Shown: positions 1-64,000 of the stretch, piece after piece
Numbering within the stretch: position 1 is the stretch's first letter
How the letters are laid out: each line of letters begins with the position of its first letter
Assembly (NCBI GenBank): GCA_013214025.1
Contig: JABSRN010000005.1
Location: 1 to 64,000, forward strand
Origin: Polyangiaceae bacterium
GTDB taxonomy: Bacteria > Myxococcota_A > Polyangia > Polyangiales > Polyangiaceae
DNA: 64,000 nucleotides
Direction: 5' to 3'
Notes under the pieces: model-generated
The model's database searches: none
What the model saw: only the letters and a program-made list of their open reading frames with translations
Told to the model about the DNA's origin: nothing
Translations under genes and position numbers: made by a program

Positions 1-38
1 CTGAGGCCCGCCACCGGAGCGCCGCTCTCAGTTGGACC

Positions 39-1409
39 TTACCCGGCGGCAGGGGGCTCTTCCGGAGAGGAGGGTTCCTTCCCGGGAGCTGCCTCTGCGG
101 CTGGTTTCTTCTCAGCTGCCTCTGGAGCAGCCTTCTTGGCAGCCTTCTTGGCAGCCTTCTTGGCGACCTTCTTGGCGACCTTCTTAGGAGTAGCCTTCTT
201 GGGTTCGGCCTTTTCAGCGGCGGGTTTGCCCTTCTTGGTGGTCTTCGGGGTCGTGCTCAGGAGATCCGACGCCATCTTGCGGGCTCGGTTGGTTGTCTCC
301 CAGCTGAACTCTTTGCGTCCAAAGTGTCCGTAAGCCGCCGTGGGGCGGTAGATGGGACGCAACAGATCGAGCTGCTCGATGATTGCCTTCGGGCGCATGT
401 CGAAGTGCTCTTTGACGTAGGCCGAAAGTTTATCGTCGGTGATCTTGCCGGTACCGAAGGTGTTCACGTAAACGCCGACGGGATCAGCGACGCCGATGGC
501 GTAGGCGACCTGGACTTCCGCTTTGTCCGCGACGCCGGAAGCCACGATGTTTTTCGCTACATACCGCGTGTAATACGCCGCTGAGCGGTCGACTTTGGAC
601 GGGTCCTTGCCGCTGAAGGCGCCGCCGCCATGACGACCGGCACCGCCGTAGGTATCCACGATGATCTTGCGTCCGGTCAGCCCGGCATCGCCGCACGGCC
701 CGCCGATGACAAAGCGTCCGGTGGGATTGATGAAGTACTTGGTATTCTTGTCCAGCAGCTTCTTCGGAAGCACCTTCTTGATGACCAGCTCCATGACGGC
801 TTCGCGCAGCTCGTCATTTTCGACCTCTTCTGAGTGCTGAGTCGAAACTACGACCGCGTCGATACGCTTGGGCGTGTCGCCGTCATATTCGATCGTGACC
901 TGGCTCTTGGCGTCCGGGCGCAGAAAGTCGACCTTGCCGGCTTTGCGCACCTCGCTCATCTTGCGCATCAGCGCGTGGGAGTACATAATCGGAGCGGGCA
1001 TGAGCTCTTTGGTCTCGCGACAGGCGTAGCCAAACATCAGGCCCTGGTCGCCAGCGCCCTGCTCTGTGAACTCGCCCTCGCCCTCGGTGACACCCTGAGA
1101 GATGTCCGGGGACTGCGGCTCAATGGCAACGAGCACACCGCAAGTGGCGTAGTCGAAACCCATCTCGGAACTGGTGTAGCCAATTTCTTTGATGGCTTCG
1201 CGCGCGAGCTTAGCAAAGTCGAGGGTGGCGGTGGTCGTGATCTCTCCGCCGAGGGCTACGAAGCCCGTCTTGCAGAAGGTTTCACAAGCCACGCGGCTGT
1301 TGGGATCCTGGGCCAGGCAGGCGTCAACGACGGCGTCAGAAACGGCGTCACACAGCTTGTCGGGATGTCCCTCGCCGACAGACTCGGACGTAAAAAGATA
1401 GTTACTCAT
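39..1409 (-). CDS. metK: S-adenosylmethionine synthetase with a Lys/Ala-rich C-terminal tail
   Basis: Makes S-adenosylmethionine from ATP and methionine in the cytoplasm. The first ~385 residues are a full-length Met[21 protein letters not shown] near the N-terminus, [12 protein letters not shown] in the middle, and [20 protein letters not shown] followed by [21 protein letters not shown]. The protein continues about 71 residues beyond the usual ~384-residue end (residues ~386-456). That extension is built from Lys, Ala, Pro and Glu with repeated KKA/AKK units, like histone H1 or other DNA/RNA-binding tails. A Shine-Dalgarno (aaggagcacc in sense) sits just before ATG at 1409. The ~190 nt upstream to the PDZ gene contain an AT-rich patch near 1505-1555 but no SAM riboswitch that I recognise. 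Enzyme identity is very secure; the tail's role is unknown. Confidence 0.97.
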
Positions 1410-1603
1410 AGGTGCTCCTTGGACTCTCTAAGTGCATGCGGCTAGGTGAGCTTTCAGTAGTGCCCGCCCCAGCGGCGCGCGGACCGTATCACACGGAATG
1501 CACCATTTGACTCACCGTATTTCTGGTATTTTGCGATTATTTTTACCGATCATTTCGCTTCCACTTTTGCCGGTGCGGCGTCTGGACGGTGGGCCCGGTA
1601 TCG

Positions 1604-2017
1604 TCAGGGACGCTGTGGCTGTCGGTGGTGTTTCTGAGCGGCAGTTCGCTTCAAGGTAACGCGAATCACCTCGTTCCCACGCTCAAGCGTGAGCTTAACG
1701 TTTGAGCCCTCATCTCCACCGAGGGCGCCTCGCAGATCCGCCGAGGACATATTTCGCACGTCATGCCCGTCGATGAGCAACACGATGTCCCCGGGCTGCA
1801 GGTCAGCGTTGGACGCGGCGAGGTCCTCCGGGATCTCTCGTAGTGTCAGGGTACCATCGGCCCGCTGTCCCAATATTGCTCCGATCGTGCCCGCTGCAGG
1901 GCTGCAGGAGACCGTCGAGAGGCCCACCGCGCCAATTAGGAGGGCGATAGTGACGCTTCCGGCACAGGACGAGACGATACCTCGATGCTTCTGCTCGCTC
2001 TGCTTGACTCGCCTCAT
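1604..2017 (-). CDS. PDZ-domain lipoprotein, hypothetical
   Basis: A 137-residue protein with a basic N-terminus, one hydrophobic segment and a lipobox-like LSTVSC at about residues 33-38, so probably a lipoprotein. After it comes one PDZ-type domain (about residues 45-125): ADLQPGDIVLLIDGHDVRNM matches the PDZ core in which a product is presented from a hydrophobic groove, and the domain ends KLTLERGNEVIRVTLKR. There is no protease domain, so it is probably a binding or scaffold protein at the envelope. It lies upstream of metK on the same strand with a ~190-nt gap, and divergent from the tRNA. Exact partner unknown. Confidence 0.7.
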   Translation of the reverse strand: MRRVKQSEQKHRGIVSSCAGSVTIALLIGAVGLSTVSCSPAAGTIGAILGQRADGTLTLREIPEDLAASNADLQPGDIVLLIDGHDVRNMSSADLRGALGGDEGSNVKLTLERGNEVIRVTLKRTAAQKHHRQPQRP

Positions 2018-2043
2018 CTCGTGCGTATGCTCGCCGCCCCTCG

Positions 2044-2115
2044 GCCAGCTTAGCTCAGCGGTAGAGCAGCTGTTTCGTAAACAGCAGGTCTCGAGTTCAA
2101 TTCTCGAAGCTGGCT
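2044..2115 (+). tRNA. tRNA-Thr (anticodon CGT)
   Basis: A complete cloverleaf can be folded. The acceptor stem pairs GCCAGCT (2044-2050) with AGCTGGC (2108-2114), with T2115 as discriminator. The D-arm is GCTC/GAGC. The anticodon stem GCTGT/ACAGC (2069-2073/2081-2085) encloses loop TTCGTAA, giving anticodon CGT at 2076-2078, which reads ACG (Thr). The T-arm TCGAG/CTCGA (2091-2095/2103-2107) encloses TTCAATT. CCA is not encoded. It is transcribed away from the PDZ gene. Confidence 0.95.
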
Positions 2116-2122
2116 CCGATAT

Positions 2123-2150
2123 CTGGTCCTAGGCAAATGCCTAGGACCAG
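2123..2150 (+). terminator. Perfect 12-bp palindrome just after the tRNA
   Basis: CTGGTCCTAGGC (2123-2134) pairs perfectly with GCCTAGGACCAG (2139-2150) across a 4-nt loop, only 7 nt after the tRNA. It is probably the tRNA's 3' processing or termination hairpin, but there is no T-run after it (tccagagtac follows), so it is not a canonical intrinsic terminator. It could instead be a protein-binding palindrome. Confidence 0.5.
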
Positions 2151-2581
2151 TCCAGAGTACGAGCCGTTCGACGATCGCTGCGTGGCCTGCCCCAGTCGGG
2201 GCAAGGGCAGGTCACTTCGCTCCGTTCGTCAACCGTGGCTCTACTGGAGTTATCTCTTTAGGTCCTCGCTCATTCGGAGCTGCGGGGAGGGGCGCGGCGG
2301 CGTGTTCGTTGATGCCCGGCGCAGCGTTAATGGGCGCGGAGAGTGAAGTTGAATGGCGGCGCAGGGGGAGGGTGAGAGGTTGATGAGCTGGCGCTCAGCT
2401 TCGTCTGGCCTGACTAGAGGCAGAAATCTCTAATTGTCTGACATCGACCTACAGTCTGATTGCCGCCGAATACGTTGAGAAATCGGCTGAGCGAGCAGTG
2501 CGATGAAAACATTCCTCAGTGCTGGCATCTCGTCCGCTGCATCCCTTGATAGTTTTGCTTACGGCTGGGAGACTATCCGGC
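2151..2581. other. Intergenic region, no gene recognised
   Basis: About 430 nt between the tRNA hairpin and the first vWA lipoprotein. A short open frame at 2137-2346 has no ribosome-binding site, no motif and unlikely amino-acid composition, so I do not call it. The promoter of the vWA gene should lie in the more AT-rich part near 2430-2520, but I see no convincing -35/-10 pair. Confidence 0.5.
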
Positions 2582-3946
2582 ATGAAGTTTCACTTAGTCT
2601 TAGGTTTGGGTGCGTTGGCTGCTGTTGCGGGCGCGTGTAGCGCGTCTTCCGACGGGGATGGTGTCAACGGTGGTACGGGCACGGGTACGGGCACTGCTGG
2701 GACGAGTGGCGACGGTGGTGCCGTCGACGGCTCGACCACCGCTGATGGCTCGGGTACGGGTGGTACATCCGGAGGAAATACCGGAAGCAATGCGGGCGGC
2801 ACTACCGGCACCGGCGGAACCACTGGAACAAGTACCGGTGGCTCTCTGCTCAACGACACGGAAGTGCCCGACGGATCCTTCGTTTACGACCCGGGCGCCA
2901 TTGTTGAGCCAGACGCCTGCGCTGACTTCAGCCAAGGTGCTGAACTCAAGCCCATCGCCATCTATCTGATGGTCGATAAGTCGGGCAGCATGATTCGTGA
3001 CGAACTCACGGATCCGGATACGGGTCAGGACATCACCTATTGGGAGGCGGCTACTCGTGGAATTCGAGGCTTCGTAGAGAGCCCGACTTCGGCCGGGCTG
3101 AAGGTGGCCGTCAACTATTTCTTCGGCGAAGAGTGCACGCCTGGCATGTACGACGTTCCGACCCTCGGTATGGGGACTTTGGATGGCAGCACCACAGGAC
3201 ATGCCGCGGCGGTGGTCAGTTCCTTTGGTGCTGATCCGATCTTGCCAGGCGGTGATGGCGATCAGAGCCTGGTTTACACACCCACCGGCCTCGGCGTTGC
3301 CGGGATGACCGATTTTTGCATCGCCTACGAAGCAGCCAACGCGGGGGAGACGTGTATTGGCGTACTGATCACCGACGGTGTGCCTCAGGGTAGCTCCGGC
3401 GGGGCGGGAACCTACGGCTGTACGACCGCAGACTTTCCCGGCACGGCTGAAAAGCCACACCCGGAAACCCAAATCGGCGAAGCGTGGGCCTTGGGGATCC
3501 AAACCTACGCTATGGGCATGACCGGCGCCGATTTTGTGAAATTGGAGTCATACGCAGAGGCAGGCGGAAGCGATTGCCAGCTCGACGATGATGAAAAACG
3601 TTACTGCGACGTAACCACTGGTCCGGGATCGTTTATTGACGCCCTCGACGCCATTCGCGAGCAGGCCATCAGCTGTGACATAGAGATGCCGGTTCCTCCG
3701 GGCGGTGGCGCGTTGGACTTGGCCAGTGTGGTCGTTACCTTTACTCCGAGCACCGGCGAGCCTTACGAGCTAACCAACGTCACCGGTGTAGGTAGCTGCC
3801 AAACCGATACCCAGTGGTACTACGATTACGCCGACGGCGGCTCGGAGCCCCCCACCGGCATTAAGCTTTGCGAACTCACCTGCACGACGATTGGCGACGA
3901 CGACGCTGGCAACCTCGGCATCACCCTCCTTTGCAAGCGCTCCTAG
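2582..3946 (+). CDS. vWA-domain lipoprotein with Gly/Thr-rich linker
   Basis: ATG at 2582 is chosen because it gives a short lipoprotein signal peptide (MKFHLVLGLGALAAVAGAC, Cys about residue 19) and has gggag ~12 nt upstream; the frame opens earlier at 2519 but that leader looks spurious. The mature protein begins with a ~85-residue Gly/Thr/Ser linker and then a von Willebrand factor A domain. KPIAIYLMVDKSGSM carries the MIDAS DxSxS motif (Asp132, Ser134, Ser136), and GVLITDGVPQG is the later MIDAS-type loop. The C-terminal part contains paired cysteines. It is expected on the cell surface as a metal-dependent adhesion or scaffold protein. It is followed 45 nt later by a second protein of the same plan, so the pair is probably co-transcribed and ancestrally duplicated. 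Confidence 0.85.
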   Translation: MKFHLVLGLGALAAVAGACSASSDGDGVNGGTGTGTGTAGTSGDGGAVDGSTTADGSGTGGTSGGNTGSNAGGTTGTGGTTGTSTGGSLLNDTEVPDGSFVYDPGAIVEPDACADFSQGAELKPIAIYLMVDKSGSMIRDELTDPDTGQDITYWEAATRGIRGFVESPTSAGLKVAVNYFFGEECTPGMYDVPTLGMGTLDGSTTGHAAAVVSSFGADPILPGGDGDQSLVYTPTGLGVAGMTDFCIAYEAANAGETCIGVLITDGVPQGSSGGAGTYGCTTADFPGTAEKPHPETQIGEAWALGIQTYAMGMTGADFVKLESYAEAGGSDCQLDDDEKRYCDVTTGPGSFIDALDAIREQAISCDIEMPVPPGGGALDLASVVVTFTPSTGEPYELTNVTGVGSCQTDTQWYYDYADGGSEPPTGIKLCELTCTTIGDDDAGNLGITLLCKRS

Positions 3947-3991
3947 CGCTTCTCCCGCATCCGTTTAGAAACTTAGAAGGCGAATATCATA

Positions 3992-5374
3992 GTGAAGTTA
4001 TCCATGATCAAAGGTGCTGGCGCGTTTTGCGCGTTGGCTCTGGTAGCGACTGCTTGTAGCGATGACACGACCGGCGACGGCTCCGACGGAAACGGGGGGA
4101 CTGGTGCCAGTAATGGCACGGGCGCCAGCGGTAGCACCGCAGGCAGCTCCGGCACGGGCGCCAGCAACGGCACCGGTGGCACCTCCAGCAACGGGACCGG
4201 CGGCTTTTTTGGCGGCTTTTTTGACGGCGGAACCGGAGACGACGACTCGGGGATGGAAGTTTGCGCATCCAACGCCCAGGACGTCGAAGCGACCCAGGCT
4301 CACCTGATGTTCTTGGTGGACCGCAGTGGTAGCATGAACTGTATGTTGCCCGAGCGTTGGGATGAGCTAACGGGTTTCCCTGACATCAACTCTGCCGCGG
4401 ATGAGATCGCCGTCTGCGAGACCAACCCTGCGAACCGCCTGGCGGGCAGCGAGTCCAAATGGGTAGTCACTACGGATGCACTGAAAAGCGCGTTGGCGGA
4501 TTTGACGTCTGAATCGAACATCAGCGCCGGCTTGACCTTCTTCCCCGCGACGGATTTGCCGGATGATAATTTTGTGGATGATTGTGCCGTCACCGGTACG
4601 CCCGACATCGCATTGCAAACGTTGAACACAGCACTCGTGACCAACATGAGCACGACCCTGGAGGGCGTTTCTCCGGCGGGTGCGACACCCCTTGCCGGCG
4701 CGACCATTGAAGCGCTGGCTAAGCTGGTCGGACAGGGCTTGGACGGCAAACCGTTCTTGGTACTCATGACGGACGGCAACGAGTCCTGTGACGGGACCTG
4801 GGAGGTGCCGGGTTCCCAGACTCAAGTTCAAAAAGACACGGTTGAGTACGCTCTCAATATGTTCAACATTCGCACGTTCGTAATCGGCGCACCGGGCAGT
4901 GAAACTGCGCGGGCGTTGCTGAGCGAACTGGCGTATCTGGGTGGTACTGCCACGACGGCCGACTGCGCCTACGGTGGCGGCGATCCTGCCGTGGGTGATT
5001 GCCACTTCGATCTCACGAGTTCCGGTGGTGGTGCCGATGCTGGTGCCGATGGCGGCGCGGGGACAGACTTTGCGGCTGAGCTAGCCGACGCTCTCAAGGC
5101 CATTGCGGCGCAAGCCGTCGTGACTTGTCAGTACGACGTACCGACAGGGGGACGCGTGGACCGCAGCGGCGTCATCATCAAGCTAGAGGCGAACGATCCG
5201 AGCGCATCGGTAACCTTTGAGCCCGCCGATGGTGATTGCGACAACGGGGCTAACGGCTGGATGTATTCGGAAGACGGGAATCAGATCCTGTTGTGTGGCG
5301 CGGCTTGCGACACTGCCGAAAGTGTACCGGGCAGGATCACCATCGATATCGCTTGCGACTCCCGTACTCAATAA
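3992..5374 (+). CDS. vWA-domain lipoprotein, paralogue of the preceding gene
   Basis: GTG at 3992 with agaagg upstream; an in-frame ATG at 4004 is an alternative. The signal peptide ends at lipobox LVATAC (about residues 18-23). A Gly/Thr/Ser linker of ~55 residues follows, then a GGFFGGFFDGG run, then a vWA domain: HLMFLVDRSGSMNC with MIDAS Asp110, Ser112 and Ser114, and LVLMTDGNESCDGTW as the second metal loop. The C-terminus is Cys-containing (TCQYDVPTGG, ILLCGAACD), with the same order of elements as the upstream gene. Predicted surface lipoprotein of unknown ligand. The gene pair ends at a strong intrinsic terminator at 5398-5424. Confidence 0.85.
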   Translation: MKLSMIKGAGAFCALALVATACSDDTTGDGSDGNGGTGASNGTGASGSTAGSSGTGASNGTGGTSSNGTGGFFGGFFDGGTGDDDSGMEVCASNAQDVEATQAHLMFLVDRSGSMNCMLPERWDELTGFPDINSAADEIAVCETNPANRLAGSESKWVVTTDALKSALADLTSESNISAGLTFFPATDLPDDNFVDDCAVTGTPDIALQTLNTALVTNMSTTLEGVSPAGATPLAGATIEALAKLVGQGLDGKPFLVLMTDGNESCDGTWEVPGSQTQVQKDTVEYALNMFNIRTFVIGAPGSETARALLSELAYLGGTATTADCAYGGGDPAVGDCHFDLTSSGGGADAGADGGAGTDFAAELADALKAIAAQAVVTCQYDVPTGGRVDRSGVIIKLEANDPSASVTFEPADGDCDNGANGWMYSEDGNQILLCGAACDTAESVPGRITIDIACDSRTQ

Positions 5375-5397
5375 TACTGGCGTAGCGATCGACACGG

Positions 5398-5424
5398 CGT
5401 CGCCGTAACTGGCGACGTTGTTCG
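5398..5424 (+). terminator. Intrinsic terminator of the vWA gene pair
   Basis: CGTCGCC (5398-5404) and GGCGACG (5411-5417) form a perfect 7-bp GC-rich stem with loop GTAACT, followed by the T-rich ttgttcgttt. It begins 24 nt after the stop codon of the second vWA gene. Confidence 0.8.
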
Positions 5425-5753
5425 TTTGTGCATCGGACCACTCCTATGGTGGGATGCTAGCAGCGCGAGGCGAGCGCGCCCGGTTTCGAACCAGTCACGG
5501 CGGCCGTGCCCGTTAGTGACGGGCTGGCATCACCGCGCGGTTTCGATTCGGTCACGGCGGCTCAGCGCATTGCGCTGTGGAGAGCGCCCGGGCTCAGCGT
5601 TGAACCACCGCGGGGGCCGGCCTGGCTCGTGTGGACGCCGAACCGACCCAACGGGACGCGGGTGGGGCAGGAGCCAAGGCCGACGGAATAACGGCCGATC
5701 GGTTCCTTTCTCGCTGTAACGAGTTCCTGTGGAATTTCAGTGGCATGGAACAC
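5425..5753. other. Intergenic region with an imperfect direct repeat, no gene recognised
   Basis: About 330 nt without a credible gene; the open frames at 5426-5719 and 5506-5691 lack start signals and domains. It contains two 23-nt imperfect direct repeats, ggtttcga-N5-tcacggcggc, at 5482-5504 and 5539-5561 (20 of 23 identical), separated by 34 nt. No T-arm or full tRNA fold can be built from them. Confidence 0.45.
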
Positions 5754-5790
5754 TTGACAGCGTCGGACAATAAAGTTAAACGAACGTTTG
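5754..5790 (+). promoter_or_regulatory. Promoter with a PsrA/FadR-like palindromic operator for the TetR gene
   Basis: TTGACA at 5754-5759 is a consensus -35; TTAAAC at 5776-5781, 16 nt later, is a possible -10. AAAC-GAAC-GTTT (5778-5789) is an inverted repeat of AAAC/GTTT half-sites with a 4-nt spacer, the arrangement known for PsrA-type TetR regulators of fatty-acid oxidation. It overlaps the -10 and the expected start site, an ideal place for autorepression. With a start site near 5788, the mRNA would begin almost at ATG 5791 and be nearly leaderless. Confidence 0.55.
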
Positions 5791-6465
5791 ATGGGTAACA
5801 GCGCGAGCCATGGCACGTCGGAGTCTTCGGACCGCCGCGACCACATTTTGGATGTGGCCGAGCGACTGTTCGCGGACCGCGGATTCGCTGCTACGTCCAT
5901 GCGGCAGATCGCGAACGCTGCCGGCGTAAATGTCGCCACGCTCTACTATCACTGCGACAACAAGGAGCACCTGTTCCTCGCTCTGCACGAGCGGGTCATC
6001 GCCACCATGGCGGCCATCGTGAGTGAGGCTCTCTCCGAGGGCGGGGATTTTCTGCAACTGGCGGAGAAGCTCATGGACTCAGTTGTGGATTTCCTGGCTC
6101 GGAATCCCGCTATCTGTCGCTTGTTGGTGCGTTCCGATCTCGGGGAGCTGAACACCGTGCGCGGCAGCATCCGAAGCACGAGCCGTCCGCTGTATCAATT
6201 GGTCTATGGCGAGCTAAAGCATCGCGCGGACCGAGGGGAAATCCGGCGGGTGGATCCCGCAACCTTCCTGGCGGGTGCGACCGGGGCCATCTTCTACATG
6301 TTGATGGCGCTGCACCAGCGCAGCGAAGACGGCAAGGTGGATGAACGGGCACTGAAACTAGTTCAGGAGCAAGCGAGACACTTCGTATTCGGAGCGGTGG
6401 TTCTCGACGCCACGGCGTCTGGCGCCAAGTCCGGGTCGGATGCCACGACCGCGGGGGAAGCCTAG
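5791..6465 (+). CDS. TetR/AcrR family transcriptional regulator
   Basis: A 224-residue protein with an N-terminal TetR helix-turn-helix (about residues 14-60): ILDVAERLFADRGFAATSMR, then IANAAGVNVATLYYHCDNKE, the classical recognition-helix sequence. The C-terminal all-helical half is the ligand-binding and dimer domain, typical of this family. ATG 5791 is chosen over TTG 5788; there is no Shine-Dalgarno and the likely transcript start is only a few nt upstream, so translation may be leaderless. Directly downstream lie acyl-CoA dehydrogenase, acyl-CoA ligase, SDR and two MaoC genes, so the ligand is most likely an acyl-CoA and the role repression of that cluster and of itself. Confidence 0.88.
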   Translation: MGNSASHGTSESSDRRDHILDVAERLFADRGFAATSMRQIANAAGVNVATLYYHCDNKEHLFLALHERVIATMAAIVSEALSEGGDFLQLAEKLMDSVVDFLARNPAICRLLVRSDLGELNTVRGSIRSTSRPLYQLVYGELKHRADRGEIRRVDPATFLAGATGAIFYMLMALHQRSEDGKVDERALKLVQEQARHFVFGAVVLDATASGAKSGSDATTAGEA

Positions 6466-6629
6466 TGAATTTATCTGTGGAGCATTGGTTCCACATCGGC
6501 TGCTCAGCATTGAGCAGAGTTTGACTCGTTAGTTGTTGGAGTGTTGCTCGGGAGTCCGGGCAGTCAGAGGCGTAATCACATTTGCCGCAGCAAGCAGGCG
6601 CTCAGTTTCGATTGGAAAGAGGAAGAAAA

Positions 6630-7805
6630 ATGGACTTCTCGTTAGACGAAGAATCAAAGTTGATGGTCGAGTCTCTGAAGAAATTCTTGGCCGCGGAGGT
6701 TCTGCCGGTTGAAGCGGATCTGAAGAAGCGTGGCATCCTGGTGGGTGGCGCCATGACTCGTGAGGTTTACGACGAAGGCGCGAAGATTCGAGCCAAAGCT
6801 GTCGAGGCCGGCTTCTACACGGCTCATGTGCCCGAAGCGATTGGCGGCGGCGGATTGCGCCACGTGACCTTGACCGCCATGCGGGAAACCATCGCCATGT
6901 GTGGTTCGGAGATGATGGCTGTTTTTGTCATGGGCGACCCTCCGATGGGCCCGACAGCGATGTTGAGCATGCTGAACGATGTGCAGAAGGATAAGTACCT
7001 GCACAAACTGATGAGCGGCGAATGGACTACTTGTTTCTGCCTCACCGAGCCCAATGTTGGATCTGACGTGGGCGCGCTCGAGCTGATGGCAGTTCGCGAC
7101 GGCGACGACTACGTGCTCAACGGCACCAAGATCTTCATCTCTAACGGACTCTTTGCGGACGTCTTTCAGGTTTTCGCCTGCACCGAAAAGGGCAAAGGCA
7201 TGGGCGGCGGCCTGTCGCTCTTCATGGTGGACGGTGACACCAAGGGCATCACCCGTACACTCATGAAGAGCATGGGTGGCGACGATTTCCAGGCGGAGCT
7301 TAACTTCGAGGATGTGCGAGTCCCGGCTGAGAACCTGGTGGGTCAAGAAGGCTACGGCTTCCTCGGTGCTACCCAGTGGCTCAGCGGTGAACGCTTGATG
7401 ATGTCGACCCAGGCCGTTGGTCTCGCTGAGTACTCGCTCAAGTTTGGGGTCGAGTGGGCCCAGACTCGTAAAGCTTTCGGAAAGCCCATCGGCAAATATC
7501 AGGGTGTCTCTTTCCCCCTAGCTGACTGCCGCATTCAGCTCGATGCCGCCCGCGCCCTGACTTATCAAGCCGCGTGGAAACTCGACCAGGGTGAGATGGC
7601 CATGCAAGATCTCGCGGTTGCCAAGGTGTTCGCAGCCGATATGTTGCAGAAGGTCGTCGACACGGTCATGCAGACTTTGGGTGGCATCGGGTACATGACC
7701 GATCACCCGATTGAGCGCATCTACCGAATCGCTCGAGTGTTCCGCTTCGGTGGCGGCACGTCAGAAATTCAGCGAAAGCTCATCGCCAAGGGCATGGGGC
7801 TCTAG
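6630..7805 (+). CDS. Acyl-CoA dehydrogenase
   Basis: FAD-dependent desaturation of an acyl-CoA to a 2-enoyl-CoA. ATG 6630 has aaagagga at the right distance; 391 residues is the normal family length. CFCLTEPNVGSDVG is the family signature around FAD/substrate, and GGIGYMTDHPIERIYRIARV plus RFGGGTSEIQRKLI the C-terminal one. At the usual catalytic-Glu position (YEGT in medium-chain enzymes) this protein has GGGT, whereas Glu254 in LSGERLMMSTQ aligns by eye with the catalytic Glu of isovaleryl-CoA dehydrogenase. That suggests a branched- or long-chain substrate class. It is the first enzyme gene of the cluster, 164 nt after the TetR gene. Confidence 0.92.
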   Translation: MDFSLDEESKLMVESLKKFLAAEVLPVEADLKKRGILVGGAMTREVYDEGAKIRAKAVEAGFYTAHVPEAIGGGGLRHVTLTAMRETIAMCGSEMMAVFVMGDPPMGPTAMLSMLNDVQKDKYLHKLMSGEWTTCFCLTEPNVGSDVGALELMAVRDGDDYVLNGTKIFISNGLFADVFQVFACTEKGKGMGGGLSLFMVDGDTKGITRTLMKSMGGDDFQAELNFEDVRVPAENLVGQEGYGFLGATQWLSGERLMMSTQAVGLAEYSLKFGVEWAQTRKAFGKPIGKYQGVSFPLADCRIQLDAARALTYQAAWKLDQGEMAMQDLAVAKVFAADMLQKVVDTVMQTLGGIGYMTDHPIERIYRIARVFRFGGGTSEIQRKLIAKGMGL

Positions 7806-7907
7806 CGCCCCGCCACGGTTCCGCGCCTTACGTTCTTGGACGTTGGCGCCGAACCGTGGGCTCGTCACTTCTCGCTTTGCGTTCTCCAGTGTTCCCCCGG
7901 TAGGCCC

Positions 7908-9629
7908 ATGTCCGAAGAAATCATCGATACCAGCGGCATCAACATCGTGCCCAGTCAGCTCAAGAAAATTAAGGTTTTCCTGGGAGGCAAAGACACCCTC
8001 AGTACCTCCAACTTCATTGAGAGGTTGGCCGAGGTATACGAGGAACGTAGCGTTATCTTGTTGGACCAGCCGATCAAGACTCCGTACTTTGAGGGCAACG
8101 TCATCTCCTATCGAGATCTCGACCGCCTCGTACAGCGAGCGGCGTGCATGCTGAAGAAACTGGGCGTCAAGAAGGGCGATCGGGTGGGCTTGATGACTCT
8201 GAATCGCATCGAACTCGCTTTTGTGGAGTTCGGCGCCCAACGGCTCGGTGCCGTTCCGGTGCCGCTCAACTTCATGCTGACGACGGATGAAGTGGCTGAG
8301 CTTGTTGGTCGCTGTGGGGCCAAAGTGATGGTGGTGGATCGCGGCGTGTACGCGAACAACATCAAAGACATCAAGAATATGCCCGGCGTCGAACAGTGGC
8401 TCATGGTGACGGCTAAGGATATCCCCGAGGGGTTCCAGTCCTTCGACAAGTTGATGACTGAGGCTGAGGAGTCCGCAGAGTCGGTCGAGGTCGCAGACGA
8501 CGATCCGGCGATCATCTTTTTTACCGCCGGGACAACGGGAATGCCCAAGGGCGCGGTGTTGACCAGCGGGGGCATGCTGCACGCCTTCCGCAAGTACACC
8601 GTGCTGTCTTCTTTTATGCCGACACCGACGGGGCGGCTCGCGTTGCTGGTGATGCCGCTGGCACACACCGGGGGGCATCAAAACCTGCTGCTGAATCTCG
8701 CGATGGCGACCCCTGCGCTCATGATGGGGCGCTTCGACCCGACCCGGATTCTTGATCTTATCGAGCAATACAAGGTGAGTTGGTTCGCCGGGATTCCCAC
8801 TATGTTCCGCATGTTGGTGGCAGCAGGTGCCGCAGACCGCGATCTGTCGAGCATTCGCCTTTGGGGCGGCGGCGGGGACGCCTTCCCGGCGGAGCTAATT
8901 CAACAAATGCGCGATCTCACGGCTCGTAAGGTGGGCCCGTTCACCACGAAAGCGGTGTTCGTCACCGGTTACGGCCTAGCGGAGACAGCGGGTCAGGTGT
9001 CACTCAGTCCGCCGTTTGCTGCCGGCGATAACTGTGTGGGTTGGTTTATGCCGGGCGTTCAATGGCGCTTGGTGGACGAGCAGGGCCACGACGTGCACGA
9101 AGGCCAGGTGGGGGAGCTACTGTTGCAAACCGGCGGGCTGATGCGCGACTACTACAATATGCCCGAGGAAACCGCTAAGGCAATTCAAGATGGCTGGTTC
9201 TACACCGGCGACCTGATGCGCCGCGGCGACCATGGCCTCTTCTTTTTTGAGTCACGCTCTAAAGAGATGATCAAGGTCGGTGGCTACAGCGTGTACCCAG
9301 CCGAGGTCGAAAAGTCTTTGGAGAAACACCCCCAGGTCGAGAAGGCCGCGGTTGTGGGTCTGCCCCATCCGACCAAGGGCGAGTTGCCCTGCGCGGGTGT
9401 CGTTCGAGTAGCGGGGGCCACAATCACAGAAGACGAATTGATGGAATGGTCGCGTAAAGAAATCGCCGCCTACCGATGCCCCCGGCGCATCGTGTTTGTC
9501 GATGCTATTCCCCTCAATTTCGGAATGAAGCCGCTCCGCAAAGACGTTCGGAAGGATTTTCTGGCTCGCGGCATCACTGTGGAGTCGCGTTCGGATAAGC
9601 AGCGAAAGAAGTTGCAGGTCGAAGCCTAG
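7908..9629 (+). CDS. Acyl-CoA synthetase (AMP-binding enzyme)
   Basis: ATP-dependent activation of a carboxylic acid to its CoA thioester through an acyl-adenylate. ATG 7908 (MSEEIIDTSG) gives 573 residues; the frame opens further upstream, but that part is atypical and overlaps the gap after the dehydrogenase gene. Motifs: IIFFTAGTTGMPKGAVLT (P-loop-like A3), FVTGYGLAETAG (A5), DGWFYTGDLMRRGDHGLFFF (A7), RSKEMIKVGGYSVYPAEVEK (A8), and a basic C-terminus that includes the A10-region Lys (NFGMKPLRKDVRKDF). Probably a fatty-acid or fatty-acid-like ligase feeding the neighbouring dehydrogenase; the natural acid cannot be read from sequence. Confidence 0.92.
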   Translation: MSEEIIDTSGINIVPSQLKKIKVFLGGKDTLSTSNFIERLAEVYEERSVILLDQPIKTPYFEGNVISYRDLDRLVQRAACMLKKLGVKKGDRVGLMTLNRIELAFVEFGAQRLGAVPVPLNFMLTTDEVAELVGRCGAKVMVVDRGVYANNIKDIKNMPGVEQWLMVTAKDIPEGFQSFDKLMTEAEESAESVEVADDDPAIIFFTAGTTGMPKGAVLTSGGMLHAFRKYTVLSSFMPTPTGRLALLVMPLAHTGGHQNLLLNLAMATPALMMGRFDPTRILDLIEQYKVSWFAGIPTMFRMLVAAGAADRDLSSIRLWGGGGDAFPAELIQQMRDLTARKVGPFTTKAVFVTGYGLAETAGQVSLSPPFAAGDNCVGWFMPGVQWRLVDEQGHDVHEGQVGELLLQTGGLMRDYYNMPEETAKAIQDGWFYTGDLMRRGDHGLFFFESRSKEMIKVGGYSVYPAEVEKSLEKHPQVEKAAVVGLPHPTKGELPCAGVVRVAGATITEDELMEWSRKEIAAYRCPRRIVFVDAIPLNFGMKPLRKDVRKDFLARGITVESRSDKQRKKLQVEA

Positions 9630-9723
9630 CTCTGCCAACAAATAAAATGCTCAACCGGACGTGTCCGAGAGCGATTGACTGAGACGTCGCCACAGCGCGG
9701 CGAATAGAGAAACAGGAGACATC

Positions 9724-10587
9724 ATGGGTTCAATGGACGGAAAAGTCGCCATCGTAACGGGCGCCGCTAGAGGAATCGGTCGTGATCACGCTTTGTTGCT
9801 CGCCAAAGAGGGCGCCAAGGTTGTGGTGAACGACTTTGGTGGAGCTGTGGACGGAACTGGCGGCGAGTCTGGACCCGCTGACGACGTCGTCAACGAGATC
9901 AAGACTGCGGGTGGCGAAGCCATCGCTCAGTATGGCGACATTACGAAGTGGGACGACGCCAAGGCGCTCATCACTACAGCCATCGAGACCTTCGGCGACT
10001 TGCACGCTCTGGTAAACAACGCGGGCATCGTCCGAGACAGCATGCTGTTCAAGATGACGGAATCGGATTTTGACGCGGTCGTCGCCGTGCACCTCAAGGG
10101 CCATTTCTTGACGGCTCGCCATGCCGCTGAGTACTGGCGTACGAAAAGCAAAGAAGGCGTCGAGACGGCGCGTCATATTGTGAACACGACCAGCACAGCC
10201 GGCCTCATCGGGAACGTAGGGCAGACGAACTATGGTGCTGCCAAGGCGGGCATCGCGAACTTTACGCAGATCTGGAACCAAGAGCTGTCGCGTTACGGCG
10301 TTCGAATCAACGGCATCGCGCCAGTGGCGCGCACCCGCATGACCGAAGGTGCTTTCGGCGCGATGGAATTCGAGGAGGGCGAGTTCGACACGATGGATCC
10401 GGCGAACATTTCGCCGTTGGTTGTGTACCTCGCGTCAGATTTGTCGAACGACGTCTCTGGCGAAATCTTTCAGATACGCGGTGGCGACGTAGATCGCTTC
10501 ATCGCTTGGACCAACGGGCCGCAGCTTTGCAAAGACGAACGCTGGACCGTTCAGGGCTTGGCCGACAACATCAAGGAGCTCTTCTAG
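9724..10587 (+). CDS. Short-chain dehydrogenase, likely (3R)-hydroxyacyl-CoA dehydrogenase
   Basis: NAD(P)-dependent SDR of 287 residues, with aacaggagac before ATG 9724. The cofactor motif TGAARGIG is at residues 12-19, NNAG in LHALVNNAGI, and the catalytic triad Ser157-Tyr170-Lys174 has the classical 13-residue Ser-Tyr spacing. The insertion between the first beta-strand motif and the NNAG motif (NDFGGAVDGTGGESGPADDV) resembles the dehydrogenase unit of peroxisomal multifunctional enzyme type 2, which oxidises (3R)-hydroxyacyl-CoA. That stereochemistry fits the adjacent MaoC/HadAB-type hydratase, so the cluster appears to use the R-route of beta-oxidation. Family certain; substrate inferred. 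Confidence 0.88.
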   Translation: MGSMDGKVAIVTGAARGIGRDHALLLAKEGAKVVVNDFGGAVDGTGGESGPADDVVNEIKTAGGEAIAQYGDITKWDDAKALITTAIETFGDLHALVNNAGIVRDSMLFKMTESDFDAVVAVHLKGHFLTARHAAEYWRTKSKEGVETARHIVNTTSTAGLIGNVGQTNYGAAKAGIANFTQIWNQELSRYGVRINGIAPVARTRMTEGAFGAMEFEEGEFDTMDPANISPLVVYLASDLSNDVSGEIFQIRGGDVDRFIAWTNGPQLCKDERWTVQGLADNIKELF

Positions 10588-10611
10588 GAGCTCTTAGCAG
10601 AGGAATCTGAC

Positions 10612-11082
10612 ATGGTTGATAAGAAACACATTGGCAAACAAGGCGAACCGACGAAGGTTCGTATCAAGGCCGCGTCCGTGAGTGACTTCGCCCAGGGTGT
10701 GGGTGAGATGGACCCCGTCTATCACGACATCGAAGCAGCCAAGAAGGCGGGCTACCCGAACATTATCGCGCCTCCCACCTATCCCATCGCCTTCATGATG
10801 GAGTCGATGAACGCGGACATGTTCTTTGAACTGAACCTAGACATGATCTCGATGGTTCATGGCTCCCAGGAATTTGTCTATCACGGGCCGATCGTCGCGG
10901 ACGCGGACTACGAAATCGTAGGGCGTGTGGCGGACTGTTGGGAAAAACAAGGGAAGAGCGGAATACTCGACTTTGTGGTGATGGAAGCGGATGCCAAGGA
11001 TATGGACGGCAAGATCGTCTACACATCGCGCATCACGATCATCGCCAAACAAGTCGACCGATCTGACGAGAAGGAGGAATAA
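10612..11082 (+). CDS. MaoC-like hydratase subunit, HadA-like (non-catalytic half)
   Basis: A 156-residue hot-dog-fold protein. EMDPVYHDIEAAKKAGYPN and APPTYPIAF match the FAS1/HadA-type N-terminal MaoC domain, in which the true Asp-His dyad motif (DxNPxH) is degenerate. The next gene starts 2 nt after its stop codon and encodes a MaoC protein with a complete dyad, so the two should form a heterodimeric 2-enoyl-CoA hydratase as in mycobacterial HadAB. It would add water to the enoyl-CoA made by the dehydrogenase upstream. Confidence 0.85.
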   Translation: MVDKKHIGKQGEPTKVRIKAASVSDFAQGVGEMDPVYHDIEAAKKAGYPNIIAPPTYPIAFMMESMNADMFFELNLDMISMVHGSQEFVYHGPIVADADYEIVGRVADCWEKQGKSGILDFVVMEADAKDMDGKIVYTSRITIIAKQVDRSDEKEE

Positions 11083-11084
11083 TC

Positions 11085-11483
11085 ATGGGTTACAGTGTTG
11101 GAGACGAACTGGAGCGCAAGCTTTCTTGCGAGATCACCAAGGAGCAGATCGCCGAATACTCACGAGTGTCGAACGATCCGAACCCGATGCACGTTGATGA
11201 AGAACTCGCTCAGTCGGCGGGTCACCCCACGGTGTTTGCTCAAGGCATGTTGAGCATGGCTCTGTTGACCAAGTACATTCAGGAGATTGCCGGTCTGGGC
11301 AGCATCGCTCGAGTGAAGTGCCAATTTCGCCACATGACCTGGCCCGGCGAGAAAATCTACTGCATGGGGACTGTAACCGAGGTCAAGGAAGAGGGTGGCA
11401 AGACGCTTGTCACCGCAGACATCCGTACGGAAACTGAAGAAGGTATGCCCCGGGTTCTGGGGGACGTCGCTTTTTACGCCTGA
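11085..11483 (+). CDS. MaoC-like (R)-specific enoyl-CoA hydratase, HadB-like catalytic subunit
   Basis: 132 residues with the hydratase-2 motif SNDPNPMHVDEELAQSAG; Asp31 and His36 are the expected catalytic dyad. TVFAQGMLSMALL is the following substrate-tunnel segment. gaaggagg precedes ATG 11085 and the gene starts 2 nt after its partner, implying coupled translation and 1:1 stoichiometry. It ends the cluster: a terminator follows at 11527. No thiolase is present in the window, so the final cleavage step must be encoded elsewhere. Confidence 0.9.
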   Translation: MGYSVGDELERKLSCEITKEQIAEYSRVSNDPNPMHVDEELAQSAGHPTVFAQGMLSMALLTKYIQEIAGLGSIARVKCQFRHMTWPGEKIYCMGTVTEVKEEGGKTLVTADIRTETEEGMPRVLGDVAFYA

Positions 11484-11526
11484 ACGAGAGAGCGGCGGAG
11501 CGGAACGGTTCCGTCAGAGACAACGC

Positions 11527-11558
11527 AAAAGCGGGCATCCATCGGGTGTCCGCTTTTT
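11527..11558 (+). terminator. Intrinsic terminator of the acyl-CoA cluster
   Basis: aaaagcgggca (11527-11537) pairs with tgtccgctttt (11547-11557) with one G-T wobble; a further T follows. The A-tract/T-tract symmetry would let it work in both directions. It lies 44 nt after the HadB-like stop codon and separates the cluster from the SRPBCC gene. Confidence 0.85.
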
Positions 11559-11670
11559 GCGCAGATAGCTCCTGAGCTTACAAAAATCATTAGTCCAATA
11601 TCCCCGTGTCGCTTGATGCATTCTCGGCGTCGGCTTTCTGTTAAGCATCGGGCGCAACTGGGAGAAGTCG

Positions 11671-12138
11671 ATGGCTGAGTTTCAAGAGATCGCGACAATA
11701 TGTGCGCCTGTAGAGAAGGTTTTTGAATACCGTCTGAACGTGAAAACGTTGCCGGAATACAACCCCGACGTGACGGACTTGGTCGCGTTGCAGGACGAGC
11801 CGGCCGAGGGCGCAGTCTACGAATTCAAAGTGAAGGCCGGCGGTGGAGTGAGTCTGAAGACGAAGCTGACGATTGAGCGCATCGATCGCGAAGCCTACGA
11901 GCTGGTATTCGTCATGGACTCGCTGATGAACGCGCGCGAACTAGTAAAATTCACGGCGATCGAGGAGAACGGCGAACCTGCGACTCGAATCGAGTTCAAC
12001 ATGAAGGTGTTGACGCCGGGTGGCCCGCTCGCGCCTCTGCTCGATAAGCTATTTGTCATCAAGAGTGCGCGCAGTCAGGTGCTGCAAGAGCTACGCCTGA
12101 TGAAGAAGAATCTCGAAGCTAGCTCCGCTGCTCGTTAG
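11671..12138 (+). CDS. SRPBCC (START/Bet v1-like) family protein
   Basis: 155 residues. The N-terminus MAEFQEIATICAPVEKVFEY and the phrase KTLPEYNPDVTDL are typical of polyketide cyclase/dehydrase-type SRPBCC proteins, which fold into a hydrophobic cup that binds lipids or other apolar ligands. The rest fits: alternating strands, then a long C-terminal helix (RSQVLQELRLMKKNLEASS). No enzyme residues can be assigned. It lies downstream of the acyl-CoA cluster on the same strand but behind a strong terminator, so a functional link is only possible. Convergent with the next gene. Confidence 0.75.
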   Translation: MAEFQEIATICAPVEKVFEYRLNVKTLPEYNPDVTDLVALQDEPAEGAVYEFKVKAGGGVSLKTKLTIERIDREAYELVFVMDSLMNARELVKFTAIEENGEPATRIEFNMKVLTPGGPLAPLLDKLFVIKSARSQVLQELRLMKKNLEASSAAR

Positions 12139-12183
12139 CTGACGGAGCGCCCGAACGGCACTGGCTGCAGGGGGCGGCGTCTC

Positions 12184-13470
12184 TCAGGCGCGAGCGCCGA
12201 GCTGGTCGAGTAGCGCCCGGGCTTCAATGATATTGTCTTCAATCGAGCAATAGGTCCACGAGCCATACCGACCGATGGAGTACACGCCGTGTTCACTGAG
12301 CTTCGCTTTGTGTTGCTCGACCGCCTTGATGGAGTTTTCCGTGATGTGCACGTAGGCGGGATCCAAGGTGATCGTATGCCAGGAGACTAGCTCGTGATCG
12401 CTAATGATACCGCAGCGCTTCAGATCATCCAATACCTGAAGGCGCATTCGCTCCACCACCTCGTTGTCCACGATGCCATCGGCGGGATAGCCGATTTCAA
12501 TGTAGAGACTCAGTCGTTCGGTGTTGAAGATGTTGTCGTAGAAACCCGCGCGGTAAAAACATACATCCCGTTGAGGGAAGTACATCCAGTGAACCTTCTC
12601 AGGGCCCTTCTTGTTGAAGCCCAGGTTGAACACGAGAACCTTGTTGTAGGAGTACGTGCCAGGCTCGTAGGGGACGCCGCACAAATCCAAAAGACGGGGG
12701 AAGGGGGCAGAACTGACGAGGGTCTCGAACTCGATAGTTCCGTTGGTGGTGTCGGCGACCTTTTTTGAAAGGTCGATGGAGGTGACGGCGGTATTGAGCC
12801 GAATGTTGTCGGGCTTGACCCCAGACTGAACGGCGCGAACGTATTCGATCGCGCCACCATCGGGATAGGTAAAGGTCGAGTTGTAGCTAGCGTTGTCGGA
12901 GCTTCGGAAGCCTCGGATGATGTCATCGAAGTTGGCGTAGGGAAAGAAGCGCCCCATGGCGTCGACATCGAGGGATGAGAGATCGGTTGCGTACAGTTTT
13001 TCGTTGTACGGGATGAGAAACTTTTCGGCGGTGGCGCGGCCGAACTTGGCGCTCAACATCTCGCCGAAGTTCTTCGGTGCTTGTCCGTCGCGCTGGGCTT
13101 GGTCCGCCTCGTAGACGTCCACGAGGCATTCGATGAACTCGTCCTTGGGCAACTGATGAATGTTCTTCTGGAAGGGAAAATCGATGATGTGATCCCGCCA
13201 GTAGATTCGCGAATCCTTGTTGATAGTGCGAACGCGATCCTTACCGATTCGAGAAACGAGCTCTTCTTCGATGTCCTTGTTTCGGAAGTGGAAAAAGTGA
13301 CCGGAGTAGTCCCAAACAAATCCGTCTTGGAAGACGGTCTGACAATAGCCACCGACGTCATCGAGGGACTCGCACAAGATGTAGTCATCCGTGTTGACCG
13401 CGTCGGCGAAACTAAGACCCGTCATGCCGCCGCCGACGATCAGAAATTGTGTTTTTACCGAGGTACTCAA
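12184..13470 (-). CDS. FAD-dependent amine-oxidase/UDP-galactopyranose-mutase-like oxidoreductase
   Basis: 428 residues. The N-terminal Rossmann motif FLIVGGGMTGLSFADAV, then ESLDDVGGYCQTVFQDGF, marks a flavin amine-oxidase-fold protein. YSGHFFHFRNKDIEEEL and DFPFQKNIHQLP recall UDP-galactopyranose mutase and protoporphyrinogen-oxidase-like proteins often found with envelope-sugar genes. The C-terminal FAD motif is near GVYSIGRYGSWTYCSIEDNI. Substrate cannot be decided: sugar mutase-like, amine or porphyrinogen are all open. It is divergent from the large kinase gene across 345 nt. Confidence 0.75.
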   Translation of the reverse strand: MSTSVKTQFLIVGGGMTGLSFADAVNTDDYILCESLDDVGGYCQTVFQDGFVWDYSGHFFHFRNKDIEEELVSRIGKDRVRTINKDSRIYWRDHIIDFPFQKNIHQLPKDEFIECLVDVYEADQAQRDGQAPKNFGEMLSAKFGRATAEKFLIPYNEKLYATDLSSLDVDAMGRFFPYANFDDIIRGFRSSDNASYNSTFTYPDGGAIEYVRAVQSGVKPDNIRLNTAVTSIDLSKKVADTTNGTIEFETLVSSAPFPRLLDLCGVPYEPGTYSYNKVLVFNLGFNKKGPEKVHWMYFPQRDVCFYRAGFYDNIFNTERLSLYIEIGYPADGIVDNEVVERMRLQVLDDLKRCGIISDHELVSWHTITLDPAYVHITENSIKAVEQHKAKLSEHGVYSIGRYGSWTYCSIEDNIIEARALLDQLGARA

Positions 13471-13815
13471 TTTGGCCGTTCTTTCGCGTCAGATTGAAAC
13501 TTGATGCGCTGCGCGTCCTCGCGAATAGCGGTTTTCCGAGCTGTCGGCGAGGCGTGTGCGCGTTGGAGGGCGCTTCCAGACAAAGCCAGTGGAAAGTTGC
13601 CGGCCTAGCGCTTGACCGAGTGTCCGGACGCCGGGTCGCCGCCGGTGGCCTGGGTGCTTGTATGATAGGGATATTGCAGGTGGAGGGGGGGCTGGAGTGT
13701 GCGGGTTCACCGACGACGGACCGACTACATGCAACTACAATAGGCGACTCGAAATATCCGGCCGTTCAGCGTTTCCCAGCTGGTCCGGCCGTGGGAGAAT
13801 TGGCGCGATTTTCCT
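13471..13815. other. Intergenic region between divergent genes
   Basis: 345 nt carrying promoters for the flavoprotein (minus) and the kinase (plus). TATGAT at 13661-13666 is a good -10 hexamer facing the kinase, but no -35 stands 16-18 nt upstream. Small open frames here have no start signals or domains. Confidence 0.4.
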
Positions 13816-16800
13816 ATGCAGAACCTGCAACCTATTTTGGTCGCGACCTTAGCGGACCTCGATCAGATCGCGGCCGCCGCGCGCGCTGCGCTGATTGGCG
13901 AGATTGTGCTCGTACCGATGGAGGGCGAAGTTCCGGCTGAGGGGACGCATTTCTTGGAGCTGCAGGCACCCGGATTGTCCGTGCCGTTCATTGTTCGGGC
14001 AACGTTGGAGGGCGTGCCTTCCAACGGCTTGTATCCGCTTCGGTTGGGGGCGCCCAACCCCCACGAGCTTCAGGAATTTTTGAGGAAACACTCTGCGCCG
14101 GAATCCGGGAGGGTGAATAGTCAGGGAGTTCCGCCTAGCGGTCAAGGGCCGGGGGAAGGGGCGGCCACGGCAGATGCCGAGCGTTCGGTTCTTCTGCCAG
14201 AACCGTTCAAGCGCGATCAGGCGTTGCCACGCTCGAGTCGCCCTGCCTTTGATTCGGTGAGCGGGGTTCGGCTCAGCGAAACGCCGGCAGAGGCTGCCAA
14301 AGATGACGAGCCGCGCCGGGATAGCCTCATCGACGCACTCGCTTTTGCCCAGGAAGACTCATTGCTCCGGCCGAGCTCTCGATTACTTTCAGCGGAGGCG
14401 CCGCGCCCGGACAGTCGTTATTCCGAGCGCCCTCCTGCCCCGACGGAGCCGCCGCCGGTTGAAGGGCGTAAGACTCGCTCCGAGCGACACTCGGAACGGG
14501 TGCACGAGAGTATCGCGCCCGCGCTGACGGGGCGGACTTTGGGCGATGGGCGCTATCTGATCCAGGAGCTACTGGGCGAGGGCGGTGTGGGCGCCGTGTT
14601 TCGCGCCACCCACTTGGCTCTAGATCGAGAGATTGCTCTGAAAGTTCTCCACCGATCGCACCGCAATGACCCGGAGTTCGATGCGCTTTTCGAGCGAGAA
14701 GCGCTATCCGCGAGCCGTCTCAATCATCCAAACGTGATGCAGGTCATCGACTTTGGGCGTGAACCGGATGGCATGCTGTACATCGCGATGGAATTGCTTG
14801 AGGGGGAGAACCTCGGCGATGTACTGGAACGAGGAGGCGCGGTTTCGCAGCTCAGGGCTGTGGAAATCATGATGCAGGTGTGCGCGGGGTTGGGCGCAGC
14901 GCACGACAGCGCGATCATTCACCGGGACGTGAAGCCTGAGAACATCATCACAATTGGCGGCGTCGACGATGATGGCGCGCTCATCGAGGTAATCAAGGTC
15001 TGTGACTTCGGTTTGGCCAAAGTCCAAGACGCGACGGGGTTGTCCAAGCACGGTACCCAGCAGGGCACCGTCAAGGGGACGCCGGACTATATGTCGCCGG
15101 AACAGGCCCGGGGCGAGCCGCTGGACCATCGGACGGATGTCTACGCCTGCGCAATCATCCTGTATGAGCTAGTTTGCGGAATTGTGCCTTTCGTGGCGGA
15201 AACCGCGGTTGGTGTCTTAACCAAACACGTTGTGGACTTGCCGGAACCGCCATCGGTGCACAATGCCGACGTTCATCCTGTGCTCGAAGCGATCATCCTC
15301 CGCTCCTTGGAGAAGGATGCGCGCAACCGGCATCAATCGGCTCGGGAACTGCGCGACGATCTGAAATCGGTGAGGGCGCTGCTTCAGCAGTCGCCCGAAG
15401 GCGAGGCGGGAGCCATGAGTCGCCCGATTGTCGAGCGCGTTCAGACCGGCGTCCACGCCATGACTGCCGGCATTGTCGCACCTCAGGCAATCGCTTCTGG
15501 GGAAGCAGTGGTCGGGCTTTCGGGGGATCCACGAGCCATTCCGTTGGTGCGCCCAGCGGCGGGCCTGAGCGTGCCCGTTGCGATTCCTCCGTCGCTGTCT
15601 CCTGCGCATCTGGCTCGATCAAGTAACGCGAACGCTGGGGAGCCTGTCAGCTCCGATGCGGCGCCACCGAGCAGCGCCATTCGGAGCAGTATGGTGGGCG
15701 CGCTCGCTGGGGAGTCTCGGGCGGTGCGGCTCGACAATCCGCAGGCGGGCTTCGCTTTCTTCTTGGATGCCCTTCTGGATTCCGTGACGGAGAGCCTCAA
15801 GGCCGAGTCGATGGAAGCTGAGTACAGGCGGGCGTTCGAGCGTCTGGCGGCTTCGGCGGGAGCGGTTCTCGCGGCACGCGTAGAAGTGAGCCTCATCCGT
15901 CGTGAGCTCAACGCTTCTTCTGCGATGATTGTGCAAACGGGTCTTGGGGAAGTCTACGAACTCAGTCAGCTCTACGGGGAGAGCTTGCCTCCGGCTCACC
16001 AATCATTGGTGGAGTTGATGTGCGCCCGACGTATCGTTTCGCTGACCTTTCGGGAAGGCGTGGAGCTGCGAGAGTTCGTCGATGGCTTGGCATTGTTGTC
16101 GAACCGTGGAGTTCCGAACGAGCAGCTCCGAGTTCAGCTCGCGTCAGCGCGCTTGGGTCATGTGGCTGTCGTGTTTGAGTCTGAACTGCATGGCCGCGCC
16201 CGGAAGCTCTCATTGAGGGTGGACACATGCATCTCTCGAGTCATCCAAGACTTGTACCTATTGCCTTCTCAGGGACGCTCTGAGGAAGTGCTCGATCGGA
16301 CGCGACAGTTGGTGCTGGCGACCGCAGTACGCTCACTGAACGCAGAACAAGTGCGGTTGTTTCTTGCCCATGGGGATTTAGTCAAGCGAGCACTTTCGAC
16401 TCATCCGGCTCTTGCGTCGTTTCCGATTCGGGAAAGCGTCATCATGTCTCTGTCGCCGACCACCTGCCTCAAGGTGGCGACGTTGACGTTGGCGTCCATC
16501 AAAAAGTGGACGGGGGCTGACGACCACAAGGCGTCGATCAATGCCCAAACGAAGATCATAGGCATCATAGTCCGCCGCTATATCTCTCAACGAAGTGTCG
16601 ATACCGACGCGGTGTTGATCGAGTCCTACCAACAAGGGCTGATGGCGCTGCCGGAGCTGCCGCCTGGCTTGCAGCGGCATATCGCTACGGAGCAAGCCGA
16701 AGACATCGGCGTTGACCCGATTCGATTTATTGATGAACTCGAACAAGTCGCAGACCCAATGGTGTTCTCCAAGCGCCTAGTGACCCTGTTCTCCGTCTTG

Positions 16801-17772
16801 GACGTGCTGGCGCAGCGGGAGGAGCTTGTGTCGGTTTCGGCCGTAATCAGCCAATTGAATGCCTTCGCGGAGCGGCACTCGACGAGCGGCACCCGGGAAG
16901 CTTTGGCGTGGGAGGCCCTACGGAGTGTTTCGTCTCCAGCCATACTCGATGCTGTTGCCGTCGCCCTACTCACCTCGGTGTTGCGGGATGTAGAGGCCGG
17001 ACGCACAGTGCTGGTGGCTGCGGGGCGCGCTGGGGCAGACGCGTTGTGTGCGGCGCGGACTCGTGAGGGTCTAGAGATCAGTCGCCCGCGCTTCGTGGCG
17101 ATCATGCGGGAGATCGGCGAAGACAGCGTCGTTGCATTGGCGGCGGAGTTGGAGCGCTTCGAGAGCGTAGACACGGCGGACCGGAGCCTGGTTGAAGACT
17201 TGTTGCGTTGTGCGCCGGACATGACCGACAAGGCGCTTGGCGATCAAATAGTTCGTTTCTTGAATCACGAAGAGACCACGATCCGTCGCCGTGCCGTCAC
17301 GACCCTCGCCACGGCGTGGGGCGCGAGGGCACGGGAAGAGTTGAGCCAAGCGCTTTCCGACACCGATGATGCGGTTCGGTCCGCGGCCTTTGCGGGGCTC
17401 GGCAAATCAGGGCTGATCGATCGCCGTGTGGTGGATGTGGCTCGCCGTCTCCTACAAGAAGGCGCAACATGTGGCCCAGAGCTTCAAGCGTCAGCGGCCG
17501 CGGCTCTAAAAAACACCATGCCCGAGGCCCGTGCGGCTTCCTTGTCTGTGCTCTTGGCGACTATGGAGCCGAGAACAAAGAGTTTCGTGGGCATCGTGAT
17601 TGATTTGCCGCAGATGAATGAAAATGCACTTGTCCTGGAGACTGTCGCAACAGTGTTGTTGACGATTGGTGGCGACGCTGGACGTCGGGCAGTGGAAAAG
17701 CGTGCCGCCACGTCTCGTGGCGAAGTGAAAGATCGATTGGAACGAGTGCTGGCTCGTTCTCCCGGGCAGTGA
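13816..17772 (+). CDS. Large Ser/Thr protein kinase with C-terminal HEAT-like repeats
   Basis: A 1318-residue eukaryotic-like kinase. Residues ~1-95 form a small beta-rich domain, possibly PilZ-like (weak call). A Pro/Ser-rich linker follows to ~235. The kinase domain (~240-530) is complete: glycine loop LGEGGVGAVF, Lys276 in IALKVL, HRD at 369-371 in IIHRDVKPENI, DFG at 397-399, and GTPDYMSPEQARG. So it should be active. It is followed by a low-complexity linker and ~650 helical residues that end in HEAT/armadillo-type repeats (EETTIRRRAVTTLATAWG; DTDDAVRSAAFAGLGKSG) at about 1150-1290, a likely protein-docking solenoid. No transmembrane helix is seen, so it is cytoplasmic. The next gene, 91 nt downstream, encodes an Hsp70-like ATPase; the two may work together. 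FHA proteins at 40.9-47.3 kb are possible readers of its phosphothreonines, by inference only. Confidence 0.92.
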   Translation: MQNLQPILVATLADLDQIAAAARAALIGEIVLVPMEGEVPAEGTHFLELQAPGLSVPFIVRATLEGVPSNGLYPLRLGAPNPHELQEFLRKHSAPESGRVNSQGVPPSGQGPGEGAATADAERSVLLPEPFKRDQALPRSSRPAFDSVSGVRLSETPAEAAKDDEPRRDSLIDALAFAQEDSLLRPSSRLLSAEAPRPDSRYSERPPAPTEPPPVEGRKTRSERHSERVHESIAPALTGRTLGDGRYLIQELLGEGGVGAVFRATHLALDREIALKVLHRSHRNDPEFDALFEREALSASRLNHPNVMQVIDFGREPDGMLYIAMELLEGENLGDVLERGGAVSQLRAVEIMMQVCAGLGAAHDSAIIHRDVKPENIITIGGVDDDGALIEVIKVCDFGLAKVQDATGLSKHGTQQGTVKGTPDYMSPEQARGEPLDHRTDVYACAIILYELVCGIVPFVAETAVGVLTKHVVDLPEPPSVHNADVHPVLEAIILRSLEKDARNRHQSARELRDDLKSVRALLQQSPEGEAGAMSRPIVERVQTGVHAMTAGIVAPQAIASGEAVVGLSGDPRAIPLVRPAAGLSVPVAIPPSLSPAHLARSSNANAGEPVSSDAAPPSSAIRSSMVGALAGESRAVRLDNPQAGFAFFLDALLDSVTESLKAESMEAEYRRAFERLAASAGAVLAARVEVSLIRRELNASSAMIVQTGLGEVYELSQLYGESLPPAHQSLVELMCARRIVSLTFREGVELREFVDGLALLSNRGVPNEQLRVQLASARLGHVAVVFESELHGRARKLSLRVDTCISRVIQDLYLLPSQGRSEEVLDRTRQLVLATAVRSLNAEQVRLFLAHGDLVKRALSTHPALASFPIRESVIMSLSPTTCLKVATLTLASIKKWTGADDHKASINAQTKIIGIIVRRYISQRSVDTDAVLIESYQQGLMALPELPPGLQRHIATEQAEDIGVDPIRFIDELEQVADPMVFSKRLVTLFSVLDVLAQREELVSVSAVISQLNAFAERHSTSGTREALAWEALRSVSSPAILDAVAVALLTSVLRDVEAGRTVLVAAGRAGADALCAARTREGLEISRPRFVAIMREIGEDSVVALAAELERFESVDTADRSLVEDLLRCAPDMTDKALGDQIVRFLNHEETTIRRRAVTTLATAWGARAREELSQALSDTDDAVRSAAFAGLGKSGLIDRRVVDVARRLLQEGATCGPELQASAAAALKNTMPEARAASLSVLLATMEPRTKSFVGIVIDLPQMNENALVLETVATVLLTIGGDAGRRAVEKRAATSRGEVKDRLERVLARSPGQ

Positions 17773-17863
17773 TCGCGCTCCGGGCGCCATCGGCGCGGCT
17801 GTTCTGCGTGGCGTTTCGCGGTAGAATAGCGGCCCCCCTTCGGGCAGAAGGCGATTCAACGAG

Positions 17864-18997
17864 TTGCGACCCCAGTGTTCGGCCATCGGCCTAGATTTCG
17901 GCACCTCGAGTTTGTTGTCGGCCGCGTCCGCTGCGGGACGGGTTCGTTTGCTTACCGATCCCCGAGGCCGCGTGGCGATCCCCACACGCGTTGCCTTCGG
18001 CGACGGCGGACGGGCGGTAGTCGGTTTCGCCGCACACCATCGATTGCGAGACGAGCCAGAGGCCCTGGAGGCCGTGCCGTCGTTTCGGCATTGGCTGGGA
18101 GCTCTAGCTAGCGAGGACGAGCCGGCGCCGGCTTCCTGGGCCGCTGGCGGAGAGCTTGTCGACAATGGCAGAGGGGAGTTGGCTTTTGTGACCGGGGGTG
18201 GCTTGTTCACCGCCGAAGAGCTATCGGCGTTGGTGCTACCTGAGGCGGCGCAACTCGCCCGACCCCACTTCGAGATAGGTAAGGTGATACCGGCGGTCGC
18301 GACAGTTCCTAGCGATACATCTGCCCAGGCGAAGACGGCTTTTCAGCGTGCGGCTCGACTGGCTGGGATTCATCTCCTGAGTTTTGTGGAGCAGAGCATC
18401 GCTGTGGTTTCGGCGGAGCCAGACATGAGAGCCGGACGGCACACCGTGTGCGTTTGCGATTTTGGCGCTGGAGGATTTGAGGTGTCGATCGTCGACGTTC
18501 GAGATGGCCAAATGCGAACCCTAGCTTCTCACAGAAGCGCGGCGCTCGGCGGGGATCAGGTGGACCGCCGGCTGGCGGAAGGAGCTCTGAGCCGGGGGGA
18601 GGCTGCCAAATTCGGTGAGTTTGATGACGGCGAGGCCTTGGCCTATCGCATCGCTTGTGAACGCGGGAAATGTGAGCTCCGAAGTCACAGCAGCGCACCG
18701 GTATCGTTTCTGGTTCAGGGCCGGCGGCAGCAGGTGATTTTGGAGCAAGCGGAGCTGGCGTCCGTCGCCTACGATTTGGTCGAGGCTGCGGTGGACGTAA
18801 CCAGGAGGTGTCTGGACGAGGTTGAGATGTCGGTCACCCAGATCAGTCGGTTGATTGTTGTCGGTGGTGGTGCTCGCCTCCCTCTCGCCACCGAAGCGGT
18901 CTCTCAGTTTGTCGACCGTTCGCCCAGCGGCTCGGTTGACGGCGCGACCGCTGTAGCGATCGGTGCGGCTGTATGCGCCAGCGCGTTCGCCAACTAG
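17864..18997 (+). CDS. Hsp70-like protein, ATPase domain only
   Basis: 377 residues that correspond to the Hsp70 nucleotide-binding domain: phosphate-1 loop IGLDFGTSSLLSAAS, phosphate-2 loop VCVCDFGAGGFEVSIVDV, and adenosine motif IVVGGGARLP. The ~230-residue substrate-binding domain and lid of DnaK are absent, so it cannot be an ordinary folding chaperone and may act as an ATP-dependent switch or scaffold. The only plausible start is TTG 17864, with agaagg upstream. It sits 91 nt after the HEAT-repeat kinase on the same strand. Its stop codon overlaps the stop codon of the convergent gene (shared CTAG at 18994-18997). Confidence 0.85.
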   Translation: MRPQCSAIGLDFGTSSLLSAASAAGRVRLLTDPRGRVAIPTRVAFGDGGRAVVGFAAHHRLRDEPEALEAVPSFRHWLGALASEDEPAPASWAAGGELVDNGRGELAFVTGGGLFTAEELSALVLPEAAQLARPHFEIGKVIPAVATVPSDTSAQAKTAFQRAARLAGIHLLSFVEQSIAVVSAEPDMRAGRHTVCVCDFGAGGFEVSIVDVRDGQMRTLASHRSAALGGDQVDRRLAEGALSRGEAAKFGEFDDGEALAYRIACERGKCELRSHSSAPVSFLVQGRRQQVILEQAELASVAYDLVEAAVDVTRRCLDEVEMSVTQISRLIVVGGGARLPLATEAVSQFVDRSPSGSVDGATAVAIGAAVCASAFAN

Positions 18998-19911
18998 TAA
19001 CCGTAAATTGGTGGCGGCGGAGCAAAGCGGTTGGCCGGGAACGCTTGGGGCAGTGCGGGCGGGGGGCGTGGCATGGGCCGCGGTGGGTACAAGCGGATAC
19101 CCCGGTTACGAAGGCCCTGCGCGTCGTCGTAGTAGAGCGTCAGAATCTCGCGCGGGGAGTTTGCGTGTTGTCGGCGGAAGGAGACCTCTCTAACGGTGCT
19201 CCACCGGCTCTCGCCATATTCGGTGCCGAGGTGTTGATTCTCTTCTTCGTGATAGGAACCGGCGCCCCCAGCGGGGCTCTGGGGGCCTGGTGAGCGAGTG
19301 CGCTGTCTACGCGTCGGTGTTCGAGACGGTTTCTTCTTGGTAACGGATGGCCTCTCCGAATTGTCTAAGCGTTTCAGTTCCCGCTGGGTCGCGGCGTTCT
19401 GACGAGCCCGGTGAGAGGGCTGGTGCCATCGTCGGCGGTGTCGTCGCTGTTCTGGGAAGAAGGCGGCTCCGACGATGCCGACGTTTTCCGGAGTGCCCAT
19501 ACGCGCCGAATAACTATTGTCGCGGTCGGTGAAGCGGAAAGCTGCGACACGCTGATGGGATGTGCGGAAGCCTGAGACGACCATAGAATCCCAAGCATCG
19601 ATCAGATAGCCGCGCTGCCCGGTGAAGCTGCCTCTTCGTCCACTGATTACATCGCGGCCATCGACGGTCAGGACAACTTCCACTCTTGAGGCCGTGTTGT
19701 TGCGGACACGGAGGTTGTAGCGCTGCCCTGCATTCCCCAAAATGTAGCGTTTCCCTGCGTGCCGATAACTCTTCAGGCTGCCTGGGCTGGGGGATTCGAT
19801 GCTCAACGAATACGGGGTTCTCGCGGCCGCCGTGCTGGTGAGCGTGAGCAGGGCGGTGCTAAGCAGGAATACTTGGGCGATTCGCTGCGGGGAAAACGAT
19901 CCATGGTTCAT
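18994..19911 (-). CDS. Exported protein of unknown function
   Basis: 305 residues. The signal peptide ends near STAAARTPYS. The following ~130 residues form a beta-rich domain with NLRVRNNTASRVEVVLTVDG, GYLIDAWDSMVVSGFRTSHQ and RMGTPENVGIVGAAFF, a pattern I recognise from uncharacterised exported proteins of proteobacteria but cannot name. The second half is low-complexity, rich in Arg, Ser, Pro and Thr, ending in a Pro-rich tail (PPRPMPRPPPALP). agaagg stands before ATG 19911. Divergent from the beta-barrel-like gene at 20005; convergent with and overlapping the Hsp70-like gene by 4 nt. Confidence 0.7.
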   Translation of the reverse strand: MNHGSFSPQRIAQVFLLSTALLTLTSTAAARTPYSLSIESPSPGSLKSYRHAGKRYILGNAGQRYNLRVRNNTASRVEVVLTVDGRDVISGRRGSFTGQRGYLIDAWDSMVVSGFRTSHQRVAAFRFTDRDNSYSARMGTPENVGIVGAAFFPEQRRHRRRWHQPSHRARQNAATQRELKRLDNSERPSVTKKKPSRTPTRRQRTRSPGPQSPAGGAGSYHEEENQHLGTEYGESRWSTVREVSFRRQHANSPREILTLYYDDAQGLRNRGIRLYPPRPMPRPPPALPQAFPANRFAPPPPIYGY

Positions 19912-20004
19912 CTCTGGTGCCTTCTCAGGGAGTGATGCTGAATTGGACTCCTCGCTCCGAAGATCCTTGGGTCTGGGTCCATCTGGGGGGAAGATAGGGT
20001 CTCG

Positions 20005-21264
20005 GTGAGACGAATTACCTGCTTATTGCTGGCTACGGCCATGGCGTGGGGCCCCGCTGCGGCGGCCCAGAGCCTGAAAGACTCCGTCCGCGGTCATCTG
20101 CACGATAACCTGGAGGGCAAAGAAAAAGCCCGCCCGTCGAAGAAGTCGAAGAAAGCCAAGAAACCACGAAAGAAGCGGCGCCGCAGACATCGGCCGGCGG
20201 GAGAGCTGATCTGGAGTTCGGAACCAGATGCATCGGACACGTCTCCCAAGGAAAACCTTCCCCGGCGAGTGATCGGCAAGTATCTGAAGATTGATCCCCG
20301 AGTGGGCTTCGGGGTGCGGGGTTGGATCGCGCAAAGCTATCCGGCGGTGGATGTGGCGCCGGCGGCATATACGGTTTGGTCCGCCTCGCTCAAAGGGAGG
20401 TTCTTCAACTTCGTCAATTTACATCACGGCTATGTGGAGTCGTCGGCTCTGGCGGCCCCCTCTCGTCCGTCGGCCTCGCAAGCCGCACAGATCGGTGCGC
20501 TAGTTCCCAAGGCGGCCTGGATCCTCGGCGTCGTTGGGATCCCGGTCAATCGTACTTGGGAGCCGATCATCCGCTACGAGACCCGCGCATTCTCGACGAA
20601 GGCGACGCCGAATCGAGAGATCCGAATTGTGCCTTACGACATTTCCACAGCAGAGCTGGAGGCGGCCAACATTACGAGCGGAGAGCTGACCAGCAGCGAG
20701 CTCGATGTGACGAGCAGTTTTGAAACATTGATTTTCGCTGTGCGTTATGACCAATCGCTCTCTTCATCCAGCGTCGTCGAGTCCGGAGGGCAGCGCACGC
20801 CCTTACCGCCGTTGTATTTCGGTGTTGGGCTGATGGAGTACCGCAAGCCGTATCAATTGGTCGTGGGGGACTCGGTAAACGACCGATTCCTATTCAGCGG
20901 TCAGTTTCGAGGCGCTGGCCTTGCCTTCGGGTTCCGAACGGCTTCAAAACCTCGGAACTTCTTTCTCGATTTTGCGTCGCAAGTTGGTATCGGCGAGGTC
21001 GAACTCACGGACGGTTTCACGCTCAACGAGTTGCTCCCCGCTGATTGGTTGATCGGATACGTCCAGGGCAATGCAACCGTGGGCTATCTGCACCCGCTAT
21101 GGGTCGGGCCGCCCACTCTTTTTCTCTCAGCGGAGCTATCTGGCGGCGGCGCCACGTTCTTCTACGTCGAGACCGCTGTGGAAGAAGGCGAGCAGATCCA
21201 GGCGCCGCTACTGAACTGGGACTTCTTGGGTGGCGCGAATATCGCGTTGACTATGACCTTTTAG
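20005..21264 (+). CDS. Exported, probably outer-membrane protein with a basic N-terminal segment
   Basis: 419 residues from GTG 20005. The signal peptide runs to about residue 21 (MAWGPAAAAQS), followed by a very basic stretch at ~40-65 (KKSKKAKKPRKKRRRRHRP). The rest alternates aromatic and polar residues in short strands (FFNFVNLHHGYVESS, ILGVVGIPVNRTWEPIIRYE, FFLDFASQVGIGEVEL) and ends in a hydrophobic strand with a C-terminal Phe (NIALTMTF), as in beta-barrel outer-membrane proteins. No family can be named. The basic block could bind LPS, nucleic acid or peptidoglycan. Confidence 0.65.
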   Translation: MRRITCLLLATAMAWGPAAAAQSLKDSVRGHLHDNLEGKEKARPSKKSKKAKKPRKKRRRRHRPAGELIWSSEPDASDTSPKENLPRRVIGKYLKIDPRVGFGVRGWIAQSYPAVDVAPAAYTVWSASLKGRFFNFVNLHHGYVESSALAAPSRPSASQAAQIGALVPKAAWILGVVGIPVNRTWEPIIRYETRAFSTKATPNREIRIVPYDISTAELEAANITSGELTSSELDVTSSFETLIFAVRYDQSLSSSSVVESGGQRTPLPPLYFGVGLMEYRKPYQLVVGDSVNDRFLFSGQFRGAGLAFGFRTASKPRNFFLDFASQVGIGEVELTDGFTLNELLPADWLIGYVQGNATVGYLHPLWVGPPTLFLSAELSGGGATFFYVETAVEEGEQIQAPLLNWDFLGGANIALTMTF

Positions 21265-21301
21265 GGGGCGGTTCCGCGTCGTCGTCGTCGTCGGGTGACA
21301 G

Positions 21302-22693
21302 CTAGCCGCCTAGTGCCTGCCAAGCGGCTTCGGCTGAAGTGAGCTTTTCCCGAACCTTGTTCTTGGAGGAGCCGCGCTCCCTCTCAATCGTGTCCAAGGT
21401 CTGCCAACGCGGCAAATCGATGACTTGGATGTTTCGGGTCTTGATCAGTTCGTCAATGGAGGGCGATTCGTTGGCGCTTGAGCTAACGGTGAGGGTGGGG
21501 ACGTCCTCCAGCATCTTGCTAACCGTTTCTACCGAGTCTGTCTTGTTTGTTCCGATGACGCCGGATGGTCCCCGTTTGATCCAACCAGAGGCATAGACAC
21601 CAGGAACTCGCTCACCGGTTTCGGCGTCCACCACTCGCCCACTGTCGTTCGGGATCAGTCCTCTGCGTTGATCGAAGGGTAAGCCCGGTAGAGGTACTCC
21701 GCGGTAGCCCACCGCCCGAAAGACGGCGCCCACGGCTAGGGATTCGATATTCCCGGTGCCTTGGGCGCTGAGCCATCCGTCGTCGGAGCGAACGAGGGTG
21801 TTCTCCTCAAGATCCAGCGCGTCCACCTTCCCGTCACGGAGCGTCAGCTCTTTGGGGGAGCGAAGAAATCGGAAGTGAACGTGGTGTGTGGCGTCTCGGC
21901 GGGGCGCTTGTTTGCCCAAGTCCACGAGATACTCGAGCTTCCGCTTGGCGATCGACGAGAGATCGGGGTGGGCTTCGAGGTCCCGGGACACTTGTTCGGC
22001 ATCGACGTGGACTTGCACATGGGGGAGTGCGGCGATGTCGGAGAGCTCTTTCTGAGCAAAAGCCGATTGGGCCCAGCCGCGGCGAGCCACGATATACACA
22101 TCGCGAATCTGGCTCCTACGCAGCGTGGTGAGGGCTTGTTCGGTGATGTCGGTGGTCGCGAGGGCCTCCGCGCCTTTCACTAACATGCGCGTGATGTCCA
22201 TCGAGACATCGCCGACACCGATGATGGCGGCTCGCGGGACTTCCAAATTCACCGAGTAGTTTTGGTAGTCCGGGTGCCCATTGTACCACGCGACAAAACT
22301 TGTCGCCGCGTAGCAGCCATCGCCGTTCTCTCCGGGGATGGCCATTCGCCGATCGGTTTCACAGCCAACCGTTAGAACGACTTGGTCGTAGTGTTCGCGG
22401 AGTTCATCAGCGGTGATGTCTCGGCCTATGTGCACGTTCGCGAACAAGCGAAAATTGGGGTGGCTAGCGGTCTTGTCGAATACTCGCGTCACACCCTTGA
22501 TCTTCTGGTGATCGGGAGCGACGCCATATCGGACCAGCCCGTAGGGGCACGGTAGGCGTTCGAACAAGTCGACCGTCACTTCGTAGTCTTTTTGTTTGAA
22601 CAGAGCGCCGGCTGCATAAAAGCCTGCAGGTCCGGAGCCCACTACTGCGACGCGAAGTGGTCGTTGCGAACTGCCTACACTGGTGTCAGTCAT
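21302..22693 (-). CDS. fprA: Ferredoxin/adrenodoxin-type NADP+ reductase
   Basis: FAD- and NADPH-dependent electron transfer to ferredoxin-type partners. 463 residues with RVAVVGSGPAGFYAAGALF (FAD dinucleotide fold), LFERLPCPYGLVRYGVAPDHQKIKGVTR (diagnostic of the FprA/adrenodoxin reductase family), AAIIGVGDVSMDITRML (NADP-binding fold) and YASGWIKRGPSGVIGTNKTD near the C-terminus. A GGGGAATGAA Shine-Dalgarno stands before ATG 22693. No cytochrome P450 or ferredoxin gene is adjacent, so its partner is unknown. It faces the 840-nt repeat-rich non-coding region. Confidence 0.92.
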   Translation of the reverse strand: MTDTSVGSSQRPLRVAVVGSGPAGFYAAGALFKQKDYEVTVDLFERLPCPYGLVRYGVAPDHQKIKGVTRVFDKTASHPNFRLFANVHIGRDITADELREHYDQVVLTVGCETDRRMAIPGENGDGCYAATSFVAWYNGHPDYQNYSVNLEVPRAAIIGVGDVSMDITRMLVKGAEALATTDITEQALTTLRRSQIRDVYIVARRGWAQSAFAQKELSDIAALPHVQVHVDAEQVSRDLEAHPDLSSIAKRKLEYLVDLGKQAPRRDATHHVHFRFLRSPKELTLRDGKVDALDLEENTLVRSDDGWLSAQGTGNIESLAVGAVFRAVGYRGVPLPGLPFDQRRGLIPNDSGRVVDAETGERVPGVYASGWIKRGPSGVIGTNKTDSVETVSKMLEDVPTLTVSSSANESPSIDELIKTRNIQVIDLPRWQTLDTIERERGSSKNKVREKLTSAEAAWQALGG

Positions 22694-22983
22694 TTCATTC
22701 CCCGTATGATTCGACTCTGGGTGCCACCAGCCGATTCCTTAGGATTGTGCCGAGGCATTCCGACGTTAGCGGAACACCCCGGCAATTGCGACCGATCGTC
22801 GCACCCAAGCGGCCAATGTAGGCACTGGCTGGGTTTTGTAGGGGGCCCTGCTTTCGACGCGGCGCGTCCAGCCCCCTCTCTTCGGATAGCGCCGGGCGGC
22901 CTGCCAAGTTCGTGCCCAAGTGGGTGACGCTCCGTTTGGCTCGGCTAACCCAATCGCGCGTCGGGAAACATACGGATACCACC

Positions 22984-23041
22984 GATGGGAATAGGGCTCC
23001 GATGGGAATAGGGCTCCGATGGGAATAGGGCTCCGATGGGA
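22984..23041. repeat. 17-bp tandem repeat, 3.4 copies
   Basis: Unit gatgggaatagggctcc, perfect at 22984-23000, 23001-23017 and 23018-23034, plus a 7-nt partial copy to 23041. There are no spacers, so it is a minisatellite-type repeat and not a CRISPR. Confidence 0.95.
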
Positions 23042-23081
23042 AATTGCGCGACGACGGGAACGTTCGCACCGGCGGGAAACA

Positions 23082-23135
23082 GCACGCCGGATTACCAGCG
23101 GCACGAAGTATGTCGACGCGCTCAATCCGGCGTGC
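23082..23135. repeat. 12-bp perfect inverted repeat with 30-nt loop
   Basis: GCACGCCGGATT (23082-23093) and AATCCGGCGTGC (23124-23135) are exact reverse complements. The 30-nt loop contains GTCGAC. No T-tract follows, so a simple terminator is unlikely; a regulatory RNA hairpin or the remnant of a small mobile element would fit. Confidence 0.85.
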
Positions 23136-23289
23136 ATCACAATATCAAAATCTCTACCCATCAAAGAGGGACATGGGTCGTCGTCGCCGCCCACACGGTC
23201 TTACAGAAGAGAGGCAAGCGCCTGCAGAGCGGACACTGGATGACGATGTAGTTTACGCATCGTGACTTCGATCACTCGGCACACGATGT

Positions 23290-23345
23290 ATGTAATCAGC
23301 TGCATGTAATCAGCTGCATGTAATCAGCTGCATGTAATCAGCTGC
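23290..23345. repeat. 14-bp tandem repeat, 4 perfect copies
   Basis: Unit atgtaatcagctgc at 23290-23303, 23304-23317, 23318-23331 and 23332-23345. Each unit holds the palindrome CAGCTG, and the unit junctions create GCATG, so the array could bind a protein at regular spacing. It lies ~190 nt upstream of the EAL gene. Confidence 0.95.
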
Positions 23346-23533
23346 ATGCTGTCGCTTCAGAGATACTTCGGTTTCATTGCTGACCGCCGAAGAGACCAAC
23401 GTGATAGGCTCAGCTCAACTTTTTCGGAACGGCTTGCGCCCCAGCGCACCGTCTGGTGTCGCGTTCCCCCTAAGCGACGACTCTCGAAACAGGTTGCTCC
23501 GCCTTTCCCCCCCCCTCCCTCAACGAAATAAGT

Positions 23534-24337
23534 ATGGATCCCATCATCTCCTTGGCTGCTCTTCGCAGTGATCCTCCCCGCGCTGCGGAAGCGCTAACCA
23601 TGGAGCAGCTCCGAATCGTCTATCAGCCGATCGTTCACCTTGAGGACCGTCGTATCTTCGCTCAGGAGGCGCTTACCCGTTGCACGGTCCCCGAGTTCGC
23701 GAATCCGGAAGTGCTGTTCTCCCACGCAAGTGAGGAGCGCTGCTGCGGCAGGCTGGGACGGATGATTCGCGACCTCGCGTTTGGGCCGTGCGAAGGCATG
23801 CCGCTATTCGTGAATGTGCATCCCGACGAGCTCTCCGCTCGGTGGTTGGTGCGCCCGGACGATCCCATCGGTTTTCACGACGCGGATGTCTATATCGAGA
23901 TCACGGAAAGTGCGGCGTTCACACACTACGACTTGTGCCGCAGTGTGTTGCAGGAAATTTCATCCCGCGCAGGCGTTTACCTGGCGGTGGACGATTTCGG
24001 CGCCGGTCACTCAAACTTGATGCGGGTGTTGGATCTCGAGCCCAAGGTGGTGAAGCTGGACCGCGCCATGGTGAGCGGTTTGGACACCAATCCGCGCAAG
24101 CAAATACTCGTCAAACACGTCGTCCGGCTCTGCGTGGAACTGGGAGCGATGGTCGTAGCCGAAGGCATCGAAACGGCCGATGAGCTCAGCGCTGTGCTCG
24201 ATACCGGGGCGCACCTTGGTCAGGGATATTTGTTTTCGAAGCCAAAGTTTCCAGCGCCGGCCGCGGAGTGGCCGGGGGGCAATACGATGCCTCCCGAAAC
24301 TGGTCGTCGACGAATAGTCAGTCGCCCGAGGATCTAG
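23534..24337 (+). CDS. EAL-domain cyclic-di-GMP phosphodiesterase, stand-alone
   Basis: 267 residues that are almost entirely one EAL domain. All signature positions look intact: QEAL (Glu45), NVHPDEL, EITESAAF, DDFGAGHSN, KLDRAMVSG, AEGIET and GQGYLFSKP. So it should hydrolyse c-di-GMP to pGpG. There is no sensor, GGDEF or membrane domain, so control must come from expression or partners. The start at ATG 23534 has no clear Shine-Dalgarno. Upstream is the tandem-repeat region; downstream, on the other strand, a small HTH gene. Confidence 0.92.
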   Translation: MDPIISLAALRSDPPRAAEALTMEQLRIVYQPIVHLEDRRIFAQEALTRCTVPEFANPEVLFSHASEERCCGRLGRMIRDLAFGPCEGMPLFVNVHPDELSARWLVRPDDPIGFHDADVYIEITESAAFTHYDLCRSVLQEISSRAGVYLAVDDFGAGHSNLMRVLDLEPKVVKLDRAMVSGLDTNPRKQILVKHVVRLCVELGAMVVAEGIETADELSAVLDTGAHLGQGYLFSKPKFPAPAAEWPGGNTMPPETGRRRIVSRPRI

Positions 24338-24444
24338 TGCCGGACGATTTAGCACCGGATCCACGAGGTGTCCGGCCATCACTCAGTCGGGAAAGCGAAT
24401 CCCGCTACAGTATGGCTATGGGAGCTTTAGAAAAAGAGGCGGCT

Positions 24445-24618
24445 TTAGCCTGCGTTCGTTTCCAGCCAGACCTTGACGCGCTCACGGTCGAAGCGCCACT
24501 GATTGCGAATACGCAGAGCGGGAATGCTTCCGTGCTCCAGCATCTTGTACAAGGTCTGCGGGGAAACTCGCAGCAAAGCAGCCATCTCTTTGGCCGTCAT
24601 CAAATTATCGAGGTCCAT
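24445..24618 (-). CDS. Small helix-turn-helix protein, excisionase (MerR-like) family
   Basis: A 57-residue protein: MDLDNLMTAKEMAALLRVSP, then QTLYKMLEHGSIPALRIRNQ, then WRFDRERVKVWLETNAG. This is the complete excisionase-family DNA-binding domain: a winged HTH with MTAKEMAALLRVS as first helix pair and TLYKMLEHGSIPALRI-WRF as the recognition helix and wing. Such single-domain proteins are excisionases, antitoxin-like factors or small regulators. No integrase is seen, so a regulator is more likely. ATG 24618 lacks a strong Shine-Dalgarno; an in-frame GTG lies just before it. A plus-strand open frame over the same stretch (24268-24663) has no domain and is rejected. Confidence 0.8.
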   Translation of the reverse strand: MDLDNLMTAKEMAALLRVSPQTLYKMLEHGSIPALRIRNQWRFDRERVKVWLETNAG

Positions 24619-24662
24619 CACAGGACCATACGACCATGGGGCCGAGTAGCTTTAGCTTCGTA

Positions 24663-24707
24663 GATTGCTAATCCAGGGATTGCTAACCCAGGGATTGCTA
24701 ACCCAGG
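24663..24707. repeat. 15-bp tandem repeat, 3 copies
   Basis: Unit gattgctaaYccagg at 24663-24677, 24678-24692 and 24693-24707; the first copy has T and the others C at one position. It lies 45 nt upstream of the small HTH gene start, so it is in or next to that gene's promoter region. Confidence 0.95.
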
Positions 24708-24834
24708 TCGGGGGCGGACATTTCCCGGTTTTACAGAGCTGCCGCCGCTTAGGGCAGCGCTTGGGGGGATGCGCGTTCCATACCGACGGCATTCTCGTCC
24801 TGACGCAGCAGTGGGCTGATATCGTTGGTTGGGT

Positions 24835-26604
24835 TCAGTCGGCTTGCTGAAACCAGCGGTAGATCAGGTTGTTGCTGACGGTGATGGATACGAATCCCAT
24901 GGCTCGTGTTTCGTCGCGGGTCACGGGCGCTTGGGCCTCACCCTCGGAGTTGAGCAAGGCGACATCGCCCACCTGGGGCCCGATTAGCCGCTCCTCTGTC
25001 CCAATGCGGACGCCGCCAGAAATATTGAGAAACTGAATCGGATCTACGCTGAGCCCCAGATAGAGCCGCTCGGTGGGATGCAAGAGGCTGACTCCAACCA
25101 TCGGTCGGGGGATGAGTTGCCACGGATCGTATATGCCGTCGTCCAGGTAGCGCTGCTTCCAGACGAATGCACTCACCGATACCATCATGTCGAGATTGAG
25201 CCCCTGCTCGTCGCGAATCACGCGGGAACGGGCATCAGGATTCTGGGCATCGGGTTCGCCGGGGAAGTAGGCGAGACCGTAGGACTCCGTGTGTCGACCG
25301 ACACCGAGGGCGGGGCCTACAGCAAAATCGAACAACACCGGCTCCAAGGTTTCGAACTGCGGGACCTCGAAGCTTTGTGCCGGATCGTCTCCAGCGACGC
25401 CGCGGTTTAGACGAGTGCGGTGGATCACTACGTTCACCGTTTCGCCTGCGGCAAAATGACGTTTCAGTGACTGCGGGGATTGAGCGAGCAGGCTTCGGGC
25501 ACGGTTGATGTCCGCGGCCAGCTCTCCGAGCTTTTTGGCGACGGCGTCGACGTGGTCGTTGAGGACATCTGCGGCAGTGGCGAGTTTAACGACGTTGCGC
25601 TTCTCGGTGGCGGCAAGCTTGGCTTCGCGGGCTCGTCGTTGGGCGGACGCTAAATCGCGGGTGGCCTGCTCGTGCTCTAAGCGGAGCGCCCGGCTGCGGC
25701 TGGTCTTGAGCTGCTCGGCGAGGCGTTTTTCGGTGCGGAGCGCGGCGGCGAGCTCTGATTCGCGGCCGGCAGCTTCGCGATCGGCGTCGCGCACCGACGC
25801 TTCGAGTTCACGAGCGAGGCGGGTGGCTCGCAACGCGACGCTCTTGCCGCGTTGAATGGCCATTCTCCAGTCGCCCGTGGGGCTCAGTTCTTGAGCTGCG
25901 TAGGCGGCAACGCCGATGACGCGCTCGCGTTGGGCGTCGAATACGGCACCGGAATCGCAGGCTCCCCAAACGGAGTCCAGCGAGGCGTTCGTGGTCGCCG
26001 CGTATTCGGCGTCATCGAGATCGTTTTTGGCATCGTTGATCGCCGCGAACGCCCGGTCGACGTTGACGAAACGCGGTGCGTCGGTATCGTTCGATACGCC
26101 CACGGTGGGGACCTGATTCGGTAGCTCGATCTGGCTGGCGGCGACTCGACTCGCCGAAATGTTCGTCGAGTAGGAGAAGCAGAGCGGGTTTGCGCCCTGG
26201 AACTGGATCTCGAGATCCATCGGGCCATGCACTTTGGGGGCGCCTATGACGTCCACCTGGGGAGAGGCTCCGTCGGTAAAGGTCACCACGCGCCTCTCGA
26301 TGCGGTTGACGGGCGCACGACCGGGCCGAGCATGGAGACTCAGTCCAGTCGAGGTTGTGGCGGTGCCTTCGGCGCTTGCGGGCGTCGTTCCGGCTGTCGC
26401 TTCGGTCGCGGCGGGGGTCGGCGCGGCAGCGGCGGGAGTGGTAGTCGCCGGAGCAGCCGGAGCAGCCGGAGCAGCCGGAGCAGCCGGAGCAGCCGGAGCA
26501 GCCGGAGCAGCAGCCGCTGGCGGAGGCGGCGGAGCTTGCGCGATACTAGGCGAGACCCAGGCGGCGATGAGAAGCGAGGGGAGGCATACGAGACGGGACT
26601 TCAT
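24835..26604 (-). CDS. Exported protein with Ala-Pro repeat, coiled coil and beta-rich C-terminus
   Basis: 589 residues. The signal peptide is followed by a Pro/Ala region: six exact APA units encoded by a 9-bp tandem repeat. Next come a domain with a Cys pair (PLCFSY, WGACDSG), a long charged helix (about residues 270-350, Arg/Glu/Ala-rich, coiled-coil) and a ~200-residue C-terminal part with alternating strands (PTERLYLGLSVDPIQFLNIS; FVSITVSNNLIYRWFQ). The Ala-Pro stretch may span the peptidoglycan and the C-terminus may anchor in the outer membrane. aaggaattact precedes ATG 26604. It starts 22 nt after a Cys-rich lipoprotein gene on the same strand: a two-gene operon. Function unknown. Confidence 0.7.
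   Translation of the reverse strand: MKSRLVCLPSLLIAAWVSPSIAQAPPPPPAAAAPAAPAAPAAPAAPAAPAAPATTTPAAAAPTPAATEATAGTTPASAEGTATTSTGLSLHARPGRAPVNRIERRVVTFTDGASPQVDVIGAPKVHGPMDLEIQFQGANPLCFSYSTNISASRVAASQIELPNQVPTVGVSNDTDAPRFVNVDRAFAAINDAKNDLDDAEYAATTNASLDSVWGACDSGAVFDAQRERVIGVAAYAAQELSPTGDWRMAIQRGKSVALRATRLARELEASVRDADREAAGRESELAAALRTEKRLAEQLKTSRSRALRLEHEQATRDLASAQRRAREAKLAATEKRNVVKLATAADVLNDHVDAVAKKLGELAADINRARSLLAQSPQSLKRHFAAGETVNVVIHRTRLNRGVAGDDPAQSFEVPQFETLEPVLFDFAVGPALGVGRHTESYGLAYFPGEPDAQNPDARSRVIRDEQGLNLDMMVSVSAFVWKQRYLDDGIYDPWQLIPRPMVGVSLLHPTERLYLGLSVDPIQFLNISGGVRIGTEERLIGPQVGDVALLNSEGEAQAPVTRDETRAMGFVSITVSNNLIYRWFQQAD
26450..26503. repeat. 9-bp coding tandem repeat, 6 perfect copies
   Basis: ggagcagcc repeated at 26450-26503, with a seventh imperfect copy. 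Read on the minus strand it encodes the Ala-Pro-Ala run after the signal peptide of the 589-residue protein. Length changes would stay in frame. Confidence 0.95.
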
Positions 26605-26626
26605 AGTAATTCCTTGCTGGCCGCAG

Positions 26627-27355
26627 TTAGCGGACGTCCGAGCCGCCGCAACTCACGGGTTCCGGAGCGGGCCCTTCAGCGCCGAAGCTGGACCAGGCCG
26701 CGTCGATGTCGGTGCAGCCTAGGTCAAGACCGAAGTTTTCCTGGGCGCCGCAAATCCCGTTTTCTCGGCAGCAGCCCTGCAGGGTTAGCTCGAAGCCGGC
26801 GATGGGCAAGTCCTGAGGTTCGCAGACAGCATCTTCTGTGCCCGGTTGATTCTTCGGCGCGCAGGTGTCACCGAGGTTGATGCCGCACAAGTTATCGACG
26901 TCGCAACATCCTGCGAATTCGAGGATGATAGCAGTGCCACCCGGGCAGGCCGCTGGATCGCAGCTGTTGGTGGTGGTGGACGCTTCAACGCCACCATCCG
27001 GTGCGCCGTTGCAGGCTAGTTCGCAATCATCCACGGCACCGCTGGTTTCGCAGAGACACGTCTCCAGGCAATCCGTTTCGTCGCAGCCGCCGCAATTGGG
27101 GTAGCTCGTGCAGCCGCCGCAGTCGCAGTCCGAGAATTCGCCAACACCCATTCCGGCGTCACCGAAAGCCACTTTGCAGAGTTTGTTGGACGGGTGTCCG
27201 TCGGAACACTGGCAGGCTCGCACTTCGCCGGGCACGCACTCGGCGATAGTGGTGAAGCCCTCGGGAGGCTGGTCGTCCCGGCAAGAAACCGGCGCAAAAA
27301 GGGTTAGTAGGACGACGAGACTGAGCAGTCGGGAAGGGACGAAATTTGAGTTCAC
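26627..27355 (-). CDS. Cysteine-rich lipoprotein, hypothetical
   Basis: 242 residues from GTG 27355, chosen because GGAGGcaaa immediately precedes it and the reading frame further upstream (to 27418) has no start signal. Signal peptide VNSNFVPSRLLSLVVLLTLF with lipobox APVSC. The mature part carries over 30 Cys, many as CxC or CC pairs: RACQCSDGH, CDCGGCTSYPNCGGCDETDC, EFAGCCDVDNLCG and LQGCCRENGICG. The last two are similar, so an internal duplication is likely. Such proteins are stabilised by disulfides outside the cytoplasm. Co-transcribed with the 589-residue exported protein (22-nt gap). Confidence 0.72.
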   Translation of the reverse strand: MNSNFVPSRLLSLVVLLTLFAPVSCRDDQPPEGFTTIAECVPGEVRACQCSDGHPSNKLCKVAFGDAGMGVGEFSDCDCGGCTSYPNCGGCDETDCLETCLCETSGAVDDCELACNGAPDGGVEASTTTNSCDPAACPGGTAIILEFAGCCDVDNLCGINLGDTCAPKNQPGTEDAVCEPQDLPIAGFELTLQGCCRENGICGAQENFGLDLGCTDIDAAWSSFGAEGPAPEPVSCGGSDVR

Positions 27356-27609
27356 TTTGCCTCCGGCAGAAGCCGACAAGAGGGAGAATTTCAGGCGTAG
27401 CTTTTGCTTTCTGAGCACCCCTTGTCAACGCGAATTAGTGGATAAAATTACCTTTTTGTCCCGGCAGCACGGACTTTGCGAACTCCTAGTGCCGAGACAT
27501 CAAAAGCGACTTACCGTGTCACCGAGATTCCGTGCAGAACAGAATGTTGTCGGATCTGAGTCGCTCTCAGCTTCCGCTCGTCAGCCATTGGCGTTAACGG
27601 AGTGCCACT

Positions 27610-28170
27610 ATGCCCTCCGCGATGACCGCTACAGCCCCTGCCCCTGATAGCTCCGCAGATCCAGCGATCATTCGCCGCACGATTTGGGGGTTGAGCGTCT
27701 TCGTTTGTCTAGCCGTCACCGCGGTGATGATGCTGGTCGAACCGAGCGCTCAGCAGGGGTCACTGCTTCTTCCGACGCTCAATGCTGGTCTGAACGGTGG
27801 CGCTGCCTGCTGCTTGGTCACGGGCTACGTCATGATTCGCAAGCGTCGCCTTGCCGCGCACAAGGTGTGGATGATCGCCGCCATCGTCTTTTCGTCGTTG
27901 TTTTTGGTGGGTTACCTGGCGCACCACGCTACGGCCGGCTCGGTTCGTTATCAAGGCGAAGGGCTGCTGCGAGGCGTCTACTACGGCCTTCTGATCCCCC
28001 ACGTGTTGTTGGCTGGACCGATCGTGCCGCTGGCTCTGTTTACGCTCTACCGAGGCTGGACCGGAAAGCTAGAGAAGCATCGCCGGATCGCGAAAATCAC
28101 GCTGCCCCTTTGGCTGTACGTGTCGGTCAGCGGCGTTCTGATTTACGTGATGCTTTATCACACGAGCTGA
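27610..28170 (+). CDS. DUF420 membrane protein
   Basis: 186 residues with four to five hydrophobic helices and the DUF420 hallmarks: a His in RRLAAHKVWM, a His pair in GYLAHHATAG and another in LLIPHVLLAGPIVP, closed by KHRRIAKITLPLWLYVSVSG. The conserved His residues lie near membrane edges and suggest metal or heme handling. A Bacillus homologue (CtaM/YozB) is needed for cytochrome oxidase maturation. No oxidase gene is nearby. It is followed 24 nt later by dtd. Confidence 0.82.
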   Translation: MPSAMTATAPAPDSSADPAIIRRTIWGLSVFVCLAVTAVMMLVEPSAQQGSLLLPTLNAGLNGGAACCLVTGYVMIRKRRLAAHKVWMIAAIVFSSLFLVGYLAHHATAGSVRYQGEGLLRGVYYGLLIPHVLLAGPIVPLALFTLYRGWTGKLEKHRRIAKITLPLWLYVSVSGVLIYVMLYHTS

Positions 28171-28194
28171 TCTGCGGCTCTTGGGGGACGACGG

Positions 28195-28641
28195 GTGAGA
28201 GCGGTAATCCAACGTGTTAGCTCGGCTCGGGTTCGGGTCGACGACGAGATTGTCGGCGAGATCGAGACGGGCCTGCTCGTGCTCGTGGGGCTGGGCCGTG
28301 AGGACCAAATGAGCGATGCCAAGTCCCTGGCGTCAAAAATAGCGGGACTGCGTATCTTCGAGCATGACGACAAGATGGAGCGAAGCGTGCAGGACGTAGG
28401 GGGGAGCGTGTTAGTGGTTTCTCAGTTTACGCTGCTGGGCGACGCTCGAAAAGGCAGGCGCCCCAGCTTCGCCTCGGCGATGCCGCCGAACGAAGCCCGT
28501 CCGTTGTTCGATGCGCTTTGCCAGTTCGCTCGTAACGAAGGACTTCCCGTCGAAACCGGGCAGTTTCGAGCGCATATGTTGGTGGAATCGGTGAACGACG
28601 GGCCGGTGACGATTCTGTTGGATACTGCGAAGCTGTTCTGA
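28195..28641 (+). CDS. dtd: D-aminoacyl-tRNA deacylase
   Basis: Hydrolyses D-amino acids mischarged on tRNA. 148 residues, the normal length. MRAVIQRVSSARVRVDDEIV at the N-terminus; both active-site signatures are present, SQFTLLGDARKGRRPSF (SQxT motif) and VNDGPVTILLDT (GP motif). GTG 28195 with gggggac upstream. It probably forms an operon with the DUF420 gene before it. Confidence 0.95.
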   Translation: MRAVIQRVSSARVRVDDEIVGEIETGLLVLVGLGREDQMSDAKSLASKIAGLRIFEHDDKMERSVQDVGGSVLVVSQFTLLGDARKGRRPSFASAMPPNEARPLFDALCQFARNEGLPVETGQFRAHMLVESVNDGPVTILLDTAKLF

Positions 28642-28839
28642 CGGCGGCGTCGAGCCGTTTCGGTGGGAAGATTGTCCTCGGCGTTCGTGTAATATGGCAA
28701 ACGCCACCCGGCGCGGGGGAGCGGCAACCACTACATAATATGAGGCGCCTCGCCCTGAGGCAGAGTTTACCGTTGGCTGCTGTTCTGCTACTTCGCGTTG
28801 GAGTTAGTTATTTCGCGAATAGTCCGTATCTAGCTTCAC

Positions 28840-29610
28840 ATGCCCTCGGTTCAGCACGGTCACAAAGAGGTCTTCCTCAAGATCGTCTATTACGGCCCGG
28901 GTCTCGGCGGGAAGACGAGCAACCTCCAGTACCTTCATTCGAAGGCCCGCCCCAACAATCGGGGCAAGTTGTTGAGCTTGGAGACGGGGGCTGAGCGGAC
29001 GCTGTTCTTCGATTTGATGCCTGTCGAGTTGGGGACTTTCAAGGACTACAAGATCCGACTGCATCTTTGCACGGTCCCTGGCCAGATCGCCCACGACGAG
29101 ACACGACGGCGAATCTTGCGACATGTGGACGGCGTTGTATTCGTTGTGGATAGCCAAACGGCGGCGACGAGCGCGAATATCGAAAGCAGCAAGGAGCTGA
29201 AAGCCAATCTAGCGCTGGTCGGGGAGGATGCCACGCGCATGCCGACCGTGGTCCAGTTCAACAAGCGAGATCTTCCCGGTGTGCTCTCGGTGGAACAGCT
29301 CCGAGAGGCCCTGGACATTAACCCTCGCGTTCCCCAATTTGAGGCATCGACGGTGGACGGATACGGTATTAGCGCGACCCTCAAAGCGATTGTAAGAACA
29401 GCACTAGAGGTGGTGGGCGATCCCGCGAAACTGCCCGAAGGGCGCACCCATTCGATCTTGCCTGGCAAACGCGCTTCGATGTTTCCGGATTCTATCCCGC
29501 AGGCCGCCGTGGTGGCTCCCAGACAATCCGAAATCCGCGCCGCGGATTCAGATGATTTGGCGAACCCGAGTTTTCCCAAGCCTGGGCGGGTTCCGACGAT
29601 GAATTCCTAG
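28840..29610 (+). CDS. MglA-type small GTPase with C-terminal extension
   Basis: A Ras-like GTPase of the bacterial polarity/gliding family. P-loop YYGPGLGGKTS (residues 17-27; Myxococcus MglA has Cys where this has Gly23), SLETGAERTLFFD including the Arg that acts as intrinsic finger in MglA, switch-2 TVPGQ, and G4 motif FNKRD. MglA itself is ~195 residues; here ~60 extra residues follow (GDPAKLPEGRTH onward), Pro/Ser-rich and unstructured. No mglB-like roadblock gene is adjacent; the next gene encodes a coiled-coil membrane protein. It probably acts in polarity or motility, but it may be a paralogue with a different target. Confidence 0.9.
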   Translation: MPSVQHGHKEVFLKIVYYGPGLGGKTSNLQYLHSKARPNNRGKLLSLETGAERTLFFDLMPVELGTFKDYKIRLHLCTVPGQIAHDETRRRILRHVDGVVFVVDSQTAATSANIESSKELKANLALVGEDATRMPTVVQFNKRDLPGVLSVEQLREALDINPRVPQFEASTVDGYGISATLKAIVRTALEVVGDPAKLPEGRTHSILPGKRASMFPDSIPQAAVVAPRQSEIRAADSDDLANPSFPKPGRVPTMNS

Positions 29611-29800
29611 CGGACGGCCTCAGGGACCGGGCCCCGCCGTTGGTCGCGAAAAGTGGGCGCTCGCTGCGCCCCATTGCTGGGGCGCGGCACACGGCAGTGC
29701 GTCAGGAATCCGCACAGATCCAAGAAATGCACCCCGACTGACCCAAGAGCGGGTCCAGTTCGTGCGTCTGACTCGAGATCGTTCGGAAAGGATCCCCATC

Positions 29801-30544
29801 GTGTCAGATAGCAACGACAGCTCACTATTGTTTTCGCTCCAGGCTCTTGAACAAATGGAGAAGGAACGCATTCTGAACCAACAGGAAGCCATTCGCTCGG
29901 CGGAGCTAGCCGCTGAGCGACGCCAGGCTGAGGTAGAAGAACAGCGAAGACTCCAGGCGGCAGCGCGAGCCAAGGCGGCGGAGGCGCAAAGTGTCATAGA
30001 AAATAGCCGTCGCTCAGCGGAGAGAGCTCGGCTGGAGGGTATTCGGCTGGGCTATGCAGAACGCGCTCGGCTCGATAGCGAGCGTGAGCTGACGCTGAAG
30101 CGCTCCGAGCAGGCTAACGCCCACCGCGAACAATTACTGCGCATTGAGGCGGATTCGAAGCGCTACCGCATCAGTCGAGTGATGGGATTGGTCGTAGCCA
30201 TGGCTGTGGTGGTTGCCGGCGGTATCTGGGGCACGGCGGCTGTGGGCGATTCGAAAGATATGATCGACGACGGGCGTCGGGCATTGAGTATCGCTCAAAT
30301 GGAGCTCAGTGAGTTGCGAGGGCGCCTGGCGGATGAACAATCAGTTCGCGAGAGGGACGCTGTGCAGGATGCAGAGCGGAAGGCTACCGAGGAAAAGGCG
30401 GCGAGGGACCCAGCCAGGAGCCCGCGGAAGAAGACGGTGCCCGCGGCGCGAGGACGCCGGAATCAACAGCGGCGGCCCACGGCCCCGCCCCCACGAGCCG
30501 AAGCTTGCGTTGACGACGGGGATCCGATGAACGGTTGCTACTGA
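29801..30544 (+). CDS. Coiled-coil protein with one transmembrane helix
   Basis: 247 residues from GTG 29801 (cggaaagga upstream; the frame is open from 29762). The N-terminal ~120 residues are a continuous highly charged helix with heptads (LEQMEKERILNQQEAIRSAE; RRQAEVEEQRRLQAAARAKA). One hydrophobic helix follows (MGLVVAMAVVVAGGIWGTAA), then a short coiled coil and a basic Arg/Lys/Pro tail (RSPRKKTVPAARGRRNQQRR). The net layout suggests a cytoplasmic coiled coil with the remainder across the membrane. It lies 190 nt after the MglA-type GTPase on the same strand and could be an effector. Family unknown. Confidence 0.7.
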   Translation: MSDSNDSSLLFSLQALEQMEKERILNQQEAIRSAELAAERRQAEVEEQRRLQAAARAKAAEAQSVIENSRRSAERARLEGIRLGYAERARLDSERELTLKRSEQANAHREQLLRIEADSKRYRISRVMGLVVAMAVVVAGGIWGTAAVGDSKDMIDDGRRALSIAQMELSELRGRLADEQSVRERDAVQDAERKATEEKAARDPARSPRKKTVPAARGRRNQQRRPTAPPPRAEACVDDGDPMNGCY

Positions 30545-30562
30545 GAACCGCTCCTACACACC

Positions 30563-30607
30563 GCAGTACCAGCGCAACCCAGGCGAGCGAGGTCACGCTG
30601 GTACTGC
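30563..30607 (+). repeat. 12-bp perfect inverted repeat after the coiled-coil gene
   Basis: GCAGTACCAGCG (30563-30574) and CGCTGGTACTGC (30596-30607) pair exactly over a 21-nt loop, 18 nt after the stop codon. The downstream T-run (gttttcc) is short and ~11 nt away, so it is either a weak terminator or an mRNA 3'-end stabiliser. Confidence 0.7.
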
Positions 30608-30798
30608 TCCTCCTGGAGTTTTCCGATCGTAGTTCGGCCTATTATAGGGTCGCAGATCCGTTTAGGATCTACTCGAAGCCCCTCCGCGTTGTGGCTTCTG
30701 GGGTGCCAGCTACTAATCCGCCGGGATGAATCGGTCGGATCTTCGTTACAATTAGTGGGCATTTGAGCTGTGTCGGGGCAAGATCCCCGGCGCGCGAC

Positions 30799-33306
30799 AT
30801 GAATAAATCTCCCCTTTCGGGTTTCCTGACCGGCCTCGCCAACCTTCAACTTCGGCGACCCTGGCTAGTCGTGTTGATCACCCTCGCGTCCCTGGTACCC
30901 GCCATGTGGGCTGCATCTGGGTTATCGCTCAAGACCAGTTTTAAGGAACTGCTCCCGGATACCAAACCCAGCGTCATCGAGAGCCGGCGATTGTCCGAGC
31001 GCCTGGCGGGCAACTCGACCCTGTCCGTGGTCGCCGAGGGAAAAAGCTTCGAAACACTCAAGGCCTTCATCGACGAGATGTCTCCGAGATTAATGGCATT
31101 CGGTCCCGAATATGTTGGCAGTGTGGCGGACGGCAGCCGGGAAGCGCGGAAGTTCTTCGAGCTCAATAAGCACCTTTATGCGGATCTTAAAGACATCGAG
31201 CAAATCCATGAAGATGTGTTGGACCGTTATGACTACGAGGTGGGGAAAGCCTCAGGTCTTGGCCTGGAACTAGAGGACGATGAAATTCCGCCGGAGTTCA
31301 GCGCCGATTCTCTAAAGGCGCGATTCAGCAAGAAGGTCGAAGAGGCCAAGAGCAGCAGCCCCGGCATGGAAGGCTACTACATCGGCGAGGAAGGAAAGCT
31401 CGCCGCGCTGTTGGTTCGTACACCCTATGGCAGCGGATCGCCCAAAGCCTTTGCACTCCAGGACAAGATCCGGGCGCTGGTCACCCAATTGAAGACCGAG
31501 GGAAAAATAGACAGCGAGATCCGACTTGGATTCACCGGGAACTTGATCACCAGCGCTGAGGGGCAGCGGACGGTCGTGACCGATCTCGTTCACGTCGGCG
31601 CGTGGGGCATCGGTATGGTGTTGCTGGTGGTGTTTCTGTTCTTTCTGCGGGTGCGCATGTTGCTCGCTATGGGCGTCACTATATTTGTTGGCTGCGTGTG
31701 GGCATTTGGTGCGGCTCGTTTCACCGTCGGCTACTTGAACACCGCGACCGGTTTCCTGGTGAGCATCATCGCGGGCAATGGCATCAACTTTGGCATCATC
31801 TACATGGCTCGGTATATCGAGGCGCGGCGGGACGAGGGGCTCGATGTAACCGAAGCCATCCATAGCGGTCATCGGGACACCTACATCGCGACCCTGGCGG
31901 CAGCGGCAGCGGCGTCCATCGCTTACGGCTCGCTGTCGGTAACGGACTTTCGTGGCTTCAAACACTTCGGGCTGATCGGTGGGGTCGGCATGGTGGTGTG
32001 CTGGGTCGCGACCTATTGGTTGCTGCCCGCAGTGTTAGTGCTCAGCGAGCGAGCCCGTCCCATGTTCGGTGGCGATGACCAGAAGCAGGGTTTGGCGGTT
32101 CGTATGCAGGGCGCCTACGGTCGCCCCTTCCTTTGGCTGGTGAAGAAGAGCCCGAGATCCATCGCGGTAATTGGTCTCGTGAGCGGCTTGCTCGCGGTGG
32201 GCTTGTCCGTGAAATATTTCGTCGATGACCCGATGGAATACAACATGCGGAAAATCGCGAATAAGTCCACATCGCCGACCGAAGCGAAGCTGCTGGGTCG
32301 CCGGGTCGACAAAATCGTCGGTCGCGCCGGCCAGGATGGGCGGGCCATTGTCGTGGACCGCCTCGATCAGGTGAAGCCCCTGCTGGCGGAGCTCGAGAAG
32401 CGCCGTCTCGCCGCTCCCGACGACAAGAAGCCGTTCGAGAAGGTCGTCAGCGTTTTTGAAATGCTGCCGACGGAGCAGGCTCAGAAGCTTGAGCTGCTCC
32501 GTGAAATCAAAAATCGTATCAGTCGGGCGCGAAAGCGGAAGTTCATCACGGATGCTGACTGGGAAGCGCTCAAGGAGCACATTCCCGACGAGCTGGTGAC
32601 GATTGGAATCGAAGACCTTCCGGACTTGGTGGTGCGACCTTTTCAAGAGAAGGACGGCCACAAGGGGCGCATTGTCTTCATCGTACCCAAAGAAGGGCGT
32701 AGCGTTTATGACGCTCACTACCTCCGCATTTGGGCCGACAGTTTCCGAAAGGTCACCTTGCCCAATGGCGACGTGATTCACGGCTCGGGAGACGCGGTGA
32801 TTTTCTCGGATATGTTGGTGGCGGTCGGCGAGGACGCTCCTCGGGCCATTGGTCTCAGCCTATTGGGTACTTTCCTTGTCATCCTGATCGCGTTTCGTGG
32901 GCGCAAGAGCGCCTGGATATCGTTCGCGATCCTGGGGCTGGGCATCGCTTGGCTGGTCGCCTTCCTGGCGATTCGTGACATTCACCTGAATTTTCTCAAC
33001 TTCGTGGCGTTGCCGATCAGCATTGGCGTGGGCTCGGACTATGTTCTTAACGTCATGAAGCGGCGCGAAATAGCCGGGGATGATTTGGATCGTGTGTTCA
33101 TCGAAACCGGCGGCGCCGTGGTGTTGTGTTCTCTCACCACGACCGTGGGTTATATGGCGCTGCTGTTGAGCATCAATGGCGCAGTGGAGAGTTTCGGCCT
33201 GGCGGCGGCGGCCGGTGAAGTCACCACCTTGCTGGCGGCAATGTTGATCCTGCCTGCCTTCTTGTTCTCTCGGGCTAGAAAGTCCGCAGCGGCAGCGAGC
33301 GAGTGA
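30799..33306 (+). CDS. RND superfamily exporter (MMPL type)
   Basis: 835 residues; ATG 30799 is preferred over TTG 30763. The plan is that of two-fold repeated MMPL/RND pumps: helix 1 (WLVVLITLASLVPAMWAASG), a ~230-residue extracytoplasmic loop, five helices (GIGMVLLVVFLFFLRVRMLL onward), helix 7 at RSIAVIGLVSGLLAVGLSVK, a second loop, then a second helix bundle (AIGLSLLGTFLVILIAF; LNFVALPISIGVGSDYVLNV). The GVGSDY and GNGINFG stretches lie where proton-relay residues are found. Relatives export lipids or hopanoids to the outer membrane, so a lipid substrate is likely. No operon partner is evident. Confidence 0.85.
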   Translation: MNKSPLSGFLTGLANLQLRRPWLVVLITLASLVPAMWAASGLSLKTSFKELLPDTKPSVIESRRLSERLAGNSTLSVVAEGKSFETLKAFIDEMSPRLMAFGPEYVGSVADGSREARKFFELNKHLYADLKDIEQIHEDVLDRYDYEVGKASGLGLELEDDEIPPEFSADSLKARFSKKVEEAKSSSPGMEGYYIGEEGKLAALLVRTPYGSGSPKAFALQDKIRALVTQLKTEGKIDSEIRLGFTGNLITSAEGQRTVVTDLVHVGAWGIGMVLLVVFLFFLRVRMLLAMGVTIFVGCVWAFGAARFTVGYLNTATGFLVSIIAGNGINFGIIYMARYIEARRDEGLDVTEAIHSGHRDTYIATLAAAAAASIAYGSLSVTDFRGFKHFGLIGGVGMVVCWVATYWLLPAVLVLSERARPMFGGDDQKQGLAVRMQGAYGRPFLWLVKKSPRSIAVIGLVSGLLAVGLSVKYFVDDPMEYNMRKIANKSTSPTEAKLLGRRVDKIVGRAGQDGRAIVVDRLDQVKPLLAELEKRRLAAPDDKKPFEKVVSVFEMLPTEQAQKLELLREIKNRISRARKRKFITDADWEALKEHIPDELVTIGIEDLPDLVVRPFQEKDGHKGRIVFIVPKEGRSVYDAHYLRIWADSFRKVTLPNGDVIHGSGDAVIFSDMLVAVGEDAPRAIGLSLLGTFLVILIAFRGRKSAWISFAILGLGIAWLVAFLAIRDIHLNFLNFVALPISIGVGSDYVLNVMKRREIAGDDLDRVFIETGGAVVLCSLTTTVGYMALLLSINGAVESFGLAAAAGEVTTLLAAMLILPAFLFSRARKSAAAASE

Positions 33307-33341
33307 ACGGGGACGGGGCGCCGTCATCGCGAGCTGCGCTG

Positions 33342-34724
33342 CTAGAGGCGAGCGAAGCAGACGGCCGAGATGATCACTACGCCGAGCAGGTTCACCACGA
33401 TGCCGTGACGCACCATCTGTTGGATCGGTAGGCGGTCGGTGCCAAACACAATGGCATTGGGCGCGGTGGCGACCGGCAACATGAATGCACAGCTGGCGCT
33501 GAGGGCCGCCGGAACCATCAATGTGGCGGGCTCAAGACCGGCGGCGATAGAGGCCGCGGCAAGAATGGGCATGAGCAGACTGGACGTCGCGGTGTTGCTG
33601 GTGAGCTCAGTCAGAAAGGTGACCGCCAGGCACAAAGCGACCAGCATCAACAGGGTGGGCCAGCTCGCCAGAGCGCTGAGCGCACTGCCGAGAGCCGCGG
33701 AGAGCCCGGAGGCGCCGAAAGCTTTGGCGAGAGCGATGCCGCCGGCGAAGAGGATGAGCAAACCCCAGGGGATTCGATTGGCGGTTTCCCAATCCAACAG
33801 CCGTTCCCCCTGTTTATTCCCGTCAGGTATCAGGAACATCGCGATCACCGCCGCGAACGCTACCGTCCCGTCGCCAACGCCGGGTAGATCGAGAGCGCCG
33901 CTCCACCCCCCGAAGGGTTCACGCCGCGTGACCCATGCAATCGCTGTGAGCGTGAAGACCCCGAGCACGCGCTTTTCCGCCGATCTCCACGCCCCTACCT
34001 GCGGCAATTGCAACTGGTGTTGGGAAGACAAGTTCCGGGTCAGCCATGCCCAGGTGAGCGGAATCATCAATACCACGATGGGCACGGCGATGGTCATCCA
34101 ATGAGCGAAGCTCATGTCGTTGCCCGTTAGCTCTTGATAGGCGCCGAGGAAGATGACGTTTGGCGGCGTACCGACGGGGGTGCCAAGCCCTCCTATGCTT
34201 GCGGAATAAGCGATGCCCAGTAGTAGCGGGGTGGCTAGTTCTCCGGTTTCATCTTGGTCAAGAACGGCGATGGCGATGGGCAGCAGCATCAGTGTCGTGG
34301 CCGTGTTGGATATCCACATGCTGAGCAGGGCGCACGCGATCATGAAGCCAAGCACCAATCGTCGCCCGCCATCCCCACCGACTGCCCGCACCATGCCGAG
34401 AGCCAAGCGCCGATGGGCCCCGGATCGCTCCATGGCCGTCGACAGCAAGAAGCCCCCGAGCAAGAGCATAATCATCGGGTGCCCGTAGGCGGTAGCCACC
34501 TCTTTGCGATCCAAAATCCCTAGGAGCGGGAGGACCGCGAAGGGGATGAGGGAGGTCGCGGGGATGGGGATGGCGAGGGTGACCCACCACACAGCGCACA
34601 AAGTCGTGACGGCGGCAGTCCCGGCAGCCGGCGTGGCAAGCCCCGAGCTGAGGCAAAGCAGGGCTGTGCCCACGGCGAGTAGAGGACCGAATATAAGCGC
34701 GGGTGTTCGCCGGTCCGTTGCCAC
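33342..34724 (-). CDS. DASS/SLC13 family anion transporter
   Basis: 460 residues, about 11-12 transmembrane segments. Two SNT motifs, MWISNTATTLMLLPIA and ELTSNTATSSLLMPIL, mark the sodium/substrate sites of VcINDY-type divalent-anion:Na+ symporters. They lie in inverted-repeat halves as expected. The likely substrate is a dicarboxylate or sulfate; sequence alone does not decide. No regulator or metabolic partner is adjacent. Convergent with the RND exporter gene, 35 nt apart. Confidence 0.9.
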   Translation of the reverse strand: MATDRRTPALIFGPLLAVGTALLCLSSGLATPAAGTAAVTTLCAVWWVTLAIPIPATSLIPFAVLPLLGILDRKEVATAYGHPMIMLLLGGFLLSTAMERSGAHRRLALGMVRAVGGDGGRRLVLGFMIACALLSMWISNTATTLMLLPIAIAVLDQDETGELATPLLLGIAYSASIGGLGTPVGTPPNVIFLGAYQELTGNDMSFAHWMTIAVPIVVLMIPLTWAWLTRNLSSQHQLQLPQVGAWRSAEKRVLGVFTLTAIAWVTRREPFGGWSGALDLPGVGDGTVAFAAVIAMFLIPDGNKQGERLLDWETANRIPWGLLILFAGGIALAKAFGASGLSAALGSALSALASWPTLLMLVALCLAVTFLTELTSNTATSSLLMPILAAASIAAGLEPATLMVPAALSASCAFMLPVATAPNAIVFGTDRLPIQQMVRHGIVVNLLGVVIISAVCFARL

Positions 34725-34958
34725 GGAGGCATGCTACACGGCCGAGCGCCCTGGCGGGCGCGCCCGAGAAAAATGCTTCGACTTAGTGAAATGGCGGCAG
34801 AGAGTTGTCCAAGGACGGCAAAAGCTGCCATCGCTATTGTCGATGAAACTCAACCCTTCACCGAGTATCGCCAATTTCTACGGAGATTTTGAGAGATTCG
34901 GGGCCTGGCTTCGTCTCTCCTCACGGTCCCTTCCGTTTGGCGGGGCTCTATTCAGCGA

Positions 34959-35723
34959 ATGACGAAGATTTCTGCAATCCGGCGTGTGGGTCTGACTGCG
35001 GCCGTCGCGCTTCTGTTCGCGCCTTCAGCGATCGCGCGAGGTGAGCGCGACCTCCCCAAAAAGTATCGCCAGTCGCCTTACATGGTGCAGTCGCTGTCTG
35101 TCGGATATCCGAACTCTGGCTGGCATCTGCGTGCCAAGAAGCTTCGGGACACCCCTTATCTGAAGGTGAAGCGAAGCAGTCGTTTCAACCAATACGCCCA
35201 TCCTGCGTTGGTGCTCATGCTTCGCCGCAGTTCCCGAGAAATCGGTCGTTCCGTCAAGGGCTCGGTGATGCTGGTGGGGGATTTGTCGAGTGAACGTGGC
35301 GGCTTCCTGAACGGCCACCGCTCCCACCAGAGTGGCCGGGACGCGGATATCGGCTTTTATGTAAAAAACAAGGCGGGCAAACCGGTGATAGGCAAGCGCT
35401 TCTTAGCCTTCGATGCCGAAGGCCGGGCCAAGGACGGTAGCGGCTTGCTGTTCGATGACTATCGCAATTGGCTTCTCGTTCAAGCCTGGGCGACGGACCA
35501 CCGGGCGGGGCTCAGCCATATATTTGTGTCCCGCGGTGTGCGCTCCCGACTGCTCAAGTACGCCAAAGGCCAAAAGCGCTTCAAGAAGTATTATGTTCAG
35601 GCTGCTAAGCTACTGAAACAGCCTCAGAGCGTAAGCGCCCATGACGATCATTTTCACGTCCGAATCTCGTGCCCCGAGACTCAGCTGGGCCTCTGCCACA
35701 ACGAGAGCCGCGTCAAACACTAG
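34959..35723 (+). CDS. Penicillin-insensitive murein endopeptidase-like metalloprotease (M74)
   Basis: 254 residues with a signal peptide (cleavage about residue 27, APSAIARGE). NGHRSHQSGRDADIGFYV (HxxGxxxD) and VSAHDDHFHVRISCP (HxH) supply the zinc ligands of the MepA/LAS peptidases, which cut DD- and LD-cross-links in peptidoglycan. It acts in the periplasm on wall remodelling. It is followed 18 nt later by a flavodoxin-like gene, probably by chance co-transcribed. Confidence 0.88.
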   Translation: MTKISAIRRVGLTAAVALLFAPSAIARGERDLPKKYRQSPYMVQSLSVGYPNSGWHLRAKKLRDTPYLKVKRSSRFNQYAHPALVLMLRRSSREIGRSVKGSVMLVGDLSSERGGFLNGHRSHQSGRDADIGFYVKNKAGKPVIGKRFLAFDAEGRAKDGSGLLFDDYRNWLLVQAWATDHRAGLSHIFVSRGVRSRLLKYAKGQKRFKKYYVQAAKLLKQPQSVSAHDDHFHVRISCPETQLGLCHNESRVKH

Positions 35724-35741
35724 AGCGGCAAGGAGTGCACA

Positions 35742-36197
35742 TTGAAGCGCTTGCTCATCGTGGCTCACGAGATCGGTGGACGCCTCCAAGAGATGCGTGA
35801 AGCTGTGGAACGCGGGGCCCGCCTAGAGACCGACATTGATCTCCGCGTGAAGAGTGCGTTTGGCGCTGGCCCGGAGGACCTGCTCTGGTGTGATGGCGTC
35901 ATCTTCGGCACCCCCGAGAACTTCGGCTACATGTCCGGGGCCCTGAAAGACTTTTTCGAGCGCACCTACTACGAAACCAGAGAGCAGCTTTCGAATCCTG
36001 CCTATGCATTGTTTGTGTGCGGCGGCAGCGACGGCACAGGGGCGGTGCGCAGTGTGGAGAGGATCCTCAAGGGATATCCCATGAAAAAAGTGTCCGCTGA
36101 GATCATCTGCCTCGGCCCGGTGAGCGAAGAGGTGCTGGCCCGCTGCGAAGAGCTGGGCCAGGGTGTGGCTGCAGGCCTGTGTTTGGGGATTTTCTAG
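35742..36197 (+). CDS. Flavodoxin-like/NADPH-dependent FMN reductase family protein
   Basis: 151 residues from TTG 35742 with caaggag at the right spacing. The flavodoxin fold is visible: LLIVAHEIGGRLQEM as the first strand and phosphate loop, then DGVIFGTPENFGYMSGALKD, the FMN-phosphate and ring loop, then YALFVCGGSDGTGAVRSVER. It is probably an FMN-binding redox protein; partner unknown. Confidence 0.78.
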   Translation: MKRLLIVAHEIGGRLQEMREAVERGARLETDIDLRVKSAFGAGPEDLLWCDGVIFGTPENFGYMSGALKDFFERTYYETREQLSNPAYALFVCGGSDGTGAVRSVERILKGYPMKKVSAEIICLGPVSEEVLARCEELGQGVAAGLCLGIF

Positions 36198-36210
36198 TCT
36201 GGACGAGGGC

Positions 36211-37161
36211 TCAGCCCCCGTCGATCAGTACCTTGAGCTGCCCGGGGGTTTGAGCTAGCTCCAGCGCCCCGGCGGCGTCTGATAGGGGGATCCGCTGAGT
36301 GATCAGCGGCGAGAGATCGATACTGCTGGTCTGGAGCCAGCTGAGGGCGTTGGCCATATTGCCGCAACGCGAGCCCACGACTCGCAGCTCGTTGATGACG
36401 ATCGGCGACAGATCCACGCTGGTTTCCCCGGAAACGGTGGTCTTGAGCACGACGCAGCCTTGGGCAGCGGTTAGCGCCAGCGCGCGAGAGATCCCGCTAG
36501 CGCTGCCGGTGGCTTCGACGACCGTCTCGTATTGGCGCGCGGGATCCAAATCCTTTTCCAGCAAGGTGTGAGCGCCGGCGGCGGCGGCGATACTGAGTTT
36601 ATTGGGGTGATGACCGATGAGCGTGACCTGGCGTCCGCTCCCGAGCAACGCTAAGGCGATGAGCAAGCCCAGCTTGCCATCACCGAGAACGGCTATCTCG
36701 CTGTCCGCGGTGGCAACGTCCAGCACGTGAAGGGCCGCCGCCAGCGGTTCCGCGAACACGGCGGCTTCGTTGGCTACCACATCGGGAACGGCGACCAAGC
36801 ACCGTTCGGGCACCGTGAAGCGTTCGCTGAATGCGCCGTCTCGTCCGAGAATGCCGAGCACTGTGCGATGTGGGCAATGATGTTCTTGCCCGCTCTCACA
36901 CTGCGCGCACTGACCGCAATGGGCGTTGATGTCGGCGACGACTCGCCGGCCAACCCAATGGCTATCGTCAGCCTCTAGGACTGTGCCGACGAACTCGTGC
37001 CCAAGCACCCCGCAATAATTCATGTAGCCCCGAGAGAGCTGAATGTCCGTATCGCAGACTCCGGCTAGCCGCAGCTCGACCAACGCCTCTCCAGCAGGCC
37101 GTTTGGGATCCGGGTACTCCGTCTGGAGTTGTAGCGTGCCATCGAAGCAAAGAGCGAGCAT
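36211..37161 (-). CDS. Zinc-type medium-chain alcohol dehydrogenase
   Basis: 316 residues, MDR superfamily. Catalytic-zinc region GVCDTDIQLSRGY and GVLGHEFVGTV; structural-zinc Cys set CGQCAQCESGQEHHC; nucleotide-binding stretch EIAVLGDGKLGLLIALALLG. It oxidises an alcohol or polyol with NAD(P). It is the third gene of a tight minus-strand operon (ROK kinase, quinone oxidoreductase, this), separated by 12 nt from the one before. That setting suggests sugar or polyol metabolism, but the substrate is not readable. Confidence 0.85.
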   Translation of the reverse strand: MLALCFDGTLQLQTEYPDPKRPAGEALVELRLAGVCDTDIQLSRGYMNYCGVLGHEFVGTVLEADDSHWVGRRVVADINAHCGQCAQCESGQEHHCPHRTVLGILGRDGAFSERFTVPERCLVAVPDVVANEAAVFAEPLAAALHVLDVATADSEIAVLGDGKLGLLIALALLGSGRQVTLIGHHPNKLSIAAAAGAHTLLEKDLDPARQYETVVEATGSASGISRALALTAAQGCVVLKTTVSGETSVDLSPIVINELRVVGSRCGNMANALSWLQTSSIDLSPLITQRIPLSDAAGALELAQTPGQLKVLIDGG

Positions 37162-37173
37162 GGGTGGGGGGTC

Positions 37174-38160
37174 TCAGTCTACCGTCAGAATGATTTTGCC
37201 GAGATTCGCATTCGCGTCCATCCGGGTGTGAGCCTCGGGCACGTCGGCCAATGCGAAGGTCTGGTCCAACACTGGCCGCAAGCTGCCGTCGGCGAACAGC
37301 GGTAGAGATCTCTCGATGAAGGTCTCAGTAATGGCGGTTTTCTCCTCCAAGCTGCGGGAGCGCATGACCAGGCCGAGGATCTGCTGTTGTTTCTGAAGCA
37401 AGGCGCCGAAATTGACGGTCGCTGTGGGCCCGGCCAACACACCGACTACGACGCAGCGTCCGCCGATGGAGAGGCAGCGGCTGTTGCTCGCCCACGCTCC
37501 GCCGCCGAGAAAATCGACGATGCAGTCCACCCCCCGACCGTTCGTGATCTCGCGTACGCATTTGGCCACTTCCGTCTCTCGATAGTTCAGACTGTGTTGG
37601 GCCCCGAGCTGGCTGGCGAGCGCAGTTTTCTCATCGCTGCCGGCGGTGGCGATGACGACCGCGCCGCAATGGGCGGCGAGTTGTACCGCCGCGCTACCCA
37701 CACCACCGGCGGCCGCATGAATGAGTACCGTCGAGCCCTTGGCGACACTGCCGAGGTGAAACAAGGCCTCGCTCGCTGTCAGAAAGGCTTCCGGAATCGC
37801 GGTGGCTTCATCGAAACTGAGACACTCCGGAATCGTCATGAGCATCGATTCGGGTACGCTGACGTATTCGGCGTAGCCGCCGCCGGGTAGCAACGCCATC
37901 ACGCGGTCGCCGACTTTAGCCTCAGAGCACCCCGGGCCCAGCTGGGAGACGAGGCCGGAGCACTCCAATCCGAGGATATCGGTCACCCCTTTCGGCGGAG
38001 GATACAGGCCGCGCCGCTGGAGGATGTCGGCCCGGTTGAGGGCGGTCGCCTTAATTGCCAGGAGTACCTCCGCTTCGGCGGGTTCCGGTACCGGCACATC
38101 GCGCAGATCCAACTGTTCGATGCCACCTGGCTTTTCAACGAGAACGGCTTTCATCGTCAT
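37174..38160 (-). CDS. NADPH:quinone oxidoreductase, PIG3-like MDR protein
   Basis: 328 residues, zinc-less MDR type: KATALNRADILQRRGLYPPP and GVTDILGLECSGLVSQLG are the family signatures; VLIHAAAGGVGSAAVQLAAH is the NADPH-binding glycine motif. The structural-zinc cysteines are missing. Its start codon overlaps the stop codon of the ROK kinase gene by 4 nt (ATGA), so translation is coupled; a second ATG lies two codons inside. It reduces quinones or enones. Confidence 0.88.
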   Translation of the reverse strand: MTMKAVLVEKPGGIEQLDLRDVPVPEPAEAEVLLAIKATALNRADILQRRGLYPPPKGVTDILGLECSGLVSQLGPGCSEAKVGDRVMALLPGGGYAEYVSVPESMLMTIPECLSFDEATAIPEAFLTASEALFHLGSVAKGSTVLIHAAAGGVGSAAVQLAAHCGAVVIATAGSDEKTALASQLGAQHSLNYRETEVAKCVREITNGRGVDCIVDFLGGGAWASNSRCLSIGGRCVVVGVLAGPTATVNFGALLQKQQQILGLVMRSRSLEEKTAITETFIERSLPLFADGSLRPVLDQTFALADVPEAHTRMDANANLGKIILTVD

Positions 38161-39086
38161 GATCGTGGACCCTCGAAATGGGACGGTAGCCAGGCGGCGC
38201 CAATGACGCCCGCATGGGGGCCGAGTTCACTCACCAACAAAGGAAGTTCTGACAACGGGGGGGCGAAGGCGCGGGCTCTCAATCCTTCTCGAACGCTATC
38301 CGTCATCAGATCGAAGGCAGCTGAGATCCCGCCGGTGAATATCAAGGCATCGAGATCGAGCAAGTGTTGGGCGCTGCAAAGGCCCATACCGAGGGCTTTG
38401 CCGGCGCGACGGAAGCTTTCGGTGGCCTCAGCATCTCCGTCCCGAGCCGCTCGCGCGAGTTCCTCTACAGAGTTTGCGCTGCCACCTGCCTCGCTGTAGT
38501 AGCGGAGGAGCGCACGTGTACTGGCGTAGCTCTCGATGCAGCCCGTCTTCCCGCAGTGACAGAGCCAGGCCGTGGCACTTCGGTCGATAAGGATGTGCCC
38601 GATCTCGGCGGCGAATCCGAGATGACCTCGGCGCGCTTGCCCACCGAGTACGAGTCCACCTCCGACGCCGGTGCCCAGGGTGACGACGAGAAAGTCTTGA
38701 AACTGCAGCCCGTAGCCGAACTTGGATTCTGCAAGAGCTGCGCTGGTACCGTCGTTTTCGATCCGTACGGGACAGCCCAACAGCTTTTCGAGCTCTCGGG
38801 AGATCGGGACGCCCTCGAATCCGGTGACATTGGGCAATCGCCAGCAGATCCCGTCTTCATCGACCTCACCCGGAATGGCAACGCCCACGGACACAGGTTG
38901 TGCTTGGAAGGCCTTCACGCCGTCGGCAATGCTCCGAAGTAGAGCGGCACTGTTGTTTTTGGGCGTATCGAGCACGACCAAACGGTCGATTTTGCCGCCG
39001 ATGACCGAGGCAAACTTGATGCGGGTCCCGCCGAAATCTACCCCCATTCTGGGGCGATCGTCTGCAAAGTCGCCCGCATTGCTCAC
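38157..39086 (-). CDS. ROK family sugar kinase (glucokinase-like)
   Basis: 309 residues. MGVDFGGTRIKFASV is the ATP phosphate loop, VVTLGTGVGGGLVLGGQARRG the second, and CHCGKTGCIESYAS the zinc-binding ROK signature (CxCGxxGCxE). There is no N-terminal HTH, so this is the kinase branch and not a repressor. It phosphorylates glucose or another hexose. It is the first gene of the three-gene minus-strand operon. Confidence 0.9.
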   Translation of the reverse strand: MSNAGDFADDRPRMGVDFGGTRIKFASVIGGKIDRLVVLDTPKNNSAALLRSIADGVKAFQAQPVSVGVAIPGEVDEDGICWRLPNVTGFEGVPISRELEKLLGCPVRIENDGTSAALAESKFGYGLQFQDFLVVTLGTGVGGGLVLGGQARRGHLGFAAEIGHILIDRSATAWLCHCGKTGCIESYASTRALLRYYSEAGGSANSVEELARAARDGDAEATESFRRAGKALGMGLCSAQHLLDLDALIFTGGISAAFDLMTDSVREGLRARAFAPPLSELPLLVSELGPHAGVIGAAWLPSHFEGPRS

Positions 39087-39335
39087 GCCTTTAGGGGAGC
39101 ACTGGTGGGGCCGCGGTGCAAGGCGACGGAGGCGTCCAGCGGGACCGGTCGGCTATTCGTACGCGTCTCGGAATCCGCAAAGTAGCTCAAAGGTGGGCCT
39201 CCGGGCCGCAGCGTTGCCGGGTGGGGGGCTCCAGTTGGCCTCGATTGGCAAAGCAGCTTGGCCGCTGTGTGATTGTTCTGTGGAAAAGCACTACCTAATG
39301 TTGACCTTTGGTGCCCCGAGGAAAAAACTGAAAGT

Positions 39336-39647
39336 ATGAAGCACAAAGTTTCCCACGGTTTGGATATCGAACTGGCCAAGAAGGCCACCGACGCTGCTCT
39401 GGCCAGCTACAAGGAGCGCTTCGCGGAGTACAAGACGAGTTACTCGTGGGTGACGGATACCAAGGCGACCATCAGCTTTACAGTCAAGGGCGCGAGCCTA
39501 ACAGGAGATCTGGAAGTGAACGGCTCAAGCATCGATATCGATCTCAAGGTGCCCTTCCTGCTCAAGCCTTTCAAGGGCAAGGCGCTGGCAGTCATCGAGG
39601 ACAAGATCAAAGAGTGGGTGGCCAAGGCGAAGGCCGGAGAGCTGTAA
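39336..39647 (+). CDS. Polyhydroxyalkanoic-acid-system family protein
   Basis: 103 residues from ATG 39336 (the frame opens at 39273, but that leader has no start signal). MKHKVSHGLDIELAKKATDA, ATISFTVKGASLTGDLEVNG and VPFLLKPFKGKALAVIEDKI match the small family named after PHA granule-associated proteins. The name does not prove a role in PHA: no synthase or depolymerase is near. It lies directly before a CAP-domain lipoprotein gene, 6 nt apart, and probably shares its mRNA. Confidence 0.72.
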   Translation: MKHKVSHGLDIELAKKATDAALASYKERFAEYKTSYSWVTDTKATISFTVKGASLTGDLEVNGSSIDIDLKVPFLLKPFKGKALAVIEDKIKEWVAKAKAGEL

Positions 39648-39653
39648 CCGCCG

Positions 39654-40889
39654 ATGCGGTTAGCGCACAGCTTCGCGATCGCCGCTTGCTGTGTGGCGTG
39701 CGGAGCCGGCCCAAGTCTCGGCCCCAGTTCGCCGGAATCGACGGGCGGAGCTACGGTTGCGATCGGCAGCGGTGTCGAGCCCGTTACGAACTATCGGTCG
39801 ACGGCTGCAGCTCTCCGGACGCTCGGGGAAGATGATAAGAAGCTTCGCGGATTGGCGCTGGAGTATTTCGCGACCCACCAGATGATTCTGGAGGGCGATG
39901 GCGCCTTGGACACGGTCGCCAGTTGGGTGATCGATCACGTCGTGAGCGAGGAAGGTGACCTTCGGATGGAGGCTGTGGATTTTGTCTCGCACAAGGCGGG
40001 GTGGATCGGCATCTCGCTGAGCGCGAGCCTGGCCACCTCCAAAGGTGACGGTTGGGCCGACTTGCTGAGCAACACCAAAGACAGCTGGAGCGCAGGTTTT
40101 AGTTGGAATCGGGTGGGCATAGCGACCCTGCGTCGTGGCACCCAGTTATTCGGCGCCATTGTGGTGGGCGGCGTGCGGCTGGAGCTGGAGCCTATGCCGC
40201 GACGCTATGAGTCAGGCTCCACCCTGGCGGTTGAGGGGAAACTGGGCGAAGGATTGCGGGACGCCGAGATCGTTTTTAGCCGTCCGGATGGCAACACCAC
40301 CCGCATTCCCACCCAGAAGGGCAGGAAATTTCACGGCAGCCTGGTTGCCGACGCCGATGGGGAATACCGAGTGGAGGTGTTGGGGACTGGCAAAGAGGGC
40401 CTCAAGGTTCTCGCCAATTTTCCGGTCTACGTCGGAGTTGCGCCCAAGTTGGAAATCGCGGTCACTGCCACCACGTCGGAAACGGCCGACGAAGCGGCTG
40501 TCACCTTACTTCGCCTAGCCAACGAGGAGCGAGCCAAGCACGGCCTTCCGGCGCTACGCAGCGACCCCAAACTCACGTTGATGGCCCATGCGCACTCTAT
40601 GGACATGGCGAAGAATCGGTTTTTTGGACATCGCTCGCCCCAGCACGGCGACCTGGAGCAGCGGGCGCAGGCAGCCGGCGTTCGACCGCTCATCTACGGC
40701 GAAAACGTGGCTCATGCCCCGACGTCGGCGGGGGTTCATGCAGCGCTGATGGGCAGCCCGGGTCACCGAGCGAATATATTGAAAAAGGAATACACCCACG
40801 TGGGCGTTTCCATCGTCCGTGACCCCCAGTCGGGAGACGAGATATCGTGGGTGGCGACGCAAGTCTTCGCCTCCTATCCCGACCGCTGA
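39654..40889 (+). CDS. CAP/SCP-domain lipoprotein
   Basis: 411 residues. A short signal peptide with a Cys cluster (IAACCVACG) suggests lipidation. The middle part has an Ig-like stretch (KFHGSLVADADGEYRVEVLG). Residues ~285-405 form a CAP domain: LLRLANEERAKHGLPALRSD, AHAHSMDMAKNRFFGHRSPQ, IYGENVAHAP, and GSPGHRANILKKEYTHVGVS. The two His and the Glu of the CAP cavity are present. Bacterial CAP proteins are secreted and mostly uncharacterised. Ends inside a two-arm hairpin shared with the convergent FHA-ABC gene. Confidence 0.85.
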   Translation: MRLAHSFAIAACCVACGAGPSLGPSSPESTGGATVAIGSGVEPVTNYRSTAAALRTLGEDDKKLRGLALEYFATHQMILEGDGALDTVASWVIDHVVSEEGDLRMEAVDFVSHKAGWIGISLSASLATSKGDGWADLLSNTKDSWSAGFSWNRVGIATLRRGTQLFGAIVVGGVRLELEPMPRRYESGSTLAVEGKLGEGLRDAEIVFSRPDGNTTRIPTQKGRKFHGSLVADADGEYRVEVLGTGKEGLKVLANFPVYVGVAPKLEIAVTATTSETADEAAVTLLRLANEERAKHGLPALRSDPKLTLMAHAHSMDMAKNRFFGHRSPQHGDLEQRAQAAGVRPLIYGENVAHAPTSAGVHAALMGSPGHRANILKKEYTHVGVSIVRDPQSGDEISWVATQVFASYPDR

Positions 40890-40961
40890 GCGCCGATGAC
40901 AGGGGCTCGCGGCCGGCGCGGCGTCAGGTCGCGAGTGTTGGGTCGCTAGAGCTTCGGCGCT
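40889..40961. terminator. Nested inverted repeat between convergent genes, bidirectional terminator candidate
   Basis: Outer arms AGCGCCGA (40889-40896) and TCGGCGCT (40954-40961), inner arms CTCGCG (40906-40911) and CGCGAG (40930-40935). The outer arms touch the stop codons of both convergent genes. No T-run, so termination may depend on Rho or the fold may protect both 3' ends. Confidence 0.55.
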
Positions 40962-43935
40962 AAATCGTGTCGCGGCGCTTGAGACTGATGAGAATGCCCA
41001 CGAATAGGATAAACATCATCGTGCCTAGCACCAAGGGCGGTAACCAGGCGGTCGTGTAGTCCGTAAATCCCCAGGCACCGTTGTAGTTGTCCGATGCGAT
41101 CTGCGCTTCGGCGCAATGGAATTTCCCGTCCACAACGAAGTTATCCGCGCTGTTCAGCTTGGGGTTGTTCATATCTATCACCCAGGCCGGGTCGTTCTGA
41201 ATAGCCATGCGCTCTTGAGCGACCACTCCCTGGAAACCCCAGCGAGCTGGCACCACCATCATAGGCCAGCGAAGCAATTCGTTGGTGGTGAGGGGGACCA
41301 TGAGACCGCCGAGAACGACCTGAGGGATCAGGGCGATGGGGGTCAGCGCCATCGCCGCCTCACTGCTGTCGACAATGGCGCTGAGCAAGAGCCCGAGTGC
41401 TACGGAGTTCATCGCGGTCATCACCATGGTGAACAAGCTGATGCCGAAGGCTGGCATGCCGCCATTAAAATCTAAGGAGAAAAACACGATGGTGAGCAAC
41501 ACCGTGCACTGGATAAGACATACTGCAGCTAGCAACAGAAATTTGCTGAGCACGTAGTTGAGCAGTCCCAGGTTGACCATGCGTTCGCGCATATAGATGG
41601 CGCGTTCACTCACAATCTCCCGGGCGGCGTTGCTCGTGCCAAACCAAACGGAGGCGACCACCAAGAAGAATATCGCCCCGGAGTTGTCGGGGGTGGTCTG
41701 CATGTTGTTGAGGAAGCTCATACCGCCGTCCTCGAGGGCGCTCCCTGACCGCTTGCTGAGCTCTTGGAGGGCGCCGAGGCACCAATAGGGCATGGCGTCT
41801 TTTTGTCCGCCGAATACGACGGCGAGTAGCACGCCGATGATTGGTGCCTGGGCGAGCATGATCGCCGTGCCGCCGATGTCTCGGGTCTTGATCCGAGCGT
41901 AGCGACTCAGCAGTAAGCGGAACTGGCCGTTGGTTTTCGGTCTGCCGCTGGGCAGTGCCTGAGTTTCGCCGCCGGTGCCCACCGCCCGTCTTCCCGAATA
42001 CATATTCTGGAAGGTCGGATCGTTCTTCTTGAAAAAATCATCGTGCCATTCCCGAGCGGCGGCAAAACGCGATGTTTCCCGCTTCGCTGTTGGGTCCGCG
42101 GCACTCACGCGCTCCCACATGGGTTGCTCGCGCTGATTGAGCATGTCGAACATGTCGCGCGGGTTGTCGACGTCGTTGAGCTTGCCAAGCTGTTCCCGGA
42201 AGCTGCCGAAGAAGCGGTAGGCATCAGGGCTTGTCGGCCCGTAAAACATCGGGATGCCGCCTTGTCCCATGATGAGAGCGAGGTTAAACTTCTCGAACTC
42301 GTCCTTCGCGGGCTGATGAATAGTCGTGATGATGGTCTTGCCTGTCTCGCGGGCGAAATCGGCGAGCAAGCTGACGAGAGCAGTGGTGTCGTCGGCGGCC
42401 AGACCGCTGGTGGGTTCATCGAGGAACATGATGACGGGATCCGTCACCAACTCCATGGCGATGTTGACGCGCTTACGCTGCCCGCCGCTAAGGATTTTCT
42501 TTTCTGGCTTGCCGATTTGCAGATGCATCACGGATTCCAACCCCAGTTGTTGGAGCGTCGTCAGGACGCGGCGGTCGATCTCTTCGTCGGAGTAGTCGGG
42601 CGGCAAACGGAACTTGGCGCTGTAGCGCACGGCTTCCCATACGGTCAGTTCCGGGTGAACGATGTCGTCCTGGGGCACGTAGCCGATGGAGCCTCGAAGG
42701 TTGTCGTAGATGGCGTAGAGGTTTTCGCCATTGATGCGCACCTGACCGGCGGTAGGCGGCAGGTACCCGTTGAGGGTCAGCAGGAGCGTCGTTTTGCCGG
42801 CGCCGCTGGGCCCCATCAGAGCGATGAAGTCGCCGGGCAGAGCCTTGAAGCTCACGTGATCGAGCAAGGTCTTCAGTGTGCCCGGTTGATCGCGGTCGTT
42901 CACCTGGATGACAAGATCCCAGGCTTCGATTTCGTAGAGCGGGCGCCCCTCCCAGGATTCCGAGTCCTCGACCACGATGTCGACTTCGTCGGCGGCTGTT
43001 TGAATTAACAGCGGCATGGGGCCGACGAAAACCTTCTCGCCGTTGCCGACCTTGACCTTTTGTCCGGGGGCCAGGCGTTCGCCGCGTACGTAGGTGCCGT
43101 TCGCCGAGCCCCGGTCTTCGATCATGAACTGATCGCCGATCTTGTGCAGGAAGGCATGGTGGCTCGACACCTGTACATTTTCGACCTGAATGTCGTTCTC
43201 TGGCGTACGCCCGATGGTCTTGACGCTGGGCTCGCCCATGCCCATCGAAACGTGTCCGATGATGGTCTTGTGCTTGGCGCGCGACGGTTTTGGACTAGAT
43301 GCGGATGCGGGTGCCCCCGGGACGGCGCCGGCAGCCGCTGCCAGAGCGGCGGGCGAGGGCGGCGGAGCATGGGTCGGCGCTTCTAGGGAGGCAGCGAGCT
43401 GCTGCAGCAGCGGCACCGAAAACGGGATCGGACCCATCGCGGTGATCGCGTTGGGAGTGAGTTGGCTCGGCGCATTGGGAGGCAATCGCTGGGAGTCCAC
43501 CCAAGTGCCGGCGGTGGATTGATTGTCGGTGACCGTCAGTGGGTTCAGACTGACCGTGGCGTGCAGACCGGAGGCATTGGGGTGGTCAATGACGACATGC
43601 ACGCGGGCGGGGTCACGCCCGAAGATAATTTGACCGGCAGCCGGGGGAGCCTGTCCCATGCGGAGCAACATCAAGGTGATGAGCGGATGCACCACCGGAA
43701 CCGGAGTCTGCGCGACGGTGAACGGCGTTCGGAAATCGAAGGGCACAGTGGTGCCGGCGGCGACCGCTTGACCGTTCGCCGTACAGGGGGCGCCGTTAAT
43801 GGATTCGAAGTGCAGCCCGTCCGCTTGCTTGGTAATCCGAGCGTGTTCGGGCTGGATGCCTGGACCCTGCAGGGAAATATCGCAGTTGGCGGCTGAGCCG
43901 ATGGTGATGCTTTGCTTAGAGAGCCCCGGTATCAT
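40960..43935 (-). CDS. ABC transporter (ABCG type) with three N-terminal FHA-like domains
   Basis: 991 residues from ATG 43935 (a TTG at 44001 would add 22). Domain order: FHA-like 1 (~1-75; IGSAANCDISL, QPEHARI), FHA-like 2 (~100-180; IIFGRDPARVHVVI, SGLHATV), a Pro/Ala linker, a canonical FHA 3 (~235-315; TIGRTPENDI, SSHHAFL, GSANGTYV), an ABC ATPase (~345-590; Walker A GPSGAGKTTL, signature ILSGGQRKRVN, Walker B VIMFLDEPTSGL), then an ABC-2 permease with about six helices (~690-985). It is a half-size exporter that must dimerise. Rv1747 of mycobacteria, an FHA-ABC transporter controlled by a Ser/Thr kinase, is the nearest architecture I know, though it carries two FHA domains. It is the last of three FHA genes in a row. 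Confidence 0.92.
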   Translation of the reverse strand: MIPGLSKQSITIGSAANCDISLQGPGIQPEHARITKQADGLHFESINGAPCTANGQAVAAGTTVPFDFRTPFTVAQTPVPVVHPLITLMLLRMGQAPPAAGQIIFGRDPARVHVVIDHPNASGLHATVSLNPLTVTDNQSTAGTWVDSQRLPPNAPSQLTPNAITAMGPIPFSVPLLQQLAASLEAPTHAPPPSPAALAAAAGAVPGAPASASSPKPSRAKHKTIIGHVSMGMGEPSVKTIGRTPENDIQVENVQVSSHHAFLHKIGDQFMIEDRGSANGTYVRGERLAPGQKVKVGNGEKVFVGPMPLLIQTAADEVDIVVEDSESWEGRPLYEIEAWDLVIQVNDRDQPGTLKTLLDHVSFKALPGDFIALMGPSGAGKTTLLLTLNGYLPPTAGQVRINGENLYAIYDNLRGSIGYVPQDDIVHPELTVWEAVRYSAKFRLPPDYSDEEIDRRVLTTLQQLGLESVMHLQIGKPEKKILSGGQRKRVNIAMELVTDPVIMFLDEPTSGLAADDTTALVSLLADFARETGKTIITTIHQPAKDEFEKFNLALIMGQGGIPMFYGPTSPDAYRFFGSFREQLGKLNDVDNPRDMFDMLNQREQPMWERVSAADPTAKRETSRFAAAREWHDDFFKKNDPTFQNMYSGRRAVGTGGETQALPSGRPKTNGQFRLLLSRYARIKTRDIGGTAIMLAQAPIIGVLLAVVFGGQKDAMPYWCLGALQELSKRSGSALEDGGMSFLNNMQTTPDNSGAIFFLVVASVWFGTSNAAREIVSERAIYMRERMVNLGLLNYVLSKFLLLAAVCLIQCTVLLTIVFFSLDFNGGMPAFGISLFTMVMTAMNSVALGLLLSAIVDSSEAAMALTPIALIPQVVLGGLMVPLTTNELLRWPMMVVPARWGFQGVVAQERMAIQNDPAWVIDMNNPKLNSADNFVVDGKFHCAEAQIASDNYNGAWGFTDYTTAWLPPLVLGTMMFILFVGILISLKRRDTI

Positions 43936-44102
43936 TCGCCATGAATACACCGCCTGGGTCGCGGATGGAACGGAGGGCCGCGCCCCGAATCCACGAAACA
44001 AACAATTTCTGACGCTGGGTCGAGGACAGGGACGGAGCTCCCTGGGCTCGCTCCGTCAAAGAGGATGACGGCGAGTTGTGTTCACCCGGCGGGATTTTCG
44101 GG

Positions 44103-46169
44103 CTAGCTGAGCTGGACGCTGAATTCAACGGGGCCGAACTTCACGACACTGCCGTGAGGCACTAGGCTCCACGTACCGGCTGCGATCCGCGCACCGCCGA
44201 CGAAGGTGCCGTTGTTGCTGCCTTCGTCGCGCACCATGAGCTGACCGTTCTCGATCCGAAGAGTGGCGTGAACGCCGGATACCGAGGGAGCGTTGAGCAA
44301 GATCCCGCATTGGGCACTGTCGCGCCCGGCGCGAATGTCCCCGCCGAGCATTACCGTGAACATTCCGGTAGAGCCCTGGAGGGTGGCGGTGCTCGCATTG
44401 GCGGGCGCTGCGGCTACGGGGGCAGGGACCCCGGCATGGATGGGGGCTGGGGTGGCGGCCGCAGCGGCGGGCTTCTTGCCACCGCGGAAGACGACGACGA
44501 CGAGCAGTGCGACCACGATGAGGCCCAGCAAGCCGCCGAGGATTAGGAGCAGCGGCAGAGGTGCGGTTGTAGCCTTTACCTGGAGGATGTTCTCAGCAGT
44601 GACTCCGCTCGTCCGATGGGCGCGGTTGTCGTAAATCACGACCCGCGCGACGCCGTTATCTCCGGAACCGTGAATCAGCTTGTCGTTGTCCGGGATTTCG
44701 TACTCCACGAAGGTGTCCGTCGCCTCGATGACTTTGCCACGCATACCCATGGCAATCAGTTGCTGCTGGGCGCGCTTGGCTTGATCGATGTTCTTGCCGC
44801 CCAAATCCGGAGGAGCCTGTTGTCCAGCCGGCAAGAAGTAGATTTCCGCGCGATCTTTTTCGCCGCTCCAGCAGAACTCGCCGAACACTTTTAGTCGTCC
44901 ACCGGGGTATATGCCGCCTTCGCGGTTCACCATCTCCGTGGTGTACTTGACATTGACGTCTAAGGGCCAGGTGCTGGGATCGATGCCGACCGGCACATCC
45001 TTGAAAGTGTTGTCCCCCAGGATCGGCGGATTGACGTTGTTGAACACGAGCTTGAAGGTTTGTTCGACCTTCGGCGCAATGCACGAGACCCGCCATTTGA
45101 CGAGGTACATCTTGGAGAAGCGGGTCCGAACCGCGTTCACGATGGCTTTGGCGCGGGAGCCTTGCCCGGCGCGCATCACGCTGAAAAATCCGCCAATCTC
45201 AGGGTTGGCGAGGTTCTGCATGAATGCCGCGGAGTTTTGAGCGAACTCCTCAAAAGTGCGGTGGGGGAACAACACGGAAATAACCGGCACCGGTGCCTTG
45301 GGCAGCGCCGTGTTGTCCTTGGGGAAACGCCCGCCGGTCATGTACTTGGCGACTTCCATCGCGCCAGGGCCGGACGTCGAAGGATCGGTGCCACCAAAGC
45401 CGCTGGACAGCACGACCATCGTTTGGTGCATGGGCACCTTGATGCCGCCGCCTACATTGCCGAGGGCCTTGAAGCCGTCGGTTGCCGCATTCTTGATGAT
45501 GTTCAGCAGCGGACGAGAGCGGCCGGAGCTTCGAGATACGGACGATACGGATTTGGCAAAACTGAGGGCCTTCTTCTTTTTCGACGCCGGCAGCCAGTGA
45601 GAGTCGCTGACCACCTGTCGATCGTTGAAGAACATGATGTTCACGATGTCGTTGGGCGCCATGCTCCGGACGAACTGTTCCGCGAGGGTTTTGGCGGCGC
45701 CAAAGCCCTTGCCCATGCGGCGATCGGCATCGATCAGAATGAGCCAGGCTGTACCAACGCCGGGTTGCCGTGCGCTTTCGCCCCACTTCGTGTGGCTGAG
45801 GTACTTGGCGGGACGATCCGTGCCGTCTACGGCGACCGTGAATATGGCGTTGGCGCTGGGGAAGGGAAACGGCTGGTAGAGCGCGTTCTTTTTATCCATG
45901 GCCGCAGCCACGCAGTCGAGGCGACTGTTTCGGCTGAGGGAGGCGCAGTGCCCGGTGGCTTCGTTGATGCGCTTGCTTTGCACCACTTCGATCACCGTGG
46001 TGATGACGGGGGCACCATTTTCCTGTGTGGCTCTGGGGTCGATGCGCAAGATGTGCGCTTCGGGGGCGGCTACCGCGTTGCTCACCGAGCTCACGAGTAG
46101 CAGGCAGGTGGCGAGCAGTACACGCCAGGGGCTAAGGGGGCCGAGGGGGTTCGCCGGGTTCCGAGTCAT
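44103..46169 (-). CDS. vWA - transmembrane - FHA signalling protein
   Basis: 688 residues from ATG 46169, where a clean signal peptide begins (SPWRVLLATCLLLVSSVSNA); the open frame upstream to 46475 overlaps the next gene and is rejected. An extracytoplasmic vWA-like domain follows (TAWLILIDADRRMGKGFGAA, TMVVLSSGFGG); its MIDAS reads DxDRR and lacks the serines, so metal binding is doubtful. Then a large beta-rich region, one transmembrane helix (LPLLLILGGLLGLIVVALLV), a Pro/Ala linker and a C-terminal cytoplasmic FHA domain (DIRAGRDSAQCGILL, VSGVHATLRI, GSNNGTFVGG). So it links an outside ligand to inside phosphothreonine recognition. It lies between the zinc-ribbon FHA gene and the FHA-ABC gene on the same strand. 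Confidence 0.85.
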   Translation of the reverse strand: MTRNPANPLGPLSPWRVLLATCLLLVSSVSNAVAAPEAHILRIDPRATQENGAPVITTVIEVVQSKRINEATGHCASLSRNSRLDCVAAAMDKKNALYQPFPFPSANAIFTVAVDGTDRPAKYLSHTKWGESARQPGVGTAWLILIDADRRMGKGFGAAKTLAEQFVRSMAPNDIVNIMFFNDRQVVSDSHWLPASKKKKALSFAKSVSSVSRSSGRSRPLLNIIKNAATDGFKALGNVGGGIKVPMHQTMVVLSSGFGGTDPSTSGPGAMEVAKYMTGGRFPKDNTALPKAPVPVISVLFPHRTFEEFAQNSAAFMQNLANPEIGGFFSVMRAGQGSRAKAIVNAVRTRFSKMYLVKWRVSCIAPKVEQTFKLVFNNVNPPILGDNTFKDVPVGIDPSTWPLDVNVKYTTEMVNREGGIYPGGRLKVFGEFCWSGEKDRAEIYFLPAGQQAPPDLGGKNIDQAKRAQQQLIAMGMRGKVIEATDTFVEYEIPDNDKLIHGSGDNGVARVVIYDNRAHRTSGVTAENILQVKATTAPLPLLLILGGLLGLIVVALLVVVVFRGGKKPAAAAATPAPIHAGVPAPVAAAPANASTATLQGSTGMFTVMLGGDIRAGRDSAQCGILLNAPSVSGVHATLRIENGQLMVRDEGSNNGTFVGGARIAAGTWSLVPHGSVVKFGPVEFSVQLS

Positions 46170-46248
46170 GCTGAATCTTTCGGGAGTGCTCAAAGCTGGG
46201 GGGATGAGGGCATGCGAGGCTCCGGGGAGCCGGCTGCGGTAGGTGGGT

Positions 46249-47250
46249 TCAGACGATCTTGACGATGACGCTGAAGAGTCCGAAGCGAATACGATCGCCG
46301 TCTTGAAGTTCGCGCTTTTCGCCGGGGTTGAGTGGCACGTCGGCGACGGCTGTGCCGTTGGTGCTGCCCGTGTCTTCGAGCAATACCCGTCCGGGTCGAG
46401 CGGCTGCGACGAGCAACGCGTGGCGAGACGACGTGGTCGGGTGGGCGATTTCGATATCGAGCCCCTGCACGGCACCCTGTCGCCCGACGTAGTTTTGCCC
46501 TTGGAAGATTGGCCAGAAGTGCCCGAGTTGTTCTGTTTCGTAGCTCACTAGAAATCCGGCGAGCACTCGAGGGGCATCGGGCGGTAGACTGAGTGGGTTG
46601 GCGCCCTTGGGGACGGGCGGCGGAGCCGCGGCTGCTGGTGGCGCTGCGGCTACGGGCGGCTGATATGCGGGCGGCTGATATGCGGGCGGCTGATATGCGG
46701 GTGGCTGATACGCGGGTGGCGCTTGAGGCTGGGGCTGGGGCTGGGCCGCCGGAGGCTGAGCCACCGGCGGCTGCTGGTACGCGTGGGGAGGGGGCGCGGC
46801 TTGGGGAGGCGGCTGTTGGTAGGCGGGCGCCCCTGGAGCAGGTGGCTGCTGATACACGGGCGCGCCCGGAGCTGGTGCGGCATGGGGCGGAGGCTGTTGC
46901 AGCGACGCATGACTAACCTGTTGTGGATTGGCGCCAGGCGACTGTGCGCCGAAGCCCGGCACGACAGCTTGTCCCGGCGCGGGGGCAGCGACCGGTGGTA
47001 CGCCGGGCTGGGCCGGCATGGGATTGGTCGTTGGGATCGCTGCTTGGGGGGCGGGCTGTTGGTAGCCCGGTGGTGCACCAGCGGGGGCCATCGGTGCAGC
47101 GGGCGCTACGGGCACTGGCGCAGCAGGCGCTTGAGGGGCAGGCGCTCCGGTGTCTGGTGGTGCCAAGGAATCACCGATGGAAGCTCCGCATGAAACGCAG
47201 AATCTACTGGTGGGCTTGTTCTGCCCACCGCACCGCTGGCACACCACCAT
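46249..47250 (-). CDS. Zinc-ribbon, proline-rich, FHA-domain protein
   Basis: 333 residues. It starts with a zinc ribbon (CQRCGGQNKPTSRFCVSCGA, two CxxC pairs), continues with ~190 residues of Pro/Ala/Gln (PPAYQ units from a 15-bp repeat), and ends with an FHA domain at ~245-333 (YVGRQGAVQGLDIEIAHPTT, SSRHALLVAAARPG, DTGSTNGTAVADV). All canonical FHA residues (GR, SxxH, NG) are present, so phosphothreonine binding is expected. Cytoplasmic. A gggaggaat Shine-Dalgarno precedes ATG 47250. First gene of the FHA trio. Confidence 0.88.
   Translation of the reverse strand: MVVCQRCGGQNKPTSRFCVSCGASIGDSLAPPDTGAPAPQAPAAPVPVAPAAPMAPAGAPPGYQQPAPQAAIPTTNPMPAQPGVPPVAAPAPGQAVVPGFGAQSPGANPQQVSHASLQQPPPHAAPAPGAPVYQQPPAPGAPAYQQPPPQAAPPPHAYQQPPVAQPPAAQPQPQPQAPPAYQPPAYQPPAYQPPAYQPPVAAAPPAAAAPPPVPKGANPLSLPPDAPRVLAGFLVSYETEQLGHFWPIFQGQNYVGRQGAVQGLDIEIAHPTTSSRHALLVAAARPGRVLLEDTGSTNGTAVADVPLNPGEKRELQDGDRIRFGLFSVIVKIV
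46654..46713. repeat. 15-bp coding tandem repeat, 4 copies
   Basis: gggcggctgatatgc at 46654-46668, 46669-46683 and 46684-46698, with a fourth copy differing at two positions to 46713. It encodes PPAYQ repeats of the zinc-ribbon FHA protein; copy-number changes stay in frame. Confidence 0.95.
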
Positions 47251-47480
47251 CTAAGTTCATTCCTCCCGCTCAGCCCCAACCTAGGATGAGCCCATGCAGC
47301 ATACAGCGTGTGTCAATCAGGGTGTAGTCTGACGCAGAATTGCTTCGTCTTCTGAGGCGATCCTTAAGGAAGCACTTAGACGTTCGCCAAGCCGAGGGGC
47401 GGCTGAACAGCCGGGACTGCGCTTGAGCTGCATCGTTGCTGGAACGAGAGGTTGCCGGAATGAGAGCGTGCTGGAACGCG

Positions 47481-47511
47481 AAAACGCCGTCCGGATCTTG
47501 TCGGACGGCGT
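47481..47511 (-). terminator. Intrinsic terminator of rplS
   Basis: On the plus strand ACGCCGTCCG (47484-47493) and CGGACGGCGT (47502-47511) form a perfect 10-bp stem with an 8-nt loop. The aaaa before it is a T-run on the minus strand, the direction of rplS, whose stop codon is 39 nt upstream. Confidence 0.85.
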
Positions 47512-47516
47512 CGGGT

Positions 47517-47536
47517 GAGCCCGAGGGGACTCGAAC
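47517..47536 (-). pseudogene. Possible tRNA 3'-end remnant
   Basis: Read on the minus strand, GTTCGAGTCCCCTCGGGCTC looks like the T-loop, T-stem 3' arm and acceptor 3' arm of a tRNA, followed by ACCC where ACCA is usual. The matching 5' T-stem arm is not present (GGACA would have to be AGGGG), and upstream is rplS coding sequence, so no full tRNA exists. It lies between the rplS stop and its terminator. It may be a leftover attachment site or coincidence. Confidence 0.4.
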
Positions 47537-47549
47537 TGTCCGCGTGCAA

Positions 47550-47906
47550 TCAGCGATCGCGACGATCTTTGACGCGAGCGGCCTTGCCCTTGAGCTCACG
47601 CAGATAGAACAGACGACCCTGGCGAACGACGCCCTGGCTCTCCACTTCGATCTTCTCAAGACGCGGGGTGTGGAGCATGAATGTTCGTTCAACACCTACG
47701 TGAAAGCTGGTTTTTCGTACGGTGATGGTCGAGCGGGCGCCGGCTCGGCGTTGCTTGATTAGGATCCCACGGAAGACCTGGACGCGAAGTTTGTCGCCTT
47801 CCACAATCTTGTAGTGAACGGCTAGCGTGTCACCGACGCGGAACTTCGGGATATCGTCCCGAAGGTTCTTGGTTTCTAAAGCCTGTAATCGTGCGGAAAG
47901 CGACAT
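47550..47906 (-). CDS. rplS: Ribosomal protein bL19
   Basis: 118 residues from ATG 47906 (MSLSARLQALETKNLRDDIP), close to the usual ~115. FRVGDTLAVHYKIVEGDKLR, VFRGILIKQRRAGARSTITV and RKTSFHVGVERTFMLHTPRL are diagnostic. bL19 sits at the 30S-50S interface. In most bacteria rplS follows rpsP-rimM-trmD; here none of these is adjacent and the gene is monocistronic with its own terminator. Divergent from rplC across 360 nt. Confidence 0.97.
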   Translation of the reverse strand: MSLSARLQALETKNLRDDIPKFRVGDTLAVHYKIVEGDKLRVQVFRGILIKQRRAGARSTITVRKTSFHVGVERTFMLHTPRLEKIEVESQGVVRQGRLFYLRELKGKAARVKDRRDR

Positions 47907-48173
47907 CGTCTCACGTCCTACTTTGGGTGCCTCGAGGCGGGAAAAGTGCGCCGGCAAAGATGCCGGGAAAACCCGAGGGGTGCGGCATTATGCATAACGG
48001 CCGAGGTCCGTCAACGCCTCGAAATTCCAGAGCTTCGCTTTTTATCCCGGGGCTGTCCGGATTGGAGATGAGAATTCGCCGGCCTTTAGGCTGAATTGAC
48101 CGCTGTTCACTTGGTCAGCGGCCGATTCGGGAGGCTTTCCCCCGTAAAGTTAGCGGAAAACCCACCGCTTTGG
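47907..48173. other. Divergent promoter region of rplS and rplC
   Basis: Non-coding region between the two ribosomal-protein genes. It contains ccgctgttcacttggtcagcgg near 48100-48122, a short imperfect hairpin that could be part of an rplC leader or an operator. No known r-protein leader fold is recognised. An open frame from 48096 in rplC's frame is too unusual in composition to be coding. Confidence 0.4.
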
Positions 48174-48203
48174 TTGACGCCCCGCTCAGGGGCAAGCTAT
48201 CTC
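48174..48203 (+). promoter_or_regulatory. Candidate rplC promoter
   Basis: TTGACG (48174-48179) and TATCTC (48198-48203) with 18 nt between. The -10 is weak; position ~65 nt before the start codon is reasonable. Confidence 0.4.
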
Positions 48204-48266
48204 CCCATCCCCCGTGATGGTCCGGAGCTGGTGCTTCGAAGTAACAGCGGGATGAAGGCAAATAGC

Positions 48267-48935
48267 ATGAATACGAATCCCGGAACCCTAGCGCTGAAAC
48301 TCGGCATGACCCAGCTTGTCACCCCGGCAACGGGGGAGATCATCCCGTGCACTGTGGTGGATGTGACCAGTGTCGTCGTCGGCAAGCGGACAGAAGAGAA
48401 AGACGGCTACACCGCCTTGATCATCGGCCTCGGTAGTCGCCGAGAGAAGGTGACAAATAAGCCGCTCAAGGGTTTCTTTGAGAAGAACAAGATCGAGCCC
48501 AAGCAGCACCTCCGTGAGTTTCGCTGCACCCCAGAGTACGCCGCGACTTTAGAGATTGGCGCGAGCATGGATGCCTCCGCTCTGTTCGAAAAGGGACAGT
48601 TCGTCGACGTAAAGTCGGTCTCCAAAGGCCACGGCTTCACCGGCGTCATGGTGAGATACCACTTCCGCGGCGCCAAGCGCAGCCATGGTGCCCATGAAGT
48701 GATGCGTCACGGTGGATCCATCGGTACCAACATGACTCCGGGTCGTGTTTTCAAGGGTCGCAAGATGGCCGGTCAGCACGGCAACAAGGTCGTCAGCGTA
48801 CTCAATCAGAAGGTAGCCGAGGTTCTCGCCGAAGACGGTCTTGTCCTGATCTGCGGTGGCGTGCCGGGCAGCAAGAACGCGATCGTCGAGCTTCGCGGCG
48901 CCGTGAAGAAGAACGGTGGCAAGTCCAGCGAGTGA
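48267..48935 (+). CDS. rplC: Ribosomal protein uL3
   Basis: 222 residues from ATG 48267 (gaagg ~9 nt upstream); ATG 48252 is possible. ALKLGMTQLVTPATGEIIPC, KGHGFTGVMVRYHFRGAKRS, HGGSIGTNMTPGRVFKGRKM and GGVPGSKNAIVELRGAVKK are the uL3 core. One of the first proteins to bind 23S rRNA. It is not followed by rplD/rplW/rplB of the S10 operon but by two rRNA-methyltransferase-like genes, the first overlapping it by 20 nt. Intact, so functional; it may be the sole copy or a second one. Confidence 0.96.
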   Translation: MNTNPGTLALKLGMTQLVTPATGEIIPCTVVDVTSVVVGKRTEEKDGYTALIIGLGSRREKVTNKPLKGFFEKNKIEPKQHLREFRCTPEYAATLEIGASMDASALFEKGQFVDVKSVSKGHGFTGVMVRYHFRGAKRSHGAHEVMRHGGSIGTNMTPGRVFKGRKMAGQHGNKVVSVLNQKVAEVLAEDGLVLICGGVPGSKNAIVELRGAVKKNGGKSSE

Positions 48936-49893
48936 GTCGCCTCTCGCGGCTAAGGTTCGTGCAGCCCTCAAGCTGCGGGAACCTCTAGAAAAGGAATCCA
49001 CGGCCTACCGTCTCATCAATGGTGAGTCGGACGGCCTCGACGGGCTTCGGGCGGAACGCTACGAGGCCTTCGTCGTTTTGTCCGTCTTCACGGACGAGAT
49101 GGACGCTGCCGCTTCGGAGGTAGCCGAGTTGCTTGTGGGACTGGGCTACGCTGGCGTTTATCTCAAGCGACGAGTGAGGGTGGATCTTCGGCGAGTCGAT
49201 GTCAGCGACTTGGCACCCGGTAGACCTATTGCGGGTGTGGAAGCTCCGACGCCTCTCGTTATCAGTGAGAACGGGCTTAGGATGAAAGTGCTGATGAACG
49301 ACGGTATGGCGACTGGGCTGTACGTCGACCAGCGCAACAACCGAGCCTTGCTACGCGGGGACTGCGATGGCGCCCGGGTGCTCAATCTGTTTTCGTATAC
49401 CGGCGCGTTCACAGTGGCAGCCGGACTGGGTGGCGCGCGAGAGACCGTGAGCATAGATCTGAGCCGCCGCACGCTGGAGCGAAGCCGCGAAAATGTCGTG
49501 CTCAACGGTTTGGAGCCCAAGGAGCACAAACACTACGCTGAAGACGCTCTTAAATGGACTGGGCGGGCGGTTCGGAAAGAGCAGCGATTCGATTGGATCG
49601 TTCTTGATCCTCCTAGTTTCGCCACTCGAGGTCGTCAGGTCTTCACCATCGCCCGTGGTTATCCGCAGATGGCAGAACGCGCCCTTCGGCTGCTCGAGCC
49701 CGGCGGACGATTGTTGGCGGTGACGAATCACACCAAAACTGATCTTTTGGCGTTTGAATCGTTATTACAGGAAGTGGCGGACAAAGCGGGGCGCAGTGTG
49801 GCCGATGTGGTGCGTTTGGGGGCGCCGCTCGACTGTCGAGCACGACCGGGGGTACCTGAGCCGGTCAAGAGCATGTTAGTGACTGCCACGTGA
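48916..49893 (+). CDS. RlmI/RlmK-like class I rRNA methyltransferase
   Basis: 325 residues from GTG 48916, overlapping the rplC 3' end by 20 nt. GLYVDQRNNRALLRGDCDGA, RVLNLFSYTGAFTVAAGLGG (SAM-binding motif I with the FSYTGAF signature), and FDWIVLDPPSFATRG (motif IV, DPPSF) are typical of 23S rRNA m5C methyltransferase RlmI. The ~70-residue N-terminal PUA domain of RlmI is missing, leaving the EEHEE-like and Rossmann domains. It likely methylates rRNA, possibly at the assembly stage where uL3 binds. Confidence 0.88.
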   Translation: MASPASESPLAAKVRAALKLREPLEKESTAYRLINGESDGLDGLRAERYEAFVVLSVFTDEMDAAASEVAELLVGLGYAGVYLKRRVRVDLRRVDVSDLAPGRPIAGVEAPTPLVISENGLRMKVLMNDGMATGLYVDQRNNRALLRGDCDGARVLNLFSYTGAFTVAAGLGGARETVSIDLSRRTLERSRENVVLNGLEPKEHKHYAEDALKWTGRAVRKEQRFDWIVLDPPSFATRGRQVFTIARGYPQMAERALRLLEPGGRLLAVTNHTKTDLLAFESLLQEVADKAGRSVADVVRLGAPLDCRARPGVPEPVKSMLVTAT

Positions 49894-50567
49894 GCCGCCG
49901 TCGAGACAACCCCTACGCGAAGCCCGATCCGGTCACGCTCAAAGCGCGAAAAGAAGGCTACCCCGCGCGTAGCGTGTACAAGCTTGAGGAAATCGACAAG
50001 CGCTGCAAGATCTTCAAAGGCGGGCAGCACGTGCTCGATCTTGGCGCGGCTCCTGGTTCGTGGAGCCTCTACGCCAGTCGGAAGATTTCAGCTAACGGTC
50101 GCTTGGTCGCCGTCGATCTCACTGAGATCACCCAGGCCTTTCCGTCCAATGTGACCGTGCACCAAGGGGATGCCCTTGTCCCGAGTGGCGCGGTGGAGAG
50201 TCGGGCCCCCTACGACGTGATCATAAGCGACATGGCCCCTCGCACGAGTGGTGACCGATTTCGCGACCAGCTTTACAGCTATCAGCTCGTCGTGGGCTCG
50301 CTGCAGATGGCTGCGCGATACGGCAAGCCGGGCTCGAGCTTCATCGCCAAGATCTTCATGAGCAATGAGTTCTCCAAGGCGAAGAAGCAGGTCATTGCGT
50401 CCTACGATACGGTTCGTGTGGTCAAGCCTCAGGCGAGCCGCTCGAATAGCTGGGAAGTCTTTCTGGTCGGGCTGGGGCTCAAGCAATCTGCCCACGATGC
50501 CGCGCAGATCGAGCCCATCGTGATCGAAGAGCCCTGCGCTACCTCGGACTCGTCGTCCGAAGACTGA
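49890..50567 (+). CDS. rlmE: 23S rRNA 2'-O-methyltransferase, RlmE/FtsJ-like
   Basis: 225 residues; GTG 49890 overlaps the preceding stop codon (GTGA). RSVYKLEEIDKRCKIFKGGQ, VLDLGAAPGSWSLYASRKIS (SAM motif I), VIISDMAPRTSGD (motif IV), AKIFMSNEF and RSNSWEVFLVGLG together supply the K-D-K-E catalytic tetrad of RlmE, which methylates U2552 in the A-loop in E. coli. A ~25-residue acidic tail extends the end. The genes rplC-rlmI-like-rlmE form one coupled unit for 50S assembly. Confidence 0.93.
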   Translation: MSRRRDNPYAKPDPVTLKARKEGYPARSVYKLEEIDKRCKIFKGGQHVLDLGAAPGSWSLYASRKISANGRLVAVDLTEITQAFPSNVTVHQGDALVPSGAVESRAPYDVIISDMAPRTSGDRFRDQLYSYQLVVGSLQMAARYGKPGSSFIAKIFMSNEFSKAKKQVIASYDTVRVVKPQASRSNSWEVFLVGLGLKQSAHDAAQIEPIVIEEPCATSDSSSED

Positions 50568-50580
50568 GTTCGGGGCCCTG

Positions 50581-50660
50581 AACTGTCCATAGGCAGATCC
50601 CATTAGTTGGTTAGCTAAGTGCTTAGTTAACGGCGAAAAGTGGGCCCCATTCGGACAGTT
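50581..50660 (+). repeat. Nested inverted repeats before the L,D-transpeptidase gene
   Basis: Outer arms AACTGTCC (50581-50588) and GGACAGTT (50653-50660); inner arms gttagctaag (50610-50619) and cttagttaac (50622-50631) with one G-T wobble and a 2-nt gap. The whole 80-nt element fills most of the gap between rlmE and the next gene. It may be an rlmE 3'-end structure or an operator/leader for the downstream lipoprotein gene. Confidence 0.65.
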
Positions 50661-50695
50661 TCGTTAAGTGTGGGACGGGTCTTTCGCCCCGTTCT

Positions 50696-52579
50696 ATGCG
50701 AGTTCGACTTTCCCAGCATTGGTTCCGCGCCATCCCGTGGGCATTGGTCGGGACAAGCGTCTTGGCTTGCCAGAGCGCCGAGCGGCCGTGGTTTCAGGGC
50801 GCGTCACCGCCCGGTGCACAAGAAGCACGCCCTGCGCGATCTTCAGCCTCACGGGTGAAGCCTTCGAAGGAAGCGACTGTCGGAGCGTCAGCGATCACGC
50901 GACGTCGATCGACTCCGGTCGCGTCTGGAAAACAGCCTGCCTCGAAACTCGCGCCCACGTCGCCAGACCGCAGCGTGTCCAGCCCGCCGTCGCCAGTAGT
51001 AGTGAGCGCCGACCCATCCAAACTTCCGGAACCGCTACCAACCCCGTCGCGCTCTTCTTTGGGCGAGCTCGTGGATTCGACCACGCGGCCCTCGTCCAAG
51101 ACCTTCAGCGATAGTCCCTCGAAACGCGTCGCCGGTGTGAGTTCGGGAGCGCAGTTGGCGAAGGTGGAGCGAACTGCTTCGGACAATAATTTTCGGCAAA
51201 GCGAGCCATTCCCCGAGCAGATGATGCCGATGGGCGCGTACGCCCGCCCCTTGGACGACGTGGATCCGGAGAGGGCGCTAGTCTCCATCGCCAAAGAGAC
51301 TCCGATCTACGCCCGCCCGACGTTCAAGTCCAAACGCATCGGCTATCTACGGGCGGGGGCGGTGGTGAGTCGTCACGCGGAGGCGTCAGGCTTCGGAGGG
51401 TGCACTCGCGGCTTCTATCAAATCCGACCCGAAGGATACGTCTGTGTCGGCAAGACGGCGTCCTTGGATACTAACCATCTATTGGTCTCGGCGATTCGTC
51501 GTCGTCCCGATAGAAGCAGCGCCTTGCCGTACTACTACGGCATCTCGAAGTTCCCGACGCCGCCGTTTTACACTCGCATTCCGACGGCGAAAGACCAAGC
51601 GACGGTGGAGCAAGAGCTGCACTACCACAAGGCGCACTACAGCGATAAGTCGTGGGCGGATGTTCCCGTCGCGGCCGTGCCGGAGTTCCTATCCGGGGGT
51701 CAGTCGACTCTCAGTCTGACCGGCTACCGTCATTCTCGCCGCTACGTGCACACCGGCCGTGCCATCCCCAAGAGTGGCTTGGCCCTCGTCGATCTATTCG
51801 AGTCTGGCGGCAGACAGTTTGGTCTGACCGTTGACATGGCCATCGTCCCTATCGATCGCATGACGCGAGTGTCCCCCAGTCGTTTTCACGGATTGCCTCT
51901 CAGCGATGAAGTTCGCCTGCCGGTCATTTTTAATATGTCCCGCAGCGCCTACCTCTACGAAGGGGATCCGAAGGAGAAGGGGCTGAAAATATCGCGAAAG
52001 CTCGACTATCGCGAGGCCGTCCCGGTATCCGGCAAGCGGGTACGAGCCGGCGGCATGACCTACTTGGAAACGACCAGCGGCGACTACCTGATCGACCGGC
52101 GCTTGGTGCGCGTGAACCCGTTCAAGAAGCGCCCCAGTTGGGCGACCCCTGGGCGCACGTGGCTGAACGTATCCATCTTGAATCAAACTCTGACGGCCTA
52201 CGAGGGCGGGCGCCCGGTGTTCGTCACATTGGTTTCCACTGGTGCCGACGGGCTCGGAGATCCCGAAGAAACTCATTCGACCGTGCGCGGCCGCTTCTTG
52301 GTGCATACCAAACACGTGACGATCACCATGAGCGGCGCTCAAGTGGGTGACGAATTTGATCTACGGGACGTGCCCTACGTCCAATATTTCTCGGCGGGCT
52401 ACGCGCTGCACGCGGCTTATTGGCATGACTCCTTCGGTCATCCACGCAGTCACGGTTGCGTGAACTTGTCTCCGCTGGACGCGCAATGGCTTTTTGGCTG
52501 GACGGACCCGCCCGTCCCCTCGAAATGGCACGGCGGCATGAGTCTGCTCGACGGCACGCTCGTCTCGATTCACCCCTAG
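50696..52579 (+). CDS. L,D-transpeptidase (YkuD) lipoprotein with SH3-like domain
   Basis: 627 residues. A lipoprotein signal ends at VLACQS (Cys25). Residues ~26-195 are Pro/Ser/Arg-rich, a likely wall-spanning linker. Then comes an SH3b-like segment (SIAKETPIYARPTFKSKRIG). The C-terminal YkuD catalytic domain spans ~480-625: WLNVSILNQTLTAYEGGRPV, LHAAYWHDSFGHPRSHGCVN with nucleophile Cys588 in HGC, and LSPLDAQWLF. It cross-links peptidoglycan 3-3 or attaches proteins to it, at the outer-membrane side of the wall. The long linker may reach from the membrane to the wall. Confidence 0.9.
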   Translation: MRVRLSQHWFRAIPWALVGTSVLACQSAERPWFQGASPPGAQEARPARSSASRVKPSKEATVGASAITRRRSTPVASGKQPASKLAPTSPDRSVSSPPSPVVVSADPSKLPEPLPTPSRSSLGELVDSTTRPSSKTFSDSPSKRVAGVSSGAQLAKVERTASDNNFRQSEPFPEQMMPMGAYARPLDDVDPERALVSIAKETPIYARPTFKSKRIGYLRAGAVVSRHAEASGFGGCTRGFYQIRPEGYVCVGKTASLDTNHLLVSAIRRRPDRSSALPYYYGISKFPTPPFYTRIPTAKDQATVEQELHYHKAHYSDKSWADVPVAAVPEFLSGGQSTLSLTGYRHSRRYVHTGRAIPKSGLALVDLFESGGRQFGLTVDMAIVPIDRMTRVSPSRFHGLPLSDEVRLPVIFNMSRSAYLYEGDPKEKGLKISRKLDYREAVPVSGKRVRAGGMTYLETTSGDYLIDRRLVRVNPFKKRPSWATPGRTWLNVSILNQTLTAYEGGRPVFVTLVSTGADGLGDPEETHSTVRGRFLVHTKHVTITMSGAQVGDEFDLRDVPYVQYFSAGYALHAAYWHDSFGHPRSHGCVNLSPLDAQWLFGWTDPPVPSKWHGGMSLLDGTLVSIHP

Positions 52580-52581
52580 TG

Positions 52582-52603
52582 CGCGATTCCCTTGGGAATC
52601 GCG
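52582..52603 (+). repeat. 10-bp perfect palindrome after the L,D-transpeptidase gene
   Basis: CGCGATTCCC (52582-52591) and GGGAATCGCG (52594-52603) with a 2-nt centre, 3 nt after the stop codon. It is followed by an A-run, not T, on the plus strand, so it is not a standard terminator. Confidence 0.65.
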
Positions 52604-52647
52604 ACCACAAAAAACTGCGACAGAATCAGAGTTGTCGCCATTTCGTC

Positions 52648-52684
52648 GAGAGAACTGCTCTCACCCCGAGTGAGTAGTTCTCTC
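52648..52684 (+). promoter_or_regulatory. 37-nt leader hairpin upstream of hisC
   Basis: GAGAGAACT (52648-52656) pairs with AGTTCTCTC (52676-52684) and CTCAC (52660-52664) with GTGAG (52670-52674) around a 5-nt loop, giving a 14-bp stem with one small internal loop. It lies ~97 nt before hisC. No His-rich leader peptide is visible, so classical his attenuation is not supported. A protein-binding or riboregulatory leader, or a terminator of the previous gene, remains possible. Confidence 0.55.
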
Positions 52685-52780
52685 GAACGCCCCTCTGAGT
52701 TTCTGAATTTCGCGCTCGCGTGCGCGATTCACAAGTCTTTTTCGGTTCATTACCGCGCGCGCTTCGGTTACCAGTGGCTC

Positions 52781-53848
52781 ATGTCCTTGTTACGCCCCTG
52801 CGTGAACGCCATGAGGGCGTATCAGCCTGGTGAGCAGCCTGCTGCTGGTTCGAAAATCATCAAGCTGAACACCAACGAGAATCCCTACCCACCGAGCCCG
52901 ACGGTGAAGGCCGCGATTGTTGCCGAGCTGGTCGATGACGGCGCGCGTCTTCGCCTGTACAGCGATCCTTCGGCGCTGGCCCTTCGACAAGCTGCGAGCG
53001 AAAGATTTGGACTGCCGATTAGTCAAATCCTTCAAGGAAATGGATCCGATGAACTGATCGCCTTGTTGATGCGCGGTTTGCTGGAGCCGGGGGAGAGCGT
53101 CGCCTATCCGTACCCGACCTACGTCTTGTACGAGACCATCGCGAATGCCCAAGGCGCGCCTACGGTGAGTCTCGATTTTGCCTCGGACTTCTCGCTGCCC
53201 GCCGGCATGGGCGAAACGGGAGCGAAGATCGTCTTCATCGCGAATCCCAACTCGCCCTCCGGCACTAGTGCCAGCAACGAACGGCTACTCGCCTTGGCCA
53301 AGAGCATGCCCGAGTCGTTGTTGGTGGTGGACGAGGCCTACGCGGAGTTCGCCGACAGCAACGCTTTAGAACTCGTGAATCAGGCCCCGAACCTTTGCGT
53401 GCTGCGAACTTTTTCCAAGAGTCAGAGCCTCGCGGGCATGCGAGTGGGTTTGCTATTCGGCAGCGAAGAGTTAGTGACGGGCCTCGGCAAGGTTCGAGAC
53501 AGCTACAATCTCGACCGGCTGGCGATTGCCGCGGCGACTGCCTGCTTGAAGGATCCCGACTGGACCCGCGCCAATGTGGCACGAGTGTTGGCCACCCGAG
53601 CGCGATTGAGTGCGGGCATGACGGAGCTAGGGGCCACGATCCTGCCGAGTCAGGCAAACTTCGTGATGGCCCGCCTTGGATCCGCCGAGCGAGCGCGGGG
53701 TGCCTACCAAGCCCTCAAGGCCGACGGAATTTTGGTCCGCTACTTTTCTTTACGGCTTCTGGACGACGCCATCCGCATCACGGTGGGCACCGACGAGCAA
53801 ATCGACGCCTTCTTGGCGGCCATGAAGCGTTACGTGTCGGATAGCTGA
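52781..53848 (+). CDS. hisC: Histidinol-phosphate aminotransferase
   Basis: 355 residues from ATG 52781 (MSLLRPCVNAMRAYQPGEQP); the frame is open upstream to 52592 but that part lacks conservation and includes the leader hairpin. PLP enzyme, fold type I: IIKLNTNENPYPPSP, QGNGSDELIALLMRG, VDEAYAEF, and TFSKSQSLAGMRVG with PLP Lys213, as in E. coli Lys214. It converts imidazole acetol phosphate to histidinol phosphate. No other his gene is adjacent, so this is a detached his gene or a paralogue acting on a different aromatic substrate. Confidence 0.92.
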   Translation: MSLLRPCVNAMRAYQPGEQPAAGSKIIKLNTNENPYPPSPTVKAAIVAELVDDGARLRLYSDPSALALRQAASERFGLPISQILQGNGSDELIALLMRGLLEPGESVAYPYPTYVLYETIANAQGAPTVSLDFASDFSLPAGMGETGAKIVFIANPNSPSGTSASNERLLALAKSMPESLLVVDEAYAEFADSNALELVNQAPNLCVLRTFSKSQSLAGMRVGLLFGSEELVTGLGKVRDSYNLDRLAIAAATACLKDPDWTRANVARVLATRARLSAGMTELGATILPSQANFVMARLGSAERARGAYQALKADGILVRYFSLRLLDDAIRITVGTDEQIDAFLAAMKRYVSDS

Positions 53849-53865
53849 GCTTCGACGCGCGGATA

Positions 53866-54792
53866 TTAGAGTCCGCAGTTGATGCTGACGATGTGGGAGT
53901 GGGGAAAGCCCTGGCTCTGCACGCCCACATCGGACTGCACCTCGACAATGTTTCCGGCGGAGAGATCGTCGACTTGCGCGGCGCTCAGAGTGATGGAGTG
54001 CACATGCTCGGCGTCGGCGCCGGAGAACTCGAAGGTGGCCCCTTCGCCGCTGCCCAAGTCCAAGCCGGTCAGGTCGAGAACGTGGTTGTCGCTGATCTGT
54101 GCGGTACAGGCGCAGGGGTTCAATCCCGCTGAGTGACCACAATGGGTGGACGGTGCCAGGGTCGCTGCGGTCACGTGATAGAGGCGGCACTGGACGCTGT
54201 CACCCGCGGTCTTGCTGACGTCGTAACCGCCGAGATCGACCGCTGTGTCGCAATTCGCGATGCATTCGTCGATGTCAGTGAAGGCATCTCCGCACGTCGA
54301 GAGCATGATGCTGCAGTAGCTCGTGCAGTTGTCGCTGCCACACACGCCGTTACCGCCGGGTCCGGCGGCGGGACAATGGATGTTTTTCTCACCGACAGTC
54401 CCGGCAAGCCTGGCTTGTTCGGTCCTGCAGGACACTGCCTGGGGATCCGACTCCACCTCCACCCGGAGGATTGCGCACGTAGCTCTGCAGGCGTCTTCGC
54501 TTTGATAGACTTGGGATTCCCCAGTGCAGTTGTCTCCGACGAGTGTGCAGTAGAGATCGCAGGGGTCTCCGGTGGGTGTGCCACCAGTACCGCCGCTAGC
54601 AGTACCGCCGTTGCCAGTGCCGCCAGTACCGACGTTCGTGGTTTTCGTGCCGGCATCTGGATCGAAGGTGGCCTCGTCAAGATCTAGAATGGAGGCGCAG
54701 CCGAGGCTCATGGCCAGGCAAAGGGCTGCCGGAACCATGCGATGGGAGACGCTGCGATGGGAGACGCTGCGATGGGAGACGCTGCTAGACAT
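53866..54792 (-). CDS. Cysteine-rich lipoprotein with a tandem repeat in its signal peptide
   Basis: 308 residues. caaggaag upstream supports ATG 54792. The n-region reads SVSHR three times, from a 15-bp tandem repeat, before a short hydrophobic core and lipobox MSLGCAS (Cys32). A Gly/Thr linker (VGTGGTGNGGTASGGTGGT) leads to a Cys-rich domain (PCDLYCTLVGDNCTGESQVY; CGSDNCTSYCSIMLSTCGDA, related to each other) and a ~75-residue His-containing C-terminal domain ending VSINCGL. The two Cys modules look duplicated. Likely a surface lipoprotein; function unknown. Its gene starts 2 nt after the TPR gene stop, so both share an operon. Confidence 0.7.
   Translation of the reverse strand: MSSSVSHRSVSHRSVSHRMVPAALCLAMSLGCASILDLDEATFDPDAGTKTTNVGTGGTGNGGTASGGTGGTPTGDPCDLYCTLVGDNCTGESQVYQSEDACRATCAILRVEVESDPQAVSCRTEQARLAGTVGEKNIHCPAAGPGGNGVCGSDNCTSYCSIMLSTCGDAFTDIDECIANCDTAVDLGGYDVSKTAGDSVQCRLYHVTAATLAPSTHCGHSAGLNPCACTAQISDNHVLDLTGLDLGSGEGATFEFSGADAEHVHSITLSAAQVDDLSAGNIVEVQSDVGVQSQGFPHSHIVSINCGL
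54739..54783. repeat. 15-bp coding tandem repeat, 3 perfect copies
   Basis: gcgatgggagacgct at 54739-54753, 54754-54768 and 54769-54783. On the minus strand it encodes SVSHR repeats in the n-region of the lipoprotein signal peptide. Copy-number changes would alter n-region length and charge without a frameshift. Confidence 0.97.
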
Positions 54793-54794
54793 GA

Positions 54795-55805
54795 TTAAAA
54801 GCTTCCTTGAAGACCGAGCGTCCAGGCCCGGGCGCTAGCGCCCGAGCTCGACGAGGCAGTGTCCGCGCCTGCTGGACTGGGAGCGGTAATGTAAAGCGTG
54901 ACGCCAGTGGCTATCAGCACGCCACCGGCGATCCCAGCGACGGTAGAGAAAGTGGCGGCGTCGAGGGCTTCGTTCCGTAAAGCTACTCCGTCCGCATTGC
55001 AGCGGTTCTGGTCGACGGTGTCGCAGTCATCGAGGGATTCATCGGCTTTGCTTTTCGCGATACTGCCGAACACCAGTCCGGCGCTCAAGGCGACCGCCCC
55101 GACCACCGCGACTACGATTCCGATGGTGCCAACGGTGCTGGTCTCGGCCGCGGGCTCGTCCGCCGGCGTCTGGTTGGCGGGCTCCTCGGTGGTTGCATCA
55201 GTACCTGCGACGACGGCGGGCACATCCTCAAGAGGCGGCACCTTGAGGGTGACGGGCATCTTAGGATCGTCGGCGTGCATGCTCATTTCGAAAGGCTTTT
55301 TGCTTGGGGCCGTCACGCTCAATGTCTGCTCGCCTGGATCGACCGGGATGGGGACTCCCCACGTCGCATCCGGCACGACTCGCCCGTTGTGCTCGATCTT
55401 CATCTTCAGCCCTTGGTTGGCGGGATCGACCTCTACGGTGAGGGTCACCAGTCGAGGTCTCAGCGCGTCAGCTCGCTGTTTGGCGATGTCCGCTCGATCG
55501 TCGTCGTTGCGAGTTCTGGCGATGCTCGCCGCCTCGTGAAAGGTGGCCCAGGCGGAGGCCAGTTTGCCGTCCTGCTCGTAACACTCCCCGAGATAGAGGA
55601 GCGTTCCGACGCCGGGATCCAGCTTTTGGCTAGCGTCAAACTTTCCGCAAGCCTCGCTGTAGTTTTTCGCCTCCAGCAGCTTCATGCCGTTTTCGAAGAG
55701 GGCTTCGGCGGCGGCCTTGTTCGCGGCGCTTTGCGCAGAAACAGGAGCGGATAGACAGAGGGCGGCGAGGCCCAGGACAAGTGCGCAGATATTCCGGTAG
55801 TGCAT
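54795..55805 (-). CDS. Exported TPR protein with C-terminal membrane helices
   Basis: 336 residues. The signal peptide ends near SAPVSAQSA. TPR-type helices follow (about 28-120; ALFENGMKLLEAKNYSEACG, GTLLYLGECYEQDGKLASAW). Then a beta-rich PEGA-like segment (LTVEVDPANQGLKMKIEHNG, VPIPVDPGEQTLSVTAPSKK) and two hydrophobic helices (VGTIGIVVAVVGAVALSAGL; TFSTVAGIAGGVLIATGVTL). This layout recurs in myxobacterial genomes and is functionally unassigned. Co-transcribed with the downstream Cys-rich lipoprotein (2-nt gap). Confidence 0.78.
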   Translation of the reverse strand: MHYRNICALVLGLAALCLSAPVSAQSAANKAAAEALFENGMKLLEAKNYSEACGKFDASQKLDPGVGTLLYLGECYEQDGKLASAWATFHEAASIARTRNDDDRADIAKQRADALRPRLVTLTVEVDPANQGLKMKIEHNGRVVPDATWGVPIPVDPGEQTLSVTAPSKKPFEMSMHADDPKMPVTLKVPPLEDVPAVVAGTDATTEEPANQTPADEPAAETSTVGTIGIVVAVVGAVALSAGLVFGSIAKSKADESLDDCDTVDQNRCNADGVALRNEALDAATFSTVAGIAGGVLIATGVTLYITAPSPAGADTASSSSGASARAWTLGLQGSF

Positions 55806-55888
55806 AAGCGATAACTCGCGGCACTCTACCCCGTTGGGAGTCGCATAGGCTAGCCTGAAAAGACCGCTGCGGGGCGGGTTGAGCTGGG

Positions 55889-58801
55889 CTATTTGCGGTG
55901 GTTAGCGTCGTGCAGAAGATCTTGCACGTAGTCCTGAAGGTTGCTCTTTCGGGCGCTGTTTAGGCGCCCCAGCACTTCGAGGATGGGAGTGCACTCGTTG
56001 CCGTTCCCTAGTTTCAAGCGGTAGGACCCGCCATCGCCGGCGATGTCCACTCCGAAGCTCCAGTCCCCGCCGACAGCCATGCGCAGGGTTTCCCCGATGT
56101 AGCAACCCACCATCACGGCAACTCTTCGAGGCCAGGCCGCGTCCGGGTCCGACTGAGCTCGCTCGGGGGCGATCAGGTCGAGATACTGATCAATGGCACC
56201 GACGCTCTTGACGCCAAAATCGAGCTCACAGAGCGCGCTTCGACGGCAGTACACGCCGACAGAGGTTTGGGGCAACGTGTGACCGATCACCTCCAGATCG
56301 CTCGGACGGGGCCAGGGTTTGGGTCCCCAAGAGTAAGGTCCGGATACCGGGTTGCGTGAAAACCGGGTCCAGGGACGGCCGACTTTGGGCAGTTGCTCGC
56401 GGAGACTGTCCAGGGCTTCGCTCCTGCCGTAGTCGATGCGATCTTTCATCGCCTCAAAGGGGCGGAAGCTTTGTTTTTCGATCAGCACTGCAGCTTCCGA
56501 CAGGTTCGCCGTCGTGCCCGCCCAGCGACCCCGGGTTGTGCTCCGGAGCGTTTCGCCCAGGTAAGCACCGGTGAGGATGCGCAGGGCGGAGGGATCCGTG
56601 TCGACGCCGGGCCGTGCTTTGTTGCCGTAGAGGGTATACAGGGCCGCTTCCAGACGCGCGATACTCCACAGTGACAGATCGAATGGGGCGAAATTGGCGA
56701 ACACGGGGGCGGTGGTGAGGTAACTGCTCGCCATTACGCTCAGCGCGGCGAGCCCCCCGGCCGCTTCGGAGATTTGTGAGCGCTCCATGTGCAAAGTTGC
56801 GTGGCGCTCCATTGCGGCGAGTGCAGGCAGCGCTGAGCCCATCGCTAGCTGGTGCTCGATCCGGTTCTGGTCGGCTTCCGGATTCGGTTTTCGTTCCTCG
56901 CCACCCAGGTCGGGTGGATCTACGGAGAGTCCGAGCTCGGCCAATAGGGGGTGCAAGCCCAGGGCTTCCCGCGGCGCCAGCTCGCACAGTCGGTTGAACG
57001 CCTCCTTGGCGATGCTGATCTTGCCGAGACGCGTGGCGGCTTCGGCGCGAGCCGCATGGGCGTCTACGGTGTCAGGAGCTAGCTCGAGGGATTTTTCGGC
57101 GAGCATCATCGAGCGTTCGGGCGCGCCCGTGCGAGCGCGAATGCAAGCCTTGAGGGCGTGCACCAGAGCCGGGTGTGGATCCCGCTTGCGTTTGAGGGTT
57201 TTGAGCGCTTCGTCAGCACGGTCGAGCAGCCATTCGTCGTTCCGTCGGCGGGAGCTGTTCACAACCACCCACGCAAACGTCAACCGAATCAGCGGGGCCT
57301 TGGGATCCTCGTCCATTGCCGTTATGGCGATGGCGAGTGCGCGCTCGTGTTCTTCGAGCTCGGCAAGCAGACGGGAGGCGCCGGCGCGTATCTCGGGGGC
57401 CAACAGCGGTGCGGACTCGAGCTTGGCGAGCTGTTCCTTGGCGGCCCCCAGTTGGTCCTTTCCGGCTAACGCTCGGGCGCGGAACAGCACCCAGGTGGGC
57501 TCTCCTGGAATGCCGTTCTTGTCGATCAGCGCAATAGCATCGCTGTAGCGTTTTTCGGTGAGCAGGCTCGAAACTTTGTCTTCCGAACTGGTAGCGCCCG
57601 GTGGCGGCTGGGTGATGGATTCCGGAAATTGCGAGCGCTTGGGCCCTGTGCGTGCCTTTGGGGGAGCAGACGGCGGAGAGGGCTTCCGTCTTGAGGCGAC
57701 AGGTTCGACCACTTCGCGTGCAGCAGGCGCTTCGCTGTACCTACCGGCGGACTGGGCGAGACGGGGCCGACTCGGGCTGGAGTCTCGGCGGATCTGAGGC
57801 GGGGGCGAAGAGTTGCGGCCGCGCGGCACCGCGGGGGCCTCCGGTATGGTCGGCGCCTTTCCTAGAGTTGTGTCGTATTGCGATCGCGGATCCCTAAGCG
57901 AATCGAGTTCTCCACCGCCCTCGAAGCCCATGCTCGCGGGGATGGCTGAACGTGGACGCGGGTCCATCATTGGCGGTCCCGGAGGTGTGTCGCGGTGGGG
58001 GGCTGAGTGAGCCACGGCGTGCTCGCGCGGAGACGCCAAGACGGGTTCCGATGGGGTGCCGCGGTCCACCGGCGAGAAGGGATCCGTAGGGGTTTCTGAA
58101 CGCCGACGTACCGAGGGCCGAGAGGCGGGGGGCGTACTGTAACGCCCGGCGGTCGGACGGCTCGGCCGGGCCGGTGGTGGATCACTCTCGCGCACCACAG
58201 CGCTCATCGACGGATAAGTGGCTCGGCCTCTCGACAGAGGATCGCCACTAAGAGGTGCCACCACCGGCACGCCGGCGGGAGGGGGGATGGACGGCAGCGT
58301 GTTCCCGGAGCCACGCCGGGAGTCGTAGCTGGGTGGCGGCTCCGTAATGGGCTGACCTCCGGGGCTCACGTCTACGGTACCGTATCCGGCAGGCGGACTG
58401 GAGCTGGGATGTCGCGCTGGCAGCGAGGAGTCCAATCGAGGTGGCGGGCTAGTATCGGTCCCATCAGCTGGGGGGTAAACCGATGGCGTGAGCGATGGCG
58501 AGGCGGGTGGCAAGTGAGTGGGAGGGTGGAGCTCTCCGCCCTCGGCCTCGGCCAGCAACAACCGGGCCTCCGGAAAGTCTTCGGCTTCTGCCAGCAATTC
58601 CCTCAGACGATCGGCGATGCCCGAATTGTCGAGCTTGCTCTTCATGTAGAGCAGTCGTGCCATTAGGTAGGAAATCCCGTGGCGATACTCCGCAGGATCG
58701 CCCAGTTCCGCTAATAGACGAGCCGCTTCTTCAACCTGCCGGTTATCGAGGTGCTCTTCGATTTCCCGGAGTTCGAAGTGGTCGAGCGGGCCCTGAGGCA
58801 T
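55889..58801 (-). CDS. Large TPR-like protein with proline-rich linker
   Basis: 970 residues, no signal peptide and no membrane helix. The N-terminal ~90 residues are helical repeats (EIEEHLDNRQVEEAARLLAE), followed by ~310 residues rich in Pro, Ser and Arg, then TPR-like helices (~400-640; LTEKRYSDAIALIDKNGIPG, APDTVDAHAARAEAATRLGK). The C-terminal ~300 residues carry two related blocks, GAYLGETLRSTTRGRWAG and GCYIGETLRMAVGGDWSFG, suggesting an internal duplication of an unnamed domain. Probably a cytoplasmic scaffold. It lies upstream of the exported TPR gene on the same strand, 83 nt apart. Confidence 0.75.
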   Translation of the reverse strand: MPQGPLDHFELREIEEHLDNRQVEEAARLLAELGDPAEYRHGISYLMARLLYMKSKLDNSGIADRLRELLAEAEDFPEARLLLAEAEGGELHPPTHLPPASPSLTPSVYPPADGTDTSPPPRLDSSLPARHPSSSPPAGYGTVDVSPGGQPITEPPPSYDSRRGSGNTLPSIPPPAGVPVVAPLSGDPLSRGRATYPSMSAVVRESDPPPARPSRPTAGRYSTPPASRPSVRRRSETPTDPFSPVDRGTPSEPVLASPREHAVAHSAPHRDTPPGPPMMDPRPRSAIPASMGFEGGGELDSLRDPRSQYDTTLGKAPTIPEAPAVPRGRNSSPPPQIRRDSSPSRPRLAQSAGRYSEAPAAREVVEPVASRRKPSPPSAPPKARTGPKRSQFPESITQPPPGATSSEDKVSSLLTEKRYSDAIALIDKNGIPGEPTWVLFRARALAGKDQLGAAKEQLAKLESAPLLAPEIRAGASRLLAELEEHERALAIAITAMDEDPKAPLIRLTFAWVVVNSSRRRNDEWLLDRADEALKTLKRKRDPHPALVHALKACIRARTGAPERSMMLAEKSLELAPDTVDAHAARAEAATRLGKISIAKEAFNRLCELAPREALGLHPLLAELGLSVDPPDLGGEERKPNPEADQNRIEHQLAMGSALPALAAMERHATLHMERSQISEAAGGLAALSVMASSYLTTAPVFANFAPFDLSLWSIARLEAALYTLYGNKARPGVDTDPSALRILTGAYLGETLRSTTRGRWAGTTANLSEAAVLIEKQSFRPFEAMKDRIDYGRSEALDSLREQLPKVGRPWTRFSRNPVSGPYSWGPKPWPRPSDLEVIGHTLPQTSVGVYCRRSALCELDFGVKSVGAIDQYLDLIAPERAQSDPDAAWPRRVAVMVGCYIGETLRMAVGGDWSFGVDIAGDGGSYRLKLGNGNECTPILEVLGRLNSARKSNLQDYVQDLLHDANHRK

Positions 58802-58910
58802 CTCAGTTACGTTAACAGTTGCGGAGCTCTCCCCGCCAGGTCCGACTCGGCCTAAGTGCTCGAATTAGGACCCACATCACCCGATTCGAAGGGCGGCGGG
58901 CCGGGCTCTA

Positions 58911-58967
58911 CAAAAATCGCGCAGCAGTGATAATTGCGAGCCCATACGGGCACGAACCTTACTGCGC
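58911..58967 (-). terminator. Terminator candidate of the YceI-like lipoprotein gene
   Basis: In the minus direction GCGCAGTA (58967-58960), which includes part of the stop codon, pairs with TGCTGCGC (58926-58919) with one wobble; an inner hairpin GCCCGTATGGGC lies between. A T5 run (aaaaa at 58912-58916 on the plus strand) follows. Confidence 0.5.
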
Positions 58968-59873
58968 TAGTCTGTTTGTCGCGGGGGGCAGCTTTTGGCC
59001 GGCGGGGCCGCGACGGCCGCCTAGGCGGTCGAACACGAGATCGAGCTTCACCCTGGCTTTTATGCCGACGCGTTTTTTCATGCCGGGCACCAGCCCGCTC
59101 TGGTGGGTGCCGGTGGCGTCGCGCGGGAGAATATCGTGACTCCCGAAGCGCACGAGCAGCGGGCGGCGAGATTTGACGCGCACGCGAGTGGGCATCATGC
59201 CAGCGACGGCCTCGCCGGGGTATTCGAAGAAGAGTGAAACATCGGCACGTTGCTCCACTCGGAAGCCATGTAAGAGCAATGTGCCTTCCAGGCGAGCGTA
59301 CATGCGGCGGAGCTCGGCGGGCGACGAGCTGCCGTCGTCCGGGTCGACCATTGCCGGATCGGGCGCCGGTTTTTTCTGGACCTTGCCCTCGTGCGGGGCG
59401 CTATGGGAGAGCTTACCGAGACTGAGTAGCTCAAACGAGCTGAGCCCAAACTGTTCACGAGCCTTTGCGCTCACCTCCGAGCCGAGCTCGAGCCAGTTGA
59501 GCGCGAGAGCCGTGACATGCTCAGATTCCGTGGTGTGTTCGGGAGTGGGAATCATGCTCAAGCGCGAAAGCTGGACATCGACGCGCCCGTGTACCTGAGC
59601 CAGATCCAATAGATCGATTTGTACCTGTCCCCGCAGGGCTTCACCCGAAAATAGACCGCCGCCTTTGGCGCCTTTTTTGCCGAGTTGAAACTCGATTCGG
59701 GACGATGGCGCTAGCTTAAACTTGGCGATCAATCCCGAGCGCTCGGGGGCGCTGCTTGGCGTGGGCGCCGTTGGGGAGTCTCCGCCATCCGTGGATTGGC
59801 AAGACAAGGCCACTAAGGCCAGCACCACGCAGCAATGCACCACGCACAAGCGGCTGACGACTCGAAGTGTCAT
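58959..59873 (-). CDS. YceI-like lipoprotein
   Basis: 304 residues from ATG 59873, one nucleotide overlapping the stop codon of the upstream gene (TGATG), so coupled; the frame extends to 59984 but inside that gene. Lipoprotein signal RLCVVHCCVVLALVALSC. SRIEFQLGKKGAKGGGLFSG and LRGQVQIDLLDLAQVHGRVD resemble the start of YceI domains, which bind polyisoprenoids in a lipocalin-like barrel. The C-terminal third (TRVRVKSRRPLLVRFGSHDI) fits the same fold. YceI is a tentative call. Confidence 0.65.
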   Translation of the reverse strand: MTLRVVSRLCVVHCCVVLALVALSCQSTDGGDSPTAPTPSSAPERSGLIAKFKLAPSSRIEFQLGKKGAKGGGLFSGEALRGQVQIDLLDLAQVHGRVDVQLSRLSMIPTPEHTTESEHVTALALNWLELGSEVSAKAREQFGLSSFELLSLGKLSHSAPHEGKVQKKPAPDPAMVDPDDGSSSPAELRRMYARLEGTLLLHGFRVEQRADVSLFFEYPGEAVAGMMPTRVRVKSRRPLLVRFGSHDILPRDATGTHQSGLVPGMKKRVGIKARVKLDLVFDRLGGRRGPAGQKLPPATNRLAQ

Positions 59874-61504
59874 CAGTGCCAAATCCCCAATCCTCCGCTC
59901 CAGCCTAGATAGCGGGGAGCGGCGTCTAGGGCAGCGCTTAGCCTCCAGTGGGTATTGGGAGCGAATAGCCCGAACAGGGTCCACCGGAACAGTCGCTGGT
60001 CGAAGCCGACGGTGCCGTGGAGTCGTGGGGCGCCGCGGGAGAATCGACTGGGCTCGCCGTAGCTGCCGGCGCGGATTCTCGTGAGATTCGGCACTGGTTC
60101 TGCTTCTACCCCGAGCCGGGGCGAAAGTACCACTAGGTCTCCGGAGCGGTCGACGACGCGTTGGAGGAAGGACTCAATGCCCACGGCATCCCGCACTCTG
60201 CCGGTCACGAGCAGGGCCATACTGACCAGCAGATAAGAGCGGCGCATTTTTTCGTAGCGCTCGCGCAGCCGTGCGGTTGTCTCGCGTGCAACGCGTTCGA
60301 GCTTGAGCTCGTCCACGGCGGTTTCGCGCTCCACCTCGGCGTCGAGGGCGCGCGCGAGATCTCCCGGCTCGCTCCCGTTGGCGATGCCTTGAGCGAGCTC
60401 GCGGTTGCGGATGCGCTGGCGTTGGACAGCTCTCCGTTTGAGCTCTTGCTGCAGTATATCGAGCGTATCTTCCGGATCTTCCCAGCGGGGATTGAGGGGG
60501 CGTGCGCCTAGTTGGAGGGCGAATCCTGCGTTGAAATCCCACGGCAGGCTGGCTCGTTCAGGTAGCCAAATGGTGCTCTCATTGTTGAGCACAGCCGCGA
60601 GCTGGGTGGGGTCGTCGAGGTTGGCGTTGGCGTTGGATGGCACGATGCGATCGCCATTGTCCAAGGGCGCCATGGTACCGAGATTGGTGGCCGCGGTGTC
60701 GACAGAGCTGCGGAAGGCGAGGCCCACGCGGTATTGTTCGCCATTGGGCCGCCACAGGGCCCCCAGTTCAGTGCCCAGCCCGGAGGTGGAGAATAGGAGC
60801 GTGTCTCGTTGCTCGCCGTCGGAGCCCGTGCCGGTGTGGGTGACGTCTAGAGATATCAGGCGAAGTCCGCCGCCGAGCAGCAACTGGCCGTCCGCAAATC
60901 CGTAGGCAATCTGCGTGTGGGTGACGAAAAACTGAGCTTTTAATTCGTCTTGTTCCCGGTTCAGATCTCCGACGACAGTTTCTTTCAGCGAGTAGGTTTG
61001 GATTTCAGAACTGACGCCGACGCCGAATCGCCCCCACTGCAAGGTGAGCGCAGGAGAGAAAAAGACGGCGTCCTGTTGGTCCGCATCGCGAAGTCGGGTG
61101 GAGTCACGCCCGGTGTTGAAATAGTCCGTATTACGAAGGGTCGACGGGAAGGTCACGCCGAGGCCGAAATCGAAATCGAAGTGCCCCGTGGAGTGAGGCT
61201 TTCGGTGGGCAACGGCTACCGGAGTCTGAGGACTGCCCGCGACCCCCTCGGCGATGGCGACATAGGCACCGGACAGTCCGATAATTCGGCTGCCGGAACT
61301 GATGGTGCCCTGATGAAGGTCCACGGCGTATTCGCTAGTTTGGATCCTGGATCCATTGTTGCCTATTGGCCCGTCAGCACGAGCCTGCACACTGAGCAAA
61401 CTAGCGCTCAGGCCGAGCGCGACGCCGAGGCTCGCGGCGGTGTTTATGCCCGAGGGTGCGCGCAGGCGAGCCAGCCAAAGCAGTGGCCTGCGCCTCCGCT
61501 TCAT
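59873..61504 (-). CDS. FadL/OmpP1-like outer-membrane barrel protein
   Basis: 543 residues. A long signal peptide ends near VQARADG. SSGSRIIGLSGAYVAIAEGV is the N-terminal plug-and-strand motif of FadL/OmpP1-type transporters; numerous amphipathic strands follow (FGLGVTFPSTLRNTDYFNTG; LTLQWGRFGVGVSSEIQTYS; GGGLRLISLDVTHTG). A helical, highly charged insertion at ~330-415 is not typical of FadL. Likely a porin for hydrophobic compounds. Start overlaps the previous stop codon by 4 nt (61501-61504). Confidence 0.75.
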   Translation of the reverse strand: MKRRRRPLLWLARLRAPSGINTAASLGVALGLSASLLSVQARADGPIGNNGSRIQTSEYAVDLHQGTISSGSRIIGLSGAYVAIAEGVAGSPQTPVAVAHRKPHSTGHFDFDFGLGVTFPSTLRNTDYFNTGRDSTRLRDADQQDAVFFSPALTLQWGRFGVGVSSEIQTYSLKETVVGDLNREQDELKAQFFVTHTQIAYGFADGQLLLGGGLRLISLDVTHTGTGSDGEQRDTLLFSTSGLGTELGALWRPNGEQYRVGLAFRSSVDTAATNLGTMAPLDNGDRIVPSNANANLDDPTQLAAVLNNESTIWLPERASLPWDFNAGFALQLGARPLNPRWEDPEDTLDILQQELKRRAVQRQRIRNRELAQGIANGSEPGDLARALDAEVERETAVDELKLERVARETTARLRERYEKMRRSYLLVSMALLVTGRVRDAVGIESFLQRVVDRSGDLVVLSPRLGVEAEPVPNLTRIRAGSYGEPSRFSRGAPRLHGTVGFDQRLFRWTLFGLFAPNTHWRLSAALDAAPRYLGWSGGLGIWH

Positions 61505-62598
61505 GTTGTGGTGCGGGCGTCGCGGGCCATGCGAACTTCGGTGGCGATGACGGTGAGCAATACTCCAGCCGCACTGACGGCAAATACCAGTAGCATAGGG
61601 CCGACCTGGCCGAGCACCGTGGCGATGAGCGTCAGGAACACGAAGGTATCGCGCTTGAACAAGGGTTGAATCGCGGCGAGGGGGCCGGACCCTTCATTGG
61701 TACTTTGGCTCAATGGGTATTTGAGCAAATCGCCGGAACCGATTTTGATGAGATAGCGGTACTCAATGCCGCTCGCCATGCCGCCGCAGAAGACCGTGAC
61801 GGCACCGGCCCACGCGTAAATGACGTTTCCGGTGGTCGAGTAGAGTCCGGATGCCGCACCCGCAAAAAAAATGTAATTGGTGATGTCGTCGCCGACGGTG
61901 TCGAGCCACTCACCGGCTAGGGATCCTCGGTAGGTCATTCGGCTCATCTCACCGTCGCAGCCATCGAGCACGCTCTGGGTCTGAAATAGCACCGCGCCAA
62001 TCACCAGGGAGACGTAATCACCCTGATACGCGAAGTAGCCGCCGGCCAGACCGATAAACAAAATGCCGAAGGACACCTGATTGGGCAGGAGCGGGGTTTT
62101 GACCAAGAAGCGGGAGAGGAAGAGCGAGATGTATCGATTGAGGTAGGTGGAGGTCCAGCCGTCTTGAGGTTTGCGGAGAGCTCGGAACAAGACGGATTCG
62201 GCCTCTGCTACGTCCTTGGCGGAGCCGACATTGACCGCTGGGTGTCCAAAAGGAATGCCGTCGGTGCTATCGCCGGCGATGATGATCAGGGGGGCTTCGC
62301 TGGTGGCGGCCCGGGCGCTTGCGCGAAGATGTTCACGGTGAATCACCAAGCTGGCGCTGGCGACAACGGTTGGCTGTTCTGGGGGGGGGACGCCAACCAC
62401 CGGGATCTTGAGTCGCGGGTCGGAGAATTTGTGGTGCGCCAGTTCGGTGGATTTGGGGACTGCGATGTGTGTCGCTCCGGCGGCTTGGGCGGCGAGGGCA
62501 AGACGCAGTGCGAGGGGCAAGCCGGCTACCTTCCGCCATGGATCGCCGCTCGCTTGCGCAATTTCGAGAGTCCACGGGTGGGTCACGGCGCGCACCAT
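61501..62598 (-). CDS. CDP-alcohol phosphatidyltransferase with a degenerate nucleotidyltransferase-like N-domain
   Basis: 365 residues. The C-terminal half (about 165-360) has ~6 membrane helices and the catalytic motif SVLDGCDGEMSRMTYRGSLA followed by GEWLDTVGDD, i.e. DGxxxxxR-G-D-D. It transfers a phospho-alcohol from CDP onto an acceptor lipid or polyol. The closest layout I know is the archaeal IPCT/DIPPS bifunctional enzyme that makes di-inositol phosphate. The N-terminal 150 residues resemble an NTP-transferase (DPWRKVAGLPLALRLALAAQ) but the G-rich LxAGxGxR motif is absent, so it is likely inactive. First gene of the operon with the FadL-like and YceI-like genes, and divergent from thrC. 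Confidence 0.78.
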   Translation of the reverse strand: MVRAVTHPWTLEIAQASGDPWRKVAGLPLALRLALAAQAAGATHIAVPKSTELAHHKFSDPRLKIPVVGVPPPEQPTVVASASLVIHREHLRASARAATSEAPLIIIAGDSTDGIPFGHPAVNVGSAKDVAEAESVLFRALRKPQDGWTSTYLNRYISLFLSRFLVKTPLLPNQVSFGILFIGLAGGYFAYQGDYVSLVIGAVLFQTQSVLDGCDGEMSRMTYRGSLAGEWLDTVGDDITNYIFFAGAASGLYSTTGNVIYAWAGAVTVFCGGMASGIEYRYLIKIGSGDLLKYPLSQSTNEGSGPLAAIQPLFKRDTFVFLTLIATVLGQVGPMLLVFAVSAAGVLLTVIATEVRMARDARTTT

Positions 62599-62732
62599 AG
62601 CTCAAGGGCGCCGTCCGGAACGCCGTTATCCGGCCGAGCTAACCCTGCCGACCTGCGAAAATGCGCTGTTTTTGCCCGACTTCCACGTCGTTTTCCGCGG
62701 GTGTTCTGTGCCTGGCGATATATAGTCCGCCG

Positions 62733-64000
62733 GTGACCTACTCAGCCGAGTTCCAGTGCCTTTCCGACTGTGACGATTCGTGGCCCGTGACGGATCCCAT
62801 CTACAGCTGCCCTCAGGGGGGTCTGTTGGAAGTCGTCCATGACATGGAGGCGCTCAAGAAACGCAGTGCCGCGGGATGGATGCGCTTGTTCGATGAACGC
62901 TACAAGGGGACCAAGTGGCCTTACGGGTCCGGCGTTTGGGGCAAACGGGAGTGGGTCATGCCGGAAGTTCCGGACGAAATGATTGTCTCCATGGACGAGG
63001 GCGGGAGCAACCTGTTTTGGGCCGAGCGTTACGGCCGTCAGCTCGGTCTCAAGGATTTGTGGGTCAAGCTTTGCGGCAACAGCCACAGCGGCTCGTTCAA
63101 AGATCTGGGCATGACCGTGCTGGTCAGCGTGGTGCGCTGGGCTATGGCGCAAAAACAGCTCAAGGTAAAAGCCGTGGCGTGCGCGTCTACTGGCGACACC
63201 AGTGCTTCATTGGCGGCCTATGGAGCTGCGGCAGGATTGCCCGTGGTGGTTTTACTTCCGCGTGGAAAAATCACGACGGGTCAGTTGGTGCAGCCGCTCG
63301 CTCATGGTGCCCTCGTGTTGGGCTTGGACACGGACTTCGACGGCTGCATGGAGATTGTGCGCCGGCTCGCAGAAGAGCAAGTTATCTATTTGGCGAACTC
63401 GATGAACCCGCTACGGATCGAAGGCCAGAAGACCGTTGCCATCGAACTCGTGCAGCAGTTTGAGTGGGAGGTGCCCGATTGGATCGTGCTGCCCAGTGGC
63501 AACCTGGGCAACGCCTCGGCGCTCTACGCCGGATTCAAGATGATGAAAGACTTGGGGTTGATCGAGCGGTACCCGCGACTCGTCGTCGCCCAGGCGGAGA
63601 ACGCGAACCCACTCTACCGCGCCTGGAACGCTGGCAAGACGGAAGTCGAGGCCATCACCGCCAAACCGACCCTCGCCAGTGCCATTCAGATCGGCAACCC
63701 CATCAGCGCACCGCGCGCCATCCGAGCCCTGCAAAACATGGAGGGCATCGTCGAGCAAGCGAGCGAGCAAGAGCTCGTCGATGCTGCTGCGCGCGCCGAC
63801 GCGACAGGCATGTACACTTGTCCGCACACCGCGGTGGCCTTGGCCGTGCTGGAAAAGCTGGTCAAGAGGGGCACGATTCCCCCCGAAGACAAGGTGGTGG
63901 TGATCTCAACCGCTCACGGCCTCAAGTTCACCGAGTTCAAGGTGAATTACCACGAGAGTCAGCTCGCCGGGCTCACCAGCCCGAACGCGAACCCCCCTGT
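62733..64000 (+). CDS. thrC: Threonine synthase, truncated by the window end
   Basis: GTG 62733; 422 codons are seen without a stop. PLP fold type [17 protein letters not shown] with PLP Lys123, [20 protein letters not shown] (phosphate-binding loop), [20 protein letters not shown], and [16 protein letters not shown]. It converts O-phospho-L-homoserine to threonine. [20 protein letters not shown] at the N-terminus contains Cys residues that recall the partial zinc-ribbon head of some threonine synthases. Neighbouring homoserine genes are not in the window. Confidence 0.93.

Follow-up and report, generated by a model that had tools for sequence, protein, structure and literature searches.

Why would a protein kinase be encoded beside an Hsp70 relative that consists of a nucleotide-binding domain (NBD) and little else? 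Such a pair lies on the forward strand of the window analysed here, a stretch of 64,000 nucleotides at the start of contig JABSRN010000005.1 from a Polyangiaceae bacterium. An initial annotation had proposed that the NBD acts as an ATP switch for the kinase or is its substrate. Judged from sequence comparisons across the family and the class, the window protein looks like a reduced Hsp70 NBD that derives from a chaperone module linked to a kinase, and less like an ATP switch than like a leftover or repurposed pseudo-ATPase of that module.

The gene pair and its surroundings

The two genes, the parts of the kinase and the adjoining open reading frame (ORF) are listed below.

13816-17772, plus strand: Hanks-type Ser/Thr kinase of 1318 aa (ATG start), with a conserved N-terminal domain and a C-terminal helical/HEAT region
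13816-14085, plus strand: N-terminal domain of the kinase, about 90 aa, common to related kinases, without a convincing Pfam or PDB match
14560-15330, plus strand: catalytic domain of the kinase, aa 249-505, with complete motifs (Pfam Pkinase, E 2e-43)
15796-16875, plus strand: front part of the C-terminal helices, aa 661-1020, less similar to the two orthologous kinases introduced below than these are to each other, most clearly in aa 901-1020 (16516-16875)
17257-17511, plus strand: HEAT_2 match, aa 1148-1232 (Pfam, E 2.2e-7)
17864-18997, plus strand: Hsp70 NBD-only protein of 377 aa (TTG start), with replaced catalytic and J-contact residues, without linker or substrate-binding domain (SBD)
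18994-19911, minus strand: convergent neighbour ORF outside the module, with a start resembling a signal peptide (by eye) and no Pfam family

From its N-terminus, the kinase consists of the domain of about 90 aa, a linker, the catalytic domain, a second linker and the helical region with HEAT. Its assignment to the Hanks-type Ser/Thr kinases rests on a complete set of catalytic motifs found by Pfam and by alignment, with the glycine loop, K276, E295, HRD (369-371), N376, DFG (397-399) and PE (428-429) all in columns that are invariant between the window protein and the two orthologues introduced below. The ORF, the Pfam Pkinase match and these columns bear out the earlier description of a 1318-residue kinase with all catalytic motifs. 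The C-terminal solenoid of about 650 residues from the same description holds up in part: HEAT is recognised by Pfam over 85 aa, and aa 637-1318 come out as entirely helical in a single-sequence model, though one of low confidence (pLDDT 46.8). This model and that of the Hsp70-like protein (pLDDT 37.4) are too poor for a fold search. That the N-terminal domain might be a PilZ domain was suggested by reading the sequence and then dropped: one of 13 members gave a weak Pfam match, to YkpC, and a PDB search with the domain returned nothing better than E 0.56. A defence system was rejected likewise: among the proteins submitted to PADLOC, the two kinases matched through their kinase domain alone, and neither of two NBD-only proteins, nor the lidless Hsp70, nor the REC-J protein was recognised.

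The 377-aa protein covers positions 1-373 of 599 of the HSP70 profile PF00012 (E 9.7e-43) and ends at the point where the linker of an Hsp70 would start. Of the features of an Hsp70 chaperone it thus has the NBD, without the ATPase residues, the linker and the SBD, in agreement with the initial annotation, which had described an NBD lacking its substrate-binding domain. A frameshift past 18997 that might hide an SBD had been named there as a possible objection; no hidden SBD was detected. The best hit of an SBD profile in the six frames of 18700-20700 reached E 0.77 (3.4e-51 for a positive control whose sequence also belonged to the profile itself), and tblastn with the SBDs and J proteins of the orthologous loci gave at best E 0.095 in 18700-20700 and E 0.11 across the whole window. 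No relative of the SBD or of the REC-J protein was found in any frame, either downstream or anywhere in the window. The place that SBD and J gene take in the orthologous loci is occupied by the convergent ORF, the stop of which overlaps that of the Hsp70-like gene by 4 bp.

Orthologous loci and lidless Hsp70s across the class

A search with the C-terminal region of the kinase matched at least 33 of 108 genomes of the family at E 0.001, its own included, with up to nine candidates scored per genome and the weakest matches probably being generic HEAT. The top two foreign matches (E about 6e-94) were in genomes G009 and G023, and the top two foreign matches of the Hsp70-like protein among 59 genomes lay at the same two loci; below them followed mostly generic Hsp70s. 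Orthology of the kinases rests on reciprocal best placing by score and on gene order. In a tree of 46 NBDs, the window protein groups with the Hsp70s of G009 and G023 with a support of 99/100; its terminal branch measures 5.56 against a median of 0.23 (about 24 times), so that this placement is uncertain and may be biased, and gene order agrees with it. Orthologues of both genes are adjacent in three genera, in the same order and on the same strand.

In G009 and G023 the kinase is directly followed by the Hsp70 on the same strand and then by a third gene. The Hsp70s (544 and 540 aa, Pfam 488 bits) align up to profile positions 500 and 491 of 599, which means that the β part of the SBD (SBDβ) is present and the lid absent, and they retain the catalytic residues. 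The third gene, which overlaps the Hsp70 gene by 4 bp with the starts chosen, has a product here termed REC-J. It measures 243 aa in one genome and 240 aa in the other; a J domain is recognised at E 1.9e-12, and the N-terminus resembles a receiver domain weakly, scoring 21.3 and 14.1 bits where Pfam requires 30.2. The window thus contains the orthologous solenoid kinase and, directly downstream, an Hsp70 of the same clade, while SBDβ, linker and REC-J gene are absent. The initial annotation was correct in calling the arrangement unlike a normal dnaK locus. J domains preceded by a weak receiver-like stretch are encoded directly downstream of lidless Hsp70s in several families of the class, namely at L069 (6287-7018, minus strand), at L070 (11553-12275, plus strand) and in the J genes of L216-L220.

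How widely the linkage is conserved, a check suggested at the outset, receives a divided answer. It holds in G009 and G023 and fits the Hsp70 tree, but it is rare: an Hsp70 and J gene of this kind accompany the related kinase C-terminus at only two of the 29 loci fetched. The fetched stretches span 4.3 to 18 kb; several come from short contigs, and some hold only the last part of the C-terminus. A contig scan yielded 80 loci matching the kinase part; tblastn at 1e-3 did not detect the other parts (C-terminal, N-terminal, Hsp70 or J) at any of them. The REC-J pair found matches at E 1e-20 or better in at least seven of 317 genomes of the class, with up to eight candidates scored per genome; in the window's own genome, where all 51 candidates were scored, the best match reached E 2.4e-9 and was confined to the J part.

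Lidless Hsp70s with J genes are present in other families of the class. A J gene lay no more than 600 bp downstream at 10 of the 12 lidless loci examined, a figure that includes J genes known beforehand at seven of the 12; three of the five lidless loci found by Hsp70 similarity alone had one. Canonical DnaK loci, 21 of which were picked by hand, had a matching J gene downstream in no case and upstream in 12. A kinase was encoded within 3 kb at 12 of 30 lidless versus none of the 21 canonical loci (Fisher p 6e-4, a value flattered by the kinase-side query, by fragments, by short contigs and by the few families, which make the loci phylogenetically non-independent) and within 5 kb at 14 versus one. 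The lidless set, from which G009 and G023 were excluded, comprised 10 loci found by J or Hsp70 similarity and 20 picked by hand from a search whose query came from a kinase-side locus, and two of the 14 kinases (L216 and L286) are fragments. Conversely, the 16 lidless loci without a kinase at 5 kb argue against a fixed module.

The lidless loci vary in detail. No HEAT match was found in the kinases of L217, L219, L220 and L275, so the solenoid belongs to the family of the window kinase. Between kinase and lidless Hsp70, L275 (6209-7063, minus strand) encodes a protein with a DnaJ match just above the cut-off (28.1 versus 27.8 bits) whose HPD motif reads HPN, and L287 (6162-7046, minus strand) one with a sub-threshold J match (16.5 bits) in which HPD reads HPA. 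For L283, a length of 521 aa was obtained. At L224, in genome G219 from another family of the class, lidless Hsp70, J protein, an NBD-only Hsp70-like protein and a kinase follow each other in an operon-like order (neighbours 1-4492). That NBD-only protein (1172-2317, minus strand; 381 aa, HSP70 positions 2-372) adjoins the kinase too and takes a position in the tree apart from the window NBD.

Residue changes and divergence

In a MAFFT alignment of the window protein with 19 other Hsp70s (E. coli numbering, with positions assigned by motif), the window NBD carries the replacements K70R, R167S, N170E, E171Q (an assignment that requires gap-free alignment of a stretch of equal length; phmmer against BiP sets a one-residue gap there), P172S, T173I, G197A, T199G and D201E. 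The 19 other proteins hold the usual residue at all nine positions except for a single T199S. We take K70, E171, T199 and D201 to be hydrolysis residues of DnaK, while R167, N170 and T173 are presumably its contacts to the J domain. Positions 12 and 13 differ as well, yet they vary among the other Hsp70s (T12: 11 T, 6 S, 2 F; N13: N in 12 of 19) and are therefore no mark of the window copy. Some nucleotide-pocket residues are still present (GLDFGT, DFG and VGG..R). By the replacements at the hydrolysis positions, the window NBD is probably a pseudo-ATPase that does not hydrolyse ATP.

Sequence identities between the three loci differ by domain:

N-terminal domain of the kinase: window/G009 36%, window/G023 33%, G009/G023 42%
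Catalytic domain of the kinase: window/G009 50%, window/G023 58%, G009/G023 52%
C-terminal region of the kinase: window/G009 35%, window/G023 34%, G009/G023 48%
Hsp70 NBD: window/G009 33%, window/G023 30%, G009/G023 71%

Divergence of the kind seen in the NBD is missing from the catalytic domain, where the window kinase is as similar to its orthologues as these are to each other. The C-terminal region, in which a tree leaves the branching among window, G009 and G023 unresolved, falls into two parts. In aa 661-1020 the window kinase is 29 and 31% identical to the two orthologues versus 54% between G009 and G023, while aa 1021-1318 show no contrast (39 and 37% versus 39%). Within the first part, aa 901-1020 are 58% identical between the orthologues and 23 and 28% in comparison with the window, like unlinked homologues. 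Among the 45 pairs that can be formed from ten kinases, identity in the first C-terminal part exceeds that in the second most strongly for G009/G023 (by 15 points; the next pair reaches 5).

G023 also encodes a paralogous solenoid kinase (L071, on contig C149) with no Hsp70 on its 9-kb contig. Compared with the G023 kinase, this paralogue shows the same excess in aa 661-840 (53%), whereas aa 901-1020 (35%) lack it, which makes the latter stretch the best candidate for contact with Hsp70 or J protein. Its relaxation in the window kinase would be expected both if it had co-evolved with an altered partner and if the contact had been lost.

Origin and possible role of the window NBD

We put at about 45% the reading in which the pair is a reduced descendant of the module of solenoid kinase, lidless Hsp70 and REC-J protein, with the NBD as a non-hydrolysing, nucleotide-binding subunit of the kinase. 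In the intact module, Hsp70 and J protein would most likely form a chaperone pair dedicated to the kinase, acting on it or for it, with ATP turnover as its gate. The window lineage would then have lost the J gene, SBDβ and the linker (loss rather than gain being the assumed direction) and changed its ATPase and J-contact residues, while the Hsp70-like frame stayed open and the kinase domain was conserved as usual. What remains would most likely be a regulatory subunit that binds nucleotide without hydrolysing it and docks on the helical C-terminal region of the kinase. Nucleotide binding, kinase binding and kinase regulation by the window NBD are what we infer from these comparisons, and an NBD still regulating the kinase appears to be the likeliest single reading. 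The relaxed aa 901-1020 count against a subunit, since the old docking may be lost. A wider version, in which the class uses lidless Hsp70 and J cassettes as subunits of Hanks-type kinases in several arrangements and the window chaperone became a pure pseudo-ATPase subunit after dropping J protein and client domain, seems possible if doubtful.

The missing SBD, linker and J gene, the replaced catalytic and J-contact residues and the relaxed solenoid stretch would also be expected of a relic, that is, a functionless and decaying Hsp70 gene left behind once the J gene was gone, with the kinase working alone like its unlinked homologues. No Hsp70 neighbour occurs at 27 of the 29 fetched related kinase loci, and among eight genes compared the Hsp70-like gene ranks top in GC at the first codon position and bottom at the third. 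Even so, its GC at the three codon positions (0.709, 0.529 and 0.656) still resembles that of a coding sequence and comes close to its neighbours, the NBD architecture is retained, and 377 codons have stayed open despite a terminal branch of several estimated changes per site, all of which renders decay rather unlikely. An NBD with a new job unrelated to the adjoining kinase, such as an actin-fold scaffold, would account for very strong divergence in an open frame and for the relaxation of the candidate docking stretch; we regard it as unlikely, because the gene has kept its place right behind the kinase, the arrangement also seen in G009 and G023.

The original proposal of a substrate or ATP switch, according to which the NBD goes through ATP cycles and serves the kinase as a phosphorylation target, draws on the adjacency of the genes and on the remaining pocket residues. 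As a switch it is weakened by the replacement of the aligned hydrolysis and J-contact residues and by the absence of a J gene at the locus, the linker that would connect hydrolysis with a client domain is missing, and we now judge the proposal quite unlikely. Kinases are abundant in genomes of this group, and in view of the rarity of the linkage among related kinase loci the two genes might simply be chance neighbours. Such an explanation is highly improbable given the conserved order and strand in three genera and the difference between lidless and canonical Hsp70 loci in kinases within 3 kb.

The window pair represents neither a new fold nor new chemistry. Its value lies in a natural contrast beside one kinase, with a lidless Hsp70 and J protein in two genera and a bare, degenerate NBD in a third, which makes it directly testable whether an Hsp70 can regulate a kinase without chaperoning. 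Beyond this locus, the data suggest that lidless Hsp70, J protein and Hanks-type kinase are associated across the class. HSPA13/STCH and YegD likewise have an Hsp70 ATPase domain without a substrate-binding domain, a feature shared by the window protein. It is not of the YegD type, however, scoring 21.9 bits against a cut-off of 331 with NCBIfam PRK11678, which we take to be the YegD model.

In the portion of the literature searched, no description of a module of lidless Hsp70, J protein and Hanks-type kinase was found. Hsp70 paralogues act in regulation in Myxococcus xanthus, namely StkA, SglK and PilZ-DnaK (PMC4319316, PMC8265645, PMC10313047); the word kinase is absent from the main text of PMC8265645 as available and occurs three times in that of PMC4319316, where two passages mean DifE. 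NBD-only Hsp70 genes have been reported in GAP1-N2 GTPase clusters, with kinases in another theme there, yet these clusters are described mostly from actinobacteria and firmicutes and centre on GTPases (PMC7159879); a Pfam scan of four proteins flanking the pair found no GTPase among those four. A further parallel is offered by Ssz1 of the fungal ribosome-associated complex Ssz1-Zuo1, a lidless Hsp70 that binds ATP without hydrolysis and has a J-protein partner (PMC7083937). In contrast to that complex, our loci have no known ribosome link and have a kinase as neighbour, the Hsp70s of G009 and G023 keep their catalytic residues, and the window copy is devoid of SBDβ and of a J gene at the locus. 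The likeness is that the Hsp70s of the three-gene module are lidless with an adjoining J gene, and that the window NBD, like Ssz1, is probably non-hydrolysing.
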